A DNA stretch of 64,000 nucleotides, from assembly GCA_019454225.1 (NCBI GenBank), contig CP075370.1, positions 3,590,001 through 3,654,000 of the forward strand, written 5' to 3'. Source of the DNA: Paracoccaceae bacterium. GTDB lineage: Bacteria; Pseudomonadota; Alphaproteobacteria; Rhodobacterales; Rhodobacteraceae. The notes under the pieces were generated by a model. That model was given only the letters and a program-made list of their open reading frames with translations. It did not search any database and had not been told where the DNA came from. Position 1 is the first letter of the stretch. Each line of letters begins with the position of its first letter. This document shows, piece by piece, positions 1 through 64,000 of the stretch. A program made the translations under genes and the position numbers.

Positions 1-1222
1 GGCTGGCGGTCACCCCCAGGGCCGCAAGGCGCGGGACATCCGCAGGGTCGATCAGCTCGATATGCTCGATCCTGTGGCGGCTGTCGCGTGGTCCGTTCGA
101 CTGGCGCGCCGCCGCATAGCCGTCCAGCGTCTGGCGCACCGCGCCATCGCCGATGGCATGCACCGCGATCTGCAATCCACGTCGATCGATCTCGGTGCAG
201 ATCGCGGCAAAACGACCCGGTTCGAACAGCGGCTCGGCCCGGTGTCCCGGATGCCCCGGATAGTCGCGCAGCATGAAGGCCGTGCGCGAATCGACCACGC
301 CATCCATGAACATCTTGACGAATCCGCAGCTCAGCCAGTCATCCGCGAAATCGCGGGTCATCGCCGCCGCGCGGTCGAGTTCCGACAGGTCCATCTGCGG
401 CTTGAAATGGAACGGAACCTTCACGCGCGCCAGCAGGTCGCCCGCTGCCTGCATCTCGCGCAGCAGTTCCAGGGTGTAGCGGTTGCCGTCCATGTTCACC
501 ATCGAGGTGATGCCCCGCGCCGCGCAGTGCCGCAGCCCGGCCAGCACCTTGGCACGGTCGATCGCGCGTGCGGCGGCATCGGGCCAGGGGTCCGGCTCGC
601 CCCCGGTCGCGATCCCCAGATGCAACCGCGCCTCGCCCCCCAGGGCAATCACCGGTGCGAAGGCCTCGAACTCGCGCAACTCGCCCGTCGCGGTGCCATC
701 CGGCCCCATGACCACCTCATGCCCGGGTGGCATGGCCGCGCCATGCAGGATCCCTGCCGCCCGCAGGGCCGCCGTGTTCGCCCAGACCGTGTGGTGGTCG
801 GCGGCCGACATGGCGATGGGGCGGTCGGCAATCACCGCGTCCAGGTCGTGCCGCGTGACGGCGTGGTCAAGCATCGCATAGTCCGCCGCCTGCGCCATCA
901 GCAGCGGCGCCGAGGGGTTGCGCGCCGAAAACTCGCGAAAGGCACGGGACAGTGCCTCCGCACCCTTCACGCCCCCCAGGAACAGATGCGTCAGCTCAGC
1001 CCCCCCCAGCACCAGGTGCAGGTGGCTTTCGACAAAGCCGGGAAGCACCGTTCGCCCACCGCAGGCCATCACCTGCGTATCCCGCCCGGCCAGCGCCTCG
1101 ATCGTCCGGCGATTGCCCACGGCAACGATCCGGCCGCCGGCAATCGCGACCGCCTCGGCGCGCGGGTTGCTGCGGTCCATCGTCAGGACACGGGCATCTG
1201 TCAGGATCAGGTCGGGGGTCAT
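1..1222 (-). CDS. Amidohydrolase family 3 (YtcJ-like), 3' end cut by the window
   Basis: Reading from the ATG at 1222 the frame stays open for 407 codons to the window edge, so the C-terminus is missing. The N-terminus (MTPDLILTDARVLTMD) is typical of metal-dependent amidohydrolases. The metal-binding HxH lies in FVESHLHLV at residues 67-69. Further on are FVKMFMDGVVDSRTA, where the Lys fits the bridging carbamate position, AVHAIGDGAV and RIEHIEL, which supply the later His ligands. These are the landmarks of the YtcJ/exoenzyme-regulatory (AepA-like) amidohydrolase-3 group, whose substrates are mostly unknown amides or N-acyl compounds. It is divergent from the bactofilin gene. The family assignment is firm; the substrate is not predicted. 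Confidence 0.85.
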   Translation of the reverse strand, partial: MTPDLILTDARVLTMDRSNPRAEAVAIAGGRIVAVGNRRTIEALAGRDTQVMACGGRTVLPGFVESHLHLVLGGAELTHLFLGGVKGAEALSRAFREFSARNPSAPLLMAQAADYAMLDHAVTRHDLDAVIADRPIAMSAADHHTVWANTAALRAAGILHGAAMPPGHEVVMGPDGTATGELREFEAFAPVIALGGEARLHLGIATGGEPDPWPDAAARAIDRAKVLAGLRHCAARGITSMVNMDGNRYTLELLREMQAAGDLLARVKVPFHFKPQMDLSELDRAAAMTRDFADDWLSCGFVKMFMDGVVDSRTAFMLRDYPGHPGHRAEPLFEPGRFAAICTEIDRRGLQIAVHAIGDGAVRQTLDGYAAARQSNGPRDSRHRIEHIELIDPADVPRLAALGVTAS

Positions 1223-1280
1223 CGGGCATCTCCGGCTGCGGCCGGGGCAGTCAAGCATCGAAGACGCCATCTGTCACCCC

Positions 1281-1296
1281 CGGCGGAATTCCGCCG
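1281..1296. promoter_or_regulatory. Perfect 16-bp palindrome in the divergent intergenic region
   Basis: CGGCGGAATTCCGCCG is a perfect inverted repeat between the divergent amidohydrolase and bactofilin starts (intergenic 1223-1377). It could be an operator or a small hairpin. A TTGACC hexamer follows at about 1310, but no convincing -10 is seen at the usual distance. Confidence 0.3.
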
Positions 1297-1377
1297 CGCC
1301 CTCTTGACCGACGAAGGGCCTTCCCGCCTTATCCGCCGGGCGGCCCGATCCGGGCGGCCGACCGAGGGAGACGCCGC

Positions 1378-1749
1378 ATGACCACCCAGCCACCCGCCCC
1401 GCAGACGGGCGCGCCCCTTCCGCCCGCGACGCGCGCGCCGGGGCGGTCTGTCCTGTCCGCCGATCTGCGTATCGTGGGCAATCTGACCGCCGAAGGCACG
1501 GTCGAGGTAATGGGTGAGGTCGAGGGATCGATTCGCGCCCGTACACTCGTCATTACGCAGGAGGGCAGGGTCACCGGGACCGTGGCCGCCGACACGGTCG
1601 AGATTCGCGGGCGCATGGACGGGGGTATTTCCACCCAGGGCCTGATGCTGCGGTCGCCGGCGCAGGTCACCGCAGATGTCACCTATGCCTCGCTCACCAT
1701 CGAAAGCGGCGCGACGGTCGAGGGATCGTTCCGCAAGCCCAAGGAATGA
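1378..1749 (+). CDS. Bactofilin-family polymer-forming cytoskeletal protein
   Basis: A 123-aa protein with a flexible Pro-rich N-terminal tail (about residues 1-22). It is followed by a short repetitive beta-rich core with regularly spaced Gly/Val/Ile: LRIVGNLTAEGTVEVMGEVEG, TLVITQEGRVTGTVAADTVEIRG, VTADVTYASLTIESGATVEG. This is the right-handed beta-helix pattern of bactofilins (DUF583), which polymerise without nucleotide at or near the inner membrane and scaffold cell-wall or morphology factors. Length matches the short bactofilin class. Start ATG 1378 begins the conserved disordered tail. No M23 peptidase partner is adjacent, so the cellular role is open. The gene ends 4 bases before the convergent thioesterase. 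Confidence 0.85.
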   Translation: MTTQPPAPQTGAPLPPATRAPGRSVLSADLRIVGNLTAEGTVEVMGEVEGSIRARTLVITQEGRVTGTVAADTVEIRGRMDGGISTQGLMLRSPAQVTADVTYASLTIESGATVEGSFRKPKE

Positions 1750-1753
1750 CGGT

Positions 1754-2170
1754 TCAGCGCGGCGGGATGGAATAGGTCAGTCCGGCCCGCGCCACGGGCT
1801 CGGCCATCCCGTCCGACCAGATCAGCACATCGCCCACCGCCAGCACCCGCCCCAGCTTCAACAGCCGTGCGCGCCCGACCAGATCGCGCCCCGCTTCGGG
1901 CTTGCGCATGAAGTCGATCGAGCAGTTCGTGGTCACGGCCAGCGCCACCGGCCCGATCCGGCTCTGGATCGCCAGGTAGAACGCCACATCCGCAAGCGCG
2001 AACATCGTCGGTCCGGAAACCGTCCCGCCTGGCCGAAGATGCCGCTCGGCAACGCGCAGCCGCACCGCAATCCCCTCGGGCGTCACGTCGCCCACGTCGA
2101 AATCGTCGGCCACCTGCGCAAAATCCCGACGCAGAAACTGGGTCAGCGCCGCTGCATCCATCACCAGCAT
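1754..2170 (-). CDS. PaaI-type hotdog-fold thioesterase
   Basis: A 138-aa single hotdog domain. The helix-capping segment GGTVSGPTMFALADVAFYLAI, the strand AVTTNCSIDFMRKP and the closing GRARLLKLGRVLAVGDV match PaaI/YbgC-like acyl-CoA thioesterases, which hydrolyse acyl- or aryl-CoA thioesters in the cytoplasm. ATG 2170 is preferred because GGGGGAAG lies about 8 bases upstream; an in-frame ATG at 2161 is an alternative. The gene is divergent from the enoyl-CoA hydratase with 57 bases between starts, so a joint role in CoA-ester metabolism is plausible but inferred. The acyl substrate is unknown. Confidence 0.8.
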   Translation of the reverse strand: MLVMDAAALTQFLRRDFAQVADDFDVGDVTPEGIAVRLRVAERHLRPGGTVSGPTMFALADVAFYLAIQSRIGPVALAVTTNCSIDFMRKPEAGRDLVGRARLLKLGRVLAVGDVLIWSDGMAEPVARAGLTYSIPPR

Positions 2171-2227
2171 CTCTTTCTTCCCCCGCCGCTCCTCCGTAAG
2201 GTTCCGGCAAAGCGGGGGAATGGCAAG

Positions 2228-3019
2228 ATGACCGATGCGATTTTGCAGCGAACCGACGCGGGCGGCGTGGCGCGGCTGACACTGAACGCCCCCGCCAGCC
2301 TGAACGCGCTGTCCGACGCCATGCTGGCCGCGCTCCGCACCGAATTTCTGAGGCTTTCGGAAGATCGCCAGACCCGCGTCATCGTGCTTGCGGGGGCGGG
2401 CAAGGCGTTCTGCGCGGGCCACGACCTGCGCGAGATGCAGGCCGGGCGGCAGGCGCCTGATCGCGGCGCGGCCTATTTCGCCGACCTCTTCGCGCGCTGC
2501 GCCGAGGTCATGCAGATGATCCCCACCCTGCCACAGCCGGTGATTGCCCAGGTCCACGGCATCGCCACCGCCGCCGGCTGCCAGCTTGTCGCCTCCTGCG
2601 ACATGGCCGTGGCGGCGGACGGCACGCGCTTCGGGGTCAACGGCGTGAACATCGGGCTGTTCTGCTCGACCCCGATGGTGGCGCTGACCCGCGCCGTCCC
2701 GCGCAAGGCGGCGTTCGAGATGCTGGTGACCGGCGCCTTCATCGACGCGACCCGCGCCTGCGAAATCGGGCTGGTGAACCGCGTGGTCCCGCCCGAGGAC
2801 CTGACGGCCGAAACCGACCGGCTGGCCGCCACCGTCGCGGCCAAGCTCACCGCCGCCGTCCGGATCGGCAAGCGTGCCTTTCATGACCAGATCGGCCTGC
2901 CGCTTGCCCAGGCCTACCGGATGACCGGCGAGGTGATGGTGGAAAACATGCTGTGGCGCGATACCGACGAAGGCATCGCCGCCTTTCTGGAAAAGCGGCC
3001 GCCCGACTGGCAGGGCTGA
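2228..3019 (+). CDS. Enoyl-CoA hydratase/isomerase family protein (ECHDC3-like)
   Basis: A 263-aa crotonase-fold protein. Visible landmarks are LNALSDAMLAAL near the N-terminus, the CoA-binding/oxyanion segment VLAGAGKAFCAGHDLREM, the second oxyanion-hole segment QVHGIATAAGCQLVASCDMAVA, and GLVNRVVPPEDL in the C-terminal helical part. CAGHDLREM and the NIGLFCSTPMVALTR stretch resemble the ECHDC3-type subgroup rather than FadB/PaaF. Some members of that subgroup lack the usual catalytic Glu pair, so hydratase activity is not assured. It probably acts on acyl-CoA intermediates. It is divergent from the PaaI thioesterase. Confidence 0.85.
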   Translation: MTDAILQRTDAGGVARLTLNAPASLNALSDAMLAALRTEFLRLSEDRQTRVIVLAGAGKAFCAGHDLREMQAGRQAPDRGAAYFADLFARCAEVMQMIPTLPQPVIAQVHGIATAAGCQLVASCDMAVAADGTRFGVNGVNIGLFCSTPMVALTRAVPRKAAFEMLVTGAFIDATRACEIGLVNRVVPPEDLTAETDRLAATVAAKLTAAVRIGKRAFHDQIGLPLAQAYRMTGEVMVENMLWRDTDEGIAAFLEKRPPDWQG

Positions 3020-3033
3020 CGCCCGCCGCCGCA

Positions 3034-4227
3034 TCAGCCGCGTTGGCTGCCCCGCACCGCCCGCGCGATCATCATCGCGGCCAGAGCCAGCGTGCCCGCC
3101 GCCGCCGTCACAAGGTCCGCCCCTCCGGCCTGCATCAGCACCGCCCCCAGGACCGGCGCCATCGCACTGGCAATCAGCCCCGGAACCTGCAGCATCCCGG
3201 CCATCGCGCCATACCCCTCGCGGCCGAGAACATCGGCGATCAGCACCGGCCGCAGGATCGTCATCACCCCCATGGCCGCCCCCTGAACCGCGGCAAAGCT
3301 CAGCACGAAGGCCGCGCCCGCCCCCGCCAGCGCCAGCAGCCCGGCACCGGCGGCAAATCCCGCCATGGTCAGCGTGGTCGCCAGGGCCGTTCCGATCCGC
3401 GCCTCCCACTGCATCAGGGCCAGTCGGCCCAGCACCTGCGCGGGCCCGATGCAGGATGCGGCGAACACGGCCAGCCCGGGCGCGACGCCGCGTTCGGCGA
3501 GGATCGGCAACAGGAAGCTGACGACCATCCAGTGCCCGAGGCTGACCGAGGCGAACAGCCCCGCCATCAGCCAGAACCCCCGTCGGCGCAGCGCCGCCAG
3601 CGGTGCGCCCCTGCCCGGCTGCGGCACCACCACCCCGCCCCGGGGCGCGATCGCCCGCATGCCCAACAGATGCAGCGGCACGATCGCGGCGCCCGCCCCC
3701 GCCGCCACCCAGACCGCCACGCGCCATCCGAAGGCATCCGCCAGCATGTTCCCGGCCGGAAAGGCCAGCGTCGATGCCAGCCCTGCAACCAGCGTGACGC
3801 GGGTGATGGCGCCGCGCGCGGCCTCCGCGTACCGCCGGATCAGCAGCGCAAAGCACACCTCGTACAGGCTGAACGCCTGCGCCACACCCAGCCCCGCCCA
3901 TGCCGCCAGATAGGCCCAGGGCACCTCGGCCATCGCCATCACGGCCAGCGACAGCGCCCCGACCACCGGCCCAGCCAGCATCATCCGGCGCGCGTGGCCC
4001 AGGTCCACCGCCCGCCCCACCGGCGCGGCCAGCCCGGCCCCGATCAGGATGGCCAGCGTCGGCCCGAGCGCCAGGGTGGTCGGCTCCCACCCGGTGTCCC
4101 GCTGCCAGTGCAGGATCAGCGCGGCGAAGATGTAGAAGAAACAGGCATAGCCCAGTGTCTGCCCGACCGCGAGCAGCCAGACCCCATGGCCGTAGCCGGG
4201 GCCATGGGGCGCGGGGCTGTCGGTCAC
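3034..4227 (-). CDS. Major facilitator superfamily transporter
   Basis: A 397-aa protein with about 12 hydrophobic helices. The cytoplasmic loop after helix 2 contains GRAVDLGHARRMM, an MFS motif-A variant; the middle is LRRRGFWLMAGLFASVSLGHWM. The start is GTG 4227, whose GTGA overlaps the stop of the upstream peptidase, a sign of translational coupling in the ctaA-M32-MFS operon. The overall pattern resembles MFS drug/metabolite permeases of the YbfB/OFA type. Substrate and direction of transport cannot be inferred. The C-terminus ends RGSQRG just after the last helix, and the gene converges on the enoyl-CoA hydratase. Confidence 0.85.
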   Translation of the reverse strand: MTDSPAPHGPGYGHGVWLLAVGQTLGYACFFYIFAALILHWQRDTGWEPTTLALGPTLAILIGAGLAAPVGRAVDLGHARRMMLAGPVVGALSLAVMAMAEVPWAYLAAWAGLGVAQAFSLYEVCFALLIRRYAEAARGAITRVTLVAGLASTLAFPAGNMLADAFGWRVAVWVAAGAGAAIVPLHLLGMRAIAPRGGVVVPQPGRGAPLAALRRRGFWLMAGLFASVSLGHWMVVSFLLPILAERGVAPGLAVFAASCIGPAQVLGRLALMQWEARIGTALATTLTMAGFAAGAGLLALAGAGAAFVLSFAAVQGAAMGVMTILRPVLIADVLGREGYGAMAGMLQVPGLIASAMAPVLGAVLMQAGGADLVTAAAGTLALAAMMIARAVRGSQRG

Positions 4228-5708
4228 AGGCGGTAGATTTCGCCGAACTTCGCGTCCAGATAGTCGAGCAGGGGCCCGGCTTCCGGCGCGACCCCGCAGG
4301 CCCGGGTGATCACCTCGGCCGGCGCCATCAGTGCGCCGTGCCGCTGCACCTTCTCGCGCAGCCAGCCGGTCGCGGGTGATGCGTCGCCCCGCGCCAGTGC
4401 CGCATCCAGATCGGGCACCTCGCGCCGCAGCGCCACATGCAGGCATCCGGCATAGAGATTGCCAAGACTGTAGGTCGGGAAATAGCCGAACAGCCCCACC
4501 GACCAGTGCACATCCTGCAACATGCCCTGCGACGCGCGTTCGACGGTCAGCCCGAAATCGGCGCGGAAACGGTCATTCCAGGCGGCCTCCAGATCGCCCA
4601 CCACAAGGTCACCCGCCACCAGTGCGCGCTCCAGGTCGAACCGCAGCATGACATGCAGGTTGTACTGCACTTCATCCGCCTCGGTCCGGATGAACCCGGG
4701 GCGCAGCCGGTTGACCGCGCGGTAGAACTCGCCCGGGTCGGCGATGCCGAAATCGCCGAAGCTTTCACCCATCCGCCCATGCAGCCAGCCGGTGAAGGCC
4801 CGGCTCCGGCCCAGCTGGTTCTCGTAGATCCGGCTCTGGCTTTCATGGACGCCCATCGACACGCCCTGCCCGATCGGTGTCAGCAGATAGTCGGGGTCGA
4901 CGCCAAGCTCATAGGTCGCGTGGCCGACCTCGTGGATCGTCGAATAGAAGCAGTTGAAGGGATCGGTCTCGACAACCCGCGTGGTGATCCGCACATCCCG
5001 CCCGGAACCGGAACTGAACGGATGCACGGCCAGGTCCAGCCGTCCCTGATCCCAGTCATAGCCAAAGGCGGTGGCCAGATCGCGCGCCAGCCGCATCTGG
5101 GCGTCATGCCCGAAATGCCCCTCCAGAACGGGGGGCTGCTGCGCCGCAGACAGGCAGGCCGCGCGCAGGGCGCGCAGCCGCGGGCGCATCGCGTCGAACA
5201 TCGCGGCAATTCCGGCCGCTGTCGCGCCGGGCTCATAGTCGTCCAGCATCGCGTCATAAAGGTCGCCGCCCTGCGCCAGGCAAGCCGCCTCTTCCCGCTT
5301 CAGCGCGACGACCTGTGCCAGAGTGGGCAGGAAGGCCGCGACATCATCGGCCGCCCGGGCCTCGGCCCAGATACCCTGCGCGGCCGATGTGACGCGCGCG
5401 ATCTCCTGCGCAAGGCGCGCCGGGATCCGGGCCGCGCGGTCATGCGACCGGCGGATCTCGCGCAGCTGGGCGCGGGCCACGTCATCGGCGGGGTCGGCGG
5501 CCGCCAGCCAGTCGGCCACGCGCGGATCGGTGCGCCGCGCGTGCAGCACGCCCTCGATCGCGGCCATCTCCTCGGCACGCTGTCCGGCGGCCCCGCGGGG
5601 CATCATCGTCTCCTGATCCCAGCCCAGCCGGCCGGCGATCTGCGACAGGGCCACCGTCTGCCGGGTGAACTCCATCAGGTCGGCATAGGCCGTGTTGTTC
5701 GCGCTCAT
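4224..5708 (-). CDS. Carboxypeptidase Taq (M32) family metallopeptidase
   Basis: A 494-aa protein of the normal length for M32. The zinc site HEVGH is at residues 259-263 in FYSTIHEVGHATYELG, followed by the family blocks VSMGVHESQSRIYENQLGRS and RPGFIRTEADEVQYNLHVMLRFDLER. M32 enzymes are cytoplasmic dimeric metallocarboxypeptidases with broad C-terminal specificity. Start ATG 5708 overlaps the ctaA stop (ATGA) and the stop overlaps the MFS start (GTGA), so the three genes form one transcription unit. No functional link between heme A synthesis and this peptidase is known to me. Confidence 0.93.
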   Translation of the reverse strand: MSANNTAYADLMEFTRQTVALSQIAGRLGWDQETMMPRGAAGQRAEEMAAIEGVLHARRTDPRVADWLAAADPADDVARAQLREIRRSHDRAARIPARLAQEIARVTSAAQGIWAEARAADDVAAFLPTLAQVVALKREEAACLAQGGDLYDAMLDDYEPGATAAGIAAMFDAMRPRLRALRAACLSAAQQPPVLEGHFGHDAQMRLARDLATAFGYDWDQGRLDLAVHPFSSGSGRDVRITTRVVETDPFNCFYSTIHEVGHATYELGVDPDYLLTPIGQGVSMGVHESQSRIYENQLGRSRAFTGWLHGRMGESFGDFGIADPGEFYRAVNRLRPGFIRTEADEVQYNLHVMLRFDLERALVAGDLVVGDLEAAWNDRFRADFGLTVERASQGMLQDVHWSVGLFGYFPTYSLGNLYAGCLHVALRREVPDLDAALARGDASPATGWLREKVQRHGALMAPAEVITRACGVAPEAGPLLDYLDAKFGEIYRL

Positions 5709-6856
5709 GCCGTTCCCTTCCGGATCGACCCCGCCACGGGGTACTGGCTCAGATACCGGGCCCGGATGATCAGGACCCACAGGACAACCGCGCCGATCTG
5801 GTGGCTGATCGCCACGTGCAGCTGTGCCGCGGTCAGCACCGCCCAGATGCCAAGCCCCATCTGGACCACCAGCATCGCCATGACGGCGTTGAACGCCGTC
5901 CGTGTCGCGCCATGGGCCGAGCGGCGGCCGCGCAGCCAGACCACGACACCGAAGGCGAACAGCAGATAGCCCGACATCCGGTGGACGAACTGCACCAGCC
6001 CCGGGTTCTCGAAGAACGCGCGCCAGGTGCCGCCGCCGTCCGGCACGTAGAAGGCATCGGCCGGGAAAAGCTGGCCGTTCATCAGCGGCCAGGTCGGGAA
6101 CCCCCGCCCCGCGTCGATGCCCGCCACCAGCGCCCCGAGCAGGATCTGCAGGAAGGCGAAGTGCATCAGCCCGGTCGACAGTCCGAACAGCCGGCCCTCG
6201 CGGGCGCGGCGCGCGGTCAGCAGGTCGGTCTCGGATCGGCCGAGCAGGAACATGTACCAGGCGATCAGCCCCAGGATCACGAAGGCGAGGCCCAGATGCG
6301 TGGCCAGCCGGTAGGATGCGACCGAGACCATCTGCCCGGTCAGGCCCGAGGCCACCATCCACCAGCCGATGGCGCCCTGCACCCCGCCCAGCACGCCCAG
6401 CAGCAACAGCCGGGGCGCCCAGCCCGGCGGGATGCGGCGGGCGGCGAGGAAACCCAGGAACCCGACGGCCCAGACCAGGCCGATCACCCGGCCAAGCTGG
6501 CGATGCCCCCATTCCCACCAGTAGATCGACTTGAAGGCCTCCAGCGTCATCCCCCGGTTCACCAGCTGGTACTGCGGGATCGCGCGGTATTTCTCGAACT
6601 CGGCCGTCCATTCGGCCTCGGTCATCGGGGGGAGGGCACCGGTCACCGGGCGCCATTCGGTGATCGAGAGGCCCGAGTCGGTCAGCCGGGTCAGGCCGCC
6701 CACCGCGATCATCGTGACCACCAGGGCAAACAGGATGGCCAGCCACGCCCGGATCGCACGGCGGGCAGGGCCGGTGTCGCGGGAGATCAGCCCGGCGGTC
6801 GGGGCGGGGGGGGCCTTGGTGCCGACCTCCTCGAAGATGCTGCGCTTGGCTGCCAT
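5705..6856 (-). CDS. ctaA: Heme A synthase (COX15/CtaA)
   Basis: A 383-aa membrane protein of the proteobacterial COX15/CtaA type, which oxidises the heme O methyl group to the heme A formyl group for cytochrome aa3 oxidases. Landmarks are GGLTRLTDSGLSITEWRPVTGALPP, containing the conserved Glu region, FKSIYWWEWGHRQLGR with a heme His, ATHLGLAF, VQFVHRMSGY and LHVAISHQIGA, with about eight transmembrane helices. The N-terminal cytosolic tail (MAAKRSIFEEVG) precedes helix 1. It leads an operon with the M32 peptidase and MFS genes. A well-formed sigma-70-like promoter lies about 25 bases upstream. Confidence 0.95.
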   Translation of the reverse strand: MAAKRSIFEEVGTKAPPAPTAGLISRDTGPARRAIRAWLAILFALVVTMIAVGGLTRLTDSGLSITEWRPVTGALPPMTEAEWTAEFEKYRAIPQYQLVNRGMTLEAFKSIYWWEWGHRQLGRVIGLVWAVGFLGFLAARRIPPGWAPRLLLLGVLGGVQGAIGWWMVASGLTGQMVSVASYRLATHLGLAFVILGLIAWYMFLLGRSETDLLTARRAREGRLFGLSTGLMHFAFLQILLGALVAGIDAGRGFPTWPLMNGQLFPADAFYVPDGGGTWRAFFENPGLVQFVHRMSGYLLFAFGVVVWLRGRRSAHGATRTAFNAVMAMLVVQMGLGIWAVLTAAQLHVAISHQIGAVVLWVLIIRARYLSQYPVAGSIRKGTA

Positions 6857-6881
6857 GCTGGGCCCCCTTCATTCGGGGCCG

Positions 6882-6910
6882 AGATTAGGGGGGCCGGGCG
6901 GGGGGTTCAA
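6882..6910 (-). promoter_or_regulatory. Predicted sigma-70-type promoter of the ctaA operon
   Basis: On the minus strand a -35 TTGAAC (6905-6910), a 17-base spacer and a -10 TAATCT (6882-6887) lie directly upstream of ctaA. The expected transcript start is near 6875, giving a leader of roughly 20 bases. This rests on hexamer match and spacing only. Confidence 0.5.
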
Positions 6911-6940
6911 GGTGGCGGGCCAAGCGGTCGCAGGCCGGGT

Positions 6941-7023
6941 GCGTCCCACCGTGGGACGCTTTTTTAGTTACGCGATATCAATGGCTTGATGGTCAGGGAT
7001 TCACGGTTTTTTAAGGATTGTTG
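6941..7023. repeat. Intergenic repeat element, copy 1 (palindrome + T-run + 15-bp box)
   Basis: The element opens with the 19-bp palindrome GCGTCCCACCGTGGGACGC (6941-6959), continues with a six-T run, then ATATCAATGGCTTGA (6975-6989), and ends with TTAAGGATTGTTG about 21 bases later. The same parts with the same spacing recur at 35782-35863. The palindrome plus T-run would act as an intrinsic terminator on the plus strand, but the conserved downstream boxes show this is more than a terminator. It lies between the exonuclease and ctaA. The rest of 7024-7187 holds no gene I can support. Confidence 0.7.
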
Positions 7024-7187
7024 CCCCTCGCGGCGCGGAACCGGGCGCGCGGGGCGGTGAACCGCGCGGTGTCATCCGGCATGGCATCGGGGACATCGGC
7101 GGCCAGGGCGCCTTGCCGGATGCGGTGGCGGGACGCGCGCCGGGCGGGGGGCCCGGCGCGCATCACGGACGGATGCGATACCGGACT

Positions 7188-7796
7188 TCAGTCGAAATCC
7201 GCAGCGTCAAGCGACCCCTGCCGGAGCAGATGCTGGATCGCATAGGCAACGCACAGCGCGTCGTCCAGCGCATCGTGCCCGCGCAGGGGTGGATGATCCA
7301 GCCGGTAGTACGCGGCCAGGGAATTGCTTCTCGTGCGCTTGATATCGTCATAGGGCATTCCCGCCTTGAGAAACAGCTGGCAGGCGTTTCCGAACTGCGT
7401 CGCCGGTATCGGCGGCCGCAGACCTTCGACATAGCAGCTTATCGCGACCATGTTGAATTCGTCCTTGCCCCAGGACCAGAGTCTTGCGCCCGAGGCGAAA
7501 TCCATCGTCTGTTCAAGGGCCTTGTCCAGCGGCACCCCGTGTTGATCGATGGCGTCTTCGGTGATGCCCGTGAGCCTTGTGAAGAACGGGTCAAGCCCGT
7601 ACCGGTCGCCGTATCGGTTCCGGGGGATCACATGCAGCCTCAGCGTGTCGAGCACCGGAAAATCCGCGTCCAGGCCGATCCTGACAGCGCCGATCTGCGC
7701 GACAACCGGGTCAGGGTCCAGAGGACCGCACCAGAACCGGGATGGCGCGCCTTCGACGGAAAGAAACTCGCAGTCAAAGACCAGGGCAGACTTCAT
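7188..7796 (-). CDS. DEDDh-type 3'-5' exonuclease (DnaQ/ERI-1-like)
   Basis: A 202-aa protein. The N-terminus has the Exo I motif DCEF (Asp8, Glu10), a middle acidic segment around ITEDAIDQHG, and near the C-terminus HDALDDALC, the Exo III His-x4-Asp motif. This set defines the DEDDh exonuclease fold used by DnaQ, oligoribonuclease and ERI-1/KapD proteins; length and motif order fit a stand-alone nuclease of the ERI-1/KapD sort. The nucleic-acid substrate is not predictable. It lies 101 bases downstream of preA on the same strand and could be read through from the pyrimidine operon, but nothing links it functionally. Confidence 0.75.
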   Translation of the reverse strand: MKSALVFDCEFLSVEGAPSRFWCGPLDPDPVVAQIGAVRIGLDADFPVLDTLRLHVIPRNRYGDRYGLDPFFTRLTGITEDAIDQHGVPLDKALEQTMDFASGARLWSWGKDEFNMVAISCYVEGLRPPIPATQFGNACQLFLKAGMPYDDIKRTRSNSLAAYYRLDHPPLRGHDALDDALCVAYAIQHLLRQGSLDAADFD

Positions 7797-7897
7797 GGCA
7801 TCCCCGTTCCGCGAGAAAGGTTCCCGGGAGGGCTACGCCGGGCCGTTCCGGATGCCAACGACCACGTTTCCCGCAACGCCGCCGCCCGGGGCGGCGG

Positions 7898-9199
7898 CTA
7901 TTCCGCCGCCTTCACCGCCATCGGGTTGTTGGGATGCGTGGTCCAGTTGGCATAGGGGCCGACCACCCGGCCGGTGCGCGGGTCGGTCGCGCCCTGGGGC
8001 AGCGTCTCCATCGTGATGCAGTTCTCGACCGGGCAGACATTGACGCAGAGGTTGCAGGCCACGCATTCGGCATCGTTCACCTCGAACACGCGGCCGGGCT
8101 TCATCAGGATGGCCTGGTGGCTGGTGTCCTCGCAGGCGGCATAGCAGCGGCCGCACTTGATGCAGGCGTCCTGGTCGATGCGGGCCTTGGTGACGTGGTT
8201 CAGGTTCAGCTGGTTCCAGTCGGTCACGTTCGGCACCGCGCGGCCGATCAGCCCGTCAAGGGCGATGCCCTTTTCGTCGAGATACTGCGACAGGCCGCTG
8301 ATCATCTCCTGCACGATCCTGAAGCCGTAGGTCATCGCGGCGGTGCAGACCTGCACGTTCCCCGCCCCCAGCGCCATGAACTCGGCCGCGTCGCGCCATG
8401 TAGTGACGCCACCGATGCCGGAGATCGGCAGGCCGCGCGTGTCGGCATGGCGGGCGATCTCGGCCACCATGTTCAGCGCGATGGGCTTGACCGCCGGGCC
8501 GCAATAGCCGCCATGCGCGCCCTTGCCGTCGATCATCGGCTCGGGGCTGAAGCTGTCGAGGTTGACCGAGGTGATCGAGTTGATGGTGTTGATCAGGCTG
8601 ACCGCATCCGCCCCGCCGCGTTTCGCGGCCTCGGCGGGCTTGCGGATGTCGGTGATGTTGGGCGTCAGCTTGACGATGCAGGGCAGGCGGCTGTGCTTTT
8701 TCACCCAGCGGGTGACCATCTCGATGTATTCGGGCACCTGGCCCACCGCGCTGCCCATGCCGCGTTCCGACATGCCGTGCGGGCAGCCGAAGTTCAGTTC
8801 GACCCCGTCGCATTCGGTGTCTTCCACCGCTTTCAGGATCGCCTTCCAGCTTTCCTCGTCGCAGGGCACCATGAGGCTGACCACCATGGCGCGGTCGGGC
8901 CAGGCGCGCTTGACCTGCTTGATCTCGCGCAGGTTCACCTCGAGCGGGCGGTCGGTGATCAGTTCGATGTTGTTCAGCCCCAGAAGGCGGCGGTCGGCGC
9001 CCCAGATCGCGCCATAGCGCGGGCCGTTGACGTTGACGACCGGCGGACCTTCGGAGCCCAGTGTCTTCCACACGACGCCGCCCCATCCGGCCTGGAAGGC
9101 GCGCACGACGTTGTATTCCTTGTCCGTCGGCGGCGCGCTGGCCAGCCAGAACGGGTTGGGGGAACGGATGCCGATGAAACGTGTCGCTAGGCTGGCCAT
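7898..9199 (-). CDS. preA: NAD-dependent dihydropyrimidine dehydrogenase, catalytic subunit PreA
   Basis: A 433-aa fusion of an FMN-binding TIM barrel related to dihydroorotate dehydrogenase (about residues 1-320) and a C-terminal 2[4Fe-4S] ferredoxin domain. Barrel landmarks are NPFWLASAPPT, GVVWKTLG, VELNFGCPHGMSERGMG, the FMN/catalytic region VKLTPNITDI, and GIGGVTTWRDAAEF. The two cluster motifs are CIKCGRCYAACEDT and CVACNLCVNVCPVENC. PreA with PreT reduces uracil/thymine to the 5,6-dihydro form using NADH. The partner preT is upstream in the same operon, separated by a DUF1428 gene. Confidence 0.95.
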   Translation of the reverse strand: MASLATRFIGIRSPNPFWLASAPPTDKEYNVVRAFQAGWGGVVWKTLGSEGPPVVNVNGPRYGAIWGADRRLLGLNNIELITDRPLEVNLREIKQVKRAWPDRAMVVSLMVPCDEESWKAILKAVEDTECDGVELNFGCPHGMSERGMGSAVGQVPEYIEMVTRWVKKHSRLPCIVKLTPNITDIRKPAEAAKRGGADAVSLINTINSITSVNLDSFSPEPMIDGKGAHGGYCGPAVKPIALNMVAEIARHADTRGLPISGIGGVTTWRDAAEFMALGAGNVQVCTAAMTYGFRIVQEMISGLSQYLDEKGIALDGLIGRAVPNVTDWNQLNLNHVTKARIDQDACIKCGRCYAACEDTSHQAILMKPGRVFEVNDAECVACNLCVNVCPVENCITMETLPQGATDPRTGRVVGPYANWTTHPNNPMAVKAAE

Positions 9200-9202
9200 G
9201 GC

Positions 9203-9565
9203 TCAGTCTCCTTTCCGTCTGGTCTGGATCACGTCGAAACCGCCGAAGATCATGCGCTTGCCGTCATAGAGATCGCCCGGCATGGCCGCGATGCGCGGAT
9301 CGGCCATCGCCTTTTCCCAGCCCGCGTCACGCACCGCGCGCGACGGCCAGACCACCCAGCCGAACACCACCGTCTCGCCCGGCTTCCGCTGGACGGCCAT
9401 GGGAAACGAGGTCAGCTTGCCCTCGGGCACATCGGCGCCCCAGGCATCGACCACCTCGACCGCGCCGCATTCGATGAAAAGGTCGGCGAGCTTTCGCGTC
9501 TCGCCCTCATAGGCGGCGCGATGGCTGTCGGGAACCGCCGCAACGAAACCGTCCACGAAGGTCAT
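9203..9565 (-). CDS. DUF1428 family protein (YbaA-like)
   Basis: A 120-aa protein matching DUF1428: MTFVDGFVAAVPDSHRAAYE at the start, GAVEVVDAWGADVPEGKLT, the VVFGWVVWPSRAVRDAGWEK block and KRMIFGGFDVI near the end. The fold is a dimeric alpha-beta barrel with no settled biochemical role. Its ATG at 9565 overlaps the preT stop (ATGA) and it ends 3 bases before preA, so it is translated as part of the dihydropyrimidine dehydrogenase operon. The placement suggests a function with pyrimidine reduction or its products, but this is inference from position only. Confidence 0.85.
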   Translation of the reverse strand: MTFVDGFVAAVPDSHRAAYEGETRKLADLFIECGAVEVVDAWGADVPEGKLTSFPMAVQRKPGETVVFGWVVWPSRAVRDAGWEKAMADPRIAAMPGDLYDGKRMIFGGFDVIQTRRKGD

Positions 9566-10932
9566 GGCGCGGCCCCCAGGCTCAGGACGGCGTGGATGTC
9601 CTCGGCGGCATCCCGCCCCTCGGCCACCGCCGTCACGGTCAGGTCCTCGCCCCCCGCCGCGCAGTCGCCGCCCGCCCAGACTCCGGGAACGCTGGTGCGC
9701 CCGGGTCCCGTCACCGCGATCTTGCCACCCGCAATCGCCAGGCCGTCCGGCACCCCCGCGAGCGTCTGACCGATCGCCTTGAACACCTGGTCGGCCTTCA
9801 GGCGGAACGTCTCGCCCGTGGGCATCAGCCCCTCGGGGCCCTCGACCGTATAGGCGAACTCCACCTCCTGGACCGCGCCGTTGCCATGCACCGCAAGGGG
9901 CATCGCATGCGCGACGATCTTCACCCCCGCCTGCGCCGCATGATCCTGCTCATGGGCGCTGGCGCTCATCTTCTCGCGGCCCCGGCGATAGACGATGGTC
10001 ACGTTCTCGGCGCCCAGCAGTTTCGATTGCACGGCCGCATCCACCGCCGTCATGCCGCCCCCGATCACCACCACGTCGCGCCCCACCGGCACCGTGCCGG
10101 GGTCCGACTGGCGCAGGCCCGCGATGAACGCGACCGCGTCCGTCACATGCGCGCGGTCCTCGCCCGGGGCGCGCAGCGCGTTCACACCCGCCAGGCCCAT
10201 CCCCAGGAAAACCGCGTCGAACCCGCCCCGCAGCCCATCGAGCGTCAGGTCGCGGCCAAGGGCGCGCCCCGTCTCGACCGTGATGCCGCCGATGGACAGC
10301 AGCCACTCGACCTCGGCCTGCGCGAAACCGCCGGTGGTCTTGTAGGTGGCGATCCCGTATTCGTTCAGGCCCCCCGGCTTTGGCCGCGCATCATAGATCG
10401 TCACATCATGCCCGTGCATCGCCAGGCGGTGCGCGCAGGCCAGTCCCGCAGGCCCCGCCCCGACCACGGCCACCCGCCTGCCGGTGGCCGGCGCCCGGGT
10501 GAAGGGGTGGCGGCCCCTGGCCATCGCGGTGTCGGTGGCGAAGCGTTGCAGGCGGCCGATCTCGACCGGCTTGCCCTCGGCCGCCTCGCGCACGCAGGCT
10601 TCCTCGCACAGGGTTTCGGTGGGGCAGACCCGGGCGCACATGCCGCCCAGGATGTTCTGGGTCCAGATCGTGGTTGCCGCCGCCTCGGGCGTGCCGGTGG
10701 CGATCTGGCGGATGAACAGGGGAATGTCGATGGCGGTGGGACAGGCGGTGATGCAGGGCGCGTCATGGCAGAAATAGCAGCGGTCGGCCGCGACCCGCGC
10801 CTCATGCCCGTCCAGCGCGGGTTCGTGATCGGCGAAGTTCGCCGCATAGACCTCGGGCGAAAGCCTGCCGGGCACCACACCCGGGGTCAGCGGCCCGTGC
10901 TTTGGCCCGTGCTTCACGCTCTGGTGTCCCAT
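9562..10932 (-). CDS. preT: NAD(P)-dependent dihydropyrimidine dehydrogenase, reductase subunit PreT
   Basis: A 456-aa GltD-like flavoprotein. The N-terminal Fe-S region has CYFCHDAPCITACPT and GGMCARVCPTETLCEEAC. The FAD Rossmann motif is VAVVGAGPAGLACAHRLA, followed by GYD-like segments (PGGLNEYGIATYK), the NAD Rossmann motif VVVIGGGMTAVDAA and the closing GVWAGGDCAAGGEDLTVTAVAEGRDAA. PreT passes electrons from NADH to PreA in reductive pyrimidine catabolism. ATG 10932 (MGHQSVKHGPKHGP) is chosen because it begins the conserved N-terminus; an open frame continues upstream without family-like sequence. A TTTATC/GGTAAA inverted repeat lies about 60 bases upstream. Confidence 0.92.
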   Translation of the reverse strand: MGHQSVKHGPKHGPLTPGVVPGRLSPEVYAANFADHEPALDGHEARVAADRCYFCHDAPCITACPTAIDIPLFIRQIATGTPEAAATTIWTQNILGGMCARVCPTETLCEEACVREAAEGKPVEIGRLQRFATDTAMARGRHPFTRAPATGRRVAVVGAGPAGLACAHRLAMHGHDVTIYDARPKPGGLNEYGIATYKTTGGFAQAEVEWLLSIGGITVETGRALGRDLTLDGLRGGFDAVFLGMGLAGVNALRAPGEDRAHVTDAVAFIAGLRQSDPGTVPVGRDVVVIGGGMTAVDAAVQSKLLGAENVTIVYRRGREKMSASAHEQDHAAQAGVKIVAHAMPLAVHGNGAVQEVEFAYTVEGPEGLMPTGETFRLKADQVFKAIGQTLAGVPDGLAIAGGKIAVTGPGRTSVPGVWAGGDCAAGGEDLTVTAVAEGRDAAEDIHAVLSLGAAP

Positions 10933-10989
10933 GGCTGGGGTCTCTCCCTGGCTTCGATTTTTCCCGAAAGGCTGCCATGCGTCTGGTTT

Positions 10990-11005
10990 TTTATCAAACG
11001 GTAAA
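10990..11005. promoter_or_regulatory. Candidate operator of the pre operon
   Basis: TTTATC-AAAC-GGTAAA is an inverted repeat with one mismatch, in an AT-rich island between the divergent preT and accB genes, about 60-70 bases upstream of the preT ATG. Symmetry and position suggest a repressor or activator site; the regulator is not identifiable from this window. Confidence 0.35.
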
Positions 11006-11062
11006 TTATGGAACGGCGCAGGACACGGACCCGCTGCCCGAAAAACCGGCAGACAACGCGGC

Positions 11063-11091
11063 TTTTCACCCCCGGGGCCTTGCCTTATACA
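11063..11091 (+). promoter_or_regulatory. Predicted promoter of accBC
   Basis: A -35-like TTTTCA (11063-11068), 17-base spacer and -10 TATACA (11086-11091) precede accB, leaving a leader of roughly 60 bases. The call rests on hexamers and spacing only. Confidence 0.4.
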
Positions 11092-11159
11092 CCTTGGCAA
11101 CGCGCAGCGGGGCGGCCCGCGACGAAGACGCGGCCATCGGACACGCCAACGAGGACGGC

Positions 11160-11651
11160 ATGAGCAAACATTCCACCGAAGCCGACGTGGCCTTCATCCA
11201 GGCACTGGCCGAACTTCTGAACAAGAACGAGCTGACGGAACTGAGCGTCAAGCGCGAGTACGGAGAGGCTGACGCGCTGGAAGTGCGCGTGGTCAAGCAG
11301 GTCACGGTGATCCAGTCGGCACCCATGGCCTATGCCCCGGTGCCCGTGGGCGCCGCGCCCGGCGCGGCCGCCGCCGCGCCCGTGGCCGCCGCCCTGTCGG
11401 AAGACCCCGCGCAGCACCCCGGGGCCGTGACCTCGCCCATGGTCGGCACCGTCTATCTGTCGCCCGAACCGGGTGCCTCGGCCTTTGCGCCCGTCGGCAG
11501 CGCGGTGACCGAGGGCCAGACCGTCCTGATCATCGAGGCGATGAAGACGATGAACCACATTCCCGCCCCCCGCGCCGGGGTGGTGAAGCGCCTGCTGATC
11601 GAGGATGGCAGCCCCGTGGAATACGGCGCCCCCCTGATGATCATCGAATGA
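11160..11651 (+). CDS. accB: Biotin carboxyl carrier protein of acetyl-CoA carboxylase
   Basis: A 163-aa protein. The N-terminal helical dimerisation region (residues 1-50) is followed by an Ala/Pro-rich linker (about 55-85) and a biotinyl domain starting [17 protein letters not shown]. The biotinylation motif is EAMKTMNHI with the target Lys at residue 129. The thumb insertion typical of AccB is present between the first strands ([18 protein letters not shown]). It carries the carboxyl group between biotin carboxylase and the AccAD transferase in the first step of fatty acid synthesis. It is co-transcribed with accC 10 bases downstream. ATG 11160 gives the usual N-terminus. Confidence 0.95.
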
Positions 11652-11661
11652 GGGTGCGCGC

Positions 11662-13023
11662 GTGACCGCCCCCCGCCTGTTCGACAAGGTCCTGATCGCC
11701 AACCGTGGCGAGATCGCGCTGCGCGTGATCCGCGCCTGCCGCGAGATGGGCATCACCTCGGTCGCGGTGCATTCCACGGCCGATGCCGATGCCATGCATG
11801 TGCGCATGGCGGACGAAAGCGTCTGCATCGGCCCGGCATCCAGCACCGAATCCTATCTGAACAAGGCCGCCATCATCTCGGCCTGCGAGATCACGGGCGC
11901 CCAGGCCGTGCACCCCGGCTATGGCTTCCTGTCGGAAAACGCGGCCTTCGCGCAGGCGCTCGAGGACCACGGGATCACCTTCATCGGCCCGAACGCGGAA
12001 CATATCCGCATCATGGGCGACAAGATCACCGCCAAGGAAACGGCCATGTCGCTGGGCATCCCGGTGGTGCCCGGGTCGGAAGGCGGCGTGCCGGATTTCG
12101 AGACGGCGAAGAAGACCGCCGAATCCATCGGCTATCCGGTGATCATCAAGGCCACCGCCGGGGGCGGCGGGCGCGGCATGAAGGTGGCGAAGTCCGAGAC
12201 GGAGCTGGAGATCGCCTTCCGCACCGCCCGGTCCGAGGCCAAGGCCGCCTTCGGCAACGACGAGGTCTATATCGAGAAATACCTGCAAAAGCCGCGCCAT
12301 ATCGAGATTCAGGTGTTCGGTGACGGCAAGGGCAACGCGGTGCATCTGGGCGAGCGCGACTGTTCGCTGCAGCGCCGCCACCAGAAGGTGTTCGAAGAGG
12401 CGCCGGGCCCCGCGATCACCCCGAAGATGCGGGCCGAGATCGGCGGCATCTGCGCCGCCGCCGTCGCCAAGATCAACTACATCGGCGCCGGGACGGTCGA
12501 GTTCCTGTACGAGGACGGGAATTTCTACTTCATCGAGATGAACACCCGCCTGCAGGTGGAACACCCGGTCACCGAATACATCTTCGGCGTCGATCTGGTG
12601 CGCGAACAGATCCGCGTGGCCGCCGGATACCCGATGTCCTTCGCGCAGTCGGATCTCGAGATCAACGGCCACGCCATCGAGGTGCGGATCAACGCCGAAC
12701 GGCTGCCGAACTTCTCGCCCTGCCCCGGGCGGGTCAAGATGTTCCACGCGCCGGGCGGTTTTGGCGTGCGGATGGATTCGGCGCTCTATTCCGGCTATTC
12801 GATCCCGCCCTATTACGACAGCCTGATCGGCAAGCTGATCGTCCACGGCCGCGACCGGCCCGAGGCGCTGGCGCGTCTGCGCCGGGCACTGGGCGAGCTG
12901 ATCGTGGACGGGGTCGACACGACAGTGCCGCTGTTCCACGCGCTGCTGGCCGAACCCGACATCCAGAACGGCGACTACACGATCCACTGGCTGGAAAAGT
13001 GGCTGGCGGCGCAGTTCGGCTAG
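11662..13023 (+). CDS. accC: Biotin carboxylase of acetyl-CoA carboxylase
   Basis: A 453-aa ATP-grasp enzyme of standard AccC length. It starts at GTG 11662, giving [25 protein letters not shown]. Landmarks are [14 protein letters not shown], the glycine-rich ATP loop [41 protein letters not shown], and the catalytic block [16 protein letters not shown]. It carboxylates biotin on AccB with bicarbonate and ATP. It directly follows accB, the common bacterial pair; accA and accD are not in the window, as is usual. Confidence 0.96.
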
Positions 13024-13082
13024 GGCGCCCGCCCGCCATCCGGCGGGGGCCCCGCCCCTGCCCCGCCCGGGCCTCCTGAGCC

Positions 13083-13739
13083 ATGCAGCCGACCCCGCAT
13101 CCCGAGATCACCGCCGAGATGCTGCTGCGCGCCTATACCATGGGCATCTTTCCCATGGCCGAGGGCCGCGACAGCCCCGACATCCACTGGGTCGACCCCC
13201 GGCGGCGCGGCATCCTGCCGCTGGACGGGTTCCGCATCTCGCGGTCGCTGTCGCGGGCCATCGCGCGGCCGGACCATGACGTCATGGTCGACCGCGACTT
13301 CCGCGCCACGGTCGAGGCCTGCGCCGAGCGCGACGAGACCTGGATCAACGGCGCGATCCTGTCGCTTTACCTGGACCTGCATCGCGCGGGCTTTGCCCAC
13401 AGCATCGAGGTGCGCGACCCGCAGGGCCTGCTGGTGGGCGGGGTCTATGGCGTCGCGATCGGCGCTGCCTTCTTCGGCGAATCGATGTTCTCGCGCCGCA
13501 CCGACGGATCGAAGATCGCGCTGGCCTGGGCGGTTCACCGGCTGCGGGCGGGCGGCTTCACCCTGTTCGACGCGCAGTTCCTGACGCCGCACCTCGCGTC
13601 ACTCGGCGCGGTCGAGATCACCCGGGCCGAGTATCACCGGCGTCTGGATGCGGCCCTGTCGGCGCGGGCGACCTTCGATCCGCCGGGCTATGCGCCCGAC
13701 CGTCACTCGGTCAGGCAGCGCAGCACCCAGACATCATAG
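13083..13739 (+). CDS. aat: Leucyl/phenylalanyl-tRNA--protein transferase
   Basis: A 218-aa GNAT-fold protein of the Aat family, which adds Leu or Phe to N-terminal Arg/Lys of proteins to create N-degrons. Family blocks seen are AYTMGIFPMAEGRD, IHWVDPRRRGILPLD, TWINGAILSLYLDLHRAGFAHSIEV, GVYGVAIGAAFFGESMFSR and KIALAWAVHRLRAGGFTLFDAQFLTPHL. It follows accC on the same strand after a 59-base gap, a common alphaproteobacterial arrangement. Its last 37 bases overlap the convergent DUF2155 gene. The substrate-handing ClpP is encoded elsewhere in the window. Confidence 0.95.
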   Translation: MQPTPHPEITAEMLLRAYTMGIFPMAEGRDSPDIHWVDPRRRGILPLDGFRISRSLSRAIARPDHDVMVDRDFRATVEACAERDETWINGAILSLYLDLHRAGFAHSIEVRDPQGLLVGGVYGVAIGAAFFGESMFSRRTDGSKIALAWAVHRLRAGGFTLFDAQFLTPHLASLGAVEITRAEYHRRLDAALSARATFDPPGYAPDRHSVRQRSTQTS

Positions 13740-14062
13740 CGGTGATGGTCCATCGCCGACAGCGCGGGCGCCTCGGCCATCATCCAGCCCGAGAACACCG
13801 GATCGGGGCGAACGCTGTCGCGGATGGTCAGATGCGCGAAGGCCTCGGTCGCCAGTCCCTCGGCCGGATAGCGGCAGGCATCCAGCAGGATCGTCAGACG
13901 CCCGGCCCGCGCGGTCTGGCCGCGCGCCAGTTCCAGGTCGCCGGTCTGCCCGCTGGTCTTGTCCAGCCAGCGCAGCAGGGCACCGGGGGCCTCGACCCCC
14001 TCGGCCGCCGCCACCGGCCCCGCCAGCAGGGCCGCAAGAGCCCCCGCCAGGACCGCCTTCAT
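13703..14062 (-). CDS. DUF2155 domain periplasmic protein
   Basis: A 119-aa protein with a signal peptide (MKAVLAGALAALLAGPVAAAEG). The mature part matches DUF2155: GALLRWLDKTSGQTGDLELA, LTILLDACRYP, AFAHLTIRD and FSGWMMAEAPALSAMDHHRYDVWVLRC. The family is alphaproteobacterial and uncharacterised, usually beside mlaD and the NDUFA12-like gene as here. Its start overlaps the mlaD stop (ATGA). The 3' end overlaps the convergent aat gene by 37 bases, so both frames are used in that stretch. Confidence 0.88.
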   Translation of the reverse strand: MKAVLAGALAALLAGPVAAAEGVEAPGALLRWLDKTSGQTGDLELARGQTARAGRLTILLDACRYPAEGLATEAFAHLTIRDSVRPDPVFSGWMMAEAPALSAMDHHRYDVWVLRCLTE

Positions 14063-14526
14063 TCGTCCGCGCCCACGGCGTCCGCCGCGCCGTCGCCCAC
14101 GAACTTCATCAGCAGGGTGATCAGGCTGACCGCACCCTGGGTATCCAGCACCTCGCCCCCCGGGGGCACGTTGTCCAGGCTGCCGCCCGGCAGGATTTCC
14201 ACGAAGTTCCCGCCCAGAAGCCCCTCGGACGAGATCAGCACGGTTGAATCGTCCGGCACCTCGATGCCCTTGGCCACGCTCAGCGTCGCGTCGGCAAAGA
14301 AGGTCTGCGGGTTCAGCGCAAGGCCCGTCACCGTGCCCACCTTCACGCCGGCCAGCCGCACATCGGTGCCCACGCGCACCCCCTCGGCCGAGCGGAACGA
14401 GGCGCGCAGGTCATAGCTGTCGGCACCCCGGCCGAACCCGACGCCCTGCGCCGCAAAGACGGCGAATCCCACCGCCACCGCCAGGACGGCAGCCCCCACC
14501 AGCACCTCTGCCCGATTCTCGGCCAT
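14059..14526 (-). CDS. mlaD: MlaD-type outer membrane lipid asymmetry substrate-binding protein
   Basis: A 155-aa protein with one N-terminal membrane anchor (AEVLVGAAVLAVAVGFAVF) and a single MCE domain: YDLRASFRSAEGVRVGTDVRLAGVKVGTV, then VLISSEGLLGGNFVEILPGG. This architecture is MlaD, the hexameric periplasmic lipid shuttle of the MlaFEDB phospholipid transporter. Other Mla subunits are not adjacent. ATG 14526 precedes the anchor; an in-frame upstream extension lacks family-like sequence. It overlaps DUF2155 downstream and follows the NDUFA12 gene by 31 bases. Confidence 0.9.
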   Translation of the reverse strand: MAENRAEVLVGAAVLAVAVGFAVFAAQGVGFGRGADSYDLRASFRSAEGVRVGTDVRLAGVKVGTVTGLALNPQTFFADATLSVAKGIEVPDDSTVLISSEGLLGGNFVEILPGGSLDNVPPGGEVLDTQGAVSLITLLMKFVGDGAADAVGADE

Positions 14527-14557
14527 CACGCCGCCCCCGTGCCTGCCCGCAGCCCCG

Positions 14558-14941
14558 TCATTCCGGCGCCCAGGCCTCATAGTCCTTGCGGGCGGCGGGT
14601 TCCACGCGGCGGATCGACCCCGGCGGCGCATAGGCCGCCGCCGTTCCGGTCAGGTTTTCCTGATGCGGCTTTTCCCAGGCCTTGTGCTTCAGCGGCGCGG
14701 TGGTCGGCGGCTCGTCCCAGGTGAAGTGCAGCCAGCCATGCCAGTCCGGGCTGACCCGGCTCGCCTCGGCCTCGCCGTTGTAGATCACCCAGCGCCGCTT
14801 GCCGCCCGCGGTCTGGTAAAACACGTTGCCCTGATCGTCCTCGCCCACCTTCACGCCGTTGCGGGCGGTGAAAAGCTGCGTGTTCAGGGTCTGTCCGTTC
14901 CACCAGGTCACGGCGCGCAGAAGCGTGTTCAGGATGCCCAT
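14558..14941 (-). CDS. NADH:ubiquinone oxidoreductase accessory subunit, NDUFA12/B17.2 family
   Basis: A 127-aa soluble protein homologous to the mitochondrial complex I accessory subunit NDUFA12. Landmarks are [56 protein letters not shown] and [11 protein letters not shown]. In alphaproteobacteria it is one of the few supernumerary complex I subunits, on the peripheral arm, and is encoded away from the nuo cluster next to mlaD, as here. This linkage supports the alphaproteobacterial assignment. Confidence 0.95.
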
Positions 14942-15018
14942 CGGTCCCTCCGGTTGCCCCCTTCATATGGCCGATGCGGGGGGCAAGGTCCAGTGGCGAT
15001 GGGTCGCGGGCGGCGCCG

Positions 15019-16509
15019 CTACAGGATGAAATCCCCCGCCCGCATCGTCGCCACGCCGTAAAGCAGGATCTCGTGATCGCTCACGCCATCGCCGTTCACA
15101 TCCAGTTCGACCCGCGTGTCACTGCCCAGTTCGACAAAGCGCAGGCTGGCCACCCCGCCCCCGGCAAAGGCCTGCCGGCCCACGAACAGGAACGCCTGGT
15201 CGCCCGCCGCCACCGGATCGGTGTCGATCCCGCTCAGGTCGATCTTGTCCTTTTCCGCCCGGCTGAAATCGCCGATCGCGTCGGGCGCCCAGGACGGCCC
15301 GAAATCCGCCACGTCGGCAAAGACGAAGCGGTCTGCCCCGCCCTGCCCGAACATGTAGTCCGATCCCGCGCCGCCGGTGATCGTGTCGCTCAGCGAATTG
15401 CCCACCAGATAGTCGTCGCCGTCCATCCCGTTCAGCCGCGATTTCGCATCGCCCGCGAAGATCGCGTTGTTCAGCGCGTTGCCGTTGCCGGTCCGGGCAT
15501 TGCTGCCCATCAGCACCAGCACCTCGACCTCGGCGGGCAGGGTCAGGGCAACGGTGGAATAGATCGTGTCATATCCGCCGCCCGGCGCCTCGGTCACCTG
15601 GTCCTGCGCGACGTTCACGAAATAGGTGTCGTCCCCCTGGCCGCCGTACATCCGGTCGTTGCCCAGCCCGCCATCCAGAGTGTCGTCGCCGTCCCCGCCA
15701 TAGAGCAGGTCCACCCCTTCCAGCCCGAACAGCCGGTCGTTCCCGCCCCGGCCCTCGATCCTGTCGATCACGGGCGTGCCCCGGATCGCGTCGGCCGTCT
15801 CGAAGCCGATCTGCGTCAGGCGCTGCGTGTTGGCGTTCCAGGACCAGCTTGCGACATGCGTGCCGTCCTGCGCCTGGGTGCCATAGATCGACTGGATGGC
15901 CGCCACATCGACCGTGCCCAGGACCTGCAGGGTGGACAGCGGGCTCATCACCGTGGCGCCGGGGTCGTCGACCGCCCAGACGTCATGTTCGACGGGCGGG
16001 CTGGCGGCCCATTGCGTCCAGGCCTCGGTCGGATGCTTCAGGCCCAGCGCATGCCCGATCTCGTGCAGCAGCGTGCCGAAGTTCACCGGCAAGGCGCTGT
16101 TCATGAACACGTCGCCCGACGCCGAATAGCCCGAGTTGAAATAGGGATAGCTGAAGAACGACCAGTCCCCGAACGGGCGATAGGCAATGCCGCCATAGCC
16201 CGCATAGCCGGTGCCGGTGAAATCCAGCTTCTGGAAATTGATGTCGCCCTGCCCCGCCGCCACCTCGATGAAGATCAGGCCCGACACATCGCCCCAGGCC
16301 GCCAGCGCATCACGCGCCATGGTCTGCTCGGACGCGGAAAATGCCTGCCAGCTTGCCAGCGCGGCGGGTGTCAGGTTCGGGTCGTCGATCCCCGGAACAT
16401 AGGGCGGCGCCACGCCGGGAAAGCTGTAGGTCACGATGACGGGCGTCGCCGTCACCTCGATCCCGGTCCAGTTGGACCCGGTCAACAACGCGGTATGACT
16501 GCCCGACAT
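15019..16509 (-). CDS. Secreted M10 (serralysin-like) metalloprotease with RTX repeats
   Basis: A 496-aa protein. The catalytic part contains HEIGHALGLKHP, the zinc motif HExxHxxGxxH with ligands His149, His153 and His159 and catalytic Glu150. Met-turn-like sequence (VMSPLSTLQ) follows. RTX nonapeptides (GGNDRLFG, GGDGDDTLDG, GLGNDRMYG, GGQGDDTYF) lie around residues 262-305, with a second block GGAGSDYMFG and a C-terminal M10-type beta-roll cap. No signal peptide is present, consistent with type I secretion through the C-terminal signal. ATG 16509 is chosen for the GTGGGGGCG upstream; ATG 16527 is an alternative. No T1SS genes are adjacent. It probably degrades extracellular protein, but the substrate is unknown. 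Confidence 0.88.
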   Translation of the reverse strand: MSGSHTALLTGSNWTGIEVTATPVIVTYSFPGVAPPYVPGIDDPNLTPAALASWQAFSASEQTMARDALAAWGDVSGLIFIEVAAGQGDINFQKLDFTGTGYAGYGGIAYRPFGDWSFFSYPYFNSGYSASGDVFMNSALPVNFGTLLHEIGHALGLKHPTEAWTQWAASPPVEHDVWAVDDPGATVMSPLSTLQVLGTVDVAAIQSIYGTQAQDGTHVASWSWNANTQRLTQIGFETADAIRGTPVIDRIEGRGGNDRLFGLEGVDLLYGGDGDDTLDGGLGNDRMYGGQGDDTYFVNVAQDQVTEAPGGGYDTIYSTVALTLPAEVEVLVLMGSNARTGNGNALNNAIFAGDAKSRLNGMDGDDYLVGNSLSDTITGGAGSDYMFGQGGADRFVFADVADFGPSWAPDAIGDFSRAEKDKIDLSGIDTDPVAAGDQAFLFVGRQAFAGGGVASLRFVELGSDTRVELDVNGDGVSDHEILLYGVATMRAGDFIL

Positions 16510-16579
16510 GCTCGCCCCCACATGCACCCGGCCTGCGGCGCAGCCTACCCGCGCCGCCGAGTCGCGGCAAGCGCCTCGC

Positions 16580-16963
16580 TCAGCGCAGCCGGGCCGTCAC
16601 CTCGATCTCGATCCGCATCGCGGGGTCCTGGAGGGCTGCCACGATCATCGTGGCCGCCGGGCGGGCGGTGGCAAAGGCTTCGGCCACCAGCGGCCAGCAC
16701 GCGGGCCATTCGGCGGGGTCCGGCAGGATGTAATGCACGCGCACCACGTCATCGAGGCTGCACCCCGCCTGCGCCAGCGCGGCGGAAATGTTGGCCAGCG
16801 TCTGGCGGCACTGCGCCACCACGCCGTCGGCCAGGGTCATCGTGCCATAGTCGTATCCGGTGGTCCCCGACACGAACACCCAGCCATCGCACACGACCGC
16901 GCGGGAATAGCCAATGTCCGCCTCGAAGGTCGAGCCCGAGGATATCAGTCGGCGTCCGGTCAT
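16580..16963 (-). CDS. RidA/YjgF family protein
   Basis: A 127-aa protein: STFEADIGYSRAVVCDGWVFVSGTTGYD, QCRQTLANISAALAQAGCSLDDVVRVHYIL and the C-terminal AAMTMIV-like segment ATMIVAALQDPAMRIEIEVTA. RidA proteins deaminate reactive enamine/imine intermediates as trimers. The canonical catalytic Arg is expected near PAATMIVAAL in the form RPAATMI, which is present (TARPAATM). ATG 16963 is selected because GGAG lies 7 bases upstream; an in-frame TTG at 16969 is possible. This subgroup often sits beside catabolic genes, but the neighbours here are a protease and a glycosyltransferase. Confidence 0.85.
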   Translation of the reverse strand: MTGRRLISSGSTFEADIGYSRAVVCDGWVFVSGTTGYDYGTMTLADGVVAQCRQTLANISAALAQAGCSLDDVVRVHYILPDPAEWPACWPLVAEAFATARPAATMIVAALQDPAMRIEIEVTARLR

Positions 16964-16976
16964 CGGCAATCTCCGG

Positions 16977-18083
16977 TCAGGGCCGTTCCAGATGGTCGAT
17001 CAGTCGCTCGATCATCGGTTCGGACAGGTGAAAGGCGGAATGCGGCCGGTCGGTCAGCGGGGTGCCGCGCAGTTCAAGGTAATCCATTCCCTTCTGCGCG
17101 GCGAGGTTGCGGAAGAACAGGTCGGTGAACTGCGCGGGCCCGAGGCAGGCCACCCGCCCGCCGCGCGGCGCAAAGACAAGGTTGCCGAAGGAACCGCCCA
17201 TCACCGCCACCACCATCCGCGCCCGCGCCAGAACCCGGCGCTGTTCGGCAAAGCCCAGGTCGCCGCAGGCAACCCGCCGCATGTCGGGCCAGCGGGCCTG
17301 CAACCGCGCAAACACCGCATCCTCGTTCACCAGCCGCCGCTTGCCCGCATCCAGCCGGCTGATGAACACCCGTTCCGGCCCGTCCGCCCGATCGTCCGCC
17401 GCCGCGTCCTCGAGCGACCGGATCGCCGCCGGATGGATCCAGAACGGATGCGACGACAGGTTCCAGGGCACCACCAGCCGCTCGAACCGGCCGACAAAGT
17501 CATGGCCCGTCCGCATCACCTGATCCCCGACGCCCAGCCAGTCCAGCATCTGTCCCATCACCTCGCCCAGCCGCCCCTCCGGATCGGGCAGGATCAGCCG
17601 GATGTCCGCGAACCGCGCGCCCAGCGCCGCGCGCAGCAGCGGGATGCGGGGCAGCATCTCCAGCAGGATATGGGCATAGTTCGACGATCCGATCTTCTTG
17701 CACAGCATCCAGGTTCCCGCGAACTCGGGCACCGCATCGGGCAGATCCAGCCGCGACGTCCCCTCGTCCAGCCGGTCCACCCGGTTCACCACGCGGCGGT
17801 TGCCGATGTTGAAGCTGTCCAGGACCAGATCGCCCGCCGCCGTCATCGCCGTGCCCGCGTCGAACACCAGCGCGTCCGGCAGTTCCAGCGCCCGCGCCTC
17901 GGGGCAGCGGAACACCGGCTGCGACGCATGGCGCGCGTTCAGCGCCTCCATCGCCGGGTTCGGCACCTCGGTCGCATAGCCGGCGGGCGCGCGGTCATAG
18001 GTTTCCGAAGGTGCCAGCACCACGGACGGAAAACGCGCGGCCAGATCGGCCGCGCGCGCATTCCTTGCCGTGATCGGGGCCAT
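16977..18083 (-). CDS. Glycosyltransferase family 61 (DUF563) protein
   Basis: A 368-aa soluble protein with the GT61/DUF563 pattern: [28 protein letters not shown] in the middle (the Asn-x-His segment), [24 protein letters not shown], and the C-terminal [31 protein letters not shown] block. GT61 enzymes transfer pentoses or other sugars to glycans; bacterial members are usually in polysaccharide clusters, which are absent here. It ends 13 bases before the ridA-like start and begins 18 bases after clpX, so it may be read with clpX. Donor and acceptor are unknown. Confidence 0.75.
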
Positions 18084-18101
18084 GGCGGCTGGCGGCAGGG
18101 C

Positions 18102-19364
18102 TCAGCCCGCCACTTCCTTCTTCTTCCGCTCGGCGGCATGCACCAGCAGCGGCTTGGCACCACCCTGCACGACCTCCTCGTTCACCACGACCTCCTGCAC
18201 GCCTTCCATGCCGGGCAGTTCGAACATGGTATCCAGCAGGATGTCCTCCATGATCGACCGCAGGCCCCGCGCGCCGGTCTTGCGCTTGATCGCGCGCTTG
18301 GCGATCGCCGACAGCGCGTCGGCGGTGAAGGTCAGGTGGACCCCCTCGATGTCGAACAGCCGCTGGTACTGCTTCACCAGCGCGTTCTTCGGCTCGGTCA
18401 GGATCTGCACCAGCGCCGCCTCGTCAAGGTCGGTCAGCGTGGCGATCACCGGCAGGCGGCCGACGAATTCGGGGATCAGCCCGAACTTCAGCAGGTCCTC
18501 GGGCTCCAGCTCGCCGAACAGCTCGCCCGCCCCCCGCGCATCCGGGTCCTTCACCTGCGCGCCGAACCCGATGGCCGAGCCCTTGTTGCGCTGCGCGATG
18601 ATCTTCTCCAGCCCGGCGAAGGCGCCGCCGCAGATGAACAGGATGTTTGTCGTATCCACCTGCAGGAATTCCTGCTGCGGATGCTTGCGCCCGCCCTGCG
18701 GGGGCACGGAGGCAACCGTGCCCTCCATGATCTTCAGAAGCGCCTGCTGCACCCCCTCGCCCGACACGTCGCGGGTGATCGAGGGGTTGTCCGACTTGCG
18801 CGTGATCTTGTCGACCTCGTCGATGTAGACGATGCCGCGCTGCGCCCGTTCCACATTGTATTCGCTGGCCTGCAACAGCTTCAGGATGATGTTCTCGACA
18901 TCCTCGCCCACATAGCCCGCCTCGGTCAGCGTGGTCGCATCCGCCATGGTAAAGGGCACATCGAGGATGCGCGCCAGCGTCTGCGCCAGCAGCGTCTTGC
19001 CGGTGCCGGTGGGGCCGATCAGCAGGATGTTCGACTTGGCCAGTTCCACATCCGTCTTGGACGAATGGTTCAGCCGCTTGTAGTGGTTGTGCACCGCAAC
19101 CGACAGCACGCGCTTGGCATGCATCTGGCCGATCACGTAATCGTCCAGCACCTTGCAGATCTCGCGCGGGGTCGGCACGCCGTCGCTGGATTTCAGCCCG
19201 GTCGTCTTGGTCTCTTCCCGGATGATGTCCATGCACAGCTCGACGCATTCGTCGCAGATGAACACGGTGGGCCCGGCGATCAGCTTGCGCACCTCGTGCT
19301 GGCTCTTGCCGCAGAAAGAGCAATACAGGGTGTTCTTGCTGTCGCTGCCCGAATTCGTCGCCAT
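18102..19364 (-). CDS. clpX: ATP-dependent Clp protease ATP-binding subunit ClpX
   Basis: A 420-aa AAA+ unfoldase of standard length. The N-terminal zinc-binding domain has [18 protein letters not shown] and CDECVELC. The AAA+ core contains Walker A GPTGTGKT, Walker [11 protein letters not shown], the pore loop GYVGEDVEN, the RKH-like loop, sensor 2 and arginine finger region, and the C-terminal [26 protein letters not shown]. ClpX unfolds tagged substrates and feeds ClpP. clpP lies upstream on the same strand with 96 bases between, containing a hairpin and a candidate separate clpX promoter. Confidence 0.97.
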
Positions 19365-19391
19365 GCGTCGCCCTTCCGTCGCCGTTCTGGA

Positions 19392-19420
19392 AGCCTAGGA
19401 CAAACCCCTGACCGCCACAA
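19392..19420 (-). promoter_or_regulatory. Predicted clpX promoter
   Basis: On the minus strand TTGTGG (19415-19420), a 17-base spacer and TAGGCT (19392-19397) lie 28 bases upstream of clpX, after the hairpin that follows clpP. Moderate hexamer match. Confidence 0.33.
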
Positions 19421-19429
19421 TCCGAAATG

Positions 19430-19449
19430 CGGGCGGCACCGGCCGCCCG
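19430..19449 (-). terminator. Hairpin after clpP (weak terminator or mRNA-stabilising stem)
   Basis: A perfect 8-bp stem, CGGGCGGC/GCCGCCCG with a 4-base loop, lies 11 bases past the clpP stop. The following minus-strand sequence (CATTTCGGATT) has only a weak T-tract, so partial termination or processing between clpP and clpX is more likely than full termination. Confidence 0.45.
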
Positions 19450-19460
19450 TCACATCCGCG

Positions 19461-20093
19461 TCACTTGCCCGGGTCGTCTGCCTTGCCGCGCGGCATCAGG
19501 ATCTCGTCGATCAGACCCCAGGCCTTGGCATCCTCGGCCGACATGAAGTTGTCGCGCTCCAGCGCCGCCTCCACGGTTTCCAGCGGCTGGCCCGTGTGCT
19601 TCACATAGATCTCGTTCAGCCGCCGCTTCAGCTTCTCCGTCTCGCGGGCGTGGATCATGATGTCCGTCGCCTGCCCCTGATAGCCGCCGCTGGGCTGGTG
19701 CACCATGATCCGGCTGTTCGGCAGGCTGAACCGCATGCCCTTCTCCCCCGCCGTCAGCAGAAGCGATCCCATGCTGGCCGCCTGCCCGATCACCAGCGTG
19801 CTGACCTTGGGCTTGATGTACTGCATCGTGTCATAGATCGACAGGCCGCTGGTCACCACGCCGCCGGGGCTGTTGATGTACATGCTGATTTCCTTCGACG
19901 GGTTCTCCGCCTCCAGGAACAGCAGCTGCGCGCAGATCAGGCTCGACATCCCGTCATGCACGGGACCGCCCAGAAAGATGATCCGCTCCTTCAGCATCCT
20001 GGAATAGATGTCATAGGCGCGTTCCCCCCGGCTCGTCTGCTCGACGACCATCGGGACGAGGGTGTTCATGTAGTGGTCAACCGGATCGCGCAT
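19461..20093 (-). CDS. clpP: ATP-dependent Clp protease proteolytic subunit ClpP
   Basis: A 210-aa serine peptidase of standard length. The catalytic Ser107 is in GQAASMGS, His132 in MVHQPSGG, and the acidic residue in the segment around [34 protein letters not shown]. The N-terminal axial-loop region ([34 protein letters not shown]-like) is present. It forms the tetradecameric chamber served by ClpX, encoded downstream. A candidate promoter lies at 20143-20171. Confidence 0.97.
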
Positions 20094-20142
20094 GGCCTGC
20101 CTCGTGCCTCTCGGGGTTTCCTATCGCTCGTCTCTTGCCAGA

Positions 20143-20171
20143 GTCTTAGTGGTGCGCCCGGGGGGCTGCAA
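20143..20171 (-). promoter_or_regulatory. Predicted clpP promoter
   Basis: On the minus strand TTGCAG (20166-20171), 17-base spacer, TAAGAC (20143-20148), about 50 bases upstream of the clpP ATG. The remainder of 20172-20313 shows no supported feature. Confidence 0.38.
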
Positions 20172-20313
20172 GGGCACCCCCCGCGCTGCGGCCCGATCCG
20201 GCCGTTCCCGCCGCCCCTGTGCCCCCCGGGTGCCGGTTCCACAGGCGGGCGCGAACAGGCTTGCCCCGTCCCCGCCCGCTATCCATGCTCAAATCCTGCA
20301 GTGGAGCCACAGC

Positions 20314-20467
20314 ATGTTGATCTCGCGTCTGCCAGCCTTCATCGCTGCCAGCGACGAATGCCAACCAGGCCGACGACTACGCCCCCACCTGGGACACCTA
20401 CGCGAACCATTCGCAGGCAAGCGTCGTGCCGCTGGACGCGGCGCGCGGCAGGAAACGCCCCGGCTGA
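20314..20467 (+). pseudogene. Possible frameshifted small gene
   Basis: ATG 20314 has a TGGAG ribosome-binding site 8 bases upstream and opens MLISRLPAFIAAS. From about 20357 a second frame, shifted by one base, reads NANQADDYAPTWDTYANHSQ and on to DAARGRKRPG and a TGA at 20465-20467. That second frame has a natural amino acid mix (Asp, Tyr, Trp, Asn, His) unlike the Arg/Pro/Gly noise expected from shadow frames in this DNA. A hairpin terminator follows 25 bases later. This fits a short gene broken by a one-base indel, or a sequencing error. The protein is not recognised, and the call is speculative. Confidence 0.28.
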
Positions 20468-20491
20468 CGCCCGGCCACCCTGCATCGGGGC

Positions 20492-20523
20492 GACCCGGCG
20501 GCAGCCGGGTCTGTCGTTTGTCT
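20492..20523 (+). terminator. Intrinsic terminator-like hairpin
   Basis: A perfect 8-bp stem GACCCGGC/GCCGGGTC with a GGCA loop (20492-20511) is followed by TGTCGTTTGTCT. It would end a plus-strand transcript crossing the possible small gene at 20314; the only other neighbour is the convergent histidine kinase. Nothing else is seen in 20524-20632. Confidence 0.55.
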
Positions 20524-20632
20524 AGACAACTTGTCGGGACGGATGCCAGACGCGCGCCATACGCGGAACAGACGCAAACCAGACGGGGTTTTTCAGCCTT
20601 TCCAGTGGCTTGACAGCGAACGCCCGACGATC

Positions 20633-21952
20633 CTACCGCGCCAGCACAATCTCCGCCCGCAGCCCCCCCAGCGCGGCGCTTTCCCCCAGCCGCAACGCCC
20701 CTCCATGGCTGCGCGCCACATCCGCCGCGATGGCCAGCCCCAGCCCCACGCCCCCCCCCCGGTTCGGGTCGCGCGCGTCGTCCAGCCGCATGAAGGGGGT
20801 CATCGCCGCCTCGCGCCGATCGGCCGGGATGCCCGGTCCGTCATCCTCGACCACCAGACGCAGCGACCGTTCGCCAAAGATCACCGACACCTCGGCGCGG
20901 GTGCCGTAACGCACTGCATTTCCAATCAGATTCTCCAGTGCCCGCTGCATCGCCTGAACCCGCAGCCGGACCCGGCCGCCACCCTCGACACCGGCCAGCC
21001 GCACCGCCTGCCCACCCCGCTCGGCATTCTCGACGACGCGGCGCACCAGGTCGGCCGGGTCGGTCTCTTCCGGCTCCTCCATGGCATCGCCCCGGGCAAA
21101 GGCCAGGAACTCGTCCACCAGCCGCTGCATCTGCGCCACGTCCGCCTGAAGCGCACGTGTCTCCTCGTCATCCGGCAGCATCGCCAGCCCCAGCCGCAAC
21201 CGCGTCAGCGGCGTCCGCAGATCGTGGCTCACCCCCGACAGCATCAGCGTCCGCTGCTCGATCTGCCGCTCGATCCGCCCCCGCATGTCCAGAAACGCCA
21301 CCCCCGCAGCCCGCACCTCGGTCGCGCCCCGGGGACGATAGGGCAGGTGCTGGCCCTTGCCGAAGGCATCCGCCGCTGCCGCCAGCCGCGTGATCGGGCG
21401 CAACTGCGCACGCAGGAAATAGTAGGCAACCAGCGTCATCAGCACAGATGTAGCGATCATCAGCACCAGAAGCTGATGGGGGTTCGAGGCCGACACGCGC
21501 CGCCGCGGCACCGTCACAGCCAGCGGCCCCTTGTTCGTCGCCACCGCCAGCCGCACCTCGCGCGGGCTCTCCCGCAGGGTGATGCCCAGAATGCCCGGCA
21601 GGCCCTCCCGCATGCCCGCCAGCACTTCGCCCCCCGACACATCCCAGAACGGCGGCTGCATCGCCGCCGGAACCTCGGCTGCGGGCAGGCTGACCGCCAG
21701 CCCCAGCAAGGCCGCCGCCCGCGCCGCCTCGACCTGCGCCGCCGCCAGATCCGGCGCCGCCTCGACCTGCGCGACCAGCAGCGCGACCTCCTGCACCACC
21801 CCCGTGGTCATCTGCCGCGTCACGCCCTCGAAATGCCGCTGGATGAAGGCCAGCGACACCACAAGCTGGATCGCGACCACCGGCACGATCAGGATCAGCG
21901 CCGCCCGCCCGTAAAGGCTGCGGGGCAGCAGGTTTTTCATCGACAGCGCCAT
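20633..21952 (-). CDS. EnvZ-like sensor histidine kinase
   Basis: A 439-aa membrane kinase. TM1 spans about residues 17-37, followed by a periplasmic domain of about 120 residues, TM2 at about 160-180, and HAMP linker (RAQLRPITRLAAAADAFGKG). The HisKA box VSHDLRTPLTRLRLGLAML has phosphoacceptor His243. HATPase_c has N-box LIGNAVRYG, G1 VVEDDGPGIPAD and G2 GVGLGLAIAADVARSHGG. The domain order and the short HisKA match the EnvZ group. ATG 21952 is used; ATG 21940 is an alternative. No response regulator is adjacent: upstream lies a divergent MBL hydrolase and downstream non-coding DNA. Signal and partner are unknown. Confidence 0.88.
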   Translation of the reverse strand: MALSMKNLLPRSLYGRAALILIVPVVAIQLVVSLAFIQRHFEGVTRQMTTGVVQEVALLVAQVEAAPDLAAAQVEAARAAALLGLAVSLPAAEVPAAMQPPFWDVSGGEVLAGMREGLPGILGITLRESPREVRLAVATNKGPLAVTVPRRRVSASNPHQLLVLMIATSVLMTLVAYYFLRAQLRPITRLAAAADAFGKGQHLPYRPRGATEVRAAGVAFLDMRGRIERQIEQRTLMLSGVSHDLRTPLTRLRLGLAMLPDDEETRALQADVAQMQRLVDEFLAFARGDAMEEPEETDPADLVRRVVENAERGGQAVRLAGVEGGGRVRLRVQAMQRALENLIGNAVRYGTRAEVSVIFGERSLRLVVEDDGPGIPADRREAAMTPFMRLDDARDPNRGGGVGLGLAIAADVARSHGGALRLGESAALGGLRAEIVLAR

Positions 21953-21997
21953 GGCAGCAGCGTAACCCTTTGGGGTCTTTGACGGAAGGGGGACCGA

Positions 21998-22864
21998 ATG
22001 GCCGGCGGCAAGCTGCGGCGGGTGGTGGCGCCGAACCCCTCCGCCCTGACCGGACAGGGCACCAACACCTGGCTCGTCGGGCATGGTGAGGTGATCGTGA
22101 TCGATCCCGGCCCGCAGATCCCCGCCCATCTGGACGCGATCCTGTCGGCGCTGTCGCCGGGCGAGACGGTCGCGCGGATTCTGGTAACCCACGCGCACAG
22201 CGACCATTCCCCGCTGGCCCGCGACCTGTCGCGGATCACCGGCGCGCCGGTCTGCGGCTTCGGCCCGCCCGATGCGGGACGCAGCGCCATCATGCGCGAC
22301 CTTGCCGCCGCCGGCTTTTCGGGCGGCGGCGAGGGGGTCGACCCCGCCTTCGCGCCCGACATCCTGCTGGCCGAGGGCGACACGGTAACCGCGGGCGCCG
22401 TCACCCTGCGCACCCTGCACATCCCCGGGCATTTCGCCGGACATCTGGCCTTTGCCTGGGACGACCGGCTGTTCTCGGGCGATCATGTGATGGGCTGGGC
22501 CACCACGCTGGTATCGCCGCCCGATGGCGACATGGGCGCCTACATGGCTTCGCTCGAGCGTCTGGCCGCAGGGTCCTGGGCACGGTTCCACACCGGCCAT
22601 GGCGACGATGTCACATCCCCGCTGGCGCGACTCGCGGAACTCGCCGCGCACCGGCGCGGACGCGAGGCGGCGATCCTCATGGCCCTGCGGGATGGCCCCG
22701 CCGATCTGGCCGCGCTGACCACCCGCGTCTATGCCGACACCGCCCCCGCCCTGCACCGCGCCGCCGCGCGCAACGCCTTCGCGCATCTGATCGACCTCTG
22801 GTCGCGCGACCGGATCACCGCCCGCCCCCAGCTCGCCACAGACGCGGTCTTTGCCCTGCGCTAA
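21998..22864 (+). CDS. MBL-fold metallo-hydrolase (LACTB2-like)
   Basis: A 288-aa metallo-beta-lactamase fold protein. The metal motif is LVTHAHSDHSPLARDL (HxHxDH), with the third His in HIPGHFAGHLAF, the bridging Asp in LFSGDHVMGW and the last His in HTGHGDDV. A C-terminal winged-helix-like tail (GPADLAALTTRVYADTAPALHRAAARNAFAHLIDL) is typical of the LACTB2/hydroxyacylglutathione-hydrolase-like group, which includes RNases and thioester hydrolases. It is divergent from the kinase gene (45 bases between starts). The substrate is undetermined. Confidence 0.88.
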   Translation: MAGGKLRRVVAPNPSALTGQGTNTWLVGHGEVIVIDPGPQIPAHLDAILSALSPGETVARILVTHAHSDHSPLARDLSRITGAPVCGFGPPDAGRSAIMRDLAAAGFSGGGEGVDPAFAPDILLAEGDTVTAGAVTLRTLHIPGHFAGHLAFAWDDRLFSGDHVMGWATTLVSPPDGDMGAYMASLERLAAGSWARFHTGHGDDVTSPLARLAELAAHRRGREAAILMALRDGPADLAALTTRVYADTAPALHRAAARNAFAHLIDLWSRDRITARPQLATDAVFALR

Positions 22865-22890
22865 CCCGGCACGATCCTGTCGATAGGTTC

Positions 22891-22919
22891 TGGACGCCCC
22901 CCGAATCGCTTGCTATATG
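22891..22919 (+). promoter_or_regulatory. Predicted tRNA-Asn promoter
   Basis: TGGACG (22891-22896), 17-base spacer, TATATG (22914-22919), 10 bases before the tRNA 5' end. Confidence 0.45.
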
Positions 22920-22929
22920 CCCCCGGTGT

Positions 22930-23004
22930 TCCGGCGTAGCTCAGCGGTAGAGCAGTTGACTGTTAATCAATTGGTCGTAGGTTCGATCCCTACCGCCGGA
23001 GCCA
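22930..23004 (+). tRNA. tRNA-Asn (anticodon GTT), CCA encoded
   Basis: A cloverleaf can be folded by eye: acceptor TCCGGCG (22930-22936) pairs with CGCCGGA (22994-23000), the D-arm is GCTCAGCGGTAGAGC, the anticodon loop CTGTTAA has anticodon GTT, and the T-arm is GTAGGTTCGATCCCTAC. Discriminator G at 23001 is followed by a genomic CCA. An AT-richer patch with an orphan gene begins directly downstream, as often seen at tRNA attachment sites. Confidence 0.95.
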
Positions 23005-23122
23005 TAACCCCAAGTAGATCAGAGATTTACGAGACACCTCAGCGAGGTGGCTCAGGGGGTGTTTGGCGTTAGTAAGCGCATAGTAAGCAGTTTTGCGCTC
23101 ACACTTGTTTGCGTGATTTGGT

Positions 23123-23680
23123 ATGAAACCAAGGCAAATCCACCCGGTCAGTGCGAAAGTTATGAAATTCGACGATCCATACTATGAGCGTTTGCGGACT
23201 TTTCTTAACGCTTCCAACAGCGAGACAGATCGCGGAAGAGCCCTAGTTGCGGCGTCACTCATAGAAGAAATGTTAGAAGAGGTCTTGCGTGGCTTTCTCC
23301 TAGAAGGCGCTGCGACCAAAAGCCTTTTTGACGGTCCTAACGCTCCGCTTTCGACCTTCTCGGCGAAGTCGAGCGCAACCCGTGCACTCGGCTTGATCTC
23401 AAGATCAGAGTATCAGGACATAGAGGGAGTGCGCAAAATACGGAATGCCTTCGCGCACAGTGTTCTAGTTTCGTTTGAAGATCAAAAGATATGCAGTTGG
23501 GTGGCTGCCCTCAAAACTGGTATGTCGATGCTCGACGCACTGGAGAAGGGTCATCCCTCACGGGCCGATAACCCAAAGCAGCGTTTTGGCATGGTTACGA
23601 CAAGCCTCGTTTCAGCCTTATACAATCGCGCCCACTATACCAAAAAGTCAAAGTTAGAAGAGCGGCACTGGCCCAAGTAG
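23123..23680 (+). CDS. MtlR/MltR-family protein
   Basis: A 185-aa protein. RALVAASLIEEMLEEVLRGFL, a GPNAPLSTFSAKSSATRALGLIS segment and EYQDIEGVRKIRNAFAHS match the MtlR (mannitol operon regulator) family, a helical fold also found in uncharacterised proteins outside mannitol operons. No mannitol genes are near, so a regulator function is doubtful. The coding sequence is markedly richer in A+T and uses codons (AAA, TTA, GTT, ATA) rare in neighbouring genes, which suggests horizontal acquisition. It lies 119 bases past tRNA-Asn. The intervening stretch has a direct repeat AGTAAGC twice, 11 bases apart, at 23071-23088. Confidence 0.7.
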   Translation: MKPRQIHPVSAKVMKFDDPYYERLRTFLNASNSETDRGRALVAASLIEEMLEEVLRGFLLEGAATKSLFDGPNAPLSTFSAKSSATRALGLISRSEYQDIEGVRKIRNAFAHSVLVSFEDQKICSWVAALKTGMSMLDALEKGHPSRADNPKQRFGMVTTSLVSALYNRAHYTKKSKLEERHWPK

Positions 23681-23691
23681 CTGCTATAGTG

Positions 23692-23946
23692 CTAACGCAA
23701 ATCAACGTTCACCCGGTCCAGCTTGGGTGCAAGATCGTGGATCGTGGCCAGAGTTTCGGTGCCGAACTCCCCCTTGCGGCAATCATCGGCCGCCCGCACC
23801 AGCATGAACAGGTCGGCATGGGTTAGCCCGGCTTCAAGGAGGTCGGCAAGCCGGGCTTTCACAAGCCAGTCCAGAAGCGCGGCAAGGGTCTGGCCGAGTT
23901 CATCGGCGCTAGCTCCCTCTCGGTGCATGGGGGGCGGAGAGGGCAT
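23692..23946 (-). CDS. Small hypothetical protein
   Basis: An 84-aa unrecognised protein. It is helical and acidic in the middle (LGQTLAALLDWLVKARLADLLEAG, LFMLVRAADDCRKGEFGTETLATIHDL). The amino acid mix looks genuinely coded. It is convergent with the MtlR-family gene (11 bases between stops) and starts 4 bases after the stop of another uncertain ORF. Lying in the tRNA-Asn patch, it may be cargo of an old insertion. No function is proposed. Confidence 0.45.
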   Translation of the reverse strand: MPSPPPMHREGASADELGQTLAALLDWLVKARLADLLEAGLTHADLFMLVRAADDCRKGEFGTETLATIHDLAPKLDRVNVDLR

Positions 23947-23950
23947 CGGC

Positions 23951-24307
23951 CTAGGCTTTGCGAATCACGGGGGCGTCAGTATCGGCCAGCGACGTGCAGA
24001 CATAGCGGATGCAGGTCGCCAGCACGTCGGACGAATGGACGCTGTTGATTTGGTAGAAACCGCGCGAAAGTTCCTGGGCCGAACGGTTCAGGCGTCCGGC
24101 GTCCGGCGTCCGGCCTGCACGGGGCGCCGCTGTTCTGCCTTCGTGCGGACGGGGTTGACGGCCGCAGGTCCTCGGGAAGTCGGGCGCTGCACCGGGCGGC
24201 ATCGCGCCACCGGAGGCAGGCAGGGGCAAGTCCGGCTGGCGCAGCCCCAACCGATCACGCCCGGCGGCCAGGGCTGGGCAGCCATCGGCGGGCGGCCGGC
24301 CCGTCAC
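23951..24307 (-). CDS. Uncertain ORF or gene remnant
   Basis: The frame opens at GTG 24307, overlapping the ugpC-like stop as GTGA, and ends 4 bases before the small 84-aa gene. The first 70 codons are Pro/Arg/Gly-rich and look like non-coding DNA. The last 45 (NRSAQELSRGFYQINSVHSS and onward to CIRYVCTSLADTDAPVIRKA) look coded. It could be the 3' stump of a truncated gene joined to intergenic sequence, possibly the edge of an insertion after tRNA-Asn. Family not recognised. Confidence 0.25.
   Translation of the reverse strand: MTGRPPADGCPALAAGRDRLGLRQPDLPLPASGGAMPPGAAPDFPRTCGRQPRPHEGRTAAPRAGRTPDAGRLNRSAQELSRGFYQINSVHSSDVLATCIRYVCTSLADTDAPVIRKA
24091..24111. repeat. Short tandem repeat, 7 bp x 3
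   Basis: GGCGTCC is repeated three times in tandem within the uncertain ORF region between the small orphan genes and the ABC ATPase gene. A 7-base unit would shift any reading frame if it expanded or contracted. Confidence 0.7.
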
Positions 24308-25302
24308 CGGAGGCGGCGGCCTTCCGCGTCGAAGCGGAACGTCCGGAGCGGATCGGGGGTCAGGTGGACGGCCTCGCCCACCGTGAAGTCGTGTTCGCCG
24401 AACTGGCGGACCGTCAGCAGGCCATGCGGTTCGGCATGGACATAGACCAGCGTTTCGCCGCCCAGTTTCTCGACATGGCTCACCTGCCCCGGGATCGTGC
24501 CGCCGGCGCGCGACAGGACAAGGTGCTCGGGCCGCACGCCCAGGGTCGCGGCCATGTCTCCCAGTGCCAGGCCGTTCAGGAAATTCATCTGCGGGCTGCC
24601 GATGAAGCCCGCGACAAAGGTGTTGTCGGGGTCGTTGTAGAGGTGCATGGGCGCGCCCGCCTGCTCGACCTTTCCGGCACGCAGCACCACGATCCGGTCT
24701 GCCAGAGTCATCGCCTCGACCTGATCGTGGGTGACATAGATCATCGTTGCGCCAAGGTCGCGGTGCAGCCGGGCGATCTCGATCCGGGTGGCAACCCGCA
24801 GTGCGGCATCCAGGTTGGACAGCGGTTCGTCGAACAGGAACAGCTTGGGCCGCCGGACGATCGCCCGCCCGATCGCGACGCGCTGCCGCTGTCCGCCCGA
24901 CAGTTCGGCGGGGCGGCGATCCATCAGCGGGCCGAGGGCCAGCATGCCCGCCGCCTTGTCGGTGGCCAGCGCGATTTCGGCCCGGGGCACCCCGGCCTGC
25001 CTGAGCGCAAGGCCCATGTTGTCGCGCACCGTCAGGTGCGGATAAAGCGCGTAGGACTGGAACACCATGGCGAGCTCGCGCCGCGCGGGGGAGACATCGT
25101 TGACGCGGCGGCCGTCCAGCAGGATGTCGCCGCCGGTGGCATCCTCAAGCCCCGCAATGATCCGCAGCAGCGTGGACTTGCCGCAGCCCGAGGGGCCGAC
25201 GAAGACACAGAATTCGCCTTCGGCCACCTCCAGATCGACGCCCTTGATGACATCGGTCGCGCCGAACGACTTGGTGACGGATTTCAGGGTCAGGGCACCC
25301 AT
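24304..25302 (-). CDS. Carbohydrate ABC transporter ATP-binding protein (MalK/UgpC type)
   Basis: A 332-aa CUT1-family ATPase. Walker A is GPSGCGKST, Q-loop VFQSYALYPHL, signature ELSGGQRQRVAIGRA, Walker B LFLFDEPLSNLD, H-loop VTHDQVEAM. A C-terminal regulatory TOBE region (LGVRPEHLVLS, VSHVEKLGGETLVYV) follows from about residue 235. It energises the permease pair and binding protein encoded upstream on the same strand. Amino-sugar or N-acetyl-sugar import is inferred from linkage to murQ, nagA and the kinase. It is the last gene of the minus-strand operon, 91 bases after the oxidoreductase. Confidence 0.93.
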   Translation of the reverse strand: MGALTLKSVTKSFGATDVIKGVDLEVAEGEFCVFVGPSGCGKSTLLRIIAGLEDATGGDILLDGRRVNDVSPARRELAMVFQSYALYPHLTVRDNMGLALRQAGVPRAEIALATDKAAGMLALGPLMDRRPAELSGGQRQRVAIGRAIVRRPKLFLFDEPLSNLDAALRVATRIEIARLHRDLGATMIYVTHDQVEAMTLADRIVVLRAGKVEQAGAPMHLYNDPDNTFVAGFIGSPQMNFLNGLALGDMAATLGVRPEHLVLSRAGGTIPGQVSHVEKLGGETLVYVHAEPHGLLTVRQFGEHDFTVGEAVHLTPDPLRTFRFDAEGRRLR

Positions 25303-25393
25303 GGTCGGCTCCTACATGGCTATGGGAAGACGGGGTTTCACACCCCCGCATCCCCGCTGGGATACTACGGGACAGGCGACGCGCGCGTTGACG

Positions 25394-26416
25394 TCAGAGC
25401 TTCACGGCAAGGCCCGTGCGTACGCTCTCATCAGCGGCAATGCACACGGCAAGCGAGCGCACGGCATCCTGAAGGTGGCGTGCAAGATCAAGGTCTTCGG
25501 TGATCGCGCGGGCGACGAAGGCCTGTTCCCGGTCACACAGCGCCTGATGGCCCGGCTCATCGGCCATGCTGAGATCCTCGTCGGGGCGACCCACCCGATG
25601 GATGCGGAGCGCCGAGGTCCTCGTGTGGGTGTCGTGGTCGTCCGACCGTGCGCTTTCCGGCATGCGGATCGACACCGCGCCATTCGGGCTGATGACATCC
25701 TTCACGAAAAAGGCCGTATCGCTCATCATCGGGCCCCAGCCGGCTTCGTACCAGCCGACCGAGCCATCCGCGAACAGCACCTGGAAATGGCCGTAGTTGT
25801 ACATGTCCGGCGCGATCTCGTCGGACAGGCGAAGGCCCATCCCGCGCACCTCGACCGGGGCGGCATCCGTGATCTGGCACATTACGTCGACATAGTGCAC
25901 GCCGCAGTCGACGATGGGGCTGGTCGTCTGCATCAGCGCCTTGTGGACCTCCCATGTCGGGCCACTGGACTGCTGGTTCAGGTTCAGCCGGAAGACATAC
26001 GGCCCGCCAAGCGCGCGCGCCTCGGCGATCAGCCGAATCCATGACGGATGATGCCGCAGGATATAGCCGACCACGACCTTGCGCCCGGTGCGGGCGGCGC
26101 AATCCGCCACACGCCGCGCATCGGCAACGGTGGTGGCCAGCGGCTTCTCGACAAAGACATGCGCGCCCGCCTCCATCGCCGCCACGGCGAAATCGGCGTG
26201 GCTGTCGGAATAGGTGGCGACGCAGACAAGATCGGGGCGCAGGCGTTCCAGGGCCTCGTGGAAGTCGGACGTGACAGGATAGCCGCGCAGCGCGTCCGGC
26301 AGCTCGACCGGCGATCGGTTCACCAGCCCGGCAATCCGGAACGCGGGATCGGCGTGATAGGCAAGCGCATGGCTTTTCCCCATGGTACCCAGCCCGGCAA
26401 CAAGAACGCGGATCAT
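25394..26416 (-). CDS. Gfo/Idh/MocA-family oxidoreductase in the amino-sugar operon
   Basis: A 340-aa protein. The N-terminal Rossmann motif VLVAGLGTMGKSHALAYH is followed by the conserved EKPLATTVADARRVADC (Glu-Lys-Pro) and VVVGYILRHHPSWIRLI. The C-terminal alpha/beta domain holds the family His region VDCGVHYVDVMCQI. Such enzymes oxidise or reduce sugars and derivatives with NAD(P). Start ATG 26416 overlaps the permease stop (ATGA). Placement between permeases and ATPase suggests it modifies the imported sugar, for example an oxidised, anhydro or amino derivative, but the reaction is not predictable. Confidence 0.85.
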   Translation of the reverse strand: MIRVLVAGLGTMGKSHALAYHADPAFRIAGLVNRSPVELPDALRGYPVTSDFHEALERLRPDLVCVATYSDSHADFAVAAMEAGAHVFVEKPLATTVADARRVADCAARTGRKVVVGYILRHHPSWIRLIAEARALGGPYVFRLNLNQQSSGPTWEVHKALMQTTSPIVDCGVHYVDVMCQITDAAPVEVRGMGLRLSDEIAPDMYNYGHFQVLFADGSVGWYEAGWGPMMSDTAFFVKDVISPNGAVSIRMPESARSDDHDTHTRTSALRIHRVGRPDEDLSMADEPGHQALCDREQAFVARAITEDLDLARHLQDAVRSLAVCIAADESVRTGLAVKL

Positions 26417-27249
26417 TTCACGGCTCCCGCAGTGATCCCGCGGATCAGTTGCCGCGAGAAGATGAGATAGAGGACAAGCACCGGCAGGATGGCGAGCGAC
26501 AGCGCCGCCAGCACCGCGTTCCAGTTGGTGACGAACTGCCCGATAAAGACCTGGCTGCCCAGCGTGATGGTCTTGGTCGCTTCGGCCGGGGCCAGGATCA
26601 GCGGGAACCACAGGTCGTTCCAGATCGGGATCATGGTGAACACGGCCACCGTGGCCATGGCGGGCCGCACCAGCGGCAGCACCAGCGAAAAAAAGATGCG
26701 GTACTCCGACAATCCGTCGATGCGGCCCGCGTTCTTCAGGTCATCCGACACGCTGCGCATGAATTCCGACAGGATGAACACGGCAAGCGGCAGGCCCTGC
26801 GCGGTGTAGACAAGGATCAGTGCCGTCAGCGTGTTCACAAGCCCGCCCGCCACCATGATCTCGAGGATCGCCACGGTGCCAAGCCGGATCGGAATCATGA
26901 TGCCGAGCGCCAGATACAGGCCCATGACCAGATTGCCCCGGAACCGGTATTCCGACAGCGCGAAGGCTGCCATCGCACCGAACAGCAGCACGAAGAACAG
27001 CGAGGCCACGGTCACGATCATCGAATTCTGGAAGTAGAGAATGAAGTCACCCTGCTTCAGGACCGTGGCATAGCCGATGGCATCGAAGTTCGATGGCGAG
27101 GGCAGCGCCAGCGGATCGGCGAAGATCGCACGACGCGACTTGAAGCTGTTGATCACGATGACGAACACCGGGAACAGCGCGATCACCGTGTAGGTCAGCA
27201 GGACCGCATGGGCGGCGATGCTGCGCGACAATGTTGTGCGTGCGGCCAT
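26413..27249 (-). CDS. Carbohydrate ABC transporter permease (MalG type)
   Basis: A 278-aa protein with six transmembrane helices. The EAA loop NAGRIDGLSEYRIFFSLVLPLVRPAMATVA is the ATPase contact site, and the end (RQLIRGITAGAVK) is typical of CUT1 MalG-like permeases. ATG 27249 (MAARTTLSRSIAAHAVLLTYTVIALFPVF) gives a normal N-terminal helix; an upstream in-frame extension is not family-like. It lies 13 bases after its partner permease and overlaps the oxidoreductase start. Confidence 0.92.
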   Translation of the reverse strand: MAARTTLSRSIAAHAVLLTYTVIALFPVFVIVINSFKSRRAIFADPLALPSPSNFDAIGYATVLKQGDFILYFQNSMIVTVASLFFVLLFGAMAAFALSEYRFRGNLVMGLYLALGIMIPIRLGTVAILEIMVAGGLVNTLTALILVYTAQGLPLAVFILSEFMRSVSDDLKNAGRIDGLSEYRIFFSLVLPLVRPAMATVAVFTMIPIWNDLWFPLILAPAEATKTITLGSQVFIGQFVTNWNAVLAALSLAILPVLVLYLIFSRQLIRGITAGAVK

Positions 27250-27262
27250 GTCTGCCCCCGAT

Positions 27263-28180
27263 TCAGAACTGATAGCGGCGCAGCCGCGTCTGGATGCCGA
27301 ACAGATAGACGCAGACGCCCACCAGGATGATCGCGAACATCGCGGTCGCGATGGTTGCACCCATGTGCGGATCGCCAAGCTGCAGCTGGAACCCGAAGAA
27401 TGTGCGGTACAGGAACGTGCCCAGGATATCGGTGGCGAAGTTCGGGCCCGCCAATGCGCCCTGGCTGACGTAGATCAGGTCGAAGGCGTTGAAATTTCCT
27501 ACGAATGTCAGGATGCTGATGATCCCGATCGAGGGCAGGATCAGGGGCAGCTGGATGCGGCGGAACCGTGACCAGCCGGTGATGCCGTCCATCTCGGCCG
27601 CTTCCATCACCTCGTCCGGGATCGACAGCAGCGCCGCGTAGATCAGCATCATGGGTATGCCCACGAACTGCCATACCGAAATCAGGGCCAGAGTGGTCAG
27701 TGCCGTCTCCTCGCGTCCCAGCCAGGGCGCGAAAAGGCTTTTCAGGCCGATCATGTCGAGCATTCCCGGGGCGATGCCCCAGATCGGCGACAGGATCAGT
27801 TTCCAGACGAATCCCACGATGACGAAGGACAGGATCGTCGGAATGAAGATCGCCGTGCGATAGAAGGCGGCCATCCGCAGACGGGGCGACGACAGCAGCG
27901 CCGCAAGCGCCACGCCGACGGGATTCTGCACCAGCATGTGAACCAGGAAGAACCAGGCATTGTTGCCGAGCGCGTTCCAGAACGCGCCCGACCAGCGTTC
28001 GTCACCGAACAGCGTGGCAAAGTTCGCAAGCCCCACGAACTGCCGCGCGCCGTCGACCCGGTTGAACAGCGCGAGATTCAGCGTGCCGAACAGCGGCACG
28101 ATCATGATCGCGGTATAGACCAGCACCGCCGGGGCCAGAAACACGGCAATGTGCCAGCGCACGGGCTTTCGCAAAGCCAT
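27263..28180 (-). CDS. Carbohydrate ABC transporter permease (MalF/UgpA type)
   Basis: A 305-aa protein with six predicted helices. N-terminal HIAVFLAPAVLVYTAIMIVPLF and the EAA loop AAEMDGITGWSRFRRIQLPLILPSIGI mark a CUT1 MalF/UgpA-type permease. It is separated from the upstream binding-protein gene by a GC-rich stem-loop (28221-28248), which probably lowers or protects expression relative to the binding protein. Confidence 0.92.
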   Translation of the reverse strand: MALRKPVRWHIAVFLAPAVLVYTAIMIVPLFGTLNLALFNRVDGARQFVGLANFATLFGDERWSGAFWNALGNNAWFFLVHMLVQNPVGVALAALLSSPRLRMAAFYRTAIFIPTILSFVIVGFVWKLILSPIWGIAPGMLDMIGLKSLFAPWLGREETALTTLALISVWQFVGIPMMLIYAALLSIPDEVMEAAEMDGITGWSRFRRIQLPLILPSIGIISILTFVGNFNAFDLIYVSQGALAGPNFATDILGTFLYRTFFGFQLQLGDPHMGATIATAMFAIILVGVCVYLFGIQTRLRRYQF

Positions 28181-28220
28181 GTCCCTTCCCCCTTACAGTC
28201 AGGATGCCGGTGGTGGTGGT

Positions 28221-28248
28221 GGCGGGCGCGAGCGAACCCGCGCCCGTC
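28221..28248 (-). other. Stem-loop between binding-protein and permease genes
   Basis: The stem core is GGGCGCG (28224-28230)/CGCGCCC (28239-28245), extended outward to about 10 pairs with one G-T, 8-base loop. It lies a few bases past the binding-protein stop and has no T-run. This is the usual place for a structure that stabilises abundant binding-protein mRNA while reducing read-through to permeases. Confidence 0.55.
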
Positions 28249-28252
28249 GCCG

Positions 28253-29500
28253 TCACTGCTGCGGTGCGTACCAGGCTGCGAGACCCGCCTGCAGCCGCTC
28301 GGCAGCCGCCTCGGGTGTCTCCGACCCGCGGATCACGTTGGCCGATGCGTTCCAGGTCTCGTTTTCCAGGTTCGGCGTGCCGCGCGACAGGATCTGATAG
28401 GTCGACCGGATGGTCGACTGGCACTTGCCGCGCCAGGACACGAACTCCTGCGCCAGCGGGTCCTGCATCTCGACCGGCGTCGCGTTGAGCGAGAAGAACC
28501 CGGGCAGCGCGTTGGCATAGAGCATCGCGAATTCCGGGCTGCCCACCCATTCCAGGAATACCCGGCCGGCCTCGGCATTTGGCGACTTAGCGTTGAGGCC
28601 GATGGCGATGTCGGTGTGGTCGCTGATGTAGCAGGTATCGCCCGCAGCCTGCACCGGCGGCGGGAACGCACCCATCTTGAACCCGGCCTGCGTGTTGAAC
28701 CCGCTGATTTCCCACGATCCGGCAGGATAGATGGCGGCGCGGCCCAGGGTGAACAGGTTCTGGCTGTCCGGATAGGTCTGCGCCTCGAACCCGTCGCCCA
28801 GGTAATCCTTCCATTTCGCGAGGCTGCGGAACGGTGCGACCCAGGCATCGTCGGTCAGCTTCTGCTCGCCCTTGATCAGCGCAAGGCGCCCCTCTTCGCC
28901 CTTCCAGAAATTCGGCCCGATGTTGTTGTAGCCCATCGTGGCGGCTTCCCACTGGTCGTTCGTGCCCATGGCCAGCGGAATGTAGCCGCCGTGCGCCTTG
29001 AACTTGTCGAGCGCGGCGAAGAACTCGGCCTCGGTCGCCGGAACCTCGACGCCCACCTCGGCAAAGGCGTCGGCGTTGTAGATGAAGCCATGGATGACGC
29101 TGGCCATGGGAACGCAGAACGTCGCGGCGCCGTCATCGGTCTGCCAGGCCGATTTCGCGACGGGGCTGAAGTTCGCCATCGCGGCCAGATCCGTCAGATC
29201 GGCCAGATGCCCGTCATTGTACAGTTGCAGCGAGGCATCGAAGGGACGGCAGGTGATCAGGTCGCCCGCCGAACCGGCGGCAAGCTTGGAGTTCAGCACG
29301 GCATTGTATTCGGCCGGCGCCGAGGGCGCGAAGATCACCTTGATGCCGGGATTTGCGGCCTCGAACGCCGGGATGATGGCATCCTGCCAGATCGACAGGT
29401 CGTCGTTGCGCCAGCTCTCGATGGTCAGCGTGGTCTGCGCATGCGCCGCGCCACCCAGCACCGTCGAGGCCAGAAGGGCCATGCGGATCGTTCGTGTCAT
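28253..29500 (-). CDS. Carbohydrate ABC transporter substrate-binding protein
   Basis: A 415-aa extracytoplasmic solute receptor of the family 1 (MalE/UgpB) type. A Sec signal peptide (MTRTIRMALLASTVLGGAAHAQ) is followed by TTLTIESWRNDDLSIWQDAIIPAFEAANPGI, typical of CUT1 receptors for oligosaccharides. Middle region GRAAIYPAGSWEISGFN and end GLAAWYAPQQ also fit. It lies 45 bases after murQ on the same strand. The likely ligand is an N-acetylated or muropeptide-derived sugar, inferred from MurQ, NagA and the kinase. Confidence 0.92.
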   Translation of the reverse strand: MTRTIRMALLASTVLGGAAHAQTTLTIESWRNDDLSIWQDAIIPAFEAANPGIKVIFAPSAPAEYNAVLNSKLAAGSAGDLITCRPFDASLQLYNDGHLADLTDLAAMANFSPVAKSAWQTDDGAATFCVPMASVIHGFIYNADAFAEVGVEVPATEAEFFAALDKFKAHGGYIPLAMGTNDQWEAATMGYNNIGPNFWKGEEGRLALIKGEQKLTDDAWVAPFRSLAKWKDYLGDGFEAQTYPDSQNLFTLGRAAIYPAGSWEISGFNTQAGFKMGAFPPPVQAAGDTCYISDHTDIAIGLNAKSPNAEAGRVFLEWVGSPEFAMLYANALPGFFSLNATPVEMQDPLAQEFVSWRGKCQSTIRSTYQILSRGTPNLENETWNASANVIRGSETPEAAAERLQAGLAAWYAPQQ

Positions 29501-29545
29501 TGTCGTCTCCCTGTTGAGCGGGCGCTTCGGCCCCGCGTTTGAACC

Positions 29546-30424
29546 CTAGAGATGCGGCGCCAGGTGCCCGCCACTGGTCGCCAAAGCCGCCCGGGCGGCA
29601 TCCGGCGCATGGCCGCGTGCAACCAGTACGGCAGGCTTGACGGCGCCATCGGTCGCCACAAGCGCGGCGCGCGCCGTGCCCTCGTCGGCGCCCGAGATTG
29701 CCGCCACGATGCGGGCAGCACGCCCGGCCAGCTTGGCATTGTCGGCAACAACGTCCACCATGTAGCCGTCATGCACGGCACCCAGGCGGATGCCCACCAG
29801 CACCGACAGCATGTTGAGCGCGACCTTCTGCGCGGTGGCGGCCCCCATCCGGGTGGAGCCGGAAATCACCTCGGCCCCGGTCTCGATCAGCACCGGATGG
29901 TGTGCGGTTTCCAGCAGGCGTGACCCCGGAACCGAAGCCATGCCGATCAGCGTGGCACCCGCCGCCCGTGCCGCCTCGGCGACGGCAAGCGTGTAGGGCG
30001 TCGATCCCGAGGCCGAGACGCAGATCACCGCATCCCGCGCGTTCAGGCCCAGCGCCGCCACCTCGGCACGGGCGGCGTCTCCGTCATCCTCGACCCCGCC
30101 GCGCATGTGCATCAGCGCCGCCGCGCCGCCCGCAAACAGCACCGGTGTCCGTTCGGGCGCGATCCCGAAGGTTCCGGCGAGCTCCAGCGCATCTGCCAGC
30201 GCCATCAACCCTGACGAGCCCGCACCGGCATAGGCCATCCGCCCGCCCCCGGCCAGCGCAGCGCCAGCAGCCTCGGCGGCGTCGGTCAGGGCCGGAATCG
30301 CGGCGCCGATTGCCGCGACCGCCATCGCCTGCGCCGACAGGCAGTCGGCCAGCACCTGCGCGGCCGGACGGGCATGGATGCCCACCGATGCCGGATGCCG
30401 CGCCTCTGTCGGTCTGCTGTCCAT
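29546..30424 (-). CDS. murQ: N-acetylmuramic acid 6-phosphate etherase
   Basis: A 292-aa SIS-domain protein. The N-terminus lacks the longest form, starting MDSRPTEARHPASVGIHARPAAQVL. Family blocks are GGGRMAYAGAGSSGLMALADALEL, GGVEDDGDAA (with the catalytic Glu region), ICVSASGSTPYTLAVAEAARAAGA, GAEVISGSTRMGAATAQKVALNMLSVL and the C-terminal GHAPDAARAALATSGGHL. MurQ removes D-lactate from MurNAc-6-P, giving GlcNAc-6-P, the NagA substrate encoded nearby. It heads the transporter operon and is divergent from the kinase gene. It starts 22 bases from a predicted operator (30447-30468). Confidence 0.9.
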   Translation of the reverse strand: MDSRPTEARHPASVGIHARPAAQVLADCLSAQAMAVAAIGAAIPALTDAAEAAGAALAGGGRMAYAGAGSSGLMALADALELAGTFGIAPERTPVLFAGGAAALMHMRGGVEDDGDAARAEVAALGLNARDAVICVSASGSTPYTLAVAEAARAAGATLIGMASVPGSRLLETAHHPVLIETGAEVISGSTRMGAATAQKVALNMLSVLVGIRLGAVHDGYMVDVVADNAKLAGRAARIVAAISGADEGTARAALVATDGAVKPAVLVARGHAPDAARAALATSGGHLAPHL

Positions 30425-30446
30425 GCGATTCCCCCCGTGACCTCTT

Positions 30447-30468
30447 CATAATGCCAAAATAATACCAA
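30447..30468 (-). promoter_or_regulatory. Direct-repeat operator upstream of murQ
   Basis: Read on the minus strand, this 22-base site holds TGGTATT then TTTGGCATTATG, that is two TGG(T/C)ATT half-sites about one helical turn apart. It matches the site at 30540-30561 at 18 of 22 positions, in mirror orientation relative to the divergent genes. The adjacent GntR/HutC-type regulator is the likely binder. Confidence 0.55.
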
Positions 30469-30539
30469 TTGTAAACCCCCATCGGATTTCCTGCTGATCT
30501 TGGCGGTTCCTGATCTGATTTCGGATCGGAACTTCCAAA

Positions 30540-30561
30540 ATGGTATTTCTTTGGTATTATG
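30540..30561 (+). promoter_or_regulatory. Direct-repeat operator upstream of the kinase-gntR-nagA operon
   Basis: TGGTATTTCTTTGGTATTAT on the plus strand has two TGGTATT half-sites spaced by one helical turn and ends 19 bases before the kinase ATG. It is the partner of the site at 30447-30468. The 70 bases between the two sites would hold both divergent promoters. Confidence 0.55.
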
Positions 30562-30580
30562 TTGCCGAAGGGGGATTCGC

Positions 30581-31414
30581 ATGGCGTTCTATCTGGGACT
30601 CGACGGTGGCGGCAGTGGATGCCGGGCGGCGGTAAGCGACGCCGCGGGCCGTGTGCTGGCCCGGGTCGAGGGCGGACCTGCCAACATCACCTCGGACGCC
30701 GAAGGTGCGGCGCGCAACATCCTGGACACTGCGCGCAGGGCGATGGCAGCGGCCGGAATCGATGTGATTGCAGGTGCCGCCATGGGATTGGCCGGAGCGA
30801 ACGCCACAGGTGCCAGCGAACGGCTGCGCGCCGCCCTGCCCTTCGCACCGCTGCGGATCGAGACCGACGCCGTGACCGCCACGCTCGGCGCGCTTGGCGG
30901 GCGGGACGGAATCGTGGCGGCGATCGGGACGGGTTCGGTGTTCGCAAGTGCCGAGGGCGGGCGGATTCGGCAGATCGGCGGACGCGGCCTTGTCCTGGGT
31001 GACGAGGGGTCGGGTGCCTGGATGGGCCGCGCGGCCCTCGCCGCCGCGCTGCGGGCCGAGGACGGCCACGCGGCGCTGACCCCGTTTCTCTCGGCGCTGA
31101 TCGCGGAACACGGGGGCAGCCTTGGCGTCATCGCCGCCGCCGGGACGGCGCGCCCTGCCGACTTTGCGGCCCTTGCCCCCCGCATTCTCGCGGCGGCGGC
31201 CGAGGATGTCGCGGCGGCGGCGATCCTCGCCGAAGCACTGCGCGAGGTTGCCGCGGCAATCGACATCCTGCAGGCGGGCCGCGCGCTGCCCGTCGTGTTC
31301 CTGGGCGGCCTCGGCCCTGCATTCCGCGACCGCCTGGCAGGGCGCTGGCCGGTGGCAGAACCGCTGGGCAGCGCATTGGACGGCGCGCTGATGCTGGCGC
31401 GGGGGGCGGCGTGA
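30581..31414 (+). CDS. BadF/BadG/BcrA/BcrD-type ATPase, probable N-acetyl-sugar kinase
   Basis: A 277-aa ASKHA-fold protein. Phosphate-1 motif is LGLDGGGSGCRAAVSDA, followed by GPANITSD, the Asp region RIETDAVTATLGAL, phosphate-2 VAAIGTGSVFAS, and GRGLVLGDEGSGAWMGRAAL. These match GlcNAc/MurNAc or glucosamine kinases of the BadF group (NagK/MurK/GspK-like). With MurQ, a SIS deaminase-like enzyme and NagA it would phosphorylate imported amino sugars at C6. ATG 30581 follows GAAGGGGGA. Its stop overlaps the regulator start (TGATG). Confidence 0.85.
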   Translation: MAFYLGLDGGGSGCRAAVSDAAGRVLARVEGGPANITSDAEGAARNILDTARRAMAAAGIDVIAGAAMGLAGANATGASERLRAALPFAPLRIETDAVTATLGALGGRDGIVAAIGTGSVFASAEGGRIRQIGGRGLVLGDEGSGAWMGRAALAAALRAEDGHAALTPFLSALIAEHGGSLGVIAAAGTARPADFAALAPRILAAAAEDVAAAAILAEALREVAAAIDILQAGRALPVVFLGGLGPAFRDRLAGRWPVAEPLGSALDGALMLARGAA

Positions 31415-32193
31415 TGGACCGCATCTTCTCTGCCGAGGGATTTGACGACACCGGCGCAGGGCCGCTTTACCTGCAGCTGCACCGGCGCATCGCGCAGGGT
31501 ATCGCCGAAGGGCGGCTGAAACCCGGCGACAGCCTGCCGCCCGAACGCGACATGGCGGCGCTGACGGGGCTGAGCCGGGTGACAATCCGCAAGGCGGTGC
31601 AGGCGCTTGTCGCCGATGGCGCGCTGACGCAGCGACGCGGTTCGGGCACCTTCGTCGCCCCGCGCGTCGAGCGGCTGGAACAGGCGCTGTCGCTGCTGAC
31701 CTCGTTCACCGAAGACATGGCGCGGCGCGGCAAGGCTGTCGAGAGCCGCTGGATTTCGCGCAGCATCGCCGCCCCCGCCCCGGAAGAGGTGATGGCCCTT
31801 GGCCTGCGCGCGGGCGACCGGGTGGCGCGACTGGATCGCGTGCGGTCGTCCGACGGTGTGCCGCTGGCCATCGAGCGGGCGTCGATTCCCACCTGGGCGC
31901 TGCCCGATCCCGAGATCGTCGAGGCCTCGCTCTACGCGGTTCTGCAGGCGCGCGGCATGCGCCCGGTGCGGGCGGTGCAGCGCATATCGGCCGCGAACCT
32001 CGCCGCGCGCGATGCCGATCTGCTGGGCGTGGCGCCTGGCGCCGCCGGGTTGCGGATCGAACGCATCGGGCATCTGGCCTCTGGCCGGGTGGTCGAACTG
32101 ACCCGCTCGCTCTATCGCGGCGACGCCTATGACTTCGCCGTCGAACTCACCCTTGCGCCACAGGACGCAGGCCAGGAAAGGACACCCGCATGA
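31414..32193 (+). CDS. GntR-family (HutC/UTRA) transcriptional regulator
   Basis: A 259-aa protein. The N-terminal winged helix (LYLQLHRRIAQGIAEGRLKPGDSLPPERDMAALTGLSRVTIRKAVQALVADGALTQRRGSGTFV) is followed by a UTRA effector domain from about residue 95 (AAPAPEEVMALGLRAGDRVARLDRVRSSDGVPLAIERASIP). The HutC class includes NagR/NagQ-type regulators that sense phosphorylated amino sugars. It overlaps the kinase stop at TGATG, and its own stop overlaps the SIS gene (ATGA). The two TGGTATT direct-repeat sites flanking the divergent promoters are the likely targets. Confidence 0.9.
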   Translation: MDRIFSAEGFDDTGAGPLYLQLHRRIAQGIAEGRLKPGDSLPPERDMAALTGLSRVTIRKAVQALVADGALTQRRGSGTFVAPRVERLEQALSLLTSFTEDMARRGKAVESRWISRSIAAPAPEEVMALGLRAGDRVARLDRVRSSDGVPLAIERASIPTWALPDPEIVEASLYAVLQARGMRPVRAVQRISAANLAARDADLLGVAPGAAGLRIERIGHLASGRVVELTRSLYRGDAYDFAVELTLAPQDAGQERTPA

Positions 32194-33215
32194 CCGATAC
32201 GCACATGGCGCGCGAGGTCGCCGAGATCCCGCAGGCCGCCGCCCGGTTCCTTGCCAAGGCGCGAGGCCAGGTTGGCGCCGCTGCAGCCGCGCTGCGGGCC
32301 GTCGACCCCGGCCTGATCGTGACCGTCGCCAGGGGATCGTCGGATCATGCCGCCACCTACCTGAAATATGCCGTGGAGCTTTCGGCCGGTATTCCGGTTG
32401 CTTCGGTTGGTCCCTCGGTCGCGTCGATCTACCGCCGTCCGCTGCGCCTGACCGGGGCGGCCTGCATCGGCATCTCGCAATCCGGCCAGAGCCCTGACAT
32501 CGTCGAGATGATGCGCGCGGCGGGTGCCGGGGGGGCCCTGACGCTTGCGCTGACCAATCACGGCGAAAGCCCGATGGGGCGCGCCGTGGCGCATGCGATC
32601 CCGCTGATGGCGGGCCCGGAACGGTCGGTCGCCGCCACCAAGACCTTCGTCGCCTCGGTTCTGGCGGGTCTGGCGCTCGTGGCCGAGTGGCAGGAGGACA
32701 ACGCGCTGCGTTCCGCCCTGTCGAACCTTCCCGACGCCCTTTCGGCGGCGCTTGCGCTCGACTGGTCGGCGCTTGAGGACCGGCTGGCGGTCGCGCAGTC
32801 GCTCTATGTTCTCGGGCGTGGTCCGGCGTTTGCGATCGCCTGCGAGGCGGCCCTGAAGGGCAAGGAAACCTGCGGCCTGCATGCCGAGGCCTATTCGGCC
32901 GCCGAGGTGCTGCACGGTCCGGCCGCCATCGTGCATGCGCGGTTTCCGGTGCTGGCGCTCGGCGTCGACGATGCCGCGCTGCCGCAGGTCGGCGCGACGG
33001 CGGAACGGCTGGCGGCGCAGGGGGCGGACGTCTTCATCACCGGGGTCCAGGTGCCCGGCGCGGCAACGCTGCCCTCGGTGCCGGGGCTGCACCCGATGGT
33101 TGCGCCGCTGGTGATGGCAACCGCCTGGTATCGTTTCGTCGAGGCACTGGCGCGGCGACGCGGCTATGACCCCGACACGCCACCCCACCTGCGCAAGGTG
33201 ACGGAGACGGTCTGA
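32190..33215 (+). CDS. SIS-domain protein, probable glucosamine-6-phosphate deaminase (GlmS-like, NagB-II)
   Basis: A 341-aa protein of two SIS domains without the glutaminase domain of GlmS. Landmarks are VTVARGSSDHAATYLKYAVE, CIGISQSGQSPDIVEMMRAA, the VAATKTFVASVLAGLAL segment, VLGRGPAFAIACEAALKGKETCGLHAEAYSAAEVLHGP (with the catalytic Glu/Lys region of the isomerase fold). Stand-alone double-SIS proteins in nag loci act as the alternative GlcN-6-P deaminase NagB-II. It would convert the NagA product to fructose-6-P and ammonia. It is translationally coupled to the regulator and to nagA. Confidence 0.85.
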   Translation: MTDTHMAREVAEIPQAAARFLAKARGQVGAAAAALRAVDPGLIVTVARGSSDHAATYLKYAVELSAGIPVASVGPSVASIYRRPLRLTGAACIGISQSGQSPDIVEMMRAAGAGGALTLALTNHGESPMGRAVAHAIPLMAGPERSVAATKTFVASVLAGLALVAEWQEDNALRSALSNLPDALSAALALDWSALEDRLAVAQSLYVLGRGPAFAIACEAALKGKETCGLHAEAYSAAEVLHGPAAIVHARFPVLALGVDDAALPQVGATAERLAAQGADVFITGVQVPGAATLPSVPGLHPMVAPLVMATAWYRFVEALARRRGYDPDTPPHLRKVTETV

Positions 33216-34348
33216 TGCCAGCCTTCACCCTTGTCGGGGCCGATGTCTTCGACGGCACGGTGCTGCACCCTGGTGCCGGGCTGGCCGTCGAGGATGGCGA
33301 GATCGCGGCGATCCTGCCGCCCGGGGCCCCGCCGATGGGCCCGGCGGTTCGGCTGGACGGCGGGACGCTGGCGCCGGGCTTCCTGGATCTCCAGGTGAAC
33401 GGCGGCGGTGGCTGGCAGGTCGACGGCACGGCAACCGCCGACCGGATTGCCGGTCTTTGTCAGGTCCACGCCCGGCTGGGCGCGACGGGCATCCTGCCCA
33501 CCCTGATCACCGACACGCCACAGGCAACCGCGCGCGTCATCGCGGCCGGATCAGCCGCGGCGCGGGCGCGGGTTCCGGGTTTCCTGGGGCTGCACCTCGA
33601 AGGCCCGCATCTCGACCCGCGGCGCAAGGGTGCGCATGACCCTGCCCTGATCCGCCCGATGACCGACGATGACCTCGCGGCGCTGATCGCGGCCCGCGGC
33701 GCCCTGCCCGCGCTGATGGTGACACTGGCCCCCGCGGCCGCGACACCCGCGCAGATCGCGCGGCTTGCGGCGGCCGGGGTGACCGTCAGCCTGGGCCATG
33801 CCGATTGCACGCTGGCCGAGGCCAGCGCCGCCATGGCGGCGGGAGCGGCCTGCGCCACCCATCTGTTCAACGCGATGTCGCCCCTTGGCCATCGCGAGCC
33901 CGGACTGGTCGGCGCCATCCTGTCGTCGGACCTGCCGGCCGGTCTGATCGCCGACGGGATCCATGTGGTAGGCGAGACGTTGCGCGTGGCGCTCGCCGCG
34001 CGGCCCGACGGGCTGTTCCTGGTCTCCGACTGCATGGCCTTTGCAGGGTCCGGCCTGACCGAGATCACACTGGGCGGGCGTCGCATCCTGCGACGGGGGG
34101 GGCAACTGACGCTTGAGGATGGCACCCTGGCGGGGGCAGACCTGACGCTGCCGCGCGCCGTTTCGGTTCTGGCGTCGCTCGGCGTGCCGCTTGCCCGGAT
34201 CCTGGCCATGGTCACGACGACACCCGCCCGGCTGATCGGGGCTGCGGCGGGCCGCCTCGGCCCGGGTTGCCGTGCCGATCTGGTGCATCTTGCCCCCGAC
34301 CTGTCGCTTGCCGCTGTCTGGCGCGGGGGCGTCCCGCTGACGCACTGA
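33215..34348 (+). CDS. nagA: N-acetylglucosamine-6-phosphate deacetylase
   Basis: A 377-aa amidohydrolase of standard NagA length. Landmarks are LAPGFLDLQVNGGGGWQ, LGLHLEGPHLDPRRKGAH (metal-binding Glu), VSLGHADCTLAEA and ATHLFNAMSPLGHREPG (His ligands), GLIADGIHV, and LVSDCMAFAG with the catalytic Asp. It deacetylates GlcNAc-6-P from the kinase or from MurQ. The start overlaps the SIS gene stop (TGATG). The last gene of its operon; an imperfect hairpin (CGGCCCG at 34350, CGGGCCG at 34371) follows without a T-run. Confidence 0.93.
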   Translation: MPAFTLVGADVFDGTVLHPGAGLAVEDGEIAAILPPGAPPMGPAVRLDGGTLAPGFLDLQVNGGGGWQVDGTATADRIAGLCQVHARLGATGILPTLITDTPQATARVIAAGSAAARARVPGFLGLHLEGPHLDPRRKGAHDPALIRPMTDDDLAALIAARGALPALMVTLAPAAATPAQIARLAAAGVTVSLGHADCTLAEASAAMAAGAACATHLFNAMSPLGHREPGLVGAILSSDLPAGLIADGIHVVGETLRVALAARPDGLFLVSDCMAFAGSGLTEITLGGRRILRRGGQLTLEDGTLAGADLTLPRAVSVLASLGVPLARILAMVTTTPARLIGAAAGRLGPGCRADLVHLAPDLSLAAVWRGGVPLTH

Positions 34349-34414
34349 TCGGCCCGTCGGGCGATCTGTTCGGGCCGGGCGACGACGGGGCGGGGTGAAG
34401 GGCGCGGGGTGAAA

Positions 34415-34489
34415 TGGTGCCCCCTGTCTGGATTGAACAGACGACCTACCGCTTACAAGGCGGTTGCTCTACCGCTGAGCTAAGAGGGC
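34415..34489 (-). tRNA. tRNA-Thr (anticodon TGT), CCA encoded
   Basis: On the minus strand acceptor GCCCTCT pairs with AGGGGGC, the D-arm is GCTCAGCGGTAGAGC, anticodon arm ACCGC-CTTGTAA-GCGGT has anticodon TGT, and the T-arm is GTCTGTTCAATCCAGAC. The CCA is encoded at 34415-34417. Confidence 0.95.
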
Positions 34490-34637
34490 ACGGCTGCGGG
34501 GATAGCATTCTGCCTTCTGCGGTGCAATCCCGGTGCCGGGGCCGCGCAAACCGCCCGGTGGCGGCGGAAAACCGTTCCCCTGCCGCCGAACATGCGGCAT
34601 GCTGGCGCCAGCCCCCCGCCAAACCGGACCGCTGCCG

Positions 34638-35777
34638 ATGACGCGCCACGATTCCTCGCTGACACCCCTGCAGGAACTGCGGGCCAATGTGGACACGCCG
34701 TTTTCCCAGGCGCTCGCGATGCCGAAGTCGGTCTATGTGTCGCCCGATTTCGCGGCCCTGGAACAGCAGCACATCTTCGCGCGGGAATGGCTCTGCGCGG
34801 GCCGGGCCGAGGCTTTGCCGAACCCCGGCGACTATCTGACGATGACAATCGCGGGCGAGCCGGTGATCGTGCTGCGCGACGGTTCGGGCGCGCTTCGGGC
34901 CATGTCGAACGTCTGCCGGCACCGGATGTCGACGCTGCTGGAAGGCCGGGGGAACGTGCGGTCGATCGTCTGCCCCTATCACGCCTGGACCTACAACCTG
35001 GACGGCACGCTGCGGGGGGCGCCGGCGATGGCGCTGAACGATGCCTTCTGCCGCGACCGGATCGCGCTGCCGCGGGTGCGCTGCGTCGACTGGCAGGGCT
35101 GGATCATGGTGACGCTGAACCCCGACGCACCCGACCCGGCCGCGCGGTTGGCGGATGTCGAGGCGCTGGTCGGGAAGTACCGGATGCAGGACTATGTCGA
35201 GGCGTTCCGGGAGGAGTTCGACTGGAACACGAACTGGAAGGTGCTGGCCGAGAACTTCATGGAAAGCTACCACCTGCCGGTCTGCCACGCCGGCACCATC
35301 GGGCCCACGGTCGACCTGCTGAAGATGACCTGCCCCGAGGGGCTGCCCGCGTTCAACTATCACTACATCATCAAGAACGACGCGCTTGACCTGACGCTGG
35401 CGCATCCGTCGAACACCACGCTGCAGGGGGATGACAGGCGCACGACCTGGCTGCTGTCGATCTATCCGGCGCTCCTGATCACGCTGTCGCCGGGTTATTT
35501 CTGGTACCTGTCGCTGACGCCGGAGGGGCCGGGGCGGGTGCATGTCCTGTTCGGCGGCGGACTTGCCCCGGAATTCGTCGAGGACCCGAAGGCGCGCGAG
35601 CATTTCGCGCGGCTGAAGGCGCTGCTGGACGATGTGAACGTCGAGGACAAGGGCTGCGTGGAGCGGGTCTATCGCGGGCTGTGTGCCGGGCTTTCGGACC
35701 CCGGACCGCTGAGCCATCTGGAGCGTCCGAATTATGACTTCGCGCGCTATGTGGCGGGGATGATGCCGGGGGGCTAG
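34638..35777 (+). CDS. Rieske-type aromatic ring-hydroxylating/choline monooxygenase-like oxygenase, alpha subunit
   Basis: A 379-aa protein. The Rieske [2Fe-2S] site is CRHRM...CPYHAW (Cys93, His95, Cys112, His115). The catalytic mononuclear iron site is in NFMESYHLPVCH, followed by a C-terminal START-like domain. Length and the NWKVLAENFMESYHLPVCHAGT pattern resemble the choline monooxygenase/quaternary-amine oxygenase branch (CntA/YeaW-like) rather than classic benzene dioxygenases. No reductase or beta subunit is adjacent. ATG 34638 begins after GCTGCCG; no strong ribosome site is seen. Substrate is unknown. It is followed by intergenic repeat copy 2. Confidence 0.82.
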   Translation: MTRHDSSLTPLQELRANVDTPFSQALAMPKSVYVSPDFAALEQQHIFAREWLCAGRAEALPNPGDYLTMTIAGEPVIVLRDGSGALRAMSNVCRHRMSTLLEGRGNVRSIVCPYHAWTYNLDGTLRGAPAMALNDAFCRDRIALPRVRCVDWQGWIMVTLNPDAPDPAARLADVEALVGKYRMQDYVEAFREEFDWNTNWKVLAENFMESYHLPVCHAGTIGPTVDLLKMTCPEGLPAFNYHYIIKNDALDLTLAHPSNTTLQGDDRRTTWLLSIYPALLITLSPGYFWYLSLTPEGPGRVHVLFGGGLAPEFVEDPKAREHFARLKALLDDVNVEDKGCVERVYRGLCAGLSDPGPLSHLERPNYDFARYVAGMMPGG

Positions 35778-35781
35778 CCAG

Positions 35782-35863
35782 GCGTCCCACCGTGGGACGC
35801 TTTTCGAACCCAGCAATATCAATGGCTTGACACTTCCGTCTTAACCATTTCTTAGCGATTGGT
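35782..35863. repeat. Intergenic repeat element, copy 2
   Basis: It is the second copy of the element at 6941: identical 19-bp palindrome (35782-35800), TTTT, 15 bases to an identical ATATCAATGGCTTGA (35816-35830), then 21 bases to TTAGCGATTGGTG. Both internal spacings equal those of copy 1. Here the middle also reads TTGACACTTCCGTCTTAACC, combining a consensus -35 with a TTAACC box like an alphaproteobacterial CtrA half-site. It sits between the convergent Rieske and deacetylase genes. Confidence 0.7.
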
Positions 35864-35888
35864 GTTGGGCGGCGACGCCGCCCGCACC

Positions 35889-37049
35889 CTAGAGCCCCGC
35901 CTGAAGCCGGTTGACCAGGCGGCCCAGCATCGCGTCGCAGCGATCGAGCTGTTCGACGGTGACGAATTCGTCGGGCTTGTGACCCTGTGCCATCGACCCC
36001 GGCCCGCAGATCACGACCGGCAGGCCCAGGCGTTCGGCAAAGAGACCGCCCTCGGTGCCATAGGCCACCTTGATGGTGCCGTTCGCGCCGGTCAGCCCCT
36101 TGACGAAGGCGACCACAGCGGCACCGGGCGGCGTGCCGAGGCCGGGATAGCGCATGGTCTGCTGGAATTCGACCCGGGCGTCGGCATCGCCGGTATCGGC
36201 CACGATCCGCGCCGCCGCGGCGCGCAGATCGGCAAGGATGGCGTCGGGATCATCCTCGGCCAGGTTGCGCACCTCGTATTCCAGCGTGCAGAGGTTCGGC
36301 ACGATGTTCAACTGCGTGCCGCCCCGCAGGCTGCCCACGTGAAGCGTGGTGTAGGGCACGTCATAGTCGCCGTCGCGGGCACCGGACGCGGCGATGCGCG
36401 CCTGCGCCGCGCGCACCGCAGCGACAAAGTCGGCCCCCATGTGCAGGGCGTTCAGCGCCAGCGGTGCCAGGGCGGAATGGCCCGAGCGGCCGTGGAAGGT
36501 GGCGCGGACGCCCACCTTTCCCTTGTGTCCGGTGGCCACCTGCATCTCGGTCGGTTCGCCCACGATCACCATGGCGGGCCGGACCGGCGCCCCGTCGAGC
36601 AGGTCGATCAGCGACCGCACGCCGATGCAGCCCACCTCTTCGTCATGGGACAGCGCGAGATGCAGGGGATGGGCCAGCCGCCGCCCTGCCGCCGCAAGGG
36701 CGGCGGCGAGTGCGCAGGCGACAAAGCCCTTCATGTCGGCGGTGCCGCGTCCGTAGAGGCGCCCCGCATCCTCGGTCAGCCGGAAGGGCGGATGCGTCCA
36801 GTCCTGGCCGTCCACCGGCACGACATCGGTGTGCCCCGACAGCATCACCCCGCCCCGGTCCGCGGGACCGACCGTGGCATAGAGATTGGCCTTGCCGCCC
36901 GAGGCATCGGGCACCAGCACCGTCGGCACGCCCGCGTCATGCAGCAGATCGCGCGCATAGTGGATCAGGTCGAGGTTCGGGCGGTGGCTGACCGTGTCGA
37001 AGGCAATCAGCCGGTCGAGGATGGCGCGGGTCTGGGGAAGGGCGTTCAT
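35889..37049 (-). CDS. argE: Acetylornithine deacetylase-type M20 peptidase
   Basis: A 386-aa M20 metallohydrolase. Metal and catalytic motifs are [36 protein letters not shown] and [17 protein letters not shown]; the C-terminal metal His lies in [17 protein letters not shown]. The lid domain is [20 protein letters not shown]. The overall pattern is ArgE, which hydrolyses N2-acetylornithine to ornithine; related amide substrates are possible in this family, especially since many Rhodobacterales use ArgJ for biosynthesis. It converges on the Rieske gene and is divergent from the acyl-CoA synthetase. Confidence 0.85.
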
Positions 37050-37184
37050 CGGGGCCTCCGGTTGTCGCCCATGTCATCCGCCATGGCGGGGGGACGCAAG
37101 AGGCCGTGCCGCCGGGGGCTTGCCCTGCCGGCCGCCGCCGCGCCACCATGCGCGGGTGGCAAGGGCCACCGGGGAGGACATCAG

Positions 37185-38885
37185 ATGACCGAAAGCCTGC
37201 GCCCCGGCGCAACATCCATGGTGCGGGGCCCGGTGGAGCCGCCCCTGTGGGATGTGACGATTCCCGCGATGCTGGCGCGGACCTGCGCCGTCCGGCCCGA
37301 GGCCGAGGCGGCGGTGTTCACCGACAGCGGGCTGCGCTGGACATGGGCCGATTTCGCGCGGGCGTTGGACGGGCTGGCGACGGGCCTGATGGAGCTGGGG
37401 GTGGCGCGGGGCGACCGTGTGGGCATCTGGTCGCCGAACCGGCCCGAATGGCTGCTGACCCAGTTCGCCACGGCACGGATCGGCGCGATCCTGGTCAACG
37501 TGAACCCGGCCTATCGGGTGGCGGAGCTGGAATTCGCGCTGCGCAAGGTGGGGGTGTCGGTGCTGATCCAGGCCGCGGCCTTCAAGTCGTCCGACTATCT
37601 GGCGATGATCGCGGCACTTGCGCCGGAACTGGATGACTGCGCCCCCGGCCGGCTGACGAGCGCCCGGCTGCCCGACCTGCGCGCGGTGGTGCGGATGGGC
37701 GCGGGGGCGACGCCCGGCTGCCTGTCGTTCGACAGCCTGGCCGCCACGGCGCCCGACGCCGGGCGGCTGGATGCCGCCACCGCCATGCTGGACCCTGGCG
37801 ACCCGATCAACATCCAGTTCACCAGCGGCACCACCGGCCTGCCCAAGGGGGCCACGCTGACGCATCGCAACATCGTCAACAACGCGCGTTTCACGACGGC
37901 GACGATGCGGTTCTTGCCCGATGACCGGCTGTGCATTCCGGTGCCGCTGTATCACTGCTTCGGCATGGTGATGGGCACGCTGGGCTGCGTGGCGCAGGGC
38001 GCGACCATGGTGTTCCCCGGCGAGGGGTTCGACCCGCTGGCGACGCTGGCGGCGGTGCAGGCGGAACGCTGCAGCGCGCTGTACGGCGTGCCGACGATGT
38101 TCGCCGCGATGCTGGACCATCCGCGCTTTACGGAATTCGACCTATCCACATTGCGGACGGGCATCATGGCGGGTTCGCCTTGCCCGATCGAGATCATGAA
38201 GCGGGTGGTGGCGCAGATGCACATGGGACAGGTGACGATCGCCTACGGGATGACCGAGACGTCCCCGGTGAGTTTCCAGAGCCATGTCGACGACCCGCTG
38301 GACAAGCGCGTGACGACGGTGGGGCGCATCCATCCGCATCTGGAGGTCAGGCTGGCGGGGCCCGACGGCGAGCCCGTTCCGGTCGGGCAGATCGGCGAGT
38401 TGTGCACGCGGGGCTATTCGGTGATGCAGGGCTACTGGGCCGATTCCGAGCGCACGGCCGAGGCCATCGACCCCGAGGGCTGGATGCATACCGGCGACCT
38501 GGCGACGCTGGATGCCGAGGGGTACTGCAACATCGTGGGCCGGGTGAAGGACATGCTGATCCGCGGCGGCGAGAACGTCTATCCGCGCGAGATCGAGGAA
38601 TTCCTGTTCGGCCATCCGGCGGTGCAACTGGTGCAGGTGTTCGGCATCCCCGACCCGACCTATGGCGAGGAGGTCTGCGCCTGGATCGTGCTGCGCCCCG
38701 GCGCCACCGCGACCGAGGAGGAGATCCGCGACTGGTGCCGGGGACGGATCGCGCATTACAAGGTGCCGCGCCATGTGCGGTTCAGGGGGGAACTGCCGAT
38801 GACGGTGACGGGGAAGGCGCAGAAATTCCTGATGCGTCAGGCGATGGTGCAGGAACTGGGCCTGACCGAGATCGCCACGGCCTGA
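37185..38885 (+). CDS. Medium/long-chain acyl-CoA synthetase (AMP-binding)
   Basis: A 566-aa adenylate-forming enzyme. The P-loop motif is [23 protein letters not shown]5 [15 protein letters not shown]7/A8 [36 protein letters not shown] and A10 Lys in [10 protein letters not shown]. The sequence resembles the ACSF2/FadD3-like AMP-binding group acting on medium-chain or branched acids. It adenylates the acid then forms the CoA thioester in the cytoplasm. ATG 37185 follows GGGGAGGA. It is convergent with mprF, only 7 bases apart. Chain-length preference is not readable. Confidence 0.93.
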
Positions 38886-38892
38886 CGCGGGG

Positions 38893-41274
38893 CTAGCGCA
38901 GATGCGCGACGGGTCGCGCGGTCGAGGGTTCGGCGGTCAGCAGCCCGCGCGGCACCGCGCCCAGCCGCAGCGCGACCTGCCAGACCGCCCCGCCATCGCC
39001 CGCGCCCTCGGCCCTGCGGGCCAGCGACACGGCCGGGCAGCCGTCGTCGCGCAGCCGAAGGACAAGGGCGGCGAGCAGAACCTCGGCCAGATCGGCGGCC
39101 ATGCCCTCGGCCGCGACCAGGCTGGCGGCAAGGCCGGGCTGCCACCAGAGCCGCGCCTGCGCGACCTCGGCCCCGTTGCGTTGCAGGATGGCGCGGGCGG
39201 GTGTGGCCGGGTCGGCGCCGCGTTCGACGCGGAAGGACATGCCCGCCGCGAAGGCGCGGGTCAGCGCAGCCTGGAGATCGGGGGCGATGGCGGCCTGGTC
39301 CGGCCGCTGCGAGAGATCGAGCACGGCCTCGGCTCCGGCGCGGTTCACCGCGAGGCCGATGTCGATGGCCAGCGCCGCGTGATCCTCGGGCAGGTTCTGG
39401 AACACCGGCCGGGCACCCGCGCGCCGCGCGGCATCGGCAAAGAGACCGGCCAGTTCCTCGATCTCGGGTTCGGTGCCCTGCGGACCGGCGTCGGATATCC
39501 AGGCCCCGGCCGCGATGCGGAACCCGATGAAGGCGCCGCCCTTGGGCGACAGCATCAGATGCTGCGCCAGCCCGAGCGCCCGCGCCGCCGCCGGATCGCC
39601 CGCAGCGGCGGCGATGGCGACCGCCCGTGCCCGCAGGTCGACGTCGGGCGGCTGCGGGCGGTAGCGCGGGCCGTGCAGCAGCAGCGCAAGCGCCGTCACG
39701 CCGACCAGCAGTCCGCCCACCAGCCCCGCCCGCCAGGCGCGGGGCGCGCGTTCGTCCATCGCGAACTGCCACCACAGTTCATGTGCATAGGGCGTGGACT
39801 TGTGTGCGAAGAACAGCACGAACCCGAAGGCCGCGATGGTGGACAGCACCAGGATGATCCAGCCGGGCGACATGGCGGCATGGGTCAGGATCGCGCGGCG
39901 GTGGAACACATGCCGGAACGGCAACAGGACCAGAACCCCCGCCGCCAGGGCCGCCGCCCGCTGCAGGTCGAACCCGTCGACAATGGCCACGACCGCGCCG
40001 GCCGCCATGGTGGCCACGGCCAGCAGCCAGGCCCCCAGGCTGCGCCGGACCACGCCCAGCGCCAGCACGATCAGCCCCGCGCCAAGCGCCGATGACAGAA
40101 GCGCAGACCCCTCGACAAAGGCCAGCGGCAAGAGCGCCTGCGCGGCCTCGGCGGCGTCGGATGTCGGAGGCACCAGGGCGGCCAGGCTCATCCACAGGCC
40201 CGAGCCGAAGATCATCGCCGCCAGCACCAGCGGGGCCAGCGGCGACACCGCGTTCAGCCCCGGTGCCATCACACCGAGCAACCGGCCGAGGGCCGTCTGC
40301 CCGCCCGCGCCGCCCACGGTCTGCCAGAGTTCGAAGATCGCCAGGACGATCAGCGCCAGCGCGAAGGGCAGCAGGTAGTAGGTGAGCCGGAACAGCAGGA
40401 GCGCGGCCGCCACCTGCCCCACCGGCATCGACGCGGGCATGGCGGCGATCACCACCGTCTCGAACACGCCGACGCCGCCGGGAACGTGGCTGATGATGCC
40501 GGCCATGGTGGCGGCGGCAAAGACCGCAAGGAACGTCAGGAACTCGAGGTCGGACGACGGCAGCAGGATGTAGAGCGTCAGCGCCGAGAACCCGATGTCG
40601 GCCGCGCTGAACACCACCTGTCCGGCCAGCACCGGCAGGCTGGGCGCGCGCAGCGAGAAGCGCCCGATCCGCAGCGCCCGCCCCGAGACCGAGGCGATCA
40701 CCAGCGGCACGACGATGGCCGCGATCGCCGCGAGCGCGACCGTCCGCACCATGGGCGCCCCGAAGGGTATGATCGCGGCAAGCGCGCCGGGATGCGCCGC
40801 AAGCGCCGCAAGCCCCACCAGCGTCGCCGCCACCCCGAAGGACACGGCGGCGAAGGTGGAGACGGCGGCGACGTCATAGCCATCGAGCCCGAGCCGCGAA
40901 TAGACGCGCCAGCGCACCGCGCCGCCCGAGACCGCCGAAAGCCCGATGGTGTTCCCGAAGGCATAGGCCATGAGCCCGCCGGTCAGGACCACCGGGATCG
41001 GCAGCGGCTTGCCGATGTAGCGAAGCGCGGACCAGTCATAGCCTGCAAGCGCCAGATAGCCGCAGAGCGTGGCCGCTAGCGCCACGGCGACGGTGCTCCA
41101 CGGTGTCTGGTGAATCTGGTCGACCACCTCGCGCAGGTCGACCGGCGCCAGAAGGCGTTGCAGCGCATAGAGGCCGAGCGCGAACAGCGCCGCCGTGACC
41201 AGATAGGGCAGAATCGCCTTCAGGACGGCCCATCGGTCCCGCACGGGTGGGGATGGCAGCCCGGCCGCGTCCAT
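38893..41274 (-). CDS. mprF: MprF-like phosphatidylglycerol lysyltransferase/flippase with atypical C-terminus
   Basis: A 793-aa protein. Residues 1-330 form an LPG-flippase/UPF0104 domain with helices and the signature GNTIGLSAVSGGAVRWRVYSRLG, then SHVPGGVGVFETVV. More helices follow to about 560. The cytosolic DUF2156 part begins LSPKGGAFIGFRI and continues RPVFQNLPEDHAAL, VLDLSQRPDQAAI. After GMSFRVERGADP the expected ISDxWL, SLG, NLGMAPLSG and C-terminal YNFQGLR-type motifs of active synthases are not seen; instead it reads ARLWWQPGLAASLVAAEG and ends RPVAHLR. ATG 41274 is used. The flippase part is confident; aminoacyl-transfer activity is doubtful. Confidence 0.82.
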   Translation of the reverse strand: MDAAGLPSPPVRDRWAVLKAILPYLVTAALFALGLYALQRLLAPVDLREVVDQIHQTPWSTVAVALAATLCGYLALAGYDWSALRYIGKPLPIPVVLTGGLMAYAFGNTIGLSAVSGGAVRWRVYSRLGLDGYDVAAVSTFAAVSFGVAATLVGLAALAAHPGALAAIIPFGAPMVRTVALAAIAAIVVPLVIASVSGRALRIGRFSLRAPSLPVLAGQVVFSAADIGFSALTLYILLPSSDLEFLTFLAVFAAATMAGIISHVPGGVGVFETVVIAAMPASMPVGQVAAALLLFRLTYYLLPFALALIVLAIFELWQTVGGAGGQTALGRLLGVMAPGLNAVSPLAPLVLAAMIFGSGLWMSLAALVPPTSDAAEAAQALLPLAFVEGSALLSSALGAGLIVLALGVVRRSLGAWLLAVATMAAGAVVAIVDGFDLQRAAALAAGVLVLLPFRHVFHRRAILTHAAMSPGWIILVLSTIAAFGFVLFFAHKSTPYAHELWWQFAMDERAPRAWRAGLVGGLLVGVTALALLLHGPRYRPQPPDVDLRARAVAIAAAAGDPAAARALGLAQHLMLSPKGGAFIGFRIAAGAWISDAGPQGTEPEIEELAGLFADAARRAGARPVFQNLPEDHAALAIDIGLAVNRAGAEAVLDLSQRPDQAAIAPDLQAALTRAFAAGMSFRVERGADPATPARAILQRNGAEVAQARLWWQPGLAASLVAAEGMAADLAEVLLAALVLRLRDDGCPAVSLARRAEGAGDGGAVWQVALRLGAVPRGLLTAEPSTARPVAHLR

Positions 41275-41401
41275 TGCGTTCGATCCTTTCGCGCCGCGGT
41301 TCCGCGAACCGGCATTCCGCCGGTGATGTAGGCCACCCCGGCCGCGCGCGCCAGTGCCCCGCGCCACAGGCGCGGTTCCGTCGGCAAGGTATTGGCGGAA
41401 G

Positions 41402-41477
41402 TGGTGAGCCCGACAGGATTCGAACCTGTGACCCACTGATTAAAAGTCAGTTGCTCTACCAACTGAGCTACGGGCCC
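41402..41477 (-). tRNA. tRNA-Lys (anticodon TTT), CCA encoded
   Basis: On the minus strand acceptor GGGCCCG pairs with CGGGCTC, the D-arm is GCTCAGTTGGTAGAGC, the anticodon loop CTTTTAA has anticodon TTT, the variable loop is GGGTC and the T-arm ACAGGTTCGAATCCTGT. CCA is encoded at 41402-41404. Confidence 0.96.
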
Positions 41478-41627
41478 ACTGGAGGCGCCTGCTAGGCAAA
41501 GTCGGGGCGGTGGTCAACCCCCAATCGCAGCAAAGCCGGGCGACGCGGCGGCAGCCGCAGGGCGGCCGACCGGGACGGCTGGTGGCCGCGGAGGCCGGGC
41601 GCCCCCGCCGGGATGTGCCGCCGGCGG

Positions 41628-42491
41628 TCAGGCTTTCGCCGCGGTTTCCTGCCCCCTCTGCATGGCATCGCCCAATGCCGTCACCAGGGCCTGCACCAGA
41701 CCGATGGCACCCGAGATCGGCTGCAACTGCGACGGCGCGACCGCCTCGACCAGCAGGGCCACCGAGGCGTGGCGTGCCAGCGGGCTGGCCGTGCTGTCGG
41801 TGATGGCCAGGATGTTGCGGCCGCTGACATAGGCGTCCATGACCACATCGACCACCGGCTGCGAGAAGGGCGGAAAGGCGATCGCCACCAGCAGGTCGGA
41901 CCCGGACATGGTGCCCAGCTGCGGCCCCGCCATGCCGCCGCCGAAGTCCAGCAGGGAACAGGGCCGCTCAAGCCGCAGCAGGCCATAGGACAGGTAGCTT
42001 GCGATCGGGTGGGACCGGCGCAACCCGGCGATGTAGACATGGCGCGCGCCCCGCAGGAGATCGAGCGCGGCGGCGAAGTCTTCGGGCGGGCAGGTCCGCG
42101 ACAGGTCGCGCAGGGCGGCGATCTGCGCCTCCACGCAGGTCCGCAGCACCTCGGCCGCATCGGGCGGCGAGGTGCGTTCGGCGATGCTGGTGTCGACCCG
42201 GTCGCGCAGGTTCGGCGTGCCCTCGATCAGGCGCTGCCGAAAGACCTTCTGCAGGTCGGAAAAGCCGGCATAGCCGAATTCCTTGGCAAAGCGGATCAGC
42301 GTCGAGGGCTGGATCTGCAGCAGGCCGGCGATGGTCGATGTCGTGCTGAGGGCAAAGACGCTCGGTTCATCCAGGGCGGACCGGGCGATCCGTTGCAGGT
42401 GCGGGCTGAGATCGGAGAAGCGGTTGCGGATGCGGTGGCGCAGCGCGTCGAAGGTCTCGACGGCGGCGGGTTTGGTGTCGGGTTCTGACAT
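41628..42491 (-). CDS. MurR/RpiR-family transcriptional regulator
   Basis: A 287-aa protein. The N-terminal HTH_6 domain (LRHRIRNRFSDLSPHLQRIARSALDEPSVFALSTTSTIAGLLQIQPSTLIRFAKEFGYAGFSDLQKVFRQRL) is followed by a SIS sugar-phosphate-binding domain (RHVYIAGLRRSHPIASYLSYGLL, GSDLLVAIAFPPFSQPVVDVV). RpiR proteins sense phosphorylated sugars or sugar acids. It is divergent from the HAAT/sugar-acid operon and probably controls it through the AT-rich promoter region at 42560-42602. 41478-41627 between tRNA-Lys and this gene shows nothing further. Confidence 0.9.
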   Translation of the reverse strand: MSEPDTKPAAVETFDALRHRIRNRFSDLSPHLQRIARSALDEPSVFALSTTSTIAGLLQIQPSTLIRFAKEFGYAGFSDLQKVFRQRLIEGTPNLRDRVDTSIAERTSPPDAAEVLRTCVEAQIAALRDLSRTCPPEDFAAALDLLRGARHVYIAGLRRSHPIASYLSYGLLRLERPCSLLDFGGGMAGPQLGTMSGSDLLVAIAFPPFSQPVVDVVMDAYVSGRNILAITDSTASPLARHASVALLVEAVAPSQLQPISGAIGLVQALVTALGDAMQRGQETAAKA

Positions 42492-42573
42492 GGTTGCGGG
42501 GCGGTCCTGAGCAAGCGGTTTTCGTCCGCCAGTCTAGGCCAGCCGGAGGGTCCGGTGCACGAAGAAATTTTCA

Positions 42574-42602
42574 TTGACATGGATTGAATATTTTTTCTAC
42601 AG
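42574..42602 (+). promoter_or_regulatory. Predicted promoter/operator of the HAAT sugar-acid operon
   Basis: A consensus -35 TTGACA (42574-42579) is followed at 16-17 bases by TCTACA/CTACAG. GAAATTTTC (about 42564-42572) is a short palindrome just upstream, and a second GAATATTTTTTC lies between the hexamers; such GAAA/TTTC arrays suit an RpiR-type regulator. About 90 bases separate this from the first gene. Confidence 0.5.
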
Positions 42603-42690
42603 ACAGGGCAGAACGTTCGATGCCCGGATCAACCGGCACGCTCATCGCAGTCGGCCACGGGCACCGCCGGGCCGGAAAAGGGAGGATACC

Positions 42691-43980
42691 ATGTCGGACT
42701 CGAAGTTCACGCGGCGCGGCCTGCTCGGGTCGGCCACCGCAGCCGGCGGGGTGGCGGCGTTCATGGGGCCATGGCGGCACAACCGGGTCTACGCGCAGGC
42801 CACGGACAAGCCGATCCGCATCGGCCTCACCTCGGACGCCAGCGGGCAATATGCGAACTCGGGCGCCAGCGACCGCCGGGGCATGCTGATGGCCATCGAG
42901 GAGGCGAACGCGCGCGGCGGCGTGCTGGGCCGCAGGATCGAGCATCTGCACATCGACACCGAGACGACGCCCGCCACCGGCAGCCGCGTGGCCGAGCGCA
43001 TGATCACCCGAGAGGACTGCGGGTTCCTGATCGGTGCGGTCCATTCGGGCGTTGCGAACGCAATCAGCCAGATCGCCCAGAAATACGGTGTGATCTATCT
43101 CAACACCAACTCGTCCTCGCCCACCGAAAGCGGCGAGAACTGCCACCGGGTGAAGTTCGTCTGGGACGGCAACGGCACCAACTTTGCCAAGGCCGCGACG
43201 AAGAATGCGATCGACGCCTACGGGCCGGACTGGATGCTGCTGACCAACGACTACGGCTGGGGCCATGACACGGCGGCAACCACCAAGGCACTGCTGGCCG
43301 AATATGGCGGCACCGTCATGGAAGAGATCCTGATCCCGCAGGGCACGCGCGACTTCACCGCCGCCCTGCTGAAGCTGCAGCAGGCCAAGCCGGGCGTGGT
43401 TGCGGCCGCCATCGGCGGGGACGACCAGAAGGCGATGCGCCAGCAGGTCGCGCAGCTGGGCATGGGGGCAAGCCCGGCCTGGATCAACAGCCAGCAGGAC
43501 TGGCCCGACGTCTATGGCCTGCCGATCGAGAATCTGTTCGGCGTGTTCGGCACCACATGGTACTACAAGCTTGACCTGCCGGGCGTGGCGGAGTTCGTGG
43601 CAAAGTACCAGGCCATGTATCCCGACACCGCGATGCGGGTTCCCGGCAACGTGTTCTACAATGGCTACATGGCGACGCGCGAACTGCTTTCGGCCATCGA
43701 GCGTGCGGGCAGCACGAACAACATCGCGGTCATCAAGGCGCTGGAGGGGCACCGCATGCCGGCCGAAAGCCGGATGCAGCACCACGATGCCTACATCGAC
43801 CCGAACACCCACCAGGTGCAGCAGACGATCTATCTTGCGTCGGCCAATCCGTCGCCTTCAGAGCCCGACGATCTGTTCAGCATCGTCACGCAATCCGACC
43901 CGGAGACGGTGCGCGACACCGGATCGGCCGCGAAATGCGCGCTGGAAAGCTATGAGGCCACGCCGACCTTCGACGCCTGA
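42691..43980 (+). CDS. HAAT-family ABC substrate-binding protein, Tat-exported
   Basis: A 429-aa LivJ/AmiC/UrtA-type receptor. The twin-arginine signal TRRGLLGSATAAGGVAAF has Arg8-Arg9, and cleavage probably falls after VYAQA. The receptor domain has RIGLTSDASGQYANSGASDRRGMLMAIEEANARGG, CGFLIGAVHSGVANAIS and GPDWMLLTNDYGWGHD, typical of urea/amide/branched-chain amino acid receptors (HAAT). ATG 42691 follows GGAGG. The rest of the operon encodes sugar-acid-like enzymes, so the ligand may not be an amino acid. A strong stem-loop follows the gene. Confidence 0.88.
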   Translation: MSDSKFTRRGLLGSATAAGGVAAFMGPWRHNRVYAQATDKPIRIGLTSDASGQYANSGASDRRGMLMAIEEANARGGVLGRRIEHLHIDTETTPATGSRVAERMITREDCGFLIGAVHSGVANAISQIAQKYGVIYLNTNSSSPTESGENCHRVKFVWDGNGTNFAKAATKNAIDAYGPDWMLLTNDYGWGHDTAATTKALLAEYGGTVMEEILIPQGTRDFTAALLKLQQAKPGVVAAAIGGDDQKAMRQQVAQLGMGASPAWINSQQDWPDVYGLPIENLFGVFGTTWYYKLDLPGVAEFVAKYQAMYPDTAMRVPGNVFYNGYMATRELLSAIERAGSTNNIAVIKALEGHRMPAESRMQHHDAYIDPNTHQVQQTIYLASANPSPSEPDDLFSIVTQSDPETVRDTGSAAKCALESYEATPTFDA

Positions 43981-43994
43981 GGCGCGGCATCAGC

Positions 43995-44027
43995 CTTGCC
44001 GAAGGCCCGCTTCCGGCCTTCGGCAAG
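43995..44027 (+). other. Strong stem-loop between the binding-protein and permease genes
   Basis: A perfect 13-bp stem, CTTGCCGAAGGCC (43995-44007)/GGCCTTCGGCAAG (44015-44027), with a 7-base loop. There is no T-run, so it is better read as a 3'-end mRNA stabiliser or processing site that raises binding-protein level over the membrane subunits. Confidence 0.65.
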
Positions 44028-44061
44028 ACCGTTCGACGCCCATGCAAAGGCGACATCCGAC

Positions 44062-44982
44062 ATGTTCGATCTGCTTCCGCACATCATCAACGGGCTGACG
44101 CTCGGCCTTCTCTTCGCGCTGATCGCGCTTGGCTTCACGCTGATCGTGGGCGTGATGGAGGTGATCAACCTCGCGCATGGATCGCTGTTCGCGCTTGGTG
44201 CCTATTTTGCACTGGCGACGATCGGGGCCGACTGGTTCGCGGAAACGCCTTTCGGCGCCTGGTGGCTGGGGCTGCCGCTGACCGCGCGCTATGTGCTTGC
44301 GCTTGCTGTCGGGCCAGTGCTGGCCGGGGTCGCGGGGATGCTGCTGGAGCTTTGCCTGCGGCCGACCTATGGCAAGCCCGCGCTCTACGGGCTTCTGCTG
44401 ACCTTCGGCGCCGCCCTGGTGGTGGAAGAGATCATCCGCCTTGTCTGGGGCACCGGCGAGCAGAACCTGCCCGTGCCGCAGTCGATCAACGGCGCGGTGC
44501 TGCTGGGTGGCATGATCTTTTCGAAGTACAAGCTGTTTGCCGCCGCGTTCAGCGCGCTGGCGATCCTTGTGGTCTGGCTTTTCCTCGAGCGCACGCCCTA
44601 TGGCGCGATCATCAAGGCCGGTGCGCATGACAGCGAGATGGTGCGCGCGCTTGGCTATGACCTGTCGCGCCTGCGGCTTCTGGTGTTCGGCTTCGGTGCG
44701 GCGCTGGCGGGATTGGCGGGGGTGATCATGGTGCCGATCTGGGGTCTGCGCCCGCATGTCGGCATCGACGTCGTGATCCCGGCATTCCTGATCATCGTGA
44801 TCGGCGGTGTCGGCAGCTTCTGGGGCGCGGTGATCGCCGCGCTGATGGTCGGTCTCGCGGTCGGGATCACCGGGGCCTATGCCTCGGCCTGGGCGACGAT
44901 GTCGATGTACATCCTGCTGATCGCCGTGGTCGGGTTCCGGTCGCGCGGCCTGCTGGGCCGCAAATCCGCGCTGGAGACCTGA
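44062..44982 (+). CDS. HAAT ABC transporter permease (LivH type)
   Basis: A 306-aa inner membrane protein. The start MFDLLPHIINGLTLGLLFALIALGFTLIVGVMEVINLAHGSLFALGAY is the LivH/UrtB signature, and the EAA-like loop is AHDSEMVRALGYDLSRLRLLVFGFGAALAGLAGV. About eight helices. ATG 44062 is preferred over in-frame upstream starts because conserved sequence begins here. The gene ends 3 bases before livM. Confidence 0.93.
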   Translation: MFDLLPHIINGLTLGLLFALIALGFTLIVGVMEVINLAHGSLFALGAYFALATIGADWFAETPFGAWWLGLPLTARYVLALAVGPVLAGVAGMLLELCLRPTYGKPALYGLLLTFGAALVVEEIIRLVWGTGEQNLPVPQSINGAVLLGGMIFSKYKLFAAAFSALAILVVWLFLERTPYGAIIKAGAHDSEMVRALGYDLSRLRLLVFGFGAALAGLAGVIMVPIWGLRPHVGIDVVIPAFLIIVIGGVGSFWGAVIAALMVGLAVGITGAYASAWATMSMYILLIAVVGFRSRGLLGRKSALET

Positions 44983-44985
44983 CCG

Positions 44986-46002
44986 ATGATCACGCTGTCC
45001 GATATCCCGGCGCGCGGCGGATCGCCCCTGACACCCGCGATGGGCCTGTTTGCCGCGCTGGTCGTCACCGCGCCGTTCTGGCTGCAGCCGGTCGGCCTTT
45101 ACCAGTATCTGGGGATCGAGGTGGCGATCTGGATCCTGTTCGCGATGGGGTTCAACCTGCTGTTTGGCTATGCCGGGCTGCATTCCTTTGGCCACGGGGC
45201 CTATCTGGGGGTTGGCGCCTATGCCTTCGGCCTGTTCCAGAAGCAGGTGGAGGTCAGCCTGTGGGGCGGTCTGGGGGCCGCGGTTCTGGCCGCGACGGCG
45301 GCGGGGGCGGTCGTCGGCCTGTTCCTGTCGCACCGCCGCGGCATCTATTACGCGCTGATGACCATCGCCTTCGGGCAGGTGTTCTGGTTCTCGGCGATCA
45401 AGCTGCGCTGGATCACCGGAGGCGAGGACGGGCTGCTGGGCATCCCGCGCCCCGATCTGGTGCTGGGCGGATGGCGGGTGGACCTGGATGACAACCGGGC
45501 CTTCTATTTCTTCGTGGCGACGATCCTGATGGCGGCGGTTGTCCTGATGTGGCTGCTGGTGAACGGCCCGTTCGGCCGGGTGTTGCAGGCGATCCGGCAG
45601 AACGAGATGCGCGCGCGGTTCATCGGCTATGACGTCTGGCGCTACAAATGGGCGGCCTTCACCCTGTCGGCGGCGTTTGCCGGGCTGGCCGGGGGCCTGT
45701 TCGCGATGGCGCAGCAAAGCGCCTATCCGGATGTCATGGCGCTGCACCAGTCGGGACTGATCGTGATGATGGTGCTGGTCGGTGGCGGGCTGGTGAGCTT
45801 CTGGGGGCCGGTGCTGGGGGTCCTGCTGTACTTCGTTGCACGCGACGTGCTGGGCGGCCTGACCGAGGCGTGGCTGCTGTGGTACGGGCTGATGTTCATG
45901 GTCATGGTGGTGCTGCGTCCCGAGGGCCTCGCAGGGCTGATCCACATCCTGTCGCGCCCGCGCGCCGCCGATCCCGCGGCCGCGCGGGCCAAGGAGGTGT
46001 GA
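44986..46002 (+). CDS. HAAT ABC transporter permease (LivM type)
   Basis: A 338-aa protein. Conserved GFNLLFGYAGLHSFGHGAYLGVGAYAFGL (LivM block), GIYYALMTIAFGQVFWF and the loop AIRQNEMRARFIGYDVWRYKWAAFTLSAAFAGLAGGLFAM. About nine helices. Its stop overlaps the ATPase start (TGATG). Confidence 0.93.
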   Translation: MITLSDIPARGGSPLTPAMGLFAALVVTAPFWLQPVGLYQYLGIEVAIWILFAMGFNLLFGYAGLHSFGHGAYLGVGAYAFGLFQKQVEVSLWGGLGAAVLAATAAGAVVGLFLSHRRGIYYALMTIAFGQVFWFSAIKLRWITGGEDGLLGIPRPDLVLGGWRVDLDDNRAFYFFVATILMAAVVLMWLLVNGPFGRVLQAIRQNEMRARFIGYDVWRYKWAAFTLSAAFAGLAGGLFAMAQQSAYPDVMALHQSGLIVMMVLVGGGLVSFWGPVLGVLLYFVARDVLGGLTEAWLLWYGLMFMVMVVLRPEGLAGLIHILSRPRAADPAAARAKEV

Positions 46003-46745
46003 TGGCACTTTTTTCGGCAACCGGGGTGCAGAAGCGCTTTGGCGCGCGCGTCGTTCTGGAGGACATCACGCTCGCCGTCGAGGCCGGCAGCGTGCATGGC
46101 ATCATGGGCCCGAACGGCGCGGGCAAGACCACATGCTTTCACGTTCTGACCGGCCAGCACCGGCCCGACGCGGGGCGCATCACGCTCGACGGCCAGGACA
46201 TCACCGGCCTGCCGCCGCAGCGCATCGCGCGGCTGGGCGTTTCGCGATCCTTCCAGATCATGAACCTGTTCGACGACACGGTGGTGATCGAGAATGTCCT
46301 GCTGGCACTGCCTGCCATGCGCGCGCGCGGGTTTCACCCGTTCCGCGCCGTGTTCGGCGACCGCCGGCTGACCGACGGCGCGCTGGAGGTGCTGGACCAG
46401 GTCGGACTGGCGGACAAGGCCTGGGAAAAGGCCCGGGCACTGTCCTATGGCGACCGCCGGGCACTGGAAATCGCCGTGGCACTGGCGGCACGGCCGCGCA
46501 TCCTGTTCCTCGATGAACCGACGTCCGGATTGGGCGCCGAGGCGACGCGCAACCTTGCGGCGCTGATCCGCCGGCTGCGGGACCGCCACACCATCGTGAT
46601 GATCGAGCACGACATGCGGTTCCTGTTCGATCTGGCCGACCGCATCTCGGTGATCCACTGGGGACAGGTCATCGCGGAGGACACGCCCGCGGCGCTGCGG
46701 GCAAACCCCTGGGTGGCGCGGTCGGCCCTGGGCGAGGTGGCATGA
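46002..46745 (+). CDS. HAAT ABC transporter ATP-binding protein (LivG type)
   Basis: A 247-aa ATPase. Walker A GPNGAGKTT, Q-loop VSRSFQIMNLFDD, signature-like ALSYGDRRALEIAVAL, Walker B ILFLDEPTSGLG and H-loop IEHDMRFLFDLADRI. The signature LSYGD in place of LSxGQ is common in the LivG/UrtD group. It ends with an ATGATG overlap into the second ATPase. Confidence 0.93.
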   Translation: MALFSATGVQKRFGARVVLEDITLAVEAGSVHGIMGPNGAGKTTCFHVLTGQHRPDAGRITLDGQDITGLPPQRIARLGVSRSFQIMNLFDDTVVIENVLLALPAMRARGFHPFRAVFGDRRLTDGALEVLDQVGLADKAWEKARALSYGDRRALEIAVALAARPRILFLDEPTSGLGAEATRNLAALIRRLRDRHTIVMIEHDMRFLFDLADRISVIHWGQVIAEDTPAALRANPWVARSALGEVA

Positions 46746-47440
46746 TGCTGGAGATCCGGGGCATCGAGACGTTTCACGGCGAGACCCAGGCGCTGTTCGG
46801 CCCCTCGCTGCGGGTGGGCGAGGCCGAGGTCGTGGCGCTTCTTGGTCCGAACGGGGCGGGCAAGACGACGACGATCCGGTCTGTCCTTGGCCTGTCGCCG
46901 CCCCGGCGCGGCACCATCCGCTTTGACGGTGCCGACATCACCGGAATGCCGACGCACCGCATCGTGCGCCGGGGGATCGGCTGGGTTCCCGACGACCGGC
47001 GCGTGTTCCCGTCGCTGACCGGCGCGCGCAACCTGCGTCTGGGCGTCCGGCGCAGCCGGTTCCGCGCCTGGACCGAGGCCGACATGTTCGGCATATTCCC
47101 GGCCCTGGAACACCTGATGGCCCGCGACTGCGAGAACATGTCGGGGGGGGAGTTGCAGATGGTGTCGATCTCCCGCGCGCTTCTGGGCTCACCCGGACTT
47201 GTGCTGTTCGACGAGCCGAGCCAGGGCCTTGCCCCGCGCATCGTGCAGGATGTGCTGCGCACCGTTCGGCGGCTGAAGGCCGACGGGGTTGCGTCGCTGC
47301 TTGTCGAACAGAACGCGCTTGCCGCGCTTGAGGTCGCCGACCGCGTCTATGTGATGGACCGGGGACGGATCGCGCACGAGGGACCGGCGGCGGAGCTTCT
47401 GGACAATCCGGCGCTGCGGCGCCGCCTTATCGGGATGTAG
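46742..47440 (+). CDS. HAAT ABC transporter ATP-binding protein (LivF type)
   Basis: A 232-aa ATPase. Walker A GPNGAGKTT (residues 35-43), Q-loop WVPDDRRVFPSLT (LivF-type D in place of Q), signature NMSGGELQMVSISRALL (about 133-140), Walker B LVLFDEPSQGLAP, H-loop VEQNALAALEVADR with Gln replacing His as usual in LivF. Together with LivG-type it completes a standard five-part HAAT importer. Confidence 0.93.
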   Translation: MMLEIRGIETFHGETQALFGPSLRVGEAEVVALLGPNGAGKTTTIRSVLGLSPPRRGTIRFDGADITGMPTHRIVRRGIGWVPDDRRVFPSLTGARNLRLGVRRSRFRAWTEADMFGIFPALEHLMARDCENMSGGELQMVSISRALLGSPGLVLFDEPSQGLAPRIVQDVLRTVRRLKADGVASLLVEQNALAALEVADRVYVMDRGRIAHEGPAAELLDNPALRRRLIGM

Positions 47441-47443
47441 GGA

Positions 47444-48067
47444 ATGGTTGCGATGCTGGAGGTGCGGGGTCTTGAGAAGGTCTATCGCAAGGGGCGGCTC
47501 GACCGCACCCCGACCTTTCGGCTCAGCGCCGACCTCACCATCGAGGCGCCGGGGGTGGTGGGGATGATGGGGCCGAACGGATCGGGCAAGACCACGCTTT
47601 TCGAACTGATCACCGGGTCGAATGCGCCGTCCCGTGGCGAGGTTCGGGTGATGGGCCGCAACATCCACAAGGTGCGCACCGATCAGCGCGACCGTCTGGC
47701 GATCCACTATCATCAGTCGTACCAGGTGCGCCGTTTCAGATCCCTCATGCCGAATGCGCTGTTGCAGCCCGCCGGTTCCGACCGTCCGTCGGTGCATCTG
47801 TTCGACGAGCCGCAGTTCAACACGCAGGACGGCTATATCGGTTTCATGCTGGACTTCTTCCGGCGGCTTCGCGCCGAGGGGCGGCTGGTGTTTCTGTGCG
47901 TGCATCCGAACGAGCGGTTCCACCTGGAGATCCTGGAAGAGATCTGCGAGCGGTTCATCTTTGTCCGGGACGGCAGCGTGACGACCCTGCCCGACTATTC
48001 CGCGCTCTTGGCCCATCCGCCCGCACGCGCCTATCTGGGCGATCTTCTGTCGCCGGTGGCGGCATGA
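47444..48067 (+). CDS. Third ABC-type ATPase lacking the signature subdomain
   Basis: A 207-aa protein. Walker A is MGPNGSGKTT (residues 43-51), a Gln in HYHQSYQVRRF fits the Q-loop, Walker B is VHLFDEPQF (Asp121-Glu122), and a switch His lies in FLCVHPNERF. Between Walker A and B only about 70 residues remain, compared with about 115 in the LivF-type neighbour, and no LSGGQ-like motif is present. The alpha-helical signature subdomain appears reduced or lost. It starts 3 bases after the LivF stop and overlaps the oxidoreductase (ATGA), so it is a fixed part of the operon. It could be a regulatory ATPase, a partner using another signature in trans, or a degenerate duplicate. Confidence 0.75.
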   Translation: MVAMLEVRGLEKVYRKGRLDRTPTFRLSADLTIEAPGVVGMMGPNGSGKTTLFELITGSNAPSRGEVRVMGRNIHKVRTDQRDRLAIHYHQSYQVRRFRSLMPNALLQPAGSDRPSVHLFDEPQFNTQDGYIGFMLDFFRRLRAEGRLVFLCVHPNERFHLEILEEICERFIFVRDGSVTTLPDYSALLAHPPARAYLGDLLSPVAA

Positions 48068-49065
48068 GCGGGCGGCTGCGCGTGGCGCTGGTGGGCGCCG
48101 GAATGATCGGCCTCTACCACCTTCGGGCGTGGCGTGCCGCTGGGGCCGAGGTCGTGGCGGTCTGCGACCTGGATGCTGGCAAGGCGCGGGCGCGGGCGGA
48201 GGAATTCGGCATCGCACGGGTCACGACCGACGCTGCGGCGCTGTTCAAGGACGGCGGGTTCGACGCGGTGGACATTGCCGCATCGGTGGCGGCGCATGCG
48301 CCTGTCGCGCGCATGGCGGCCGATCACGGCGTGCATGTGATGGTGCAGAAACCGCTGCGCGAAACCGTGGCCGAGGCCGAGGCGCTGCTGGACGATGTCG
48401 GCGACCGGGTGCGCGTGATGGTACACGAGAACTACCGGTTCCGACCGCATTACATGACCATCCGCCGCTGGATCGACGAGGGCAGGATCGGCACGCCGCG
48501 GCATGTGACCATCGCCTGCCGGGGGTCGGGCCTTTGCCCGCGCCCGGGCACGGTGCCCTTTCTGATCGAGCGGCAACCCTATCTGACCGGCTTCCGGCGC
48601 AACCTGGTGTTCGAGACGATGATCCATCACCTCGACGTGCTGCGGTGTCTGGTCGGGCCGCTGACCGTCGTGTCGGCGCGCCTGAACCGGCTGGCCACGG
48701 GGTTGCCGGGCGAGGATACCGCCGCGATCCTGATGCAGACACCTGGCGGGCTGATCGCCACGGCGGATGGCTGCATCTGCGCGCCCGGCTATCCGCAGCT
48801 GCATGGCGACCGGCTGGAAGTGATCGGAACCACCGGCACAGCGGTCATGGACCTCAACCGCGTCTATCTGGTCGGGCAGGAGGATGCTGCCGAGACGGTC
48901 GATCTGACGGGCCGCTATCAGGAGTGCTTTGACACGGCGATGGCCGCCTTCGTGGCGGGCCTGCGCGACGGCACGCCCTTCGAGACCGAGGCACGCGACA
49001 ACCTGGAAACCCTGCGGCTGATGGAAAGCGTCTATCGCGCGGCCGGCGTGGAGGTTCCGGCATGA
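48064..49065 (+). CDS. Gfo/Idh/MocA-family dehydrogenase
   Basis: A 333-aa protein. Rossmann motif VALVGAGMIGLYHLRAW, conserved VQKPLRETVAEAEALL (Gln-Lys-Pro in place of Glu-Lys-Pro), VHENYRFRPHYMTI, and C-terminal domain with MIHHLDVLRCLVGP. The family uses NAD(P) to oxidise sugars, sugar lactones or inositols. Placed directly after the transporter and before an SDR and a sugar-acid dehydratase, it may carry out the first oxidation of the imported compound. Substrate unproven. Confidence 0.85.
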   Translation: MSGRLRVALVGAGMIGLYHLRAWRAAGAEVVAVCDLDAGKARARAEEFGIARVTTDAAALFKDGGFDAVDIAASVAAHAPVARMAADHGVHVMVQKPLRETVAEAEALLDDVGDRVRVMVHENYRFRPHYMTIRRWIDEGRIGTPRHVTIACRGSGLCPRPGTVPFLIERQPYLTGFRRNLVFETMIHHLDVLRCLVGPLTVVSARLNRLATGLPGEDTAAILMQTPGGLIATADGCICAPGYPQLHGDRLEVIGTTGTAVMDLNRVYLVGQEDAAETVDLTGRYQECFDTAMAAFVAGLRDGTPFETEARDNLETLRLMESVYRAAGVEVPA

Positions 49066-49883
49066 ACCGCGAAGCCACGACCCTGAACCCCGGGATCGAC
49101 CCCGCCGCGATTGACCGGCTTTTCGACATCCGGGGCCTGAGGGTCTTCGTGCCCGGCGGCTATGGCGCGATAGGCGAGGCGATATCGCTTGCGATGGCGC
49201 GGCACGGGGCAGAGGTTGTGATCGCCGGGCCGAGCCTGGACAAGGCGCTGGCGCTGGCCGACCGCGTGGCCGCCGTCGGCGGCCTTGCCTACGGGATCGC
49301 GCTTGATGCCCGAAAGGTGGGCTCGATCCGCGCGGCGACGGAGGCCGCGATCGGTCTGATGGGGGGGATCGACGTGCTGGTGAACTGCGTCGGCATCCAG
49401 CGGGAACAGCCTATGATGGAGGTTACCGAGGACATCTTTGACGAGATGTACGAGACGAACCTGCGGTCGGCGATGTTCCTGGGCCAGGCGGTCGCACGCG
49501 ACCAGATCGCGCGGGGACAGGGGGGCCGCCAGATTCATCTGTTGTCCGTGCGGTCGCAACTGGCGCTGCGCGGGCGGGGCTATTCGGCCTACTGCGCGAC
49601 CAAGGGCGCGATGCTGATGCTGGTTCGCCAGCATGCGATGGAACTTGCCCCGCACAACATCACCGTGAACGGCGTCGCCCCCACCTTCATCCAGTCCGAC
49701 CGCATCCGCCCGCATCTGGACCGCCCCGCCTTCCGCGACTTCATCCTGGAGCGCAACCCGCTGGGCCGGATCGGCGAACCGCTGGAGGTTGCCGGGCAGG
49801 TCATTGCCTTCGCCGCACCGGCGGGCAGCTACATGACGGGACAGGTGGTCTTCATCGACGGGGGGGTGACGGCAAGCCAATGA
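49062..49883 (+). CDS. Short-chain dehydrogenase/reductase
   Basis: A 273-aa classical SDR. The cofactor loop is FVPGGYGAIGEAISLAMA, an unusual form of TGxxxGIG with PGGYGAIG at about residues 32-39. The structural NxVG is LVNCVGIQREQ, the catalytic Ser is in LLSVRSQLAL, the YxxxK in YSAYCATKGAM, and the end ITVNGVAPTFIQSD...GQVVFIDGGVT is standard. Its start and stop overlap the neighbours (ATGA). It probably oxidises a hydroxyl of the sugar or sugar acid. Confidence 0.88.
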   Translation: MNREATTLNPGIDPAAIDRLFDIRGLRVFVPGGYGAIGEAISLAMARHGAEVVIAGPSLDKALALADRVAAVGGLAYGIALDARKVGSIRAATEAAIGLMGGIDVLVNCVGIQREQPMMEVTEDIFDEMYETNLRSAMFLGQAVARDQIARGQGGRQIHLLSVRSQLALRGRGYSAYCATKGAMLMLVRQHAMELAPHNITVNGVAPTFIQSDRIRPHLDRPAFRDFILERNPLGRIGEPLEVAGQVIAFAAPAGSYMTGQVVFIDGGVTASQ

Positions 49884-51595
49884 CGCTTCGTTCCGCCCGA
49901 TGGTTCGCCCCCGACGATCTGCGCGGCTTCGGCCATCGGTCGCGTCTGATGCAGATGGGCTATGGCCCCGAGGACTGGGTGGGCCGTCCGGTGATCGCGG
50001 TCATCAACACCTGGTCCGACATCAACCCCTGCCACGCGCATTTCCGCCAGCGCGTCGAGGATGTGAAGCGCGGCGTGCTGCAGGCCGGCGGCTTTCCCGT
50101 GGAACTGCCCGCCCTGTCGCTGTCGGAGAATTTCGTCAAGCCGACGACCATGCTGTACCGCAACCTCCTGGCGCTTGAGACCGAGGAACTGCTGCGCAGC
50201 CATCCGGTGGACGGGGCGGTTCTGATGGGCGGTTGCGACAAGACGACGCCCGGCCTGCTGATGGGCGCAATCAGCATGAACCTGCCCGCGATATTCCTGC
50301 CCGCAGGCCCGATGCTGCGCGGAAACCTGCGCGGCGAGGTGCTGGGTTCGGGATCGGACACCTGGAAGTACTGGGACGACCGGCGCGCGGGACGGATCGG
50401 CGCCGATGAATGGCAGGCGGTCGAGGCGGGGATCGCCCGATCCTACGGGCATTGCATGACCATGGGGACGGCGGCCACGATGACGGCCATCGCCGATGCC
50501 CTGGGGATGTGCCTGACCGGCGCATCGTCGGTACCGGCCGCGGATGCAGGCCATATCCGCATGGCCGCCGCGACGGGCCGCCGCGTGGTCGAGATGGTCC
50601 GCGAGACCTTGCGCCCCTCGGACATCCTGACGCGGGCCTCGTTCGGCAACGCCCTGGCGGTGGCGATGGCCATGGGCTGTTCGACCAATGCGATCATCCA
50701 TCTGGTGGCCTTGTCGCGCCGGGCGGGGCTGCCGCTGACGCTTGACGATTTCGATGCGGCGGGGCGGCGGGTGCCGGTGCTGGCCAACATCCGGCCGGCC
50801 GGCGACCGCTATCTGATGGAGGATTTCTTCTACGCCGGTGGCCTGCGGGCGATGATGGCACAGATGGCCGGGCATCTTGACCTTGCGGCGCGGACCGTCG
50901 CGGGCGAGACCCTGGGCGAGGCCATCGCCGGGGCCGAGGTGTTCCTGCCCGACGTGATCCGCAGCCCGGACAACCCGGTGTCGACGGAACCGGCGATGGC
51001 GGTGCTGCGGGGCAATCTGGCGCCCGATGGCTGTGTGATGAAGCCTGTGGCGGCCGATCCCCGCCTGTTGCGGCATTCCGGCCCGGCACTGGTGTTTGAC
51101 AGCTATGCCGAGATGAAGGCGCGGATCGACGACCCCGATCTGGCGGTGACACCCGACACCGTGCTGGTGATGCGGGGGGCGGGTCCGCTGGGCGGACCGG
51201 GGATGCCGGAATGGGGCATGCTGCCGATCCCGAAGAAGCTGCTGCAGGCCGGGGTCCGCGACATGCTGCGCATTTCGGACGCGCGGATGAGCGGGACGAG
51301 CTATGGCGCCTGCGTGCTGCATGTCGCGCCCGAGGCCCATGTGGGCGGACCGCTGGCGCTGGTGCGGACGGGCGACACCATCACCGTCGACGTGCCCGCC
51401 CGCCGGATCGACATGGTGGTGGACGCGACCGAGTTGCGCCGCCGCCGGACAGCGCTGGTGCCACCGGAACCGCGCTTCGGGCGAGGCTACGGCTGGGTCT
51501 ATGCCCGCCATGTACTGCAGGCCGACCAGGGCTGCGATTTCGACTTTCTCGAAACGGGCTTCGGGCCAACGCCAGGCGAACCCGAGATCCTCTGA
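49880..51595 (+). CDS. IlvD/Edd-family dehydratase, probable sugar-acid dehydratase
   Basis: A 571-aa protein of IlvD/Edd length. Fe-S/Mg landmarks are NTWSDINPCHAHFRQRVEDVKRGV, MGGCDKTTPGLLMG, and SYGHCMTMGTAATMTAIADALGM, with AFKATVFDG-like nucleus replaced by ALVFDSYAEMKARIDD and RISDARMSGTSYGACVLHVAPEA. The opening FRSARWFAPDDL-like (LRSARWFAPDDLRGFGHRSR) and PxSLS region match arabonate/xylonate/galactonate-type dehydratases rather than branched-chain IlvD. It would convert an aldonic acid to its 2-keto-3-deoxy form, the aldolase substrate encoded at the operon end. Confidence 0.88.
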   Translation: MTLRSARWFAPDDLRGFGHRSRLMQMGYGPEDWVGRPVIAVINTWSDINPCHAHFRQRVEDVKRGVLQAGGFPVELPALSLSENFVKPTTMLYRNLLALETEELLRSHPVDGAVLMGGCDKTTPGLLMGAISMNLPAIFLPAGPMLRGNLRGEVLGSGSDTWKYWDDRRAGRIGADEWQAVEAGIARSYGHCMTMGTAATMTAIADALGMCLTGASSVPAADAGHIRMAAATGRRVVEMVRETLRPSDILTRASFGNALAVAMAMGCSTNAIIHLVALSRRAGLPLTLDDFDAAGRRVPVLANIRPAGDRYLMEDFFYAGGLRAMMAQMAGHLDLAARTVAGETLGEAIAGAEVFLPDVIRSPDNPVSTEPAMAVLRGNLAPDGCVMKPVAADPRLLRHSGPALVFDSYAEMKARIDDPDLAVTPDTVLVMRGAGPLGGPGMPEWGMLPIPKKLLQAGVRDMLRISDARMSGTSYGACVLHVAPEAHVGGPLALVRTGDTITVDVPARRIDMVVDATELRRRRTALVPPEPRFGRGYGWVYARHVLQADQGCDFDFLETGFGPTPGEPEIL

Positions 51596-51611
51596 CCGAA
51601 AGGCAAGCGCC

Positions 51612-53051
51612 GTGTCCGATGATACCCCGAAGTTCCTGATTGGAGGCGTCTTCCACACAAGCACCGACCTGCCGCCGATTCCGGTCGTCAATCCCTGCAC
51701 CGGGCTGGTCCTTTGGCATGCCCCGGCCTGTGATGCCCGCCACGTTGCCGAGGCGCTGGCCCATGCCCGCGCGGCGCTTCCGCTCTGGTCGGCGGTGCAT
51801 GGCTGGGAACGCGGGCGGGTGCTGCGCGGCATTGCCCGCGCGATGGAACGCCGCCGCCCCGCCATCGCGCGCGCCCTCTCGCTGGAGATCGGCCGCCCCC
51901 GCAGCCAGTCCGAGGGCGAGGTGAACGCCGCGATCGAGCAATTCGACTGGTTCGCCGGCGAGGCCGAGCGTCTGTTCGGCGAGACCATCCCGTCGCGCCA
52001 GGGCGGGCGGCTGGCGGTGATGCCGGAACCTGTCGGCATCGTCGCGGCCTTCACCGCCTGGAACTTCCCCGTGAACCTTATGGCCCGCAAGATCGCCCCG
52101 GCCCTGGCCGCCGGCTGCCCGATCCTGTGCCGACCGTCGGAGCAGACCCCCCTGACCTCGACCCTGATCGCCGAGGCCTGTGTCGAAGGCGGCGCGCCGC
52201 CGGGGGTGGTGCAGATGCTGTCGGGACGGGCCGAGAACCTGTCTCCGGCGATCATGGCCGCCGACGAGGTGCGCAAGATCAGCCTGACCGGCTCGACCCG
52301 TGTGGGCAAGCTGCTGCTGGCCGAGGCCGCCAGCACGGTGAAACGCTGTTCGATGGAACTGGGCGGGCACGCGCCGGTGATCGTCTGTGCCGATAGCGAT
52401 GTCGAGGCTGCCGCCGTGCAATGCGCGGCGTTCAAGTTCCGCAACGCGGGCCAGGTGTGCATCGCGCCGAACCGGTTCTATGTGGAAGGCTCGGTCGCAG
52501 GCCGGTTTCTGGACCGCATGGTGGCCGAGGCGCGGGCGCTGGTTCCAGGCGACAGCCAGGACGCGGCCACCACGATGGGCCCGCTGACGCTGTCCGGCCA
52601 GCGCGACCGGATCGAGGCCCTGATCGCCGACGCCGTCGCCCGGGGCGGCCGGGTGGCTACCGGCGGCCAGCGCCCCGAGGGGCGGAACGCGGGCTGGTTC
52701 CTTGAGCCCACGGTCCTTGCCGACGTGCCGGATGACGCGCGGATCATGGCAGAGGAGCCCTTTGGCCCGGTCGCGCCGGTGACCACCTTCACCGATCTGG
52801 GCGATGCGATCACGCGGGCGAATTCCACGCCCTTCGCACTTGCCGCCTATGCCTTCACCGGCAGCCATGCCAAGGCGGAACGCCTGTCGTCGGGGCTGCA
52901 TGCCGGCATGGTCGGGATCAACACCTTCCTTGTTGCCCATGCCGAGGCGCCATTCGGCGGGATGGATCATTCCGGGATGGGACGCGAAGGGGGTCGACAA
53001 GCGATCCACGATTACCTGAATGTAAAGCTGACGCATTTCATGTGGGGCTGA
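51612..53051 (+). CDS. NAD(P)-dependent aldehyde dehydrogenase
   Basis: A 479-aa ALDH superfamily enzyme. Landmarks are AFTAWNFPVN (Asn151), LTGSTRVGKLL, MELGGHAPVIV (Glu249), the catalytic Cys283 in NAGQVCIAPNR, and EEPFGPVAPV. It belongs to the succinate-semialdehyde/glycolaldehyde/lactaldehyde/ketoglutarate-semialdehyde group by length and motifs. GTG 51612 is chosen: it follows GGCAAGCGCC, and begins family-like sequence (VSDDTPKFLIGG). In this operon it would oxidise the aldehyde freed by the aldolase, or a keto-acid semialdehyde. Confidence 0.92.
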   Translation: MSDDTPKFLIGGVFHTSTDLPPIPVVNPCTGLVLWHAPACDARHVAEALAHARAALPLWSAVHGWERGRVLRGIARAMERRRPAIARALSLEIGRPRSQSEGEVNAAIEQFDWFAGEAERLFGETIPSRQGGRLAVMPEPVGIVAAFTAWNFPVNLMARKIAPALAAGCPILCRPSEQTPLTSTLIAEACVEGGAPPGVVQMLSGRAENLSPAIMAADEVRKISLTGSTRVGKLLLAEAASTVKRCSMELGGHAPVIVCADSDVEAAAVQCAAFKFRNAGQVCIAPNRFYVEGSVAGRFLDRMVAEARALVPGDSQDAATTMGPLTLSGQRDRIEALIADAVARGGRVATGGQRPEGRNAGWFLEPTVLADVPDDARIMAEEPFGPVAPVTTFTDLGDAITRANSTPFALAAYAFTGSHAKAERLSSGLHAGMVGINTFLVAHAEAPFGGMDHSGMGREGGRQAIHDYLNVKLTHFMWG

Positions 53052-53052
53052 C

Positions 53053-53826
53053 ATGACAGGATTCCGCAACCCGCTGCGCCGGGTCTGGGACGAGGGACGC
53101 TGCGCCGTGAACGGCTGGATCGCATGTCCCGGCGTGCTGCCCGCCGAGGCCATGGCGCGTGCGCGCTGGGACAGCCTGACCATCGACATGCAGCACGGAA
53201 CCGCGGATTACCGCGACCTGCTGGCGATCCTTCCGGTGATCGAGCGGCAGGGCAAGGCCGCACTGGTGCGGGTGCCCTGGCTCGACGAGGGGGCGGTGAT
53301 GCGCGCGCTCGATGCCGGCGCGGTCGGGGTGATCGCACCGATGATCGAGACTGCGGCGCAGGCGGCGCGGCTGGTGGCCGCATGCCGCTATCCCCCCGAA
53401 GGCGCCCGCAGCTTCGGCCCGGTAAGGGCCCGGTTCGCCTGGGGTGACGGATACGGCGGTGCGGCGAATGCAGAAGTGCTGACGATCGCGATGATCGAGA
53501 CACGGGGCGCGGTCGACGCGCTGGACGAGATCCTCGCCGTGCCGGGCCTTGACGGCATCTACATCGGCCCCGCCGACCTTTCGCTGGCCTTCGGACACCC
53601 CCCCGGCATGGACAGAACCGAGCCCGAGATGCGCAGCCTGATCGGGCGGGTCCTGACCGCGACGCGATCGGCGGGCCTGCGGGCCTGCATCCATTGCGGC
53701 AGCCCCGACTATGCCGCCGAAATGGCCGCGCTGGGATTCGATCTGGTCACCATCGGGTCTGACGCCCGATTCATCGAGGCCGGTGCGGCGGCCGCGACCG
53801 AAAGATTCCTGGGCCTGACCGCCTAG
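53053..53826 (+). CDS. HpcH/HpaI-family aldolase
   Basis: A 257-aa class II pyruvate aldolase. Landmarks are LTIDMQHGTADYRDL (catalytic His), GAVGVIAPMIETAAQAARLVAACRYPPEGARSFG, and MIETRGAVDALDEILAVPGLDGIYIGPADLSLAFG with the metal Glu/Asp. Relatives include 2-keto-3-deoxy-rhamnonate, 4-hydroxy-2-oxovalerate and 5-keto-4-deoxyglucarate aldolases. It would split the 2-keto-3-deoxy acid from the dehydratase to pyruvate and an aldehyde. Last gene of the operon, 1 base after the ALDH stop. Confidence 0.9.
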   Translation: MTGFRNPLRRVWDEGRCAVNGWIACPGVLPAEAMARARWDSLTIDMQHGTADYRDLLAILPVIERQGKAALVRVPWLDEGAVMRALDAGAVGVIAPMIETAAQAARLVAACRYPPEGARSFGPVRARFAWGDGYGGAANAEVLTIAMIETRGAVDALDEILAVPGLDGIYIGPADLSLAFGHPPGMDRTEPEMRSLIGRVLTATRSAGLRACIHCGSPDYAAEMAALGFDLVTIGSDARFIEAGAAAATERFLGLTA

Positions 53827-54194
53827 GGGGCTGTGGCGCCGCAGGATTCTTCGTGTGTTTCCCGCCCATCGTATCAATGGCCTGTCCAGTTGCATCGGCA
53901 CAGTCGGCGCAAGGCTGAACGGTTCCACCTGAGCAAAACCGAAGTGTCACCCATCCGGCCGTCCGACACGTCGCGGGAGGATGGCGCCTGGATGGCTTCC
54001 GATGGGCGAACACGCGCGTCGGTGCGTGGACATGCTTTCCGGGGTGATGGCTGACAGCAACGGGGATCGCGCGGTCGCGCTGCCCCGCCGGTCCCGCCCT
54101 GTCATAATCGCGTTGCGCGGGTGGCCGATTGTCGGTTGCAACCGGCGGCAACATGTCGCTGAATGGAAATGATGTATTTTGAGCGGAGCATTGC
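53827..54194. other. Intergenic region before the unknown cluster, with a 12-bp palindrome
   Basis: No gene is supported in these 368 bases. They include CGGTTGCAACCG (54133-54144), a perfect palindrome 50 bases upstream of the first gene of the unknown cluster, which could be an operator. An AT-richer stretch GAAATGATGTATTTTG follows (54166-54181), and GGAG 7 bases before the ATG is the ribosome site. A GTATCAATGGCCTG at 53870 resembles one box of the intergenic repeat but lacks its other parts. Confidence 0.4.
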
Positions 54195-55454
54195 ATGTCA
54201 GAGCTTGCTGTTTCAGGTGACGAACTCAAGCGGCTGCTCAAGGTGGCGGCAAAGTCCCCCCTCCCCTTCGCCTACTGCCCGGGGGCGGATGTCGACGGCG
54301 ACCTTTTCGCGCTGCACCGCACCAAATCGGCCGAAGTTCTGGCCAAGTCGCTGCGCGCCTCGGGCGATGGCAACAAGGTGGCCTTCGGGACCGCGGAGGT
54401 GGAGGGAAAGCTGGTGTCGCTGCGCTGCGACCGGCTGCTTCCGTCGCTGGCCAAGAAGCTGAAGAAGTTCCTCCGCGCCAATCAGGTCAACCGGAACGTC
54501 CGCATCCTGGACGCCGAGGGCAATGTCGTCGAAGAGGATATCGAGAACCTGCCCGACGACGGACAGGACGATCCGGCCGACGGCACCACCGAGATCGGAG
54601 ACGCAGGCGACCAGGGGCAGGATGCAGAGACTGCCGCGGCAGAGGCCGACCAGCCTTCGGCCGATCTGGCGGCCCGCGCAAAGGCGCTGCACCCGCATGT
54701 CATGGCCCTGCCTGAGCCGGCGGGACAGAAGGTCCGGCAGGCCTTTGCCCTGGCCGTCGGCATGATCCGGTCGGGCGATGACGCCGGCGCGGCTGCGGCG
54801 CTGGACCGGATCGAGGTCCTGCTCGACCGCCTGCCGCAGGCAGCGGCCGACGCGCCGCCGCCCGATCAGCCCGGATCGGCCACGCAGCGCAAGCTGCTGG
54901 ATGCCGCGGCTGCGCTGGCCGCGCGGATCAATGCCCTGGGCGATGCCGATGCCCGGGCCATGCTGATTGCGCAGATGAAGGATGTGGCCGGCGCGATCCG
55001 CGACGCCGCTGTGGAGCGGGCGATCAGCGGCATGAAGCAGGTGCAGCAGGACCTGCTGCTGGCCGAAGCCAATGCCAGTGCCCCGGCGCGGGACCCGCTC
55101 GATGTCTGGAACGCGGCGAAGGAGACCACGGATGCGGCCATCGGGGCGCTTCAGGCCCGACTGGGCCAGATTGCCGATCCCGATCTGGACCGCATTGCGC
55201 GGTTCGGCCTGAACGGCATCACCGAAGGCAACCAGACTGCGCTGATGAAGCACCTTCTCGACTATCGCCAGGCGAGCGGCGACGCACGCGCCAAGGCCGC
55301 GGCGGCACTGCGCAGCCAGGCGGCGGCCTATCGGTCGTTCCTGCAGTCGAACGAACTGATCGACCTGTGCGAGAAGAACCCCTTTGGCGTCGCGGTCGAT
55401 CTGCGGGGGCCGCTTGGCGCCGCCCTGACCGAGATCGAGCGGCTTGCCGCCTGA
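54195..55454 (+). CDS. Unknown protein, first gene of the large helical-protein cluster
   Basis: A 419-aa protein of unrecognised family. Residues 1-113 look like a compact alpha/beta domain (LKRLLKVAAKSPLPFAYCPG, KVAFGTAEVEGKLVSLRC, KKLKKFLRANQ, NVRILDAEGNVV). Residues 114-155 are an acidic low-complexity linker (DDGQDDPADGTTEIGDAGDQ). Residues 156-419 are Ala/Asp/Leu-rich helices, probably coiled. No signal peptide or membrane segment is seen. It begins the plus-strand series 54195-64000, with the next gene starting 49 bases later. Codon use is like its neighbours, so recent transfer is not indicated. Confidence 0.8.
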   Translation: MSELAVSGDELKRLLKVAAKSPLPFAYCPGADVDGDLFALHRTKSAEVLAKSLRASGDGNKVAFGTAEVEGKLVSLRCDRLLPSLAKKLKKFLRANQVNRNVRILDAEGNVVEEDIENLPDDGQDDPADGTTEIGDAGDQGQDAETAAAEADQPSADLAARAKALHPHVMALPEPAGQKVRQAFALAVGMIRSGDDAGAAAALDRIEVLLDRLPQAAADAPPPDQPGSATQRKLLDAAAALAARINALGDADARAMLIAQMKDVAGAIRDAAVERAISGMKQVQQDLLLAEANASAPARDPLDVWNAAKETTDAAIGALQARLGQIADPDLDRIARFGLNGITEGNQTALMKHLLDYRQASGDARAKAAAALRSQAAAYRSFLQSNELIDLCEKNPFGVAVDLRGPLGAALTEIERLAA

Positions 55455-55503
55455 GGGGCCGCCGGTGCCCCTGCCTGTCCAACCTGACTGATCGGAGTGA
55501 CCG

Positions 55504-58290
55504 ATGCCCGACCCCACGCTCGACCTCAAGACTTCGGTCACCGACTGGATCGCCGCCTTCAACCGCGTCAAGGGCTGGAAGACGCTGCGCCAGAATCCGG
55601 CAACGCCCAAGGCCGCCAACCTGCGGATGTCGCCCAAGAAACAGCTGGCGCAGGAGATGGCGGCCCGGCTGGCGGGTGGCGACAAGCAGGCGCTCGCCGA
55701 TGCCATCGACCGGGACGCCGCCACGCTGCAGGATCTGGAGCGTCAGGTCAGCGCGGCCCAGCCGGATGACGATATCGACGCCCTGAAGGCGCAACTGGAA
55801 CAGGTGCGCAGCGGCCTGTCCGAACAGCGCGCCAACCTTGCCATCGTAGAAAAGATCGAGAAGCGTCTGGCGCAGCTCGTGCTGGTCGAGGGGAACCTGC
55901 CCGCCGACCTGAAGCAGGTCCGCGAGGACAACGTCGCCCTGCGCGACCGTGCCGAGGCGTCTGGCCTTGACCTGGCGGCGATGGACCAGAAGGCGCTGGC
56001 CGACTTTCGCCGGGCGCATGTCGACATGCAGAAGAACATCGACAATGCGCGGGCCGAGGTGATGCCCGTCACCACCGACAAGACCGGCAAGACGCGCAAC
56101 TATGCCATCATCAACGCCAAGGAATACAAGATCCTGTACGGGTTGATGGAGCAGTCGCTGCTGGTGCTGCAAACCGACGGCGTCGACAGTGCCCGTCAGA
56201 AGTTATTCGAGGTGCAGGCCCTTCTGGGGGCCTATCGCACCGCGCGGACAGGCGGCACCGTGAATACCGCCCCACCCAGCGCGATCGAGGCGTCCGGGCT
56301 GGAAGGGCACTTCCAGATTGCCGACGAACTGATCGACGGCATGCTGCAGCGGGGCCTGACGGCGGCGGCAAACGGCCTGCGCGCGGCCTATGACAACCTG
56401 TTCCGTGATGTCGAGGCGGCCGTGCTGGCCCGTGAGGACGGGATCAAGGACGGCTACCTGGAGCTGATCGAGGTGATCGTGTCGGGGGCGCAGCGGGGCC
56501 GCGACGATGCGGTCGCCATCCAATCGGTTGTTCTGGGCATCAACACCGACATCGGAACGATGGTCGCCAACGGCCATGCCGTCGACGCCGAACGCGCGCT
56601 GGTGGCCGATTTCGTCAGGGATGCTGCGACCCAGACCCAGACCAGCGTCACGGTCGGCCGCGCGCATGAACTGGCCGCCGAGATCCGCCGGCGACTGAAG
56701 GCGGCGACGGATGCCGATCTGGCGCTGGAGCAGCTGGACCGCAGTGTGATGGCGGCCGATGTCGACGACCTTGACGCGCGGTTCGAGAAATTCTTCAGCC
56801 ACAACATCATCACCGGCAAGGTGCGCACCCAGACCGACACCAAGTCGCAGGAAAAGAAGAACGTCCGCGCCAACAAGGACATTCCCCGCGCGGCACTGGA
56901 CGAGATCGAACTTCAACTGATGGCGGCGCGGCAACTGCTTGACAGCGACTCGCTCGACGCGCTGCGCACGGCGGACGAATATGTGAGCGGAGTCAAGACC
57001 TTCATCACCACGATCGAGAATGCCCCCAAGGTGTATGTGCATCTGGAGGACGGGTTCAAGAAGATCGAAACGGCGATCAGGAAACTCGAAAGCGACTATC
57101 CGCTGTACCTGCCGGGACAGCGGCTGGACCTGCTGGCAAAGCTGGCCGAGCTGCGCGCGGGCCAGTACACCCGCCCGCAGGATTCCGTGCAATCCGACTC
57201 CGACCTGCTGAGCACCAGGGTCGATGACCTCAAGACCGAGATCAAGGGCCTTCAGACCCGCAAGCGCGCCCTGGCCAAGACCGCCGACGAAGTCGACACG
57301 CTGATCAAGGATATCGGCAAGGTGCTGAAGGGCAAGAAGGCCTTTGTCGACCTGAAGGGCTACTATGGCCCCGAGGTCGACCGGATGATGGAGGTCCGCG
57401 ACCAGATCGCCGAACGGACCGAACAGTCGCTGGACCAGGCCGAGGCTGCCATCACCACGATGAAGGCCACTCTTCTGCTGGCGCTGGACTCCGCGCGGGC
57501 CTGGGCCGCGAAGAAGGACCTGGACGACGCGGGGCTCAGTGCGCTGGACAGCCTGCTGACCAATGCCCGCGAGGGGCAGACCGCGCATGACGCCGACACC
57601 GCCGCCAAGGCGGACTATGAAGACGCGGTCAAGAAGCTGGGCAGCGACATCGAGTCGGTGAAGAAGAAACTCAAGCCTCTCAAGGCTGACCCCGGCGAGA
57701 TCCTGACGCTCGAGTCGCAACGGACGGCGCTCAAGGCCGATGTCGAGAAGACCGGCAAGTTCGCATCAGGGGTCGAGCGGGTGGCCGCCCTGCAGAGCCG
57801 CGTCATCCAGGTGCGCGACGATGCCGTCAGCGCCGCCGCGGTGCTGGATGCCGGACTGGCCGATGCGGCTGCGGCCTGCGTCGATGCGGTCGACGGCTTC
57901 GTCGCCAAGCTGGATACCTTTGTGGCCGATGTGATCGTGCCCGCCGGCCAGTCGGACAACGGCACTGACCTTGATGCCTATGACAGGGCCAAGATCACGG
58001 CCTTCTTCACCAAGCTGGCCCAGTCGGTCCGCGGCACCGGCACCGCTACGCTGAAAACCAACGCGGCCATCGTCGCCGACCGCGCCGCCGGCATCCCGGC
58101 CCGCAAGAAGGCGCGCGAAACGGCACTGGCGGAACTGCGCAAGCTGATGGCGCTGTTCGACGCGTTTCCGCCGATGCTGCACTTCCGCAGCCATCCGTTT
58201 GCGACGAAGGACGCAAGCACCCGCGCCGCCAGCGCCCGCCAGGCCATGCCCCGGCTGGAGATGCGCCTTCTGACCGCCATCAAGGATTGA
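55504..58290 (+). CDS. Unknown 928-aa helical/coiled-coil protein
   Basis: A 928-aa protein with no recognised domain. The start VTDWIAAFNRVKGWKTLRQNP is followed by long runs of charged, Ala/Leu/Gln-rich helix with heptad character (for example residues 65-125, LERQVSAAQPDDDIDALKAQ; 225-260; 575-625, VDDLKTEIKGLQTRKRALAK). No signal peptide, transmembrane segment, Walker motif or catalytic motif is visible. The C-terminus is basic (HFRSHPFATKDASTRAASAR). It probably serves as a structural or scaffold protein for the cluster. ATG 55504 follows GATCGGAGTG. 27 bases separate it from the next gene. Confidence 0.8.
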   Translation: MPDPTLDLKTSVTDWIAAFNRVKGWKTLRQNPATPKAANLRMSPKKQLAQEMAARLAGGDKQALADAIDRDAATLQDLERQVSAAQPDDDIDALKAQLEQVRSGLSEQRANLAIVEKIEKRLAQLVLVEGNLPADLKQVREDNVALRDRAEASGLDLAAMDQKALADFRRAHVDMQKNIDNARAEVMPVTTDKTGKTRNYAIINAKEYKILYGLMEQSLLVLQTDGVDSARQKLFEVQALLGAYRTARTGGTVNTAPPSAIEASGLEGHFQIADELIDGMLQRGLTAAANGLRAAYDNLFRDVEAAVLAREDGIKDGYLELIEVIVSGAQRGRDDAVAIQSVVLGINTDIGTMVANGHAVDAERALVADFVRDAATQTQTSVTVGRAHELAAEIRRRLKAATDADLALEQLDRSVMAADVDDLDARFEKFFSHNIITGKVRTQTDTKSQEKKNVRANKDIPRAALDEIELQLMAARQLLDSDSLDALRTADEYVSGVKTFITTIENAPKVYVHLEDGFKKIETAIRKLESDYPLYLPGQRLDLLAKLAELRAGQYTRPQDSVQSDSDLLSTRVDDLKTEIKGLQTRKRALAKTADEVDTLIKDIGKVLKGKKAFVDLKGYYGPEVDRMMEVRDQIAERTEQSLDQAEAAITTMKATLLLALDSARAWAAKKDLDDAGLSALDSLLTNAREGQTAHDADTAAKADYEDAVKKLGSDIESVKKKLKPLKADPGEILTLESQRTALKADVEKTGKFASGVERVAALQSRVIQVRDDAVSAAAVLDAGLADAAAACVDAVDGFVAKLDTFVADVIVPAGQSDNGTDLDAYDRAKITAFFTKLAQSVRGTGTATLKTNAAIVADRAAGIPARKKARETALAELRKLMALFDAFPPMLHFRSHPFATKDASTRAASARQAMPRLEMRLLTAIKD

Positions 58291-58317
58291 TCCGGCCCCC
58301 CGGAATTCGGAGAGACC

Positions 58318-61300
58318 ATGCCCTTTTCCCAACCTCATCATGACTGGCTGATAGATACCGTCAGCAGCGCGCCCGACTTCGATGCGATCCTTGCCCGGCA
58401 GGACGAACGCAACAGCAAGCTGGCCGAGATGCGAGACGAGATCACCGATCTTCAGGACGAGCTGATCGCCGCCTCGACCAACCTCAAGGTCGAATGGCCA
58501 CGGGACAAGTTTCTTGGCCTGATCGAACGCTCGAACCGGTCGATGGACTGGATGAACGGCGACCGCGACGACGAGGTGGACACCAAGCATGACCTGACCG
58601 GGAACTATCAGGTTGACGAGGCGGCCGCCAAAGAGGTCCAGAAGCTGCACGAGAAGCTGATCGAACTGCAGACACGGATGGAGAAGGCGGTCGATGCCGA
58701 CGGCAATCCGCTGTTCAAGCCGGCCGACATCACCCGCGAACTGTGGACGCCGCTGGTCCAGGCCGACGTCATCCCGTCGAACGCGGTCGCGGACAAGTAC
58801 AGCCAGGAGGCGCAGGTGTTCAACGGCGCCTGCGAGATCTACAAGAAGAAGCTTGAGGACTACTCCAAGAAAGCCTCGAAGCACGAGACAGCCAAGCGCG
58901 TCATCCGCATCGGCACGGATGTTGTCAGCCTGCTGGGAACGCTGGCCAGCGAATCCATCCGGCTGGAAAGCCTGACCGCGCAGGCGTCAAACATGAGCCG
59001 CGCCGAAAACCTTACGCTGGCGGCCGACAAGGCGGCATCGGCCGACGGCACGGCCACGGCAGAGCAGCTGGCCAACATCGACCGCATGACCGACATGAAG
59101 CAGCAGGCCCGCGAGGCGACGATGCAGATCGCGGCCGTCACGCTGGCCACCACGGTGATCAACGGGGGGTTTTCCGTCCTTGATGCCGCGCTGACCAACC
59201 CGGATGACAAGCGCAAGTCGACCTATGTCGCGGGGATCGCCAAGTCGATGTTCAACGCCCTTGGCGCGGCGGCGGCCAGCGGCATCTCGGTCTATTCGGC
59301 ACAGGTGACCGCCACCGATTCCGACAAGGCCTTTTCCCAGGCCTTCCAGACGCAGATGTCGATCGCATCCAAGTCGGTCCAGGCGATCCTCGGCGCTGGC
59401 AACGCAGGCTTCAGCCTGATGACCGCCGTGCAGAAATTCGCCGATGGCGACAAGGCAGGGGGCACCGCGGCGCTTCAGGATGTCATCGCCAGCGTCGCGG
59501 GCGCTGTCGGCGCCAGCATTTCCGCGGTCGATGTCAAGCGTGGCACCGTGGTGCAGGACGGCGTGACCACCACCTCGCTGGGCACCGAGGCGCAGTGGCA
59601 GCAGATCGGGGCCACGGTGCAGGCGGGCATCGCCGCCTCGGCCAACATTCCGGCCATCGCCAACCATATCTACGAGGTGGTGAAGTCGAACGGCGGCAAG
59701 ATGGACGTGAAGGTGATCATCGCCAATCTCGGCCTGTCGGCCATCAGCGGCGCCATGGCGGGCACGATGGGCGAGATCACCGGAAAGGTCTATTCCGTTC
59801 CGGCTGACGGAGAGATCGACCGCGGCACCGCCGAGGCGCTGTTCCAGAAGACCACCGTCGAGATGGAGATCTTCAACAGCAATGCCGACGGAGCCTCCAG
59901 TGTCGCGGCCAAGGCCGGTCCGCAGTTGAAGCCGACCGCGCCCACCGACGACCCGGCCCATGTCATGGAGCAGCGGATCCGGTTCGCCGAACAGGAGAAC
60001 GCGCGCAAGGCGGCGGCACTGGGCGACTTCAAGGCCTCGATGAATGACCCGGCCCGCCGCGACGAGTTCTTCAAGCAGATCGCCGATGCCAGCGACCGCG
60101 AGCTTGAGGTGCTGAACAAGCTGCTCGACGATGCCGGCAAGCCGCCGCAGGACCTCAGGACGGTCGAGGATGAACAGCGCGCGATGGCGGCGATGGACAA
60201 GCTGATCGCCGAGGCCAACCGCTGCAACATGATGTGGCAGGCGCTCGAGGTGATCACGGGTGTTGGCGCCACCGTGCTGGCCGCCGCCCTGCCTGGCGCA
60301 GGCATCGCCGTGGCCATCCAGAAGCTGCTGATCGACGCCACGACCCTGATGCGCAAGTCCATGCAACTGAACAAGTGGATGGACAACATGGCGCTGACCG
60401 TTGGCAACAGTTCGGTCTATGGCCCCGCCATCAACGGGCGGCTGAACTCGGCCCGTGTCCAGGTCAGCCTGCAGGTCCTGCGGGTGATCTATGACGTGAT
60501 CGGGCTGACCGCGGAATCGATCAAGCTGGCCGATGCCAGCGGCGCCAGCATGGGCGGCGGCATGGCGGCCGGCATCGCGCTGCAATCGGGCGCCACCATG
60601 GCCCGCGCGCTGACCGATTTCGCCTACAAGATGCACAAGGAGGCCGAGATCGAGGCGGGGTGGAAGCTGTACAAGATGGCCCTTGCCTCGCCCGGCGACC
60701 GCAAGAAGGCCCGCTCGGCGATGAAGTGGAATTCCACCCTGTCGAAATGCGTGATCGCCTATGGAATCGTCGTCGACGGTGATCCGATCGCCAAGGAGGT
60801 CGGGCGCAGTTGCGGCATCACGCCCGAGGTTCTGGCCGACCAGAAGAATGTCTGCCCCAAGGTGGTCACCTATTTCGAAACGCTCTACAGCGATGACCCC
60901 AAGGTGCTGAAACGGGTGCCCATCCCGCAGAAATGGCATCCGGGAACGCCCGTGCCGACGCTGGTCAGCTGGCTGCGCTTCAAGGCCGCGGCCACCGCCC
61001 GGGCCACTCCGCCGCTGGCCGCCGCCTCGGCCAAGACACCCGGCATCGACGGCGCGTTGGGCAGGCTGGTCGGGGTGTTGGGCCCGGATGCCGACTATGC
61101 CGCAACCCGCGATGCCCGGTTCCCGGAATACGACGCGACAAACCTTGCGCGCCAGACCACCGACTATGACGAGTTTCTGGACGATGTCGATGAGGCCGCC
61201 AGGGCGGTGATCACGCAGCTCCGGGCCTATCAGCCGGTCAACGCCGACCCCGCCGACGGCGACGACTGGACCGGTGGCACGGCCCACAAGGAATTCGTCG

Positions 61301-61500
61301 CCATTGTCGAAAGCCTGACCGCGCAGGTCCAGATGATTCAGGGTGAATGCGCCAACGACAGGGAACGCCATGCGGCGTTCAAGGAACAGCAGCAGGCGAT
61401 TGCCGATGCATTGGCGGGCGAGGACGATGACGGCGACGTCGCCGACGACGATGCAGGCTATGACGCCGACGACGAGGCTTCTGGCGGCCGCAGAAGATAA
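58318..61500 (+). CDS. Unknown 1060-aa helical protein with hydrophobic segments
   Basis: A 1060-aa protein of no recognised family. N-terminus HHDWLIDTVSSAPDFDAILARQ leads into charged helices (20-190). Ala/Gly-rich hydrophobic stretches occur near residues 265-292, 302-330, 383-405 and 640-670 (for example ITGVGATVLAAALPGAGIAVAI), which could insert in a membrane or pack in a helical bundle. The rest is charged helix, and the C-terminus is an acidic tail (EDDDGDVADDDAGYDADD). No signal peptide is seen. The mix of long amphipathic and hydrophobic helices is reminiscent of pore-forming or delivery proteins, but this is only an impression. ATG 58318 follows GGAGAG. Confidence 0.8.
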   Translation: MPFSQPHHDWLIDTVSSAPDFDAILARQDERNSKLAEMRDEITDLQDELIAASTNLKVEWPRDKFLGLIERSNRSMDWMNGDRDDEVDTKHDLTGNYQVDEAAAKEVQKLHEKLIELQTRMEKAVDADGNPLFKPADITRELWTPLVQADVIPSNAVADKYSQEAQVFNGACEIYKKKLEDYSKKASKHETAKRVIRIGTDVVSLLGTLASESIRLESLTAQASNMSRAENLTLAADKAASADGTATAEQLANIDRMTDMKQQAREATMQIAAVTLATTVINGGFSVLDAALTNPDDKRKSTYVAGIAKSMFNALGAAAASGISVYSAQVTATDSDKAFSQAFQTQMSIASKSVQAILGAGNAGFSLMTAVQKFADGDKAGGTAALQDVIASVAGAVGASISAVDVKRGTVVQDGVTTTSLGTEAQWQQIGATVQAGIAASANIPAIANHIYEVVKSNGGKMDVKVIIANLGLSAISGAMAGTMGEITGKVYSVPADGEIDRGTAEALFQKTTVEMEIFNSNADGASSVAAKAGPQLKPTAPTDDPAHVMEQRIRFAEQENARKAAALGDFKASMNDPARRDEFFKQIADASDRELEVLNKLLDDAGKPPQDLRTVEDEQRAMAAMDKLIAEANRCNMMWQALEVITGVGATVLAAALPGAGIAVAIQKLLIDATTLMRKSMQLNKWMDNMALTVGNSSVYGPAINGRLNSARVQVSLQVLRVIYDVIGLTAESIKLADASGASMGGGMAAGIALQSGATMARALTDFAYKMHKEAEIEAGWKLYKMALASPGDRKKARSAMKWNSTLSKCVIAYGIVVDGDPIAKEVGRSCGITPEVLADQKNVCPKVVTYFETLYSDDPKVLKRVPIPQKWHPGTPVPTLVSWLRFKAAATARATPPLAAASAKTPGIDGALGRLVGVLGPDADYAATRDARFPEYDATNLARQTTDYDEFLDDVDEAARAVITQLRAYQPVNADPADGDDWTGGTAHKEFVAIVESLTAQVQMIQGECANDRERHAAFKEQQQAIADALAGEDDDGDVADDDAGYDADDEASGGRRR

Positions 61501-61593
61501 GGCGCGGCAGGCGGCACCGGCGAATACGCAGGGGACAACTGTCTTGACGACACCCGCGCTGCCGCGTTCCAATGTTGCCCGAAAGGAACCCGC

Positions 61594-61863
61594 ATGTCCT
61601 TCTGGAAACGCCTCTTCGGCGCCAAACCTGACGCAGCCGATGCCGCCCCCGCCCCCGGCGAGGATTACAACGGCTTCCGCATCACCCCCACCCCGATCCG
61701 CGAGGGCGGGCAGTTCCGGGTCTCGGCCCGCATCGAGAAGGATGGGCGCCGCCACGACCTGATCCGCGCCGACACCATGGCCTCGGCCGACGAGGCCGCC
61801 GCCGCCTCGCTGCGCAAGGCGCGCCAGATCATCGACGAACAGGGCGACCGGTTGTTCGCATAG
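61594..61863 (+). CDS. HlyU-family protein
   Basis: An 89-aa protein: MSFWKRLFGAKPD, a short Ala/Pro linker, EDYNGFRITPTPIREGGQFRVSARIEKDG and RHDLIRADTMASADEAAAASLRKARQIIDEQG. This matches the HlyU (PF10115) family as found in alphaproteobacteria. Despite the name, this group is a small beta-rich domain of uncertain role and is not the ArsR-type HlyU of vibrios. It lies 93 bases after one unknown large gene and 121 before the next. A TTGACG/TCCAAT pair upstream (61544-61573) may be its own promoter. Confidence 0.85.
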   Translation: MSFWKRLFGAKPDAADAAPAPGEDYNGFRITPTPIREGGQFRVSARIEKDGRRHDLIRADTMASADEAAAASLRKARQIIDEQGDRLFA

Positions 61864-61984
61864 GGCCTCGCGGTTCCTCGATCCGCGCCGAACCGGCACC
61901 ACCCTGCCCGCCAAAACAATGCAGACAGCCGCCCTGCGCTCGCCTAGAGTGCATATCGGCATTCATACGTCGGGATTCGTGACC

Positions 61985-64000
61985 ATGGCCGGGGAAAACC
62001 TGACCGAGCAGCAGAAAGCCTTCCTCCAGAAGTATCTGAAGCTCAGTTTCTTCAGCAAGAGCAGGGACAAGGCGGTCACCCAGGCCTATGAGCGCTACCT
62101 GCCTGTCGAGGCGGAGTTCAAGGAGCAGATGCTGCTGCTGCCCGGCGAGGAACCGCGGGTCCAGGCGCTTGGCGGCCGGTCGGCACCGGCCATGAAACTG
62201 AAGAACGACGGCAAGTTCGACGAAGCCGCGCAGGCACTGACGCCCCTGATCCAGGAGGCGCGAAACCTGGGCACCACGCTGACACGCGAGCATCTCTCGG
62301 CCGTGCAGCGATACCAGACGGCGTTCAACACCCTGCCGCCGAACGATCCGCAGGCGCTTGTCATCGCCAACCAGGCAAGCGGCGCGCTGATCGCCCTGCC
62401 AGCCGCCGTTCCGGCGGCAATCCGCACGCTTGAACAGGCGACGCTGTCGTCAACCACGCGCGCCGGCGAGATTCGTCAGGCCCATTCACAGGCTGCGCAG
62501 GCCTATCGGGACAGCTTGCTGGGACTGCCCGTCGCGGACGGCCGCGTGGGTGGCATCATCGGCCGGGCCGCAGGCCCGCTCGCGGTCACCGTATTGGCCG
62601 ACATGCCCGCCGCAGTCATCACGCTTGGCACGCTCCAGCAGGAATGCGCGCAGCTGAAGATCACCATCGCCGGGGACAAGACCGCGCTTCTGCAGGAACT
62701 GTCGCGGCTGGTCGACCCGGTGGGCGCCTCACCGAATGAACTGCGCGAGCTTGGGCGGCTGCGTGATGCGGCAACGCTTGCCATGGGTGCCGACTGGCCC
62801 GCCCCAGACGACTTTGCCGCCGCGCGCAAGGCCATGGCAGCTTTGCAAACGATGATCCGCACGGTTGCCCAGGTCGCGCGCCTGCCCGGCGGAACTGCGA
62901 CCAAGGCCCGCGAGACCATGGCGCAGTTCGATAGGGTCCTCGGCGGTCTGGAACTGACACCCCAGGTTGTCGCAGACGCCCGTACCAACCGGACCCGGGC
63001 CGAGAATGACGTGGCGCAGGCGACGAGCGACCTGGACGACGCGGAAGCGCTGCCGCAGGACACGCCCGAGGAAGTCCGCCAGCGCAACGAGGCGATCCGG
63101 CTTGCCGAGGAGGCCCTGCGCCTGGCAAACCAGCAGCTTCTCACGGTCACCGAGCGGTCGAATGCGATCCTCGGAAAGAAGATGCTGACCGACGCCCTGA
63201 CCTTCGGCGCGCTGTCACCCGACGCAGGACGTCCGCTGCCCGACAACGCGGCGCAGAAGATCATCGAGGCTTTCGGCAGTCAGCCCGATATCGCAAAGAC
63301 CGCGCTTGACCTCGCGCAGCGCTCGAAGGATCCGGATACGCTGGCCAATGCCTTGCCGATGATCTGCGGCAGGGTCGGGGACTGCTTCGAGCAGGACGGA
63401 TCCCAGTTCTCCAGCCCGGAGTTTGCGCGCAGCTATGGTGCGGGCCTTCTGAAGCAGGGCGATTTCCTGGGCGGCACCTATTTCGACGACCTCGAGGACT
63501 ATCTCGACAACGGCGGCCAGTTCGAGGCCAGCGTGATCGGCTCCGGCGATGGGCTTGAGGAACGCGAGATCACCGGCAATCGCAGCCGGGCCCTGGCGGG
63601 GGCGCTGCTTGACGTCAATGGCGAACTCGACCTCGGCAGCGCCGATGCGCAGAAGGTGATGCAGCAGCTCAAGTTCTCGCCCGACGCCGCGCTCAACCCG
63701 ACGCCGGTGTTGACGCAGCACATGATGCACACGTTCGACCAGCTTGCGCAGGGCGACAATGCGCTGCAGGCCGCCACGCTGATCAATGGCATCACGGCGC
63801 CGACCGGTCTGCCCTCGTCCGATCTGGTCGGGCTTGCCATGGGCAACGGAACCGGGGGAAGCGTCACCGATGAAGAGACGCGCACCGCCGTCCTGAAATC
63901 GCTGATGACACCGGTGGACCAGGGCCCAGTGGGTTCATGCTTCACGACGGCACCAACCCGCCGCTTCCGCGAGGAGGACCCGATCGGCGCACTGCGCGGC
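61985..64000 (+). CDS. Unknown large protein with a C-terminal papain-like Gln/Cys motif, cut by the window
   Basis: Open for 672 codons to the window edge; incomplete at the 3' end. N-terminus LTEQQKAFLQKYLKLSFF is followed by Ala/Leu/Gln-rich helical sequence (about 60-430), then a less repetitive region (440-630, for example GRVGDCFEQDGSQFSSPEFA). At residues 644-655 it reads VDQGPVGSCFTT. The Gln646-to-Cys652 spacing equals that of the oxyanion-hole Gln and catalytic Cys of papain-fold (C1-like) peptidases, whose bacterial form is DQGxxGSC. The catalytic His and Asn would lie beyond the window. No signal peptide. It resembles its neighbours in composition, so it belongs with the unknown cluster. 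Confidence 0.78.
   Translation, partial: MAGENLTEQQKAFLQKYLKLSFFSKSRDKAVTQAYERYLPVEAEFKEQMLLLPGEEPRVQALGGRSAPAMKLKNDGKFDEAAQALTPLIQEARNLGTTLTREHLSAVQRYQTAFNTLPPNDPQALVIANQASGALIALPAAVPAAIRTLEQATLSSTTRAGEIRQAHSQAAQAYRDSLLGLPVADGRVGGIIGRAAGPLAVTVLADMPAAVITLGTLQQECAQLKITIAGDKTALLQELSRLVDPVGASPNELRELGRLRDAATLAMGADWPAPDDFAAARKAMAALQTMIRTVAQVARLPGGTATKARETMAQFDRVLGGLELTPQVVADARTNRTRAENDVAQATSDLDDAEALPQDTPEEVRQRNEAIRLAEEALRLANQQLLTVTERSNAILGKKMLTDALTFGALSPDAGRPLPDNAAQKIIEAFGSQPDIAKTALDLAQRSKDPDTLANALPMICGRVGDCFEQDGSQFSSPEFARSYGAGLLKQGDFLGGTYFDDLEDYLDNGGQFEASVIGSGDGLEEREITGNRSRALAGALLDVNGELDLGSADAQKVMQQLKFSPDAALNPTPVLTQHMMHTFDQLAQGDNALQAATLINGITAPTGLPSSDLVGLAMGNGTGGSVTDEETRTAVLKSLMTPVDQGPVGSCFTTAPTRRFREEDPIGALRG

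What the first reader, a model, noticed from the sequence alone, without database searches (positions are those of the whole stretch)
54195..64000. Cluster of giant helical proteins of unknown family
Seen: four same-strand genes of 419, 928, 1060 and at least 672 aa with short gaps (49 and 27 bases between the first three), almost all helical and Ala/Gln/Asp-rich, with acidic linkers or tails, and no recognisable domain except a possible protease motif in the fourth. They carry neither transport nor metabolic signatures. Inference: conserved spacing and similar composition suggest a multi-protein assembly, such as a delivery, surface or defence apparatus, or a protease with its scaffolds. This is the strongest candidate for an undescribed system in the window.
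Basis: partly seen in the sequence, partly recalled or inferred. Interest (0 to 1): 0.8.

Follow-up and report, generated by a model that had tools for sequence, protein, structure and literature searches.

The report
New type VI secretion delivery-domain cluster
The giant helical proteins appear to be cargo, and the small one an adaptor, for a bacterial spear (type VI secretion system) encoded elsewhere in this genome; they expose an undescribed domain that labels a whole arsenal of toxin-like proteins in Rhodobacteraceae, whose spears have no described function.

Summary
The genes are real. A–B–C (419, 928, 1060 aa) recur in this order in five other genera while the neighbours change. The fourth gene, D (1,157 aa in full), is separate: hlyU lies between it and C.

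A opens with an undescribed ~120-aa alpha/beta domain ("ND", pLDDT ~97). ND occurs 14 times in this genome, mostly at protein N-termini. Here and in relatives it is fused to unrelated toxin-like C-termini (cysteine protease, metalloprotease-like, VanY, endonuclease). Two copies flank this genome's T6SS cluster.

Of 248 family genomes, 24 have ND; 23 of these have TssK (58/248 overall; P≈1e-15). C occurs in 12, all ND+ and TssK+.

D keeps papain-like Gln/Cys/His/Asn residues in 7/7 homologues, each followed by an E-like gene (immunity candidate). Large ND-free proteins beside A-like genes (C, D, kinases, metalloproteases) often start with a short shared motif (16/37 against 1/698 other genes).

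Best explanation: ND is a T6SS delivery domain, used in cis or in an adaptor (A) that loads motif-bearing cargo. Export, A–cargo binding and toxicity are inferred, not shown. It works like RIX or PIX but matches no Pfam or NCBIfam model: a new variant of a known kind.

The parts
54195..55454 (+). Gene A, 419 aa: proposed T6SS adaptor (ND domain + acidic linker + helical half)
   Evidence: ORF; ND profile match E 9e-49; AlphaFold pLDDT 89; 29-member A-like cluster
54195..54575 (+). ND domain of gene A (proposed delivery domain), ~residues 1-127
   Evidence: 14 copies in the genome; alignment A3; co-occurrence with T6SS
55504..58290 (+). Gene B, 928 aa helical; cargo or scaffold encoded directly before C
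   Evidence: Same position in Szabonella, Sulfitobacter, Gemmobacter, G155, G118; diverged B' elsewhere
58318..61500 (+). Gene C, 1060 aa helical; proposed trans cargo
   Evidence: Family in 12/248 genomes, all ND+ and TssK+; alignment A4
58318..58353 (+). N-terminal motif of C (MPFSQPHHDWLI), proposed docking tag for A
   Evidence: Motif enriched in A-adjacent large proteins
61594..61863 (+). hlyU-family regulator gene (89 aa) separating C from D; probably not part of the unit
   Evidence: PF10115 E 7e-29
61919..64000 (+). Gene D (5' part; 1,157 aa in full, ends at G000:C1:3655392; likely start 61985): proposed papain-like cysteine-protease effector
   Evidence: Invariant Gln, Cys, His, Asn/Asp in 7 homologues; followed by an E homologue in 7/7
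61985..62068 (+). N-terminal motif of D (MAGENLTEQQKAFLQKYLK...), proposed docking tag for adaptor X, which lies outside the window
   Evidence: X at G000:C1:3655898-3657500, minus strand
63938..63940 (+). Codon of the putative catalytic Cys of D (QGPVGSCF)
   Evidence: Alignments

Best explanation
Gene A is an adaptor of the bacterium's type VI secretion system. Its N-terminal ND domain is a secretion/loading domain. In other proteins of this genome ND is fused directly to a toxic C-terminus (cis delivery). In A-like proteins it is fused to a helical half that captures large cargo proteins encoded next to it, which lack ND and instead start with a short motif (trans delivery: C, D and, elsewhere, kinases and metalloproteases; B is probably cargo or a scaffold for C). 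D is a papain-like cysteine-protease effector, the 152-aa gene after it is its immunity or chaperone partner, and the converging A-like gene X is its adaptor. Shown by computation: the ND family and its N-terminal position, co-occurrence with T6SS, position beside tssA-tssB-tssC-hcp, conserved gene modules, catalytic residues, the shared cargo motif. Inferred: that the T6SS machine recognises ND, that A-like proteins bind the motif, that the cargo is injected, and what B and C do in the target.
For: ND occurs 14 times in the genome in unrelated fusions. Two ND genes lie divergent from tssA-tssB-tssC-hcp-tagJ. Among 248 family genomes 24 have ND and 23 of these have TssK, against 58/248 overall, Fisher P 1e-15. 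In 12 of 17 genomes with ND and tssK on one contig the nearest pair is 19-31 kb apart. On an annotated Leisingera plasmid an ND 'hypothetical protein' is the divergent neighbour of tssA-H. C is confined to ND+ TssK+ genomes, 12/12. 7/7 D homologues are followed by an E homologue. The same protease families appear either with ND or, without ND, with the N-terminal motif beside an A-like gene: D2 against D, and ND-metalloproteases against motif-metalloproteases in T6SS clusters of two genera, with a similar A-like/metalloprotease/CpXC unit in another family (G286). Motif in 16/37 large A-adjacent proteins against 1/698 other genes, P 7e-22.
Against: No secretion, binding or toxicity experiment exists. 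One ND genome (G027) has neither TssK nor TssC. C has no conserved immunity gene beside it, and no toxin domain or fold could be recognised in it. One B-C pair (G101) has no ND gene beside it. The A-B-C locus lies 2.7 Mb from the T6SS. The motif was written after seeing several of the proteins, homologous C proteins are not independent, and most B proteins of the close type lack it. Co-occurrence is not corrected for phylogeny, although genomes are one per genus.
Confidence: 0.72

Rival explanations
1. ND is a T6SS-associated domain that works inside the producing cell (assembly, anchoring or regulation of the machine), and A-B-C is a large intracellular T6SS accessory complex rather than injected cargo.
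For: ND genes sit in T6SS clusters beside tssA; stand-alone ND proteins of 113-144 aa exist; no immunity gene accompanies A-B-C; C matches no toxin family.
Against: ND is also fused to endonuclease, VanY and protease C-termini, many far from the T6SS and followed by small partner genes, which fits exported effectors better than machine parts.
Confidence: 0.17
2. A-B-C is an unrelated helical system (for example surface or toxin complex) that happens to use an ND-like protein; its occurrence in T6SS genomes reflects shared ancestry or shared mobile islands.
For: A-B-C is 2.7 Mb from the T6SS; only 12 of 24 ND genomes have C; one B-C pair lacks a neighbouring ND gene.
Against: All 12 C genomes are ND+ and TssK+, P 3e-14 and 1e-8; C shares its N-terminal motif with kinases that also sit beside A-like genes.
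Confidence: 0.08
3. Ordinary: ND is a divergent member of an already published T6SS delivery domain (MIX, FIX, PIX or WHIX), so the finding is only a new member.
For: Same layout and logic as those classes (PMC10435454, PMC12135965); published profiles other than those in Pfam/NCBIfam could not be run here.
Against: No Pfam or NCBIfam hit for A; published descriptions that I could read place these domains in other lineages, and RIX differs in length and composition.
Confidence: 0.12

Closest known systems
RIX-domain polymorphic T6SS effectors and secreted adaptors (PMC10435454)
   Same: N-terminal domain shared by diverse toxins; also present in adaptors needed by a separately encoded effector; many orphan genes; restricted to a few bacterial families
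   Different: RIX is a ~55-aa arginine-rich domain of Vibrionaceae and Moritellaceae. ND is ~120 aa, 5% Arg and 10% Lys, alpha/beta, found in Rhodobacteraceae and one other alphaproteobacterial family
MIX, FIX, PIX and WHIX domains (PMC12135965, PMC10673891; PIX only as cited there and in PMC12288458)
   Same: Domains that define polymorphic T6SS effector classes and mediate loading; MIX also occurs as a stand-alone gene
   Different: ND gives no Pfam or NCBIfam hit; profiles of these domains were not at hand for direct comparison
T6SS adaptor families DUF4123, DUF2169 and DUF1795
   Same: Encoded next to the effector; known to bring effectors to the spike
   Different: A matches none of them in Pfam and shares its own domain with cis effectors
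Papain/calpain-like cysteine peptidases
   Same: Order Gln, Cys (QGxVGSC), His, then AD[TS]NWG, like papain's Asn-Ser-Trp-Gly (from general knowledge)
   Different: No Pfam match and no PDB sequence match; divergent family, fold not tested
Roseobacter T6SS with the fused sheath protein TssCL (PMC9515649)
   Same: This genome has a TssB-TssC fusion of the same kind and a similar cluster layout
   Different: That study reports no described function for these systems; ND offers a candidate effector class

Membership tests
T6SS delivery-domain class (the general kind) | Shared domain at the N-terminus of proteins with diverse, unrelated C-termini, several of them toxic-type | tested here: met
   64 ND proteins; ND begins within 40 residues of the called start in 55 and within 110 in 63; five C-terminal clusters and 13 singletons; PF13930 and PF02557 matches
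T6SS delivery-domain class (the general kind) | Found almost only in genomes that encode a T6SS | tested here: met
   23 of 24 ND genomes of the family have TssK, 58 of 248 overall
T6SS delivery-domain class (the general kind) | Necessary and sufficient for T6SS-dependent secretion | not testable with these tools
   needs a secretion assay
RIX | ~55-aa arginine-rich domain of Vibrionaceae/Moritellaceae | tested here: not met
   ND is ~120 aa with 5.4% Arg and alphaproteobacterial
MIX / FIX / PIX / WHIX | Match to the published profile | not tested
   profiles not at hand; general Pfam and NCBIfam scans gave no hit for A
T6SS adaptors DUF4123, DUF2169, DUF1795 | Pfam match | tested here: not met
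   no Pfam family at E<=1 for A
Papain-like cysteine peptidase | Conserved Gln, Cys, His and Asn/Asp in this order | tested here: met
   invariant in 7 diverged homologues
Papain-like cysteine peptidase | Papain fold | not tested
Effector-immunity pair (D-E) | Small gene directly downstream that is conserved with the toxin | tested here: met
   7 of 7 D homologues are followed by an E homologue
Effector-immunity pair (D-E) | E protects against D | not testable with these tools
   needs co-expression

The most novel reading that the evidence does not exclude
A two-tier T6SS loading code in Alphaproteobacteria: one new domain (ND) is used in cis on effectors or on adaptors whose second half reads a short N-terminal tag on giant trans cargo (helical B-C complex, protein kinases, proteases), and toxin families move between the cis and the trans format.
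Probability: 0.5. Interest if true: 0.8.

Novelty: new variant of a known kind. Interest (0 to 1): 0.68.

Why it matters
Roseobacter T6SS are reported to have no described function (PMC9515649). ND gives a sequence handle that lists candidate effectors genome by genome (14 ND copies here), many far from any T6SS gene and annotated as hypothetical. It predicts protein kinases and papain-like proteases as T6SS cargo, and a cis/trans loading rule that simple deletions can test. It would add a second lineage-restricted T6SS secretion domain of the sort proposed for RIX.

Tried and rejected
Pfam, NCBIfam, PADLOC and PHROGs scans of the window proteins gave only chance-level or coiled-coil hits, such as SMC-like matches of B, so no defence system is indicated. 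PDB profile searches with the protease found nothing. Foldseek and VIA-align with the model of A: no match at E<=0.001, and the VIA list was filled by the helical half, so the ND fold was barely tested and its novelty is unproven. Model of C: pLDDT 64, no meaningful match. A search for D in plasmids found nothing. A single four-gene operon was rejected: hlyU intervenes and D travels without A-B-C. The GH19 (chitinase/lysozyme-like) reading of the 607-aa ND protein was made by eye and is not confirmed by Pfam, so it is not counted as evidence; likewise the metalloprotease reading rests on a HEVGHAVDD motif only (no Pfam hit).

Full report
WHAT IS THERE. The window is G000:C1:3590001-3654000 of a one-contig 4.16-Mb genome; its named relatives are Szabonella, Sulfitobacter, Gemmobacter, Leisingera and Qingshengfaniella. 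Genes A, B and C are as described. Between C and the fourth gene lies hlyU (61594-61863; PF10115, E 7e-29). The fourth gene, D, runs on to G000:C1:3655392 (1,157 aa, or 1,135 from the ATG at 61985). It is followed by E (152 aa) and, on the other strand, by X (533 aa).

THE ND DOMAIN. X and the paralogue of D (D2, 1,379 aa, 33% identical to D) begin with a domain related to the N-terminus of A. A profile of it finds 14 copies in this genome at E 1e-5 or better: stand-alone (132 aa), tandem (1,479-aa protein), and at the N-termini of proteins that otherwise share little. AlphaFold gives residues 4-120 of A as a confident alpha/beta unit (order H-E-E-H-E-E-H-E-E, pLDDT about 97 in most of it), then a disordered acidic linker and a confident helical half. 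No Pfam, NCBIfam or PHROGs family matches A. Fold comparison was inconclusive for ND, because the helical half filled the hit list.

LINK TO TYPE VI SECRETION. Two ND genes (361 and 132 aa; 929.8-931.3 kb) lie divergent from tssA, tssB, tssC, hcp (PF05638), tagJ, tssE and tssF, with VgrG (PF05954) and a TssB-TssC fusion (PF05591 + PF05943) downstream (tssA, tssB, tssC, tagJ, tssE and tssF named from sequence by eye). Among 248 genomes of the family, one per genus, ND is found in 24 and TssK (PF05936) in 58; 23 of the 24 have TssK (Fisher P 1.1e-15). On contigs holding both, the nearest ND gene is 19-31 kb from tssK in 12 of 17 genomes. In the class-wide sample of 385, ND appears strongly in one other family (G286, six matches), which has a TssC, and marginally (E 7e-4) in G610, where no TssC was found. 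In annotated Leisingera M658 an ND 'hypothetical protein' is the immediate divergent neighbour of tssA-tssB-tssC-hcp-tagJ-tssE-tssF-tssG-tssH.

A POLYMORPHIC ARSENAL. The 64 ND proteins collected carry C-termini of several kinds: 29 A-like helical; six with a 'HEVGHAVDD'-type motif (metalloprotease-like by eye, no Pfam hit); five D2-like cysteine proteases; three sharing an 'HGP' C-terminus; four short ones; and singletons including VanY (PF02557, at the cut-off) and Endonuclease_NS_2 (PF13930, E 3e-13). ND metalloprotease-like proteins are followed by a CpXC gene (PF14353) in L105 and on two annotated Leisingera plasmids. D and its six homologues keep QGxVGSCF, a His, and AD[TS]NWG without exception, and each is followed directly by an E homologue.

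A-B-C AND TRANS CARGO. A-B-C occurs in the same order in Szabonella, Sulfitobacter, Gemmobacter straminiformis, G155 and G118 with different neighbours. Diverged loci with A-like, B' and C genes occur in G068, G262, G254, G263, G113 and G220; B and B' are connected by BLAST. In G132 the unit is apparently split between two contig ends, and in G101 B'-C stand without an adjacent ND gene. C is confined to genomes with ND and TssK (12 of 12; P 3e-14 against ND, 1e-8 against TssK). Other A-like genes stand beside Ser/Thr kinases (PF00069, E 3e-25; three genera), beside D (X), or in T6SS clusters that also hold a 1,700-aa metalloprotease-like protein. These neighbours lack ND. Many begin instead with a short motif, roughly M-x(0-7)-[LFIVMY]-[TSDN]-x2-[QEH]-x2-[WF]-[LIVM]: 16 of 37 large A-adjacent proteins against 1 of 698 other genes (a duplicate copy of C was removed from the background of 699, and two of the remaining three background hits are the metalloprotease-like cargo; the Fisher value was computed with one background hit). 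The pattern was written after viewing several of these proteins, so the P value is optimistic. The same toxin family occurs either with ND (D2; the ND metalloproteases) or with the motif beside an A-like gene (D; the metalloproteases of G068 and G005, and roughly G286). This exchange is the best evidence that ND and 'motif plus adaptor' do the same job.

MECHANISM. Proposed: ND binds an exported tube or spike part. A-like adaptors link ND to cargo whose N-terminal motif they grip. The T6SS then carries A with B and C, and X with D, into a neighbouring cell, where D cuts proteins while E protects kin. The domain family, motif, modules and associations are shown. Binding, export and toxicity are inferred. 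What B and C do is unknown; C has a hydrophobic segment (around residue 650) that could insert in membranes, but the structure model is weak and no immunity gene accompanies C, so a non-bacterial target or a structural role is possible.

COMPARISON. The logic matches RIX, which marks cis effectors and also secreted adaptors (PMC10435454), and the classes MIX, FIX, PIX and WHIX (PMC12135965; PMC10673891; PMC12288458). ND differs from RIX in length, composition and hosts. The others could not be compared profile to profile. Roseobacter T6SS are reported to have no described function (PMC9515649).

VERDICT. Not an undescribed apparatus, but apparently an undescribed delivery domain and loading scheme of a known apparatus: a new variant of a known kind.

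Noticed in passing
L026:3575-6643 (-); L066:9580-12666; L072:2742-5837: Giant proteins with a Ser/Thr kinase domain (PF00069 in L026) encoded beside ND adaptors: candidate kinase effectors of a T6SS.
   Followed up: partly
L035:4963-9525 (G000:C1:943463-948025): TssB-TssC fusion of 1,520 aa with a very long repetitive Ala/Pro-rich linker, resembling the published roseobacter TssCL; role unknown.
   Followed up: no
L071, L076, L081, L087, L088, L089, L093, L109, L140: T6SS clusters recurrently contain TolQ/ExbB-like, ExbD-like, DUF4384-type and caspase-family genes next to the ND gene.
   Followed up: no
window 55330-55454 and 58150-58290 (C-terminal ends of A and B): A-like and B-family proteins share a C-terminal ending around a '[NH]PF' motif, hinting at a common C-terminal element.
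   Followed up: no
L105:2020-2727; L135:11881-12600; L138:20594-21259; L139:20540-21244: CpXC-type genes directly after ND- or motif-bearing metalloprotease-like proteins: a candidate immunity family.
   Followed up: partly
L032:7190-13141 (-): A-like gene next to a 127-aa gene and a large protein with a 'HSLARHGPEVDDTLLLNRL' C-terminus, resembling RNase-type polymorphic toxins by eye.
   Followed up: no
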